DNA of 23,273 bases from a virus. This document shows, piece by piece, positions 1 through 23,273 of the stretch. The stretch covers positions 1 through 23,273 of IMG/VR virus record IMGVR_UViG_3300014502_000035; one strand, written 5' to 3'. A program made the position numbers and the translations under genes. Below the pieces are notes generated by a model. That model did no database searches, was not told the DNA's origin, and saw only the letters and a list, made by a program, of their open reading frames with translations. Every line of letters starts with the position of its first letter. Within the stretch, counting starts at the first letter, position 1.

Positions 1-1569
1 ACAACTGCCATGATAACCCGTATAATTGATATAGATTGTACCACAATCACCACAATAAGAATCATCACTAATACTTGCACCCATTAAATGTATATTATCA
101 CCACTGCAAGAAGTAGTACCAAAACTTGAAACACCTTGAAACTGTACGTTACCGTTACAATCAATATAAGTTTGCCAAGCACTACCATTATAATAACCCA
201 TATAGCAACTACCCATATACAAACCTGCTGAACCCGGACCACCTAAATATGACGGTACTGCTGCAATACTATTCCAAGTAGCAGTGCCACCTAAGTTTGC
301 ACCATCTACCAATTGATTTGTATTGCTGATATTTGTTGCTCCTGCTGCTATGCCTGCTAATTTGTTTGCTTCGGTAATATTAATTGCTGATAGTGAAAGT
401 GGTTTATCACATAAGTTTGTATAACCACAACCAGCACTTATTACTATAGCACCTTTCAAATAAATATTATCTGCATAAAGTCCGTAGCCACTGAGTGCTC
501 CACCAAATGCTGCATCACTTATTCCACATAAATTACCTATTCTTACTCTGTTATGACCTGCAAATGTGCCTGCATTAACCCCAGATAACATGTCAATATA
601 AGGATTGCAACTATCACTTGCTGTGAGATATATGATATTTTGTCTTGAAACATTACTGCTATTACCAACCTGTACGGCTTTCATTTTGTCCCAAGGACTA
701 CCAGAAATGGTTGTTGCATCAATATAAGCATCACCAAGTGTTGCAGATTGGTGTACATTGGTTACTATACCCAAATAACTTCCTATGCCAGAACCTGTCC
801 AGATTTGTGCTCTGATATAGTCATTTACAACGAATTGAATTGCTGAATTACCACCGTCTGTATCAAAATAAAAACGAGTACCAACAACACTATATGGTAT
901 TCCATTTGCACTACTTATTATTAAGCCACCGTTAACACTTTGAATTTCATTTATTTCTAATTCATAGGCTGTTAAAACATTACGAACTCTCAGATTATCA
1001 ACTTCCAAATCAAAAGAAGTACCAGAATTATTGTCTAATTTCCACCCCTGACCTGCAAAGCCACTGATAAAAACAGGTGAGTTAATATCACATGCCATTA
1101 TCATATTGACACCACAAATGCATGTACTGCTGTTTAAAACTGGTGTGTTTACAGAAATACTACCACAAGCAACAGGTGTTACCGAACAAGTCGTAGCACA
1201 ATCAACAACCGATACCGAACAACTCGTTGAACAAGCAATTGGTGTTTTACTGCAAGTTCCAAAACAAGCAATTGGTGCACATAGTGTACCACAAGCAATT
1301 GGATTACATATTGGCAGATATTTTAATGCCAAGCAAGTACTGCCTTCAATGAAGATTGGTGCTGTAACATTACCTGCAAAACTCGGTGCATCAACTACAC
1401 TTATCGTTGTACCACTAATATCTATATTAAAACCTGCTATGTAAGTTGTACCACCACCCCCACCACCACCACTATAACCACCACCACCAGAAGAAGTAGA
1501 ATTTCCTGCAATTATTTGCTTATCTCTCCTGATTGGCAATAAACTCTGTTGTGTAATAACTATGCTCAT
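1..1569 (-). CDS. Tail spike/fibre-like structural protein, partial (3' end outside window)
   Basis: The frame opens at ATG (1567-1569) and stays open for 523 codons to the window edge, so the C-terminus is missing. It starts 12 nt after the stop of the upstream tail gene. Residues 28-40 are nearly all glycine, a likely flexible linker. Residues 79-160 hold 14 cysteines, partly as an 11-residue repeat with the pattern C-x3-C-x6. Around residue 175 begins a segment starting W-K-L-D with a following RVRN...YELEINEI pattern; further on come RIGNLCGI and GYGLYADNIYLKG. These last motifs are common in phage tail tip and fibre proteins that carry receptor-binding or chaperone domains at the C-terminus. 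The position after the tape measure and tail-tip genes fits a distal tail adhesin. The role is inferred from these patterns and gene order; the exact family is not assigned. Confidence 0.72.
   Translation of the reverse strand, partial: MSIVITQQSLLPIRRDKQIIAGNSTSSGGGGYSGGGGGGGTTYIAGFNIDISGTTISVVDAPSFAGNVTAPIFIEGSTCLALKYLPICNPIACGTLCAPIACFGTCSKTPIACSTSCSVSVVDCATTCSVTPVACGSISVNTPVLNSSTCICGVNMIMACDINSPVFISGFAGQGWKLDNNSGTSFDLEVDNLRVRNVLTAYELEINEIQSVNGGLIISSANGIPYSVVGTRFYFDTDGGNSAIQFVVNDYIRAQIWTGSGIGSYLGIVTNVHQSATLGDAYIDATTISGSPWDKMKAVQVGNSSNVSRQNIIYLTASDSCNPYIDMLSGVNAGTFAGHNRVRIGNLCGISDAAFGGALSGYGLYADNIYLKGAIVISAGCGYTNLCDKPLSLSAINITEANKLAGIAAGATNISNTNQLVDGANLGGTATWNSIAAVPSYLGGPGSAGLYMGSCYMGYYNGSAWQTYIDCNGNVQFQGVSSFGTTSCSGDNIHLMGASISDDSYCGDCGTIYINYTGYHGSC
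1164..1303 (-). repeat. Coding repeat: cysteine-rich 11-residue units in the spike gene
   Basis: On the plus strand a block beginning caagcaa recurs at about 1164, 1230, 1263 and 1291. Translated on the minus strand this gives units of P-[IV]-[AD]-C-x-T-x-C. Cysteines fall at residues 93/97, 102/106, 113/117, 124/128 and 135, with an exact 11-residue spacing from 102 to 135. This could be one face of a small solenoid; the structure is inferred. Confidence 0.6.
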
Positions 1570-1581
1570 AATTAAAACTGA

Positions 1582-3645
1582 TTAAATGCTGTCATAAGTG
1601 TTTACAAGTTCAACTGCTTCAATATCCATTGATTCCTGGTCATCAACATAACTGTAACTTGATATATAAAATGCTTTGTTTATATATTTCAGATTCTTTA
1701 TTAGTTTATTCTGAAGACTCAAACCATAATTTTTGACATTTAAACTTGCTATTAACTTTAATCTTGAAACCTTATACTGACTTTGAAAAGTCTGAATCAA
1801 TAACTTATCTGTCATTCTTGCACTACTATTTTCTGGTCTGTATAAACCAAAATTTATTAGTGTTTGATTTGATAAAGTAAAAAACGAACCCTTAGAAACA
1901 CCATAGTTACCACAACCCGAAGTTGTTGCAATATCAGTTACATTGGTTTTATAGATTATATTAGTACTAATATTACCTCTTGTAAGTACACCATTATTTG
2001 TAATTACCACACCTTTGTTATCAACAACATCAATTTTTAGATTTTTAACTAAAACTCTTCTGAACATTGCACCGATAACATACCAAGGTTTGCTGTTATT
2101 ATAAGTAATCTGACCAGCACCTTGAATACAATAAATTGAAAATGTTATTGAACCACCTGTCAGACCACCAGAAATAGGTATTAATCTGGCTGTAGTTGCC
2201 CAAGTATCATTTACAATTGACTTGGTATGGTCAGCACCATATTGAGCATAAGTGACACCATTTTGAATAACACCTAAAATCAATGAGTGATAACTACTAT
2301 CCCAAATATTGTAACCATTATAATATAAATCACCACACTGAATACTGCAAACTACATAATAACCATATACTGGTGTTGTCTGTGAACTACCATAAATATT
2401 TTCACCGAATGAAGCATTATCAACACTATTTAATCTTGTCTGACAATAACTATCTAACATTAGATTGAAATTTAAACTTGTGTCCGAATTAATGTTACTG
2501 AATGGTATGTTGTATGTTAAAACATCATGAGAATTATCAAGCAATAAACCATATATAGATGTATCACCACTTGTTTCTTTTATACCAAAAAAATGTCCAC
2601 TTGCTGCAGTACCACCACTTGTTAATTGTGTCCAACTTGGAAATACTGGTGTTATATTTCGATAGTAATCATTTGGTGGTGTTGTTACATGATAAAAAGA
2701 AGTATTACCAGTTGCATTGGCATTAAAATCATAAGCAAAATTTGTAATGTTATATGGATTGTATTTAACATCAATTTCGTTTATCTGATTTACTGTTCCT
2801 AAATTTTGTCCGGTCTGATAATAGCCAATTGAAGTTAAACCACCTGTTGTACCTGTTATAATATCAGCATAACCACCAAAATTTACTGTTGATTCACTGA
2901 AACCAGGTAATGTGTATTTTCTACCTTTAGTAGCATCATTCAAATTAATAGGATTTACAACATACAAGTCTGAACCTTGAAACTGAACTTTCATACCATC
3001 CAAGCCACCAAAAATACTGTCAAGAACTTCTCTGCAACTCATTGGCACGAATGATTCATTTATATAATTCAATTGGTTAACTTTGATATTGGTAAAAATA
3101 TTTGTTGTGTAGCCATTGGTACGTAAATCCATATCACTGTATATGTTACCAACAGTCAGATTCAGTTTTGATAAAACATTGTTAATTACTGTTGCAATAG
3201 TCGTATTACCTGTATAAAAACTACCATCAGAATTTTTATAATAAATTGTATCAAGCATTTGCATACCATCACTACAGTTTATACTAACTGTTGTAGGAAA
3301 ATTCACACTATAATCTTCTGTATAAACAGGATTTACAAAACCCTGCCAGAATAGATTATTTGTAGTATTGCTATCATAGCATTTTACAATAAATGCTTGT
3401 GGGTCACTGTTGTTGAAAAGTGTTATCAAACTCAGTGGTGTTGCAATTACATTTATTATTGCACCAGTTCCAATAGTTTTACAAAATATGTTATCAGTAT
3501 TTCCTTGCAATTGAATTGTTAAAGGTGTTGCATCGGCTTGCAAAGCAGTTACAGCACCAACATAAAAATTTTGTAGTATTTCAATATGTGTTGGTCTATT
3601 ACTTAACCTTTTGTAATCTATTGTATATTTTAAATTGTAACTCAC
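1582..3645 (-). CDS. Tail-tip / baseplate-like tail protein (Dit/Tal position)
   Basis: A 687-residue protein starting at GTG (3643-3645) directly after the tape measure TAA; no early in-frame ATG exists. Residues 99-131 contain FWQGFVNP, then a stretch ending in NCSDGMQML. The arrangement W-x-G-[FI]...DG[LM]xxL is a pattern I associate with tail-associated proteins encoded after the tape measure in Bacteroidetes phages, where they take the place of the distal-tail and tail-associated-lysin proteins. The protein is rich in Asn, Thr, Ser and Tyr, as expected for extended beta-structure. No peptidase motif is evident. The context (tape measure before, spike after) supports a role at the tail tip that anchors the spike. 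The family is inferred rather than proven. Confidence 0.68.
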   Translation of the reverse strand: MSYNLKYTIDYKRLSNRPTHIEILQNFYVGAVTALQADATPLTIQLQGNTDNIFCKTIGTGAIINVIATPLSLITLFNNSDPQAFIVKCYDSNTTNNLFWQGFVNPVYTEDYSVNFPTTVSINCSDGMQMLDTIYYKNSDGSFYTGNTTIATVINNVLSKLNLTVGNIYSDMDLRTNGYTTNIFTNIKVNQLNYINESFVPMSCREVLDSIFGGLDGMKVQFQGSDLYVVNPINLNDATKGRKYTLPGFSESTVNFGGYADIITGTTGGLTSIGYYQTGQNLGTVNQINEIDVKYNPYNITNFAYDFNANATGNTSFYHVTTPPNDYYRNITPVFPSWTQLTSGGTAASGHFFGIKETSGDTSIYGLLLDNSHDVLTYNIPFSNINSDTSLNFNLMLDSYCQTRLNSVDNASFGENIYGSSQTTPVYGYYVVCSIQCGDLYYNGYNIWDSSYHSLILGVIQNGVTYAQYGADHTKSIVNDTWATTARLIPISGGLTGGSITFSIYCIQGAGQITYNNSKPWYVIGAMFRRVLVKNLKIDVVDNKGVVITNNGVLTRGNISTNIIYKTNVTDIATTSGCGNYGVSKGSFFTLSNQTLINFGLYRPENSSARMTDKLLIQTFQSQYKVSRLKLIASLNVKNYGLSLQNKLIKNLKYINKAFYISSYSYVDDQESMDIEAVELVNTYDSI

Positions 3646-5403
3646 TTACCTATAATTATTTGATTGTCTGTTATGATTATTTAAAACACCAACTAACTGT
3701 GTACCGTCAATTCGAAATTCTACTCTGCCACCACCTGCACTACCAAGCATGTGTTTTAACTGTGACAGTGGTGCAATAACTTCCGGGTTATTTCTTGCAT
3801 TTGCATATTCACCAACCAATGCCTGTGTCGGTCCAGATACAATAGCACCTTCGGCAAATTTTGGTACTAAACTATTGAATAATGTTGCTGCAAGTCCACC
3901 CATAACTGCACCTAATGCTACACCGATTATTGGATTCTTTGCAAATGCTACTGATTTTTCTATTGCCTGTGCAATTGTTGCTGATAACAAAGCAGCAATT
4001 GCTTGTTTCATAGAACTTGCAACAGTTTTACCAAATTCTTTAAAACTGCTTGCACCTTGACTTATTGAACTTGCAAAATCTCCAAAAGCATTATTTATTC
4101 TTTCTTGTGCATCAGCATATTTATTATTTAAGTCTATTACAGATTTTAATGTGCCACCGTATGCTCTTAATGCTTTATCAGCATCTTTAACTTTATTTGC
4201 TTCAGTAGCACCACCACCAACAGCATTTGCTGCAGGTTTTTCTAATTGTTTGGTGTTTGCATAACCTGCTCTTTCTTCTACAAAAGGATTCTTAACAGTA
4301 CCAACATTTACATCTTTTTCACCAAGTTTAAAACCTGCTTCACTGGTCATGTTGGCTTCTTTCAGTTTATGAAAATCTCTTTCTGCTTGCATTTCTTCAG
4401 CAAGTGCATCCTTTTTAACTCTTGATAAAAGTCTGTTTTGTGCTATTTCTTCCTGCCAGTAAGTAGTACCAACATTATGTTTTTCTTTTTCCAGTTCTGC
4501 AACTTTTGTAACAATTTCCATATTAACCTGACCACCTACCTTAGTAAGTTCTCCCAATGCTTTTGTGTTGGTAATTTCTCTGTCAATTAAATCTTCCCGT
4601 CTTTTTGCATAAGCAAGTGCAGTTGATTCAAAATCAACCAATGCTTCCTTTTTCTGTGCAGGTGAATAATCTCCTGATTTGTCAGTTATAATTGCTCTGT
4701 CTTTTTTCAGTTTTTCTTCAACTTCGGCATTTTTAACTGATTCTTGTACTGCTTCTTTTCTTAAATCATATTGGTCAAGCAATATTTTCTTAAGTTCAAC
4801 TTCTTTAGTTATTCTATTACCTAAATCTCTATCACCATCAAGTATTTCTTGATTGATTTTTTCCATTGCATGTGCTTGGTCGTTTTGTGCTTTTAATTCT
4901 GCTTCAGTTAATTTTATTCCATCATTTTTTACTTTATTTCCAGTAATCCAATTGGCAAGTCTTTTAATATCAAGTGCAGCCATTTCAACACCTGTTCTCA
5001 ATTCAATACCTCTTTCTGCTCCAACACCACCCCTTTCTGCTGTCATTTGCTTTTTCATAAGGTTGGCTGCATCTTGTGTGAAAATGCCTGCACCTTGTCC
5101 AGACTTATCAACAGCAGCCAAATATGCATCTGCACTTTCCTTTGCAAGTTTAAAAGCCTTTATTAGACCACCAATTGCTACAGTAACCAAACCAATGCCT
5201 GTGGCAGCACCTGCAATACCACCAATGGTACTACTCATTTCTCCTGCCATGCCACCAAATTGACCCATAATCTTGGTTAAAGCACCACCTGATTCACTGA
5301 TATTTCTACCCATTTCTTGAGTAGCCTTACTTGCAGCATTTATGCCCTGTGTGAAGCCACCAGATTCAAGAAGTAATGTTGTTAAGAGTGAAAATTTTGC
5401 CAT
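3646..5403 (-). CDS. Tape measure protein
   Basis: 585 residues; the ATG overlaps the end of the frameshifted chaperone frame by 22 nt. The N-terminus has a Gly/Ala-rich hydrophobic stretch (about 58-81), followed by long charged helical and coiled-coil sequence (about 85-400) and a second hydrophobic Gly/Ala-rich stretch (about 470-515). The C-terminus has the pattern FAEGAIVSGPTQALVGE followed by NPEVIAPL, which is frequent at the ends of tape measure proteins. The protein sets tail length and passes into the host at infection. At roughly 1.5 angstroms per residue, 585 residues predict a tail near 90 nm, short for a siphovirus. The location after the chaperone pair is diagnostic. Confidence 0.9.
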   Translation of the reverse strand: MAKFSLLTTLLLESGGFTQGINAASKATQEMGRNISESGGALTKIMGQFGGMAGEMSSTIGGIAGAATGIGLVTVAIGGLIKAFKLAKESADAYLAAVDKSGQGAGIFTQDAANLMKKQMTAERGGVGAERGIELRTGVEMAALDIKRLANWITGNKVKNDGIKLTEAELKAQNDQAHAMEKINQEILDGDRDLGNRITKEVELKKILLDQYDLRKEAVQESVKNAEVEEKLKKDRAIITDKSGDYSPAQKKEALVDFESTALAYAKRREDLIDREITNTKALGELTKVGGQVNMEIVTKVAELEKEKHNVGTTYWQEEIAQNRLLSRVKKDALAEEMQAERDFHKLKEANMTSEAGFKLGEKDVNVGTVKNPFVEERAGYANTKQLEKPAANAVGGGATEANKVKDADKALRAYGGTLKSVIDLNNKYADAQERINNAFGDFASSISQGASSFKEFGKTVASSMKQAIAALLSATIAQAIEKSVAFAKNPIIGVALGAVMGGLAATLFNSLVPKFAEGAIVSGPTQALVGEYANARNNPEVIAPLSQLKHMLGSAGGGRVEFRIDGTQLVGVLNNHNRQSNNYR

Positions 5404-5705
5404 GTTATATCTTTATTATTTACCAAATTCATTAATTCATATTGCTCAGTAACAATGTCTTTACTATCTCTAATTTCTTCTGCATCCCAACTGAATTTCA
5501 AATCATTCAATTCTGCACCCAAGCAAGCACCAATTGTATTTCTCAGAAACCTGACTTTTTCCCAACCCTCTCTGTAATTTTCATTATAATTTCTGAGAAT
5601 TGAATCAACTTCGTATAACGGCATTTCTTCCCAAAAATAATCTGGCTGAATACCAGACTTGACACATATACTGAATATGTCAATTATTTTGGTTTTCTTA
5701 CTGCT
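5382..5705 (-). CDS. Tail assembly chaperone, -1 frameshift extension (GT-like)
   Basis: This is the -1 frame entered at the A9 run. From the re-read base 5705 it runs without a stop for 107 residues to 5382, giving a fused product of 222 residues (115 + 107). An internal ATG (5622-5624) would give an 80-residue product, but the 27 codons before it, including SSKKTKIIDIFSICVKSG, are also open and look coding. In lambda, gpG and gpGT are made the same way and only GT binds the tape measure. The frame overlaps the tape measure start by 22 nt. The EVDSILRNYNENYREGWEKV stretch looks like the T-domain helices of related chaperones. Confidence 0.82.
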   Translation of the reverse strand, partial: SSKKTKIIDIFSICVKSGIQPDYFWEEMPLYEVDSILRNYNENYREGWEKVRFLRNTIGACLGAELNDLKFSWDAEEIRDSKDIVTEQYELMNLVNNKDITWQNFHS

Positions 5706-6049
5706 TTTTTTTTATCCGGTACAATGTCATTTAGACCTTCACTTGCTAATATTATCAGATATGCCTGATAGTCTGCAAATGCCTGTGGATTCTCATCACT
5801 GACATTATCAACAAATTCGTCAAAAGTATATTTGAAAGTCGGATTGTTTGCTTTCAATATACAATAGAAAACTCTATACATGTCGGTTAATGTGCCACTG
5901 ATTTCATCCAGACTTCTCTTAAATATGTCTTCATAAAGCATCAATGCTCTGTTTGTCCTTTTAACTTTGTATTCTCTTACAATTGTGTTAGTGCCACCTG
6001 TAGCATCTATTTCAATTTCATTTAACTTAACTGTAGTCTCTTTTATCAT
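5684..6049 (-). CDS. Tail assembly chaperone, short form (gpG-like)
   Basis: 121 residues from ATG 6049, with the 8-mer motif GTATTTAT 29 nt upstream. The protein is a compact helical chaperone with the segment KYTFDEFVDNVSDENPQAFADY, of the kind common in tail chaperones. It ends in a Lys-rich tail encoded by the slippery A9 run. It lies between the major tail protein and the tape measure, as expected. It would coat the tape measure before tail tube polymerisation. Family assignment rests on size, position and the frameshift. Confidence 0.82.
   Translation of the reverse strand: MIKETTVKLNEIEIDATGGTNTIVREYKVKRTNRALMLYEDIFKRSLDEISGTLTDMYRVFYCILKANNPTFKYTFDEFVDNVSDENPQAFADYQAYLIILASEGLNDIVPDKKKAVRKPK
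5702..5713 (-). promoter_or_regulatory. Programmed -1 ribosomal frameshift site (A AAA AAA)
   Basis: Nine consecutive A (minus strand, 5713-5705) are read in the zero frame as AAA AAA AAA GCA, which contains the slippery heptamer A AAA AAA. Slippage by -1 continues as AGC AGT AAG and opens the downstream frame. The position, near the end of the gene before the tape measure, matches the conserved chaperone frameshift of long-tailed phages. I did not identify a clear downstream pseudoknot by eye. Confidence 0.8.
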
Positions 6050-6076
6050 AAAAATTTTATTAACTGTAATTATTTC

Positions 6077-6088
6077 ATATAAATACGA
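6077..6088 (-). promoter_or_regulatory. Putative late promoter, motif copy 1 (tail chaperone unit)
   Basis: Minus-strand TCGTATTTATAT; the core octamer is at 6079-6086, 29 nt before the chaperone ATG. It follows the terminator of the major tail gene. Its proposed role rests on comparison with six other copies. Confidence 0.6.
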
Positions 6089-6133
6089 TTAAATCTGAAA
6101 AGATAAATCCTTTGATTGATAACTGTTTAAAAG

Positions 6134-6160
6134 AAAAAAGCCAAGTGTGTACTTGGCTTT
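6134..6160 (-). terminator. Rho-independent terminator after major tail protein
   Basis: Perfect 10-bp stem AAAGCCAAGT / ACTTGGCTTT with a 4-nt loop. On the minus strand it continues into TTTTTTC. It lies about 45 nt after the major tail protein stop. Confidence 0.88.
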
Positions 6161-6205
6161 CTAACAGAAAAAAATAATAAAATTTATAAAACCGAAAAAG
6201 ACCTT

Positions 6206-6673
6206 TTACTGAGCAATTGACAATACACCATTACCCTTCATAGCAATTGTATAAGTACCGTTGGCTTTGTCAGCAGCATTCATATCCATACTTGTTATAA
6301 GAGCCTGTCCGGTGAATTTTAATGCACTTCCACTAACTGTCCAAGAAGGACTTGTACCTGTTTTTGAAGCAAATGCAATATACACTGGTTGTTTTGCAAT
6401 AAAATATTGAAATACTTCTTTTGTACTAAGTGTAGTACCTGTGACACCACTTAAGTTCATTAGGTTGTCTGAGGTTAAATCCCAATCAAACTTGCTACCT
6501 AAGTACTCATTCCAATCTCCGGAATCCTTACTTGAAACGTCTCTGGTAGATAGAGTTACAGTGAGTTTTGCTGTGGTACTAAATGCACAAGGTTGTAAGT
6601 TTGTGCTGCCACTTGGATTGATAAAAATCATGTAGTCACCACCATAAACTAAGAATTTTTGATTTGCTGCCAT
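6206..6673 (-). CDS. Major tail (tube) protein
   Basis: 155 residues, rich in Thr, Ser, Gly and beta-forming residues. It begins MAANQKFLVYGGDYMIFI and includes KDSGDWNEYLGSKFDWDLT, a pattern typical of Bacteroidetes phage tail tube proteins. It sits between the tail completion protein and the tail chaperone, and forms its own transcription unit: a late-type motif upstream (6713-6720) and a strong terminator downstream. A single-gene unit suits a protein needed in hundreds of copies. The protein would polymerise as stacked rings around the tape measure. Confidence 0.85.
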   Translation of the reverse strand: MAANQKFLVYGGDYMIFINPSGSTNLQPCAFSTTAKLTVTLSTRDVSSKDSGDWNEYLGSKFDWDLTSDNLMNLSGVTGTTLSTKEVFQYFIAKQPVYIAFASKTGTSPSWTVSGSALKFTGQALITSMDMNAADKANGTYTIAMKGNGVLSIAQ

Positions 6674-6710
6674 TTGAGTATATTTTTAAGTTTAATATTA
6701 TAGTTATATG

Positions 6711-6722
6711 ACATAAATACGA
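6711..6722 (-). promoter_or_regulatory. Putative late promoter, motif copy 2 (major tail protein)
   Basis: Minus-strand TCGTATTTATGT; core octamer at 6713-6720, 39 nt before the major tail protein ATG. This is the longest spacing in the set. Confidence 0.6.
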
Positions 6723-6732
6723 GTGAGTTTTG

Positions 6733-7113
6733 CTAATAGTTTTTCAATTCGTATGTGAGTTTTTGCAGGAAGGCATTGTCTTGGTAACCTTCATCACAAG
6801 TTTTAATCATACACATAACAATATGATTATCTCCTACTGTACCCCTGTAAAAGTTCAAGATTTTGTCAATACGACCAGCAATTTCAATGCTGTCATTATA
6901 AGTTTCAGCAAATACTGTTACTTCCAAAGTGCTATTGCTATAAGCAACACCGTCATCTGAGTATTCACTGTCATAATACCGTTGAATTACAACATAAGGA
7001 AGTTTTTCATCGTGTCGAATAATAAGTGGAAATACTTTGTTACCGATAATCTGTGTTAAACCACTATCTGAAGTCAGTAAAGAGTAAATGGCATTGTTAA
7101 GTTTTATGCTCAT
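6733..7113 (-). CDS. Tail completion / tail terminator protein (DUF3168-like)
   Basis: 126 residues. The order of features matches small tail-terminator proteins of the DUF3168 (gp17-like) group: an N-terminal helix (AIYSLLTSDSGLTQIIG), the motif KVFPLIIRHDEKLPYVVIQR, then a strand-helix segment with VFAETYNDSIEIAGRIDKIL. These cap the growing tail tube and join it to the head. The ATG overlaps the stop of the HNH gene by 4 nt (ATGA), suggesting coupled translation. Assignment by pattern and gene order. Confidence 0.78.
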   Translation of the reverse strand: MSIKLNNAIYSLLTSDSGLTQIIGNKVFPLIIRHDEKLPYVVIQRYYDSEYSDDGVAYSNSTLEVTVFAETYNDSIEIAGRIDKILNFYRGTVGDNHIVMCMIKTCDEGYQDNAFLQKLTYELKNY

Positions 7114-7436
7114 TGGTTATTCATTTTAGTTATCTTCTTATGACACTCAATACACAATGACTGTAAATTATTGTAATTGAAGCCAATTAATTTTTTTTCC
7201 AGAATATCTTTGCCACTACTGATTGGCACTACATGGTGAACTTCTTCAGCCAGACTTAGTTTGTCTAATTTCTGACAATTCTCACACAACGGATTTATTC
7301 TTAATTTTTCCTTCCGTAGTTTTCTCCAAATCCTGGTATTGTACACAGCCACATTATCCAGTACTTCCCGTTTATCTTGGTGTGTCCTTTTAGTCTTTTC
7401 AACTACCCGAATAAATGTCTTTATAATTGTTGGCAT
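7110..7436 (-). CDS. HNH endonuclease
   Basis: 108 residues with a complete HNH signature. Zinc-type cysteines are C51 and C54 (CENC), the metal-binding pair is H67-H68 in EVHHVVPI, N90 lies in NNLQSLC, and C95/C98 are followed by H99 in CIECHKK. The N-terminus is basic (KTKRTHQDKRE). HNH proteins encoded near HK97-type packaging genes assist terminase in cos cleavage. Here the gene sits between the gp10-like and tail completion genes, about 5 kb downstream of terminase, so it may be either the packaging-linked type or a homing endonuclease. It is tightly packed with its neighbours (1-nt gap and 4-nt overlap). Confidence 0.9.
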   Translation of the reverse strand: MPTIIKTFIRVVEKTKRTHQDKREVLDNVAVYNTRIWRKLRKEKLRINPLCENCQKLDKLSLAEEVHHVVPISSGKDILEKKLIGFNYNNLQSLCIECHKKITKMNNQ

Positions 7437-7437
7437 A

Positions 7438-7905
7438 TTATTTATTATATTTTGCTACAAGTCGTTCCATGTTTGTTGTTATGCAGTTTTCAATATTGTC
7501 TTCGGCTTCCTGTTTCTTTTCTTCAACAGCATCTGTGAAGAACTTAGTACCCATTAATTTTCCTGTATTATGCTGTATGCCATTCTTTGTTTTATAGTCT
7601 CTTGATTCTGTACCGTAGTTAATCATTCTGTACTTATAGCCTTCTTCATAGTCACTTAAACCAACAATTACACCCATTTTATCTTTCATTGCTTTTACAG
7701 TAAACATTTCTGCAAATCCCTTATAATCAGTTTTACTTTTACCTTTCTTAGTTGCTTGAAAATTCAGTTTTGCTTGGTCATTAATGATTCTTGCTGACTG
7801 CCTTAAACCACCCATAATAACCTGCTTTTGCTTCTGTGGATTCAAGTCATTGAATAATGCAAGTAATTGCTTGTCATTAATTAAATTTATTTTAACTTCT
7901 GCCAT
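7438..7905 (-). CDS. HK97 gp10-like head-tail/neck protein
   Basis: 155 residues. The pattern KQVIMGGLRQSARIINDQAK near the N-terminus, then a basic linker and a glycine-containing C-terminal half, is typical of the HK97 gp10 family that binds between connector and tail. The ATG shares one base with the stop of the upstream adaptor gene. Position after the adaptor supports the call. Confidence 0.8.
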   Translation of the reverse strand: MAEVKINLINDKQLLALFNDLNPQKQKQVIMGGLRQSARIINDQAKLNFQATKKGKSKTDYKGFAEMFTVKAMKDKMGVIVGLSDYEEGYKYRMINYGTESRDYKTKNGIQHNTGKLMGTKFFTDAVEEKKQEAEDNIENCITTNMERLVAKYNK

Positions 7906-8225
7906 TATAAATTAACCCTTTCACATACTAATGTCAAACCTTCCCGATAAGCAACTTCAGCAATCATCAGAATTTTATATGTGTAACCCTTAAACTCTAT
8001 TCTGTCAGTATCAACAATATCTTTTCTGTAATGTGTGGTAAAAGTTATTTTGAATTGAGTGAATATTTCTTTGTCACTTATTATCTGACTACCACCATCA
8101 GCCTTCATAGCAGCCTTCAACTTGTGTTTAATTGTGTACACAGGTGTTTCACTGCCATTGTCTGCATCTTTTACAATGGTCAAACCTTTAACTACTATTG
8201 GATATCGAAAACTACCTATAATCAT
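7905..8225 (-). CDS. Head-tail adaptor (SPP1 gp16 / phage H-T join-like)
   Basis: 106 residues of mostly beta-structure. It begins MIIGSFRYPIVVKG; later segments include QFKITFTTHYRKDIVDTDRI and FKGYTYKILMIAEVAYREGL. The pattern R-[YF]-[RK]-x-D-[IV]...D-R-I-x-[FY]-x-G-x-x-[YF]-x-I is typical of the stopper/adaptor family that closes the portal channel. It follows the connector gene with a 28-nt gap and overlaps the next gene by one base. Confidence 0.82.
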   Translation of the reverse strand: MIIGSFRYPIVVKGLTIVKDADNGSETPVYTIKHKLKAAMKADGGSQIISDKEIFTQFKITFTTHYRKDIVDTDRIEFKGYTYKILMIAEVAYREGLTLVCERVNL

Positions 8226-8253
8226 AATCTTTTACTTTAGATAAATGCTGTAA

Positions 8254-8556
8254 TTATACCACAGTGAATTGTTTATAACTGTCAAGCAAGTTTGTGAAAG
8301 TTAATGGTATTGCATATCCCTGTACATAACTAACAGGTTGTCTGGTTGTGTACAAATGACTTGCATAAAGCAATACTGCTTGTTGTATTGGTAATGGCAT
8401 ATTAATACCTGTATAACCACTTGTTGAACCTGTATAGAGATTCAAATAGTTTAAGCAATGTACTTCTGCAACATTCAAATAAAATTGCAGTAAAGCATCG
8501 TCATCCAAATATTCTGGTTCTATGATAAGTTGCCTTTTAAGTTGTGTAATATTCAT
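8254..8556 (-). CDS. Head-tail connector (HK97 gp6-like)
   Basis: 100 residues, largely helical. It begins with MNITQLKRQLIIEPEYLDDD, followed by a helix containing NVAEVHCLNYLN and QQAVLLYASHLYTTRQP. This is the classic layout of gp6-like connectors: DLK...E...DD..I..Y...A...I, then A...L.AH.Y..R. The product forms the ring under the portal. It is the first gene after a terminator and has its own motif 16 nt upstream. Confidence 0.82.
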   Translation of the reverse strand: MNITQLKRQLIIEPEYLDDDALLQFYLNVAEVHCLNYLNLYTGSTSGYTGINMPLPIQQAVLLYASHLYTTRQPVSYVQGYAIPLTFTNLLDSYKQFTVV

Positions 8557-8570
8557 GGATTATATATTTT

Positions 8571-8582
8571 ATATAAATACGA
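8571..8582 (-). promoter_or_regulatory. Putative late promoter, motif copy 3 (connector unit)
   Basis: Minus-strand TCGTATTTATAT; core octamer at 8573-8580, 16 nt before the connector ATG and just downstream of the capsid gene terminator. Confidence 0.62.
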
Positions 8583-8589
8583 TTGAATT

Positions 8590-8621
8590 AAAAAAGAAAA
8601 GGCACTCGATTGAGTGCCTTT
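8590..8621 (-). terminator. Rho-independent terminator after major capsid gene
   Basis: Perfect 10-bp stem AAAGGCACTC / GAGTGCCTTT with a 4-nt loop (8598-8621). On the minus strand it is followed by a TTTTCTTTTTT tract. It lies about 36 nt after the capsid stop. Confidence 0.9.
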
Positions 8622-8657
8622 GAGATTTTATTATATGAAAAAGAAATAGAAGACTAA

Positions 8658-9875
8658 TTAAGCAATCGTTCCCTTTGCAAATGCTTGTTTTCTACGAAGT
8701 TTAACGTCAAAATAAGCATTGATAACCACCCTGATTTTACCTTCTTTTGCAACTGTATATGGGTCAACAATAAGGTCGATTCCACCCCATTGACCGATAA
8801 TCATGTCGGCAAAGCAACCAAAGATTACACCCTTTGCACCACTAACTGTAGGAAGGTTAGTTGAAGTTAAGTAAGGATAACCGTTGATTTGTGAGTTCTC
8901 AGCAATGAAACCTGCAGCAACTGTTGCAGCCTTAGCCGTTGATTTTAATTTACCAACTGAAGTTGGATGAAGCAAATAAGTTCCCGGACTTTTCAATGCA
9001 TTTGCAGCTGCAACTGCACTTTCCAAAGAAATCATCTGTGCAAAAGTACTACCACTTGAAAATACTAATGTAGGATTGTAGAACAAACCTTCAGGTCTGT
9101 ATGCTGTACCAACAAGAGTTCCAAATGCTGTTGCTTCAAGTAAGTCAGAAACTGCCAATACTATATCATTCTGAAGTAATGCATTTGCACCAACACTGTC
9201 TTGAAGTAAGAATTGTTTACTTACATCGTAATAAGCAGTGATTCTGTGTGGTGATAAATCAACTTCACTGAATCCAGGTGCTGCATCAACAGCACTGTCA
9301 TTTTCTGCTTTCCAGTTTGCTGTGTTACCTGTGGAAAGTACTGGTATTGAGACATTTCCAACCAAACCCGTCATCATTTGTGCACCTGCCTTAACCAAAA
9401 TTAAATTGGCTCTAAGGAATGGAATCATTTCAAGTTTATCAGTTTGAACAACTACTGAACCTTCTGCTTGTGTTCCACCAGCAAGAATGTCACCCCTGTA
9501 TTCCATCGGTAATGTAATTTGACCATTGTATGAAAGTCCTGCTTTTTGGAATTCTTTTCTTCCAAGTGCAAACACTTCATTTTCTGCATCCGAAAAACCT
9601 CTAAGTTCAGAAGCATTTAAAATTGCTCTTGATAAACTAAAATTGCTCATTGTATTGTTTGTATTTTTTATGATTATATTATTTTTATTTACTAAATTTC
9701 TTTTTGTTTCGATTTCCTTGTCAATTGCTTGAATTTCAGCATTGATAGTTTCGAATTCCTGACCTTCATCGGTGTCTAATTTTCTTGTTTCAAGTTTTGC
9801 TTTTGCAAGTACACCTTCAAGTGCTGTAAGTTTTGCCTTACGTTCTTCGATTAGTTCATTCATGTCTTTTGCCAT
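8658..9875 (-). CDS. Major capsid protein, HK97 fold
   Basis: 405 residues, the usual length for an HK97-type capsid precursor. Residues 1 to about 70 form a charged coiled coil (delta/scaffolding domain), with the heptad-like LIEERKAKLTALEGVLAKAK. The shell domain follows, with GTQAEGSVVVQTDK (E-loop/N-arm region) and NWKAENDSAVDAAPGFSEV, a signature of this family. FDVKLRRKQAFAKGTIA closes the protein. The delta domain is expected to be removed by the protease encoded just upstream. The gene is a single unit between its own motif and a strong terminator. Confidence 0.95.
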   Translation of the reverse strand: MAKDMNELIEERKAKLTALEGVLAKAKLETRKLDTDEGQEFETINAEIQAIDKEIETKRNLVNKNNIIIKNTNNTMSNFSLSRAILNASELRGFSDAENEVFALGRKEFQKAGLSYNGQITLPMEYRGDILAGGTQAEGSVVVQTDKLEMIPFLRANLILVKAGAQMMTGLVGNVSIPVLSTGNTANWKAENDSAVDAAPGFSEVDLSPHRITAYYDVSKQFLLQDSVGANALLQNDIVLAVSDLLEATAFGTLVGTAYRPEGLFYNPTLVFSSGSTFAQMISLESAVAAANALKSPGTYLLHPTSVGKLKSTAKAATVAAGFIAENSQINGYPYLTSTNLPTVSGAKGVIFGCFADMIIGQWGGIDLIVDPYTVAKEGKIRVVINAYFDVKLRRKQAFAKGTIA

Positions 9876-9890
9876 GTGATTAATAATTTT

Positions 9891-9902
9891 ACATAAATAC
9901 GA
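9891..9902 (-). promoter_or_regulatory. Putative late promoter, motif copy 4 (major capsid protein)
   Basis: Minus-strand TCGTATTTATGT; core octamer at 9893-9900, 17 nt before the capsid ATG and in the 37-nt gap after the protease gene. Confidence 0.63.
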
Positions 9903-9912
9903 GCAAATAATT

Positions 9913-10668
9913 TTATTTTTTTAGTTTGTTAATTTTGTCTTCAAATGCCCGATAATAATCAGCCATTGCTTTTTCCTTTTCTTTGGCTTTCTGTGCTTCA
10001 ATTGCTGCCTGTGCTTCTTTATCCTGTTTTGACTTTAACTCCAATGCTTCTTTATCTTTGGCTTTCTGCAAGTCAATTGCTTCCTGTGCTTCTCTGACCT
10101 TTTGTGCTTCGAGTTCTTCTGACTGCCTTAATTCGTCAAGTCCACGAGTGCTTACCATTGTTTGTGGATATGCAGGTGTAATAACAATACTGAAGTCAGC
10201 AACCTTTGAAAACTTATTGATTGTTCTCAAATAAGTACCGTCTGACCTTTTTTCCCATCTTTCAGCACCCTTTTCTGTTGGTACTTTAAAACTGAAACTG
10301 CATGCTGATAAATCACCATTCTGAATATCCTCAAGAATACCTGCATCTTTTTGTTTTGCTTTAAAATTAAAATGCACACCCCTTTCATCAACATTAAAAT
10401 GTAATGAGTTTCTTTGTCCATCAGGACGATACCTTGCCAATACTGAATCTGGTTGGTGTTGGTATTTCATAACAATATCCTGTGTCTTTAAGAATTCCTC
10501 AGTTGCTGCTGAAGGCATAATTCTTTCTGAGAATTGACCACTTGCCAGTTTGTCTGACTCCTGACCAAACACTATTGCTGTACCACTAATAATACCAGTC
10601 TCTGAGTTTGCTCTTAATTCAGTTGCATATCGAACTTCTAATTGATTGTCATTAATTATATTTTCCAT
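9913..10668 (-). CDS. Prohead protease, HK97 type, with C-terminal coiled-coil extension
   Basis: 251 residues. The catalytic domain covers about 1-178: GIISGTAIVFGQ strand, the His motif MKYQHQPDSVLARY (H71), and GDLSACSFSF with the likely nucleophile S124. VADFSIVITPAYPQT closes the domain, as in the U35 herpesvirus-like protease family. Residues 180-251 are a highly charged Ala/Glu/Lys/Gln-rich coiled coil with repeated EAQKAKEKE-like units, longer than the minimal enzyme; it may act in scaffolding. The protein matures the capsid by cutting the delta domain. The gene lies 8 nt after the portal gene. Confidence 0.92.
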   Translation of the reverse strand: MENIINDNQLEVRYATELRANSETGIISGTAIVFGQESDKLASGQFSERIMPSAATEEFLKTQDIVMKYQHQPDSVLARYRPDGQRNSLHFNVDERGVHFNFKAKQKDAGILEDIQNGDLSACSFSFKVPTEKGAERWEKRSDGTYLRTINKFSKVADFSIVITPAYPQTMVSTRGLDELRQSEELEAQKVREAQEAIDLQKAKDKEALELKSKQDKEAQAAIEAQKAKEKEKAMADYYRAFEDKINKLKK

Positions 10669-10676
10669 TGTATTAA

Positions 10677-12047
10677 TTATTTTAAAAGTTTATTATCAAT
10701 ATTATTTTGAGTTGTACTACCACTTGTAGGTTTTGTTGGTGTATTTGCTTTTGCAGTACCACTAACAACCAAGTCATTAATTGGCTGTAAATTAGTACTA
10801 ACAAATGCTGTGTTACCACCCTGTACTGGAAATTCAGCATCGTAGTCTGAACGAATTTCATTGGCTGTTTTAGCACCAATACCGAAAAGTTTAGCAGCAA
10901 CATCTGCTTTTGTCGTTGCATCCAATCTCAGAAGATTTTCAGTATTGAATTTTAATGACGAAAGTTTCCAGTCTGACTGTAAGTATAATTTTCTAAAGAA
11001 TTCATTTTCTACTTTTTCAAGTAATGGCAATAAGCAGTCATTTAAGAAACCTAATCCCTGTTGCTCTGCTGTTGCTGCATGTCTTGCAGACTCTGAGAAT
11101 GCCAAACTTGGTGGTACGTTAAAATACCTACAGATTTCCAATACGTTGAATGCTTTGTTTTCAATCATCTGAGAATCTTTTGGATTAACACTGATTGGCT
11201 GAAATTCCATACCACTATCCAGTGCTACAATACCACCACTTGTACCACCTAATGCAGGTGAAAGTGCTTGTACAAAACTCTCTTTTGCTTTCTGTGCTTG
11301 ACCTTTAAGAAGTGTTACACCTGCAATTGCATGTAATACACCACTGAGGTTTGCACCACTACGGAAGAATGAACCACTATGTGTTTGAGTGTCGTATGCA
11401 ATTCCCAATGTTTCTGCTGCATAAGCCAAAGTACTTATACCTCTCAAACCTGTAGCATCAGGATAATTAATTAAATGAATAATTTGTGATTTGTCATATA
11501 TGTGACCATTCAATACATAATGGTAAGTAACATCAACATTGCCACCAGTCATAATTGCTGTTAGGTCTACAAGTTCTGTGATTAAAGCACCATTGATATA
11601 TATGTACACATAGTCACTATTCAATAATGTTAATGAAGTTACGTCACCCGTATTTGTCCTGTCAATTAAAATGTATGCACTGCCTTTAAGCAACATATTA
11701 ATTATTGCTAATTTCTTCAGCATATAAGCACCCATAAAACTATTTGGTGCAATATTCAGAATATCATATAGACTATTTCCAAAGTCAGTGTACTTCCAAC
11801 TACTGTTACCGTTGGCATTAACACGACTTATTTGTGGTATTAATGGCAAACATGCTACTGAATCACTTATTAAGTTGACACATCTGTAGACTGTGCTAAG
11901 TTTTAATGCCTTAGAAGGATTATAAAGACTGGTTGAATTAAATGGAATACTGCCAAGAAAAGGACTTGCATAGTCAGTTTCATCGAACCTTGTTCGATTT
12001 TCAAGTTTTGGTTTTCCGGTGAAAGTTTTTTGGAAGAAATTTGCCAT
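10677..12047 (-). CDS. Portal protein, HK97 type
   Basis: 456 residues, the usual length for this family. The N-terminal helix KLSTVYRCVNLISDSVACLP matches the typical portal start; IIHLINYPDATGLRGISTL and the stretch ending FFRSGANLSGVL are core portal motifs. The C-terminal half has CRYFNVPPSLAF...ATAEQQGLGFLNDCL (crown/wing region) and GAKTANEIRSDYDAEFPVQGG. It forms the dodecameric ring through which DNA is packaged. A motif lies 16 nt upstream of its ATG. Order terminase, portal, protease, capsid is canonical. Confidence 0.95.
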   Translation of the reverse strand: MANFFQKTFTGKPKLENRTRFDETDYASPFLGSIPFNSTSLYNPSKALKLSTVYRCVNLISDSVACLPLIPQISRVNANGNSSWKYTDFGNSLYDILNIAPNSFMGAYMLKKLAIINMLLKGSAYILIDRTNTGDVTSLTLLNSDYVYIYINGALITELVDLTAIMTGGNVDVTYHYVLNGHIYDKSQIIHLINYPDATGLRGISTLAYAAETLGIAYDTQTHSGSFFRSGANLSGVLHAIAGVTLLKGQAQKAKESFVQALSPALGGTSGGIVALDSGMEFQPISVNPKDSQMIENKAFNVLEICRYFNVPPSLAFSESARHAATAEQQGLGFLNDCLLPLLEKVENEFFRKLYLQSDWKLSSLKFNTENLLRLDATTKADVAAKLFGIGAKTANEIRSDYDAEFPVQGGNTAFVSTNLQPINDLVVSGTAKANTPTKPTSGSTTQNNIDNKLLK

Positions 12048-12061
12048 TGATTTGCTATTTC

Positions 12062-12073
12062 ATATAAATACGA
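12062..12073 (-). promoter_or_regulatory. Putative late promoter, motif copy 5 (portal-protease unit)
   Basis: Minus-strand TCGTATTTATAT; core octamer at 12064-12071, 16 nt before the portal ATG. Confidence 0.62.
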
Positions 12074-12080
12074 GTGGTGT

Positions 12081-12110
12081 TTCTTATTTTTTCTTATTTT
12101 TTCTTATTTC
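12081..12110. repeat. Three tandem 10-bp units upstream of the portal promoter motif
   Basis: The unit ttcttatttt is repeated three times (plus strand), the last copy differing only at its final base. It lies in the 85-bp gap between terminase and portal, about 10 bp upstream of motif copy 5. The period equals one helical turn, so it could be a curved or UP-like element. Confidence 0.75.
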
Positions 12111-12132
12111 ACAATTCATTGAAAATCAAAAT

Positions 12133-13761
12133 TTAATAAGCACTGAAATTGTATTGTGGTGTAGTTATATAACTGCCTAATGCATTTAGCATAGCACTTA
12201 CCCCGTCTATTTTTTTATTCTTGTTGCTTCTAATAAGACCCATATTACCCATAGTATTTTGTTTTACTATGACATTTGAAATCATCCACTTAGTAATGAT
12301 ATTGGATTGCAAGACTATGTAGCCACTTTTAATCAGTCTTTCAAATTCACGGATAGGCTTGTTCATTGAACCCCAAGTCTGTGCATATTTCTGCATATTC
12401 AGTCCTGCCTGTGTTGCATTGATTGCAAAACTTGTACTGTTCCAAACATCGTATGCCACAAGCATAATTTGGTTTGTATTGTAGACTTTCATAATGTCCG
12501 ATAATATTCGGTCATAGTCAATGACATTGCCAGAAGTAACATTTATGTGTCCAGCAGTTGAAGCATTTAAGAACTTGTCTTTGTTGATATTACTATTAAT
12601 GCTGTCTTCGGGAATATAAAAATCGTTGAAAAAGTATATTTTATCACTTAGTGGAATCATGTATGAAACTGCTGAAATGTCACTAACACTTGATAGGTCA
12701 ACTCCAACCCAGACTGGTGCATCCTTGAACATTTCATCGTTAATTGTTACGTCCTTCATACTCTCTACCACATATTTTTCATTAATCCAATCTTCGTCAC
12801 TGCTATGTTTTAACCATTGATTGAAATTCTTTACCAACACACCATTTCTTTCTGCTTCGAAATTTGTTGCCTTGTTAACTTCAGATTCAATGAAGTCTGA
12901 GTATACTGATATGTTAAGATTTGGATTAGCCTTTGTCCAAACACTTTTGTCTTCATAACTATCTTCTTCATCCAGTGTGTAAATAATTGCAAACTGACTT
13001 TCATCGTCTACAATTCCACTGAGTATTTCAGAACAATAAGTCCGGAGTTGATAACAGAAACTTTCACTGTTAAAACCTGCTGTGGTAATGACAACAAAAA
13101 GTGGCTGTTCCCTTGAACCCATAGAACTCTTTATAACATTGTACATCAAGTTGTTAGGAGCCTCATGTAGTTCGTCAATAATTGCAAAACTGGTGTTTAA
13201 TCCATCCAACTTTGTAGCATCTGAAGCAGTGACAATTAATTCGGAATCCTTGTACTTTATGCTGTTGTAATAGTGCCTTAAATATTTTTTCTTTTTGTCC
13301 AGTTGTATTGCAAACTGCTTACACTTTTTGAAGTCAACGTCTTTGGCTTGATTTTTACTGTTGGCACTGACTATTACCTGTGCATCTACATCAGTCATTA
13401 AATGATAAATGGCAAGTGCATTGGCAAACTGTGACTTGCCATTTTTCCTGGCTAATTCAATATAACAGTATTTGACTTTTCTTGTGTTGGTGCTGACTTT
13501 GTACAAACCATAAATGGCTACCGTTATGAAAACCTGCCAGTCTTCAAGTATGAAATGCTTCTTCTGTACTTGCTCAGTGAGATATAGATAATTCTGAATG
13601 AAATTAATAGTACTATCGGCTTCTGGTTCATTATAATAATACAGTGGATTTTTTAAGTCATTCAACCACCTTTGGCAGGCTTGCTTGACAAACTTACAAG
13701 CAATTATTTTTCCCGACAAACAATCATTGGCATAGTTACTGGCTGTTTCAAAGTTCGACAT
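12133..13761 (-). CDS. Terminase large subunit
   Basis: 542 residues. The ATPase has a Walker A-like ARKNGKS at 104-110, preceded by an adenine-motif region with EDWQ (about 73-76), a Walker B with IIDELHE (about 194-200), and a coupling motif FVVITTAGF. The nuclease domain begins near residue 350 with WVGVDLSSVSDISA, whose aspartate fits the RNase H-like fold; a later MLVAYDVWNS supplies another acidic residue. This is the HK97-type/phiE125-like terminase layout. It cuts and translocates DNA at the portal. The start shares one base with the stop of the upstream small gene, indicating coupled translation. Confidence 0.95.
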   Translation of the reverse strand: MSNFETASNYANDCLSGKIIACKFVKQACQRWLNDLKNPLYYYNEPEADSTINFIQNYLYLTEQVQKKHFILEDWQVFITVAIYGLYKVSTNTRKVKYCYIELARKNGKSQFANALAIYHLMTDVDAQVIVSANSKNQAKDVDFKKCKQFAIQLDKKKKYLRHYYNSIKYKDSELIVTASDATKLDGLNTSFAIIDELHEAPNNLMYNVIKSSMGSREQPLFVVITTAGFNSESFCYQLRTYCSEILSGIVDDESQFAIIYTLDEEDSYEDKSVWTKANPNLNISVYSDFIESEVNKATNFEAERNGVLVKNFNQWLKHSSDEDWINEKYVVESMKDVTINDEMFKDAPVWVGVDLSSVSDISAVSYMIPLSDKIYFFNDFYIPEDSINSNINKDKFLNASTAGHINVTSGNVIDYDRILSDIMKVYNTNQIMLVAYDVWNSTSFAINATQAGLNMQKYAQTWGSMNKPIREFERLIKSGYIVLQSNIITKWMISNVIVKQNTMGNMGLIRSNKNKKIDGVSAMLNALGSYITTPQYNFSAY

Positions 13762-14084
13762 TAACGAGTTTCTAAATCCTGCTTATTTACAGCAAAGCCA
13801 ATTGGCTTTTCTTTGTTAGTTTTTATTGAATCTACAATTGCCTTGAAGTCTTCGTCATCGTCAGTAATACTCTTGTTGGCTTTCTTAAGTTTACTCAGCA
13901 TGTTGAAAATCTGCAATGAGAGTTGGTAAATCAGATAGGCATTATGTTTGGTGTTCTCATGAACATATTCGTCAATCAGGTCATTAACTAAAGAGACATT
14001 CATTAGCACCAATTCAATGTCTGTTTCATCTGCACCACACTTTTTCAGTGTTGCTTTTACGTTTCTTAATCCGAATTTTTTCAT
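13761..14084 (-). CDS. Putative terminase small subunit
   Basis: 107 residues. The N-terminus KKFGLRNVKATLKKCGADET could form a DNA-binding helical bundle. The central helices (LVLMNVSLVNDLIDEYVHEN) resemble the oligomerisation region of P27-type small terminases, in which an acidic/hydrophobic helix pair is followed by a flexible charged C-terminus. The gene is directly upstream of the large subunit (1-nt overlap) and has the right size. I cannot confirm the family from motifs alone; the neighbouring 82-residue gene is the other candidate. Confidence 0.6.
   Translation of the reverse strand: MKKFGLRNVKATLKKCGADETDIELVLMNVSLVNDLIDEYVHENTKHNAYLIYQLSLQIFNMLSKLKKANKSITDDDEDFKAIVDSIKTNKEKPIGFAVNKQDLETR
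13794..13809. other. 16-bp perfect palindrome at the 3' end of the small terminase gene
   Basis: AAAGCCAATTGGCTTT reads identically on both strands. It lies about 33-48 bp before the large terminase start. It encodes KPIGF on the minus strand, so it may be chance, or a protein-binding site or weak hairpin. Confidence 0.4.
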
Positions 14085-14332
14085 TATAATGTTTGTAGTT
14101 TTTTTTCTGTTGATTGCAATGCATCAATAAATTCTTTAACACCAAAAGTTACTGTTAAAGACTTCTGCTTAAGTATTTCCAAAAATTCCTCTGACTCTTT
14201 AATATAGTCTTCATGTGCTTTATTTTCTGCTGACAAGATTTCAATTCTTGTGTTATTTACTTCAATATAACCCTTTGATAGTCCAATTTGCTTCTTAGTT
14301 TGTTCGATTGTAAATTCTAATTGTTTGTTCAT
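14084..14332 (-). CDS. Small coiled-coil protein upstream of terminase
   Basis: 82 residues, strongly helical with heptad-like spacing (FTIEQTKKQIGLSKGYIE, later ILSAENKAHEDYIKESEEFL). No catalytic motif. It overlaps the next gene by one base (TAATG). The leader is an extreme A/T-rich stretch with TAA-type repeats and, further upstream, a G8 tract. It may be a packaging accessory, a scaffold or part of a two-gene small terminase; function is unknown. Confidence 0.7.
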   Translation of the reverse strand: MNKQLEFTIEQTKKQIGLSKGYIEVNNTRIEILSAENKAHEDYIKESEEFLEILKQKSLTVTFGVKEFIDALQSTEKKLQTL

Positions 14333-14337
14333 TGTTT

Positions 14338-14375
14338 TATAATTTATTATAATTTATTATTATTATTATTATTTT
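14338..14375. repeat. A/T-only simple repeat in the leader of the 82-aa gene
   Basis: The stretch is composed of tta/att triplets, including a run of about six tandem ATT units and the doubled unit taatttatta. It is the direct upstream leader of the gene starting at 14332. It may simply provide an unstructured ribosome landing site. Confidence 0.6.
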
Positions 14376-14388
14376 ATTGTTTTTTATA

Positions 14389-14396
14389 CCCCCCCC
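14389..14396. repeat. C8/G8 homopolymer tract between terminase leader and small ORF
   Basis: Eight consecutive C on the plus strand (G8 on the minus, transcribed strand), flanked on both sides by TATA. It is striking in such AT-rich DNA. On the minus strand the first G of the tract is the last base of the small ORF's TAG. Length variation is plausible. Confidence 0.7.
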
Positions 14397-14476
14397 TATA
14401 CCAAATTCTTTAAGCCGTCATCTAATGGGCAGGTATCCAAGCCTTTGCAAACTTTTCGACCCCGTATAGGCTTCAT
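14396..14476 (-). CDS. Possible 26-codon small ORF between sigma-like and terminase genes
   Basis: ATG at 14474-14476, TAG at 14396-14398. The product has 26 residues, is basic in its first half, and has cysteines at 10 and 16. It starts 18 nt after motif copy 6, the same spacing seen for portal, capsid, connector and the 126-aa gene (16-17 nt), which argues that it is translated or at least is the transcript head. Its sequence nearly fills the interval bounded by the 11-bp inverted repeat. It may instead be a leader peptide or chance ORF over a packaging site. Confidence 0.4.
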   Translation of the reverse strand: MKPIRGRKVCKGLDTCPLDDGLKNLV

Positions 14477-14488
14477 TGCTTAAAGAAT
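14405..14488. repeat. 11-bp perfect inverted repeat enclosing 62 nt (candidate cos/regulatory structure)
   Basis: ATTCTTTAAGC at 14405-14415 is perfectly complemented by GCTTAAAGAAT at 14478-14488. The enclosed 62 nt are more GC-rich than the flanks and include the palindrome TTTGCAAA. The loop is too long for a normal terminator. Location just upstream of the terminase genes is where a cos or pac site is often found. Confidence 0.55.
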
Positions 14489-14492
14489 TCCT

Positions 14493-14504
14493 CTATAAAT
14501 ACTA
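14493..14504 (-). promoter_or_regulatory. Putative late promoter, motif copy 6 (terminase unit)
   Basis: Minus-strand TAGTATTTATAG; core octamer at 14495-14502. It would start a transcript covering the small ORF, the 82-aa gene and both terminase genes. Confidence 0.55.
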
Positions 14505-14534
14505 CCGAAAACCATAAAGTCACATACATTTATC

Positions 14535-15227
14535 TTAGATATCAGTGTTGTTCTTCTTCTTGCTCTTGCTGTTGAACACTTGGCTCCTGATACCAAGACT
14601 GAAGTTAATATTATAGAAGTTTCTTTTGCTTATGTGTAATGTATTGCAGACATATTCTTGAAACCCTTGTGGATTGTAGTTGTTAGCAATCAAGTACTCT
14701 TTAAGTAGGATTAGGTAGACAGGTTTGGTCATTGTTATTCTTTCTTCTGCAATAATTAAATCATCTATCTTTGCCATGATATCCCCCCGGACCTTATCCA
14801 AATCAACTTCATTATCTTCATTGTATTCTTCATTGTCATCTGCACAACATAGGATTGCATCGTCATTACTATCGTATGTTATCAATCGTTGTACATTACT
14901 GACATACTGTGTCATCCTTGCCTGTGTTAATACATAGTTGCTTGCTGCATTCCACAGCCAATTGAGTACACCTTTGACTTTATCTATGTTTAACTTAGTA
15001 TTGAGCACAGTCCAAAGGTGTGTCAGTGTTTCCTGTTTACAGTCTTCTTTCTCTGCCATTGACCAGCCAGAAACATGTTTATTGATTGCATTATCAATTA
15101 AGTAAGATAGATTTGGATATAATTGTCTGAAGATACGATTCCTGGTAATTGCCGAAGTACTTGCTGTACTGCAATAATAAAACTCTTTGATTAACTCAGT
15201 GTCATTGTCAGTCCAATAGTTATTCAA
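14535..15227 (-). CDS. Sigma-70 region 2-like putative phage sigma factor
   Basis: 230 residues starting at TTG (15225-15227), which overlaps the stop of the upstream frame (TTGAATAA); a stop lies shortly upstream in this frame and no ATG occurs near the N-terminus. Residues 35-105 match sigma region 2: RQLYPNLSYLIDNAINKH (2.1), then EDCKQETLTHLWTVLN, corresponding to the D-x-x-Q-E-x-[FL]-x-x-[LV]-W core of 2.2, then VLNWLWNAASNYVLTQAR (2.3-2.4). An acidic stretch (about 128-143) follows. The C-terminus (about 175-212), with ...NTLHISKRNFYNINFSLG, could be a region 4-like HTH. The place at the head of the late genes fits a late sigma factor. Alternative: a sigma-fold protein that no longer binds polymerase. 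Confidence 0.65.
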   Translation of the reverse strand: MNNYWTDNDTELIKEFYYCSTASTSAITRNRIFRQLYPNLSYLIDNAINKHVSGWSMAEKEDCKQETLTHLWTVLNTKLNIDKVKGVLNWLWNAASNYVLTQARMTQYVSNVQRLITYDSNDDAILCCADDNEEYNEDNEVDLDKVRGDIMAKIDDLIIAEERITMTKPVYLILLKEYLIANNYNPQGFQEYVCNTLHISKRNFYNINFSLGIRSQVFNSKSKKKNNTDI

Positions 15228-16287
15228 TGTTTTGTTGTTTTATTGCTTTCCTATTATTTTCTTGACTGTAGATTATTCTTTTTAATGTCTGAATATTAAT
15301 TCTGAATTTTTCAGCAACTTGTTGTACAGTTAATTTGTCATAGGAATATTTTTTACCCCGATAACTGTGTGTTGAATGTTTGTATTTATTTCTCAGATAA
15401 AACTCATAAATTTCATTGATTTTATCTTCTGGAATTTTGATTGGTGTTATATAACAGCCATTTTCAATTATCCTCAGAATGCTTCGTTCAGTTGTGCCGT
15501 ATTTCAATGCTAATTGTTCAGTTGTCAATAAATCTTTGTCATTATAAATGCCTTGATACATTCCATTTTCTCCAACTATTCTCCACAAAGGTATTGCCGG
15601 GTCATCGAGTATTTTATTAATTTCGTCTGTAGTAATTTTCAGATTAAAATCATGTCTTTCATCTTTGGCTATTTTATCAGTTTTATCAATAAATTCGTCA
15701 CCTAAGAGTTTTTTAAACTTATTGTAGATTTTAGAAGTACTTAAATTATATTCTAATGCTAAATCTTTTATAGTTTTGCCGTCTTGGTAATCATCCAGAA
15801 TATCCTGCCATTCATAAAATTCTAATCCTCTGTCATATTGTAGATTTTTATGTAATTTTTTTTCCCGATAATATTTATCAGTACTGACTTTAGGTAAAAC
15901 TGTAATTGGTTCCTGATAATCTAAAATTCTAACAGGTCTATCAGCAAATGGTGGTTTAACACAGTCATTTTTTATTGGTAATAATAATTCAGATTTAACC
16001 CTTTCAGTAAATTTTTCAGTAGTTGGTACTAACGATTGGTTAGTTGCAATTTCTTCAGTTTCTTCTTCACTTAGTATTTCATCTTCAGTTGGTGTTTCAA
16101 TAGATTCTTCAGTTGGTATTTCTTCAGTTTCTTCAGAGGATTCTATGTCTGAATCCTCTCCGTTTAACGGATAATCCTCTGTATTGCTTTCAGTATCACC
16201 ATCCACGGTTTCCCGTGTATGGCTTTCAATAATTTCATTATCACCATTCAGAGGATTCTCTGTATGACTAATTTCAGTAGTTAAGAC
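15220..16287 (-). CDS. Acidic multi-HTH DNA-binding protein, C-terminal part of predicted -1 frameshift fusion
   Basis: This frame has no ATG start: the first usual start is a GTG at 16204-16206, but it is open further upstream through 27 sense codons to the slippery A9 of the preceding HTH gene. Read from base 16287 it adds 355 residues, making a 480-residue fusion. The first 85 or so residues are extremely acidic, with short repeats (ENPLNGDN, then EDYPLNGED; many TEE and ETE units). Numbered from the GTG, HTH-like segments lie at about 132-166 (DYQDGKTIKDLALEYNLS...), 226-248 (LTTEQLALKYGTTERSI) and 290-313 (KLTVQQVAEKFRINIQTLKR). The C-terminus overlaps the sigma-like gene by 8 nt. The likely role is transcription control, unproven. 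Confidence 0.72.
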   Translation of the reverse strand, partial: VLTTEISHTENPLNGDNEIIESHTRETVDGDTESNTEDYPLNGEDSDIESSEETEEIPTEESIETPTEDEILSEEETEEIATNQSLVPTTEKFTERVKSELLLPIKNDCVKPPFADRPVRILDYQEPITVLPKVSTDKYYREKKLHKNLQYDRGLEFYEWQDILDDYQDGKTIKDLALEYNLSTSKIYNKFKKLLGDEFIDKTDKIAKDERHDFNLKITTDEINKILDDPAIPLWRIVGENGMYQGIYNDKDLLTTEQLALKYGTTERSILRIIENGCYITPIKIPEDKINEIYEFYLRNKYKHSTHSYRGKKYSYDKLTVQQVAEKFRINIQTLKRIIYSQENNRKAIKQQNIE

Positions 16288-16661
16288 TTTTTTTTTAATA
16301 CACCAAGCCTTGACAATCGAGTATGAAGTGTTGAATATTTCATATCATGTAGACGTGCTAAATCTGCAAGACTTTCACCATTTTCATACCGTTTGGCTAT
16401 TTCCAGAATTAATTCGTCACTATACATTTTAGCAGGTACTCTTTTATGAACATGTGTTTTTGGCTTTTTAACAACATCTTCAGAAATAGTTGTTTTAAGA
16501 GGTTTTAAGACACTCTGACCTGTTGGTGGAAGGATTGTATTCCCGGAAGCCTGTGTTTCTGCTGAGTTTTCCCGAAGTAATGTTTCAAGCAGTATTTCTT
16601 CCAATTGGTCACGACTAAGCAGAGGAATTAGATTTGGTTGAAGTTCTAAAGTGACTTTCAT
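16281..16661 (-). CDS. HTH protein, first gene of the late block (short form of the fusion)
   Basis: 126 residues from ATG 16661, with motif copy 7 lying 17 nt upstream. Residues 1-35 are helical and acidic; 36-78 are a Pro/Lys-rich linker. Residues 82-121 are a resolvase-like HTH: DELILEIAKRYENGESLADL followed by ARLHDMKYSTLHTRLSRLG. The protein ends KKKS just at the slippery run. It may be made both as this short form and fused to the acidic multi-HTH frame, which would change the number of DNA-binding units from one to four. Confidence 0.8.
   Translation of the reverse strand: MKVTLELQPNLIPLLSRDQLEEILLETLLRENSAETQASGNTILPPTGQSVLKPLKTTISEDVVKKPKTHVHKRVPAKMYSDELILEIAKRYENGESLADLARLHDMKYSTLHTRLSRLGVLKKKS
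16284..16296 (-). promoter_or_regulatory. Predicted programmed -1 frameshift site (A AAA AAG)
   Basis: Minus-strand A9 (16296-16288) followed by GTC. In the zero frame this is TTA AAA AAA AAG TCT TAA, containing the canonical heptamer A AAA AAG (16293-16287) six bases before the stop. After a -1 slip the ribosome reads GTC TTA ACT ACT and continues to 15220. The dnaX slippery sequence of E. coli is the same heptamer. Confidence 0.7.
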
Positions 16662-16676
16662 ATAAATTTTATTTTC

Positions 16677-16688
16677 TCATAAATACTT
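16677..16688 (-). promoter_or_regulatory. Putative late promoter, motif copy 7 (regulatory unit)
   Basis: Minus-strand AAGTATTTATGA; core octamer at 16679-16686, 17 nt before the HTH gene ATG and about 32 nt downstream of a terminator. It is the most divergent copy around the core. Confidence 0.55.
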
Positions 16689-16717
16689 TGGATTATTGCA
16701 AAAGCATTGTAAGCAAT

Positions 16718-16752
16718 AAAAAAATCCAAGCATTCAACTATGCTTGGATTTT
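16718..16752 (-). terminator. Rho-independent terminator separating early and late blocks
   Basis: 13-bp perfect stem AAAATCCAAGCAT / ATGCTTGGATTTT (16721-16733 with 16740-16752), 6-nt loop. On the minus strand it continues into a T7 run. It lies about 25 nt after the stop of the 78-aa gene. Confidence 0.9.
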
Positions 16753-16777
16753 AAAATGAAAAGAAACTAAGACTATA

Positions 16778-17014
16778 TTATTGAACGAATTTTTTTCGAT
16801 AATTCTTTTTTAGTTGTTGGTAACTGACACCTGTGGTTTTTCTGTTAGGTTGAGTTCGAATATATTCTTCGAGTTCCTTGATATACTGCTTTTTTTCCCG
16901 TAGTTCACTAAGCAATTCTTCAATTTTTGCTTCTTGGATTTTATTACGATTCAACAATATGCTTAATTCTTCATATCGACTTTTGGTGATTGTCAGTAAT
17001 TCCTCTTTTGCCAT
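16778..17014 (-). CDS. Small coiled-coil protein, unknown function
   Basis: 78 residues. Residues 1-50 form a strong coiled coil (ITKSRYEELSILLNRNKIQE, EELLSELREKKQYIKELEEY), followed by a basic tail (NRKTTGV, NYRKKF). No enzyme motif is visible. It is the last gene before the strong terminator that closes the early block. It starts 21 nt after the stop of the previous gene. A basic C-terminus after a dimerising coil would suit a small nucleic-acid-binding regulator, but this is inference. Confidence 0.72.
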   Translation of the reverse strand: MAKEELLTITKSRYEELSILLNRNKIQEAKIEELLSELREKKQYIKELEEYIRTQPNRKTTGVSYQQLKKNYRKKFVQ

Positions 17015-17018
17015 AACA

Positions 17019-17050
17019 CAAAGATAATTAATGTCTTAGTCATTGGCAAG
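17019..17050 (-). promoter_or_regulatory. Weak Bacteroidetes-type promoter candidate
   Basis: Minus-strand CTTG (17047-17050), 20-nt spacer, TATCTTTG (17019-17026), close to the TTTG / TAnnTTTG consensus. The ATG of the 78-aa gene is only 5 nt downstream, so the transcript would be nearly leaderless. Low confidence. Confidence 0.25.
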
Positions 17051-17572
17051 ACTTATTCCAAGACTAAGGTCATTTGGATAGTCACTTGGAGTTGCTTTGT
17101 CATTACTACTGATTTTAACCGGACTTTGCAAATCTTGCCAATATTTTGCCTGTTGCTTGACACTCAAATGACCAATTGGATTATCTACTTGATAATCAAC
17201 GATATTGGTATATCGACTTCGTTGATTATCAATTTGTTGTGATTTTAAATCACTATCCTTGGATTCCCTTTTTAAAAAGGTATCCTGTTGGAGTATGTCA
17301 GGTGCATTTGCATCCAAATCTAAATACTTGAATTTAAGCCTTTCTTTCTGCCTTTCAGCATGCTTGGTTGTTGCAAATACATCTTGGAGTTTACCGTACT
17401 TCTTAACTGCTTTTTTTAACTGTTTATTCATTTGATTGGTTCTATAAAAGTAATTATTAAGATAAATTTTGGTTTTATTTCTATCTCTCCATTTTTTATG
17501 GACTTGATAAAGTTTTTTACGATTGGCAATTATGTATGCTTTGTTGTATTCCCGTCTTTCCTCTTTGGTCAT
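17036..17572 (-). CDS. Basic protein with Y-x-x-x-H/N-[RK] module, unknown function
   Basis: 178 residues. The first 50 residues are very basic and Tyr-rich (EERREYNKAYIIANRKKLY, then KKWRDRNKTKIYLNNYFYRT), resembling the repeated basic N-terminal element seen before many phage HNH nuclease domains, but no HNH residues follow. The rest is polar, with QRSRYTNIVDYQVDNPIGHL and an Asp/Ser-rich tail. It overlaps the upstream gene by 4 nt. A nucleic-acid-binding role is plausible; no function is assigned. Confidence 0.7.
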   Translation of the reverse strand: MTKEERREYNKAYIIANRKKLYQVHKKWRDRNKTKIYLNNYFYRTNQMNKQLKKAVKKYGKLQDVFATTKHAERQKERLKFKYLDLDANAPDILQQDTFLKRESKDSDLKSQQIDNQRSRYTNIVDYQVDNPIGHLSVKQQAKYWQDLQSPVKISSNDKATPSDYPNDLSLGISLAND

Positions 17573-17940
17573 GATTTTTCTTCTGTTGGATTGTCATAAT
17601 TATAATCGAATTGAATGTATGGTTTTGCTTTTAAACCTTTTTGCTTCTCTTGGAGTTTAAATTCATGCCATTCATCTGAATTCCATTCAACGAATTGAAA
17701 TTCTATCTTTGCTTCTAAAGCATTGATAAGTTTAGTCATTTCAATTGAAGTCAAATGATACTTGATATTCTGATTACCACTTTTTGCATATAGTTTATCT
17801 ATTACATAGCATTGGATTGGTATGTCACAACGATAAACCAAATCAACTAAGTATTGACATTGTGCAACTGTTGCACCAAATTTATCTACATTCTCAGTTG
17901 AAATATGTGATAGTTCAATTAAATCTTCTCTTGCTAACAT
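17569..17940 (-). CDS. Hypothetical protein downstream of the iteron-like repeats
   Basis: 123 residues, mixed alpha/beta, acidic. No recognisable motif. The middle (LTSIEMTKLINALEAKIEFQ) looks helical; the C-terminus is Lys- then acid-rich (PYIQFDYNYDNPTEEKS). It is the first gene after the promoter-like element and repeats at 17972-18059 and overlaps the next gene by 4 nt, so it begins an operon of three genes. Function unknown; the context next to a candidate origin suggests replication or regulation. Confidence 0.72.
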   Translation of the reverse strand: MLAREDLIELSHISTENVDKFGATVAQCQYLVDLVYRCDIPIQCYVIDKLYAKSGNQNIKYHLTSIEMTKLINALEAKIEFQFVEWNSDEWHEFKLQEKQKGLKAKPYIQFDYNYDNPTEEKS

Positions 17941-17971
17941 TGGAAATTATCTATTAAAAATGTTAATACTA

Positions 17972-18003
17972 AAAATCTATCTTTGCAACTGAAGCCAAGC
18001 AAA
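17972..18003 (-). promoter_or_regulatory. Bacteroidetes-type promoter candidate within the repeats
   Basis: Minus strand: TTTG at 18000-18003, exactly 20 nt spacer, TAGATTTT at 17972-17979 (consensus TAnnTTTG, last base differs). The TTTG is part of the first iteron-like copy. A transcript would begin about 25 nt upstream of the ATG at 17940. Confidence 0.5.
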
Positions 18004-18059
18004 CTTAGCCTTGCAACCGAAGCCAAGCAAACCAACCTTTTTTTGCACCCGAAGCCTTG
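17983..18059. repeat. Iteron-like direct repeats upstream of the 123-aa gene
   Basis: Two 22-bp copies differing at one base lie at 17983-18004 and 18011-18032 (core cgaagccaagcaaac or tgaagccaagcaaac); a third, partial copy at 18043-18059 has ttgcacccgaagccttg. Spacings are 28 and 32 bp, near three helical turns. This is consistent with repeated protein-binding sites (iterons or operators). Confidence 0.7.
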
Positions 18060-18063
18060 TATC

Positions 18064-18087
18064 ATTGTCACCAGATTCTGGTGCAAT
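18064..18087. other. Hairpin just after the winged-helix gene stop
   Basis: CACCAG / CTGGTG with a 3-nt loop, extended by ATTG / CAAT across a mismatch. It ends 2 nt from the stop of the 18090-18497 gene. No T tract follows on the minus strand, so it is a weak terminator, a processing site or part of the repeat cluster. Confidence 0.4.
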
Positions 18088-18089
18088 GG

Positions 18090-18497
18090 TTAATCTTTTT
18101 TTGTTTCAATCTCTGGCAGTGATTTTTCACTGTCTGGATTGTAATAGTATTGGGTGACATTTTTGACACCAACGATTGGTGACATTTTTGACACCAAGAC
18201 AGGAGTAAAATGAATTGTTATTATGGTGTTTTTTCTGTCACCAATAATAGTAATCCAACCACTATCTTTTAATTCTTTTAACCATCTTTTAATTGTCCGT
18301 TTATCTACCTTAAACATTGTAGCCAATCCTTGAGTAGTTGGTTGCCATTCTTTGTAACCTTTGACCTTACCTTTATTGCTGTTCCAAAGTTTAGTCCAAA
18401 GTATTACAGCACCTGCACTTACAGACATATCATCTGTTAACAATGCTGGAAGCATATTCCATTTTTCCTTTTTCAATTTATTTTTTATTAGTTTCAT
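18090..18497 (-). CDS. Winged-helix/HTH protein, replication-initiator-like
   Basis: 135 residues. After a basic N-terminus, SVSAGAVILWTKLWN is a first helix seen in phage O-like and helix-turn-helix 'replisome organiser' proteins. TTQGLATMFKVDKRTIKRWL then KELKDSGWITIIGDRKN forms a winged helix (about residues 54-90). The C-terminal part is short (NVTQYYYNPDSEKSLPEIE). Its own coding DNA contains a 20-bp direct repeat (18153-18197) and repeats lie just downstream, recalling lambda, where the origin is inside the initiator gene O. Alternatively it is a simple regulator. A replication role is inferred. Confidence 0.72.
   Translation of the reverse strand: MKLIKNKLKKEKWNMLPALLTDDMSVSAGAVILWTKLWNSNKGKVKGYKEWQPTTQGLATMFKVDKRTIKRWLKELKDSGWITIIGDRKNTIITIHFTPVLVSKMSPIVGVKNVTQYYYNPDSEKSLPEIETKKD
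18153..18197. repeat. 20-bp exact direct repeat within the winged-helix gene
   Basis: GGTGACATTTTTGACACCAA occurs at 18153-18172 and again at 18178-18197, 25 bp apart. Each unit has GGTG at one end and CACC near the other. The two copies are in different reading phases of the gene (25 is not a multiple of 3), so protein repetition does not explain the identity. Confidence 0.75.
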
Positions 18498-18657
18498 TAT
18501 TTATTATTTTTCTCAATTCCAGGTACTGCTCAAAGGTCAATCCTTTAATTGGTATCTGTCTATGCCAAAGTTGTTGTCGTGTCTTCTGGTGCCTCAGAAT
18601 TGGCTTAAACTCGATATTATTGACTTGTACTGCCGGACAACATTGCCTTCTTCTCAT
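18478..18657 (-). CDS. Small basic protein, overlapping genes on both sides
   Basis: 59 residues from the ATG at 18657; an in-frame ATG at 18717 would give 79 residues with more overlap with the upstream gene. It begins with a basic, Cys-containing end (MRRRQCCPAVQ) and ends GLTFEQYLELRKIINNETNKK, a helical tail that looks like real protein. It overlaps the next gene by 20 nt and the upstream gene by 41 nt (in other frames). Small and overlapping, so moderately supported. Confidence 0.5.
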   Translation of the reverse strand: MRRRQCCPAVQVNNIEFKPILRHQKTRQQLWHRQIPIKGLTFEQYLELRKIINNETNKK

Positions 18658-18931
18658 TTTTCTTCCTTTCCCTATAGATTTTATTGTAAATTCTGTAATA
18701 TGCAAGTCGTTGTTCACGGTGTTTTAAATTGCATCTTTTCTGCTTGGCAGCCACCAAGTCTTTTCTATTTTTTTGCCAGTCAGAAGTAGCCTTACGAAAT
18801 TTTTCTGGATTTTTTGCCCGGAATTCCCGTTGGTATTCCCGAATTTCTTCACGGTGCTTCTTATTGTATGCCCGTTGACGAAGTAAAATTCGTGTACGGT
18901 GTTTCTGGTAATATTCCTGTGATTGGTTCAT
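18617..18931 (-). CDS. Small Arg/Lys/Tyr-rich protein of the HNH-associated basic-repeat type
   Basis: 104 residues, roughly a third Arg or Lys. It has repeats of the form YxxKH-R-x-x-[IL]-x-x-R-Q: SQEYYQKHRTRILLRQRAYN, then KKHREEIREYQREFRAKN, then KFRKATSDWQKNRKD. Such repeats precede HNH domains in many phage proteins; here no nuclease domain is attached. It may bind nucleic acid. It begins 5 nt after the stop of the 47-aa gene. Confidence 0.68.
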   Translation of the reverse strand: MNQSQEYYQKHRTRILLRQRAYNKKHREEIREYQREFRAKNPEKFRKATSDWQKNRKDLVAAKQKRCNLKHREQRLAYYRIYNKIYRERKKNEKKAMLSGSTSQ

Positions 18932-18936
18932 AGTAC

Positions 18937-19080
18937 TTAATTTATTTCAACGACATAACGATTTTTACCATCAATATTTTTTGTGATTATTACCACAACA
19001 TCTTCATTTTGTACTTCTGTAACCAACACAACAATTAAGTCTTTGACTGTAATTGCTGCCATAATTTTTTTCTGTTTCAT
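18937..19080 (-). CDS. Small hypothetical protein (47 aa)
   Basis: ATG at 19078-19080, TAA at 18937-18939. The product MKQKKIMAAITVKDLIVVLV, continuing with EVQNEDVVVIITKNIDGKN and a RYVVEIN end, has alternating hydrophobic residues typical of a small beta-sheet domain. It exactly fills the gap between the antirepressor-like and basic-repeat genes (18 nt and 5 nt spacers), all in the same direction. An internal ATG at codon 7 is an alternative start. Function unknown. Confidence 0.65.
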   Translation of the reverse strand: MKQKKIMAAITVKDLIVVLVTEVQNEDVVVIITKNIDGKNRYVVEIN

Positions 19081-19098
19081 AGTTATTAATATTTAATT

Positions 19099-19458
19099 TT
19101 AGCAAACATCTTCAAGTTTGACTGTTTTGTATTTTTGAATTCTTTTGGTGTAACCTATCTGGAATTCACCTGTTTCAATTCTTCTTTGGATATAAGCAAT
19201 TCCCCGGTCACTCCACAGTGGCATGCCAAATTGCTTGTACCTTCTTTTAACCAAGTAAAATCTCATAAGTCCAAGAGTGATTTGTGATTGCTTTGGCTGT
19301 GTTGAATCAGCCATTATCAGACCCCAAAAACGACAACATTCTATGAACCTGTTTCTACCCAAAATTTTCTTGCCGTCTTTTAGCATCAATGCCTTTGCCA
19401 CATCGGCTGCATCGTACCAATAAGTTGTGTGTCCTAATTCATCTAAAAATCCTATCAT
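19099..19458 (-). CDS. KilAC-like antirepressor domain protein
   Basis: 119 residues. The sequence fits the C-terminal domain of phage antirepressors (KilAC): YDAADVAKALMLKDGKKILG, then GRNRFIECCRFWGLIMADST, then PKQSQITLGLMRFYLVKRRY and WSDRGIAYIQRRIETGEF. The features are a helical 'GR-N-[KR]-[LF]...LR..G..' motif and a following 'P-x-Q' loop, with a C-terminal helix (RGIAYIQRR). No BRO or ANT N-terminal domain is attached, so it is a stand-alone domain. It begins 2 nt after the upstream gene. Antirepressors counter phage repressors; the target here is unknown. Confidence 0.6.
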   Translation of the reverse strand: MIGFLDELGHTTYWYDAADVAKALMLKDGKKILGRNRFIECCRFWGLIMADSTQPKQSQITLGLMRFYLVKRRYKQFGMPLWSDRGIAYIQRRIETGEFQIGYTKRIQKYKTVKLEDVC

Positions 19459-19460
19459 AA

Positions 19461-20006
19461 TTATCTATATTTAAATCTGTACTTATTTACTGTTGGTATA
19501 TCGAATTGCAAAAACTTCTGTAAGTCTGGTTCCGTAATATCCATTTTATTCAACCAAATCCTGCCATCAAGAGGATTGGTGTTTTGAAATGAAATACAAT
19601 GAAAGCCGTGATATTGAATTGTTATGTCATAATCAATTCGACTATCGGTGATATGATAACTGAGTTTCTTATATATTTTACCATCTTTATATGTTTCAAA
19701 GCAAGCAAAGTCTAACAGCCTGATTATGTCCCGTTGTTTGTTATATGGTACTGCATCATTGGTTTTTTCTTCGATAAACATAAACTTTAAAATGTGTGTT
19801 TCTTTGCAATAATGACACCACATTTGGTCAATATCCATTTTAAAGTAGCCTAAACTGCTATCTAACAAGTCTGGATTTCTGCCAAGTCCTTCTTGATACG
19901 GAAACATTCTTTCTCCACACTCCGGACAAATGTTATAGGTTTTCTTTTGGTTCCTGAACCACAATTCAAATGCCGAAGCACCATTGTCATTTCTTGATTT
20001 TGTCAT
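19461..20006 (-). CDS. Zinc-ribbon protein, unknown function
   Basis: 181 residues with a split four-cysteine site: C27 and C30 in CPECGE, C64 and C67 in WCHYCKE, as in a zinc ribbon. The remainder has mixed beta-strands with DYDITIQYHGFHCISF. The N-terminal SAFELWFRNQKKTYNICPE looks helical then ribbon. No catalytic motif recognised. A hairpin (20026-20052) sits in its leader. A small phage DNA- or RNA-binding protein is possible; function is not assigned. Confidence 0.72.
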   Translation of the reverse strand: MTKSRNDNGASAFELWFRNQKKTYNICPECGERMFPYQEGLGRNPDLLDSSLGYFKMDIDQMWCHYCKETHILKFMFIEEKTNDAVPYNKQRDIIRLLDFACFETYKDGKIYKKLSYHITDSRIDYDITIQYHGFHCISFQNTNPLDGRIWLNKMDITEPDLQKFLQFDIPTVNKYRFKYR

Positions 20007-20025
20007 AATTTTCGATTTAAATAAT

Positions 20026-20052
20026 GGAGTGCTGTATGGTTAACAGCACCCC
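20026..20052 (-). terminator. Hairpin in the leader of the zinc-ribbon gene (terminator or attenuator)
   Basis: 10-bp stem on the minus strand, GGGGTGCTGT with ACAGCACTCC (one G-U pair), loop 7 nt, then ATTATTTAAAT. It lies between the ParB-like gene (stop 20064) and the ATG at 20006. The tail is A/T-rich but not a clean T run. Confidence 0.6.
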
Positions 20053-20063
20053 ACTTATTATAT

Positions 20064-21146
20064 TTATACTGTTTCATAAACAAGATTTTTTCGTGCAAGT
20101 CGTGCTTTCCGTTCTTCTTTATGAGTAGCATCATATTTTTTCTGATATGCTATTTTTTCTTCTGGTGATTTATGTTTTTTCACCTTTTTAGCATATCTTA
20201 AATTGACCGGACTTTGACTACGATAATTGTAGATTTCTTCAAGCAATGAAATATATTGCTTTGTAGTAGCACAAAAAACCAATACCTGTAATTTTTTTGC
20301 TTCTGTTTTCATTTTAAGTCTCCTAATCATTTCATCTTGATTATAATCAGGATTCCTGAACAACTTAATCAATGCTCTGATAAACTTATGAGAATTAAAA
20401 CTCTCAAAAAATGGTTTAAATTCTCTGATTTTTCCTGCATATTCATAAGCAAGTCCTAAATCTGGTATTTCAAATAAACCATCCTTGAATCTCTGTGCAG
20501 CATTCGAGTGAACAGAACTATTACTACTCGTATTATTAATATTGTTACCAACAATCCCTTCTGCAACAGATATTGGAAATTCTGGATTATTGACCATAAA
20601 TTCTTTCAGTCTTAAATATGCAGACAAACCCTTTTCACAATACGAATCCAGATAATCGGTTTTATTCCAATTGACCGTGACACTGTTGACAGTTTGAATG
20701 TCAGATAAACCACCATCACCATCTACGATATAATTGACCGGATATCCGAGTCTTTTTGCTGCTTCCAATCGTGTCTGTCCATCAAGGACACCCATGTCCT
20801 TGTTAACCAATATTGGAGACAGCAAATACTTCTTCTGAAACGACAACATCAAATGTTTGACATGCTGTTCTGTTACAGTACGATTACCATCAATTCGTTT
20901 AAACATATGGTAATCATAGGTACTGTGAATCTCACTTGCATTTGGAAATACAAATGTTTTAGGTTCTTCTGATACCGATGGTAGTACACCATAGACTTTT
21001 ACAGGATTTTTTGGTAATCCTATCTCTTTACATTCTTCTTCGTTTAACAACCACCAAGCATCATATTCCTCTTGGTTTTTTAAATTGAATTTTTTAATGT
21101 ATGCCTTTGCTTCTGCATAGGTCATAACCTTTTTAACTGTTCTCAT
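20064..21146 (-). CDS. ParB/Srx-fold protein with integrase-repeat-like N-terminus
   Basis: 360 residues. Residues 8-53 (TYAEAKAYIKKFNLKNQEEY, then WWLLNEEECKEIGLPKNPVK, Y) match the integrase repeat unit pattern (W/Y-E-E-A-x-x-[IY]...Y...[IL]P-x-x-P-x-x-Y). Residues 83-145 match the ParB/sulfiredoxin-like core: RIDGNRTVTEQHVKHLMLSF, then SPILVNKDMGVLDGQTRLEA, with DGQ-x-R as the nucleotide-binding loop. The middle region (about 165-300) is helical and contains an Asn/Ser-rich stretch. Residues 322-357 are a basic tail (EEKIAYQKKYDATHKEERKA) like the basic-repeat genes further downstream. ParB-fold proteins in phages often act in partition, modification or regulation. Confidence 0.78.
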   Translation of the reverse strand: MRTVKKVMTYAEAKAYIKKFNLKNQEEYDAWWLLNEEECKEIGLPKNPVKVYGVLPSVSEEPKTFVFPNASEIHSTYDYHMFKRIDGNRTVTEQHVKHLMLSFQKKYLLSPILVNKDMGVLDGQTRLEAAKRLGYPVNYIVDGDGGLSDIQTVNSVTVNWNKTDYLDSYCEKGLSAYLRLKEFMVNNPEFPISVAEGIVGNNINNTSSNSSVHSNAAQRFKDGLFEIPDLGLAYEYAGKIREFKPFFESFNSHKFIRALIKLFRNPDYNQDEMIRRLKMKTEAKKLQVLVFCATTKQYISLLEEIYNYRSQSPVNLRYAKKVKKHKSPEEKIAYQKKYDATHKEERKARLARKNLVYETV

Positions 21147-21212
21147 TATGAAATAATTTAAAAATCCCCGTAATTTCTGCTAAGACAACTTGGATTCGTC
21201 TGTTTAATATTT

Positions 21213-22136
21213 TTATTCTGATAAATCTTTGGTTAATTCAAACCCTAACCTATCTCTTATTTCTTTAATTTTTTGTGTTGGTGGTACATTGACTTGAAGC
21301 ATTCCAACACCAACATTTTTTATATTCTTCTTGATAATTGTACCATCAAGTTTTGCAATCCTGTTTCTGGCAATCTTGATAAGTTTCAACATCTGCTTAT
21401 CTGTAGGTATTGCTTTAGGTAATTGAATTACTGGACAATCTTCACTTTCTTCTTCTGTTGCCAATGCTTCTGTGTTTTCAATTCTCATTGTTTCTGCTAA
21501 TGTTGCTTCACCGTTTTTTAGTTTTTTTGCTTTATCAAGTGCTTTGTCAAGAAGATATGGTGTAGTCTTAAACTGTTCAGCAACCTTTACTTTAGTAGTG
21601 GTTTTATGATAATCTTTTTTACCCTCTTTTTCTGGTCTAACTAAAATTTTGTTAGACTTGTTTTCACCACCCTTTTTATTGCCTTCAATTCTATTTTCTT
21701 TTGCTTCTGCTTCCATAAGTTTTCTGACTTCTACAAGCATTTCCATATTTTCCACTGCCCGTTCAGCATATTGTTTTGGTGTTAAGTTTCTACGATTATA
21801 TGAACGAAGCACAAACAAGTAAGCCTCTAAGTCATTACCATCAAACTGGTCGAGTACTGGTGTAACATGAACTGCTTCACAAGCCAACCATCTATGCCAA
21901 CCATCGAGTATTGTATTTTGATACATCATTATTGGAAACCTACTATCAAAACCATTTGCTTTAATATCTTCTTTAAGTCGTTCAAATTCTTCAACCGACA
22001 TTTCTGGAAGATTATTATACTTGTGCCTTTGCATACCAGTTTCTACTATTGGTGCTTCTTCAACAACTTCTGTTGTTACTATTACTTCTGCATCATCTTT
22101 TGATGCATCGTATTCGATTCTACTTCTTGCTGTCAT
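21213..22136 (-). CDS. ParB-like nuclease-domain protein
   Basis: 307 residues. After an acidic N-terminus, residues 41-118 match the ParB core: NLPEMSVEEFERLKEDIKAN, then FPIMMYQNTILDGWHRWLAC with the loop DGWHR, and YLFVLRSYNRRNLTPKQYAE, equivalent to the N-x-x-R-R-x-L-[ST] motif of phage ParB-like proteins. A charged linker (about 150-170) and a KVAEQFKTTPYLLDKALDKA helix pair resembling an HTH (about 183-205) follow. It is encoded just before the other ParB-like gene. A DNA-binding or modification-linked role is expected; the exact role is unknown. Confidence 0.85.
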   Translation of the reverse strand: MTARSRIEYDASKDDAEVIVTTEVVEEAPIVETGMQRHKYNNLPEMSVEEFERLKEDIKANGFDSRFPIMMYQNTILDGWHRWLACEAVHVTPVLDQFDGNDLEAYLFVLRSYNRRNLTPKQYAERAVENMEMLVEVRKLMEAEAKENRIEGNKKGGENKSNKILVRPEKEGKKDYHKTTTKVKVAEQFKTTPYLLDKALDKAKKLKNGEATLAETMRIENTEALATEEESEDCPVIQLPKAIPTDKQMLKLIKIARNRIAKLDGTIIKKNIKNVGVGMLQVNVPPTQKIKEIRDRLGFELTKDLSE

Positions 22137-22138
22137 AA

Positions 22139-22453
22139 TTATTTTTTCTTAGTTAACCTTGTAATTGGAATCCGTTTACCACGTTTATTAAATTCAACCG
22201 TTGGAACATTCGGATTGCTGTTCATTTTTCTTGTAATTTCCCTTAGATTTCTTTTCATCCGGTCATTCAAATATTCGTCTTCCGAAAATGAGTGAATCTT
22301 TACAGGCATAAGATTGCTGACCCTTACATAGAAAATTTCATCGTTCTTCATGAATTTCAGATAAGTATTGCTCCTATCTGATTCTTCAATGCCGAAGTAT
22401 TGGTAATTTTGTTCCTCGATTACTTTGATTACATCATTAATTACTGTTTTCAT
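22139..22453 (-). CDS. Hypothetical protein, basic C-terminus
   Basis: 104 residues, mixed strand and helix N-terminal half (VIKVIEEQNYQYFGIEESDR, DEIFYVRVSNLMPVKIHSF), then basic helix (RMKRNLREITRKM) and Lys/Arg tail. No motif recognised. It ends 2 nt before the ParB-like gene start and follows the lipoprotein gene by 16 nt, so it belongs to the same operon. Confidence 0.72.
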   Translation of the reverse strand: MKTVINDVIKVIEEQNYQYFGIEESDRSNTYLKFMKNDEIFYVRVSNLMPVKIHSFSEDEYLNDRMKRNLREITRKMNSNPNVPTVEFNKRGKRIPITRLTKKK

Positions 22454-22469
22454 ATTGGTTAATTGTTAG

Positions 22470-22670
22470 TTAATATCTGCCTTGCATTTCCTGTCTAAAG
22501 CAGTTAGTTGATTTATAGTAATACTGCTTGCTTCGTACATAGTAATAATGACTGTCATACTTAACTGCTTCAAACATTTGGTGGTTTGCTGCATTGTGCC
22601 TTACATTAATTCTTGTAACACCACAAGAAGTTGTAAGCAGTATTAACAATATCATTATTATAGCCTTCAT
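22470..22670 (-). CDS. Small predicted lipoprotein
   Basis: 66 residues. The first 16 are a short signal sequence MKAIIMILLILLTTSC with a lipobox-like end (LTTSC, Cys16); glycine follows the cysteine. The -3 residue is Thr rather than the usual Leu, but lipoboxes with LTTSC are plausible in Bacteroidetes. The mature 50 residues are Tyr-rich (YDSHYYYVRSKQYYYKS). Phage lipoproteins sometimes block superinfection by masking a receptor; that is only inference here. It lies 3 nt after the upstream gene. Confidence 0.65.
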   Translation of the reverse strand: MKAIIMILLILLTTSCGVTRINVRHNAANHQMFEAVKYDSHYYYVRSKQYYYKSTNCFRQEMQGRY

Positions 22671-22673
22671 TGC

Positions 22674-22964
22674 TTAATTTTTATGATTTTCAACAAAGGA
22701 AATTGACTGTAATATCGGCTCGATTTGTTTCACAATTTCATTGGCAATTGCAACCATTTCTCGTTGTTTTTCCGGTGAAAGTGCCAATGCATTTTCCATT
22801 TGTGCTATTGCTTCCTCATAAGAAAATTTGAAACTCATGAAATTCGGCATTTTGCCTTCACCGTTTTCAAAGTAAAACTTTGCTGTACGAACTGCCACTT
22901 CATTAGTGGATTTCATGCATTCCCAAATCAAGTCTTTGTACCGTTCTTCTACTGTCTTTTTCAT
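22674..22964 (-). CDS. Hypothetical protein at the head of the early operon
   Basis: 96 residues from the ATG at 22964; a TTG at 23028-23030 in the same frame would add 22 residues and is bounded upstream by a stop, so the start is uncertain. The protein is helical and acidic (KTVEERYKDLIWECMKSTNE, YEEAIAQMENALALSPEKQR, EIVKQIEPILQSISF). No motif recognised. It is the first gene of the block as seen in the window, with a promoter-like box about 190 nt upstream. Confidence 0.68.
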   Translation of the reverse strand: MKKTVEERYKDLIWECMKSTNEVAVRTAKFYFENGEGKMPNFMSFKFSYEEAIAQMENALALSPEKQREMVAIANEIVKQIEPILQSISFVENHKN

Positions 22965-23151
22965 ATCATCTGTTTTAATAAATAGTTTCAATTCTGCAAT
23001 TATACGTAAAGTTTCTGGATAATGTTTCAAAAATGTCTACTTATTTTTACTGAAAATCGGTCTTAAAATTGATTGTGGTTGTTTAACACCTTATTATCAA
23101 CTCATTACAGGTGTAATTTATATTGATTCTAAATATGAAGCCTTGAAGTAG

Positions 23152-23159
23152 CAAATATA
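23152..23159 (-). promoter_or_regulatory. TAnnTTTG box, candidate early promoter -7 element
   Basis: Minus-strand TATATTTG matches the Bacteroidetes -7 consensus exactly. The expected -33 TTTG is not clearly present (only a weak TTAG). It lies in the 243-bp non-coding stretch (23031-23273) before the first gene. Confidence 0.4.
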
Positions 23160-23225
23160 AACAAATTAATAAATGACACTTACTAACATATATAATTTTA
23201 ACCTTGTTTTATATGATAAATGGAG

Positions 23226-23249
23226 TAAAGGCATAAAGGCGTAAAGGCG
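23226..23249. repeat. Three tandem 8-bp units at the right end
   Basis: taaaggca, taaaggcg, taaaggcg in direct tandem on the plus strand. It lies within the otherwise featureless A/T-rich stretch 23031-23273, where I see no gene. It could be an operator or part of a larger element beyond the window. Confidence 0.6.
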
Positions 23250-23273
23250 CAATAGTTTCACGCTACAATGATA

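Follow-up and report, generated by a model that had tools for sequence, protein, structure and literature searches.

To our knowledge, the recoding described in tailed phages mostly concerns structural genes (tail chaperone, capsid), and phage regulators rarely show it. The lambda-type tail assembly chaperone G-GT shifts in the −1 direction, as proposed for the gene described here, and the chaperone of the phage under study carries the same A9 run, but its product is a structural assembly protein. Recoding of the present kind is already known, with MxiE, Spa13-Spa32, dnaX, FseA and IS3 OrfAB as precedents. The Shigella genes mxiE (encoding an AraC-family activator and expressed by transcriptional slippage) and spa13-spa32 are likewise split ORFs joined by homopolymer slippage, and slippage there affects translation of the next gene (PMC5009743). 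Their proteins are unrelated to ours, they lie on a bacterial virulence plasmid rather than in a phage, and the sections on them consulted here describe no length-switched homologue. Two products of one gene at an A-run are also made by dnaX (tau and gamma), through ribosomal shifting in E. coli and through transcriptional slippage on A9 in Thermus (PMC5009743, PMC1088944); which of the two forms is made by default varies among dnaX homologues (PMC5009743). The A AAA AAG site is very shifty in E. coli because of its sole tRNA-Lys (PMC5009743, PMC1088944). Baranov et al. report that selection against A/T runs is evident at nine in many bacteria and regard a run kept at nine across homologues as a sign of purposeful slippage (PMC1088944). 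Mobile-element regulators with frameshifting include FseA of ICEMlSymR7A, where the shift is +1, and cro of phage A2, where the shift product is only 12 aa shorter and apparently irrelevant in the natural host (PMC5009743). Finally, IS3-family elements combine an HTH protein (OrfA) with a −1 fusion (OrfAB) made at A AAA AAG.

The split gene and its counterparts in related phages

We analyzed a virus record of 23,273 bases (the window, meaning this whole stretch of DNA) from a tailed phage, all major genes of which lie on the minus strand. One of its ORFs ends in TTA AAA AAA AAG TCT TAA, and the −1 frame is open beyond the run:

16281..16661, minus strand: frame-0 ORF of 126 aa, encoding the short product (N-terminal part plus HTH1), with its stop two codons past A9; homologous to the N-terminal half of the L002 and L004 genes
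16288..16296, minus strand: A9 then G (TTA AAA AAA AAG), the proposed slippage site, T9 on the plus strand; the same A9G lies at 5754-5762 in L004, and A10G at 2112-2121 in L002/L008
15220..16287, minus strand: −1 frame, a C-terminal extension of 355 codons plus stop, with proposed entry via A9; its last 50-77 codons match L004 at 62% and L002 at 52% amino acid identity
16204..16217, minus strand: predicted hairpin CACGG-GAAA-CCGTG around GTG 16206-16204, where the −1 frame has its first start-like codon

From stop to stop the −1 frame spans 16344..15220, and joining both frames yields a product of 480 aa. A preliminary description of this DNA had predicted such a fusion; the end of the 126-aa gene, the A AAA AAG heptamer, the 355 open codons down to 15220 and the 480 residues are all as it gave them, in coordinates and in sequence. 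It had also allowed the −1 frame only one usual start. The GTG is indeed the first common start, after 27 codons, but TTG and ATG codons occur internally further down. The frame is not open by chance, since a stop is expected every ~11 codons in random sequence of the same composition; the chance of 355 stop-free codons is ~1e-14. Codon-usage scores trained on the other window genes are positive in frame 0 up to A9 and in frame −1 beyond it.

A scan with the large terminase recovered six kin contigs and wider scans added a few more. In these IMG/VR scans the regulator gene is carried by only two kin contigs, L004 and L002, both 71% identical to the window in the terminase (L008 denotes the same contig as L002), while L005 and L021 have different genes at this position. 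Homologues were not found by tblastn in annotated phages, nor in 395 Bacteroidia, 393 same-order and 395 same-phylum genomes, which are weak negatives as these sets contain no positive control genome. The comparison covers the three homologues in the searched sets, one of which has A10 in frame, as would be expected of a plain or a phase-variable gene; the small number and this one form both count against the slippage reading.

In L004 the gene (5365-5775) ends TTA AAA AAA AAG ACG AAA AAG TAG, the −1 frame runs on to 6071, and the codon-usage switch of frame at A9 was found there independently. In L002 the gene (1735-2436) is one open frame of 233 aa with TTA AAA AAA AAA GTC, thus A10, at the homologous spot. 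A profile of the window gene matched L004 in two pieces that meet at the A-run and L002 in one. Differences in the C-terminal frame fall mostly at codon position 3 (17/10/24 for the 62% pair and 26/20/43 for the 52% pair). The N-terminal half of the window gene matches those of L004 and L002 weakly (29-34%); the match between L004 and L002 is 42-47% from end to end, before and after the run alike.

Because L004 repeats the A9 and the −1 switch and L002 encodes both halves in one 233-aa gene, the fusion is, on this comparison of sequences, well supported as the real long product, as the preliminary description had proposed. It had also named relatives with the two frames joined without slippage as evidence against programmed shifting; L004 keeps the A9 and both frames, whereas L002 joins them without slippage through its A10.

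Probable slippage at the A-run and competing explanations

Straight reading through A9 would give the 126-aa protein ending just past HTH1. One extra A in the mRNA (transcriptional slippage) or a ribosomal −1 slip on A AAA AAG would instead lead into the −1 frame and yield the 480-aa protein with further HTH domains, in which the A-run would encode the beginning of a linker joining two DNA-binding parts. We consider it likely that a single gene yields two regulators, one short and one long, by slippage at the run; both are presumably produced. In the window and L004 the short form would be the default and the long form would arise via slippage; in L002 the long form would be the default. Slippage in L002 would therefore give the short form, since a stop follows the run within 13 codons in each of the other two frames. 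This parallels the differing default forms of dnaX, although the product of dnaX is a DNA polymerase component and not a regulator. That A9 recurs in L004, beside A10 in L002, points to a slippage site tuned in length and not to a simple error.

A run of nine A's is not in itself significant in this genome, as ~3.3 runs of at least nine are expected in the window genes from codon-usage shuffles and two are seen. Runs of eight or more are depleted (5 against 9.5 expected). Both A9 runs of the window lie at reading-frame transitions, and AAG breaks up every other KKK stretch. The second run is in the tail assembly chaperone, which served as a comparison site:

5684..6049, minus strand: tail assembly chaperone, frame-0 ORF
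5705..5713, minus strand: A9 tract of the same design, kept as A9 in six kin phages
5382..5711, minus strand: −1 frame of the chaperone, similar among kin right after A9 (..IIDIY..)

That the chaperone shares the A9 design had been claimed before and is real: the run is exactly nine A's in the window, L004, L005, L007, L008 and L021. Its codon phase is GAY AAA AAA AAA G in the window and L008 and xxA AAA AAA AAG in L004, L005, L007 and L021. Just past the run the −1 frames share a similar segment (..IIDIY.. and variants) located 5' of any ATG in frame; the L004 chaperone locus ends soon past the run. More A9 runs occur in or near small ORFs of the kin (L004 5152-5160 and 14794-14802; L008 9924-9932), one of them in frame inside an HNH-like gene.

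Slippage genes are marked by at least nine A or T within the gene at the frame transition; the window and L004 have A9 there, and L002 carries A10. By the conservation of the run among homologues, the criterion set out in Baranov 2005 (PMC1088944), the regulator shows 9, 9 and 10 and the tail sites nine in 6/6. With KKK and the heptamer taken as fixed, an exact A9 depends on a preceding codon that ends in A, which is the case at all six xxA-phase sites (four tail, two regulator), with a joint probability of ~0.007. This suggests selection on run length, although the evidence is modest. Such selection would be what slippage by RNA polymerase needs, again as modest evidence and not as proof. Counting against the slippage reading, LKKK combined with AAA-rich codon usage makes it fairly likely that A9 or A10 arose at the regulator spot by chance.

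Slippage mainly by RNA polymerase, or a mixture of both processes, is somewhat favoured by these comparisons over a pure heptamer-driven ribosomal −1 shift, because the nine-A tail runs of the kin occur in two codon phases and no stimulatory RNA structure is well placed. Purely ribosomal programmed frameshifting at A AAA AAG, as in E. coli dnaX and IS3-like elements, with the A9 length incidental, would share the two-product model and differ in mechanism alone. Both the window and L004 do have the heptamer correctly phased, in the zero frame, and the −1 direction is that of the well-established phage tail chaperone shift. We nevertheless regard this mechanism, which the preliminary description had put forward, as rather unlikely. 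L002 lacks the AAG heptamer, and the tail sites of the kin keep nine A's across the two phases. A tRNA-Lys(CUU), which by the dnaX precedent should weaken slippage on AAG (PMC5009743), is present in the Bacteroidales MAG with a kin prophage (L021), a genome that may not be that of the window phage's host. Prediction of stem-loops, which usually but not always accompany ribosomal −1 sites 5-9 nt downstream, located none 5-10 nt downstream of the run and none conserved among the window, L004 and L002. The nearest hairpin in the window is more than 20 nt away; hairpins 25-90 nt downstream (z = -3.4) are not conserved but could matter, and neither L004 nor L002 has a comparable one.

Homopolymers are classic contingency sites, and phase variation is the most serious rival to slippage as such. 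Here the run would change length in replication, A10 phages being ON (fusion) and A9 phages OFF, consistent with A9 in the window and L004 and A10 in L002 at the same place. This appears improbable, more so than ribosomal shifting: the chaperone A9 is exact in six phages at a site where tail assembly should call for −1 shifting during expression, so the run looks stable enough in DNA and slippery in expression, and an OFF regulator should not retain a clean 355-codon frame unless switching were frequent.

Translation of the −1 frame alone, as a separate gene starting at GTG in the window or TTG in L004, is very unlikely. Although such codons exist in both phages, their positions are non-homologous, the window GTG sits in a hairpin stem, and coding signal is already present in the open frame at A9, ahead of the start. 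In addition, the short stretch leading from the run to the L004 TTG matches L002, and L002, being a single gene, has no separate start.

A sequencing or assembly error in length, with a true A10 and one plain gene as in L002, is highly unlikely, because the A9 split recurs in the distant relative L004, obtained from another sample, and no frame breaks occur in the other window genes, even where these contain A8 runs.

A further frame transition suspected at 18478-18931 turned out to be an ordinary overlap with an ATG start.

Domains of the two predicted products and the adjacent gene

Under slippage at the run, the two products would differ in their HTH content. The domains and the gene that follows are:

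16308..16424, minus strand: HTH1 (short-form residues 80-118), directly 5' of A9; PF01527 HTH_Tnp_1, E=7e-5, below the curated cut-off
16048..16200, minus strand: acidic E/D/T/S-rich low-complexity linker, missing from the relatives
15703..15819, minus strand: HTH2, in this phage only; best-scoring stretch of a low-confidence model
15463..15564, minus strand: HTH3, Mor-like, conserved in L002 and L004; PF08765 Mor, E=1.4e-5 (L002 E=7.5e-4)
15262..15339, minus strand: HTH4, in this phage only; HTH_Tnp_ISL3/HTH_23, E about 1e-4, below the cut-offs
14535..15227, minus strand: conserved 230-aa gene with an 8-nt overlap with the fusion stop (window TTGAATAA; L002 and L004 ATGAGTAA); resembles sigma factors very weakly

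The short form thus consists of the N-terminal helical part and HTH1, and the window long form has an acidic linker and two HTHs beyond what the relatives have. All four HTH-like segments of the preliminary description are seen, but the Mor-like one alone passes a curated Pfam cut-off and the others are weak; the very acidic region is present as well, but only this phage has it, and the same holds for two of the four HTHs. HTH3 scores 25.5 bits against PF08765 (cut-off 24.9), yet it covers only profile positions 60-93 of 107, ~34 residues; the L002 match (19.9 bits) falls below the cut-off. The likeness to the Mor/C family activators of phage Mu is confined to these residues and the overall architecture differs. 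HTH1 weakly resembles HTH_Tnp_1, as in IS3 OrfA, but the extension here consists of further HTHs; the fused frame contains no DDE integrase core, and its identity as an IS3-type OrfAB transposase was ruled out.

A low-confidence model of the L002 protein (pLDDT 64) has a long helix at 16-51, HTH1 at 88-123 and HTH3 at 191-226, and LKKK (125-128) opens a disordered linker between the two helical HTH regions. A fold search with this model gave no significant PDB match, and the single-sequence model of the window C-terminal part is poor (47 pLDDT). The window proteins probably bind DNA. Conserved splitting of the frame that encodes a DNA-binding protein, close to the terminase genes, would show phages setting regulator dosage via slippage.

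The stop codon of the fusion overlaps the start of the next gene in 3/3 phages. This 230-aa gene is conserved in five phages and lies upstream of small proteins and the terminase. Its identity as a sigma factor is only hinted at, by weak profile matches (Pfam Sigma70_r2, E=0.019 in one of five). With the long frame ending on its start codon, slippage could couple or set its translation. We propose that slippage may affect this translation because unshifted ribosomes would stop ~1 kb earlier in the window and 0.3 kb earlier in L004. By extension, we infer that the regulators time the switch to the late (packaging) genes. Tentatively, a single A gained or lost in evolution might flip the default (A9 short, A10 long), with polymerase slippage setting the short:long ratio and gating translation of the adjacent gene, so that the length of the run would serve as a dial for the late switch.

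Upstream of the large terminase gene (by ~350-640 nt), G7-G8 followed by TATA/TATT recurs in five contigs: window 14389-14396 (G8, minus strand), L015 26-32, L018 580-586, L021 6637-6643 and L019 57-63. In L018 and L021 the G run occurs as a nearby C7...G7 pair. It is perhaps a packaging or promoter signal.

With the same A9 in its tail chaperone, one genome would hold two sites for slippage in the host group of this phage, for which the literature searched contained no described slippage case. The terminase-region proteins of L018 (IMG/VR contig 3300022666_000081) are identical to those of a prophage region in the Bacteroidales MAG WXFD01000075.1 (L021), and this comparison suggests a Bacteroidales host for the phage group. 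Among the other kin, L005 carries an intergenic direct tandem repeat of ~57 bp (TAATGGATAACATCAATCAGAGATTTAAATTCAACCAGACCACTTAAAAATGATTG) at ~327-440, and in L007 one motif (TT-A8-GCGTATTTAATAAAAA) occurs twice near gene ends, at 3963-3982 and 7056-7075.
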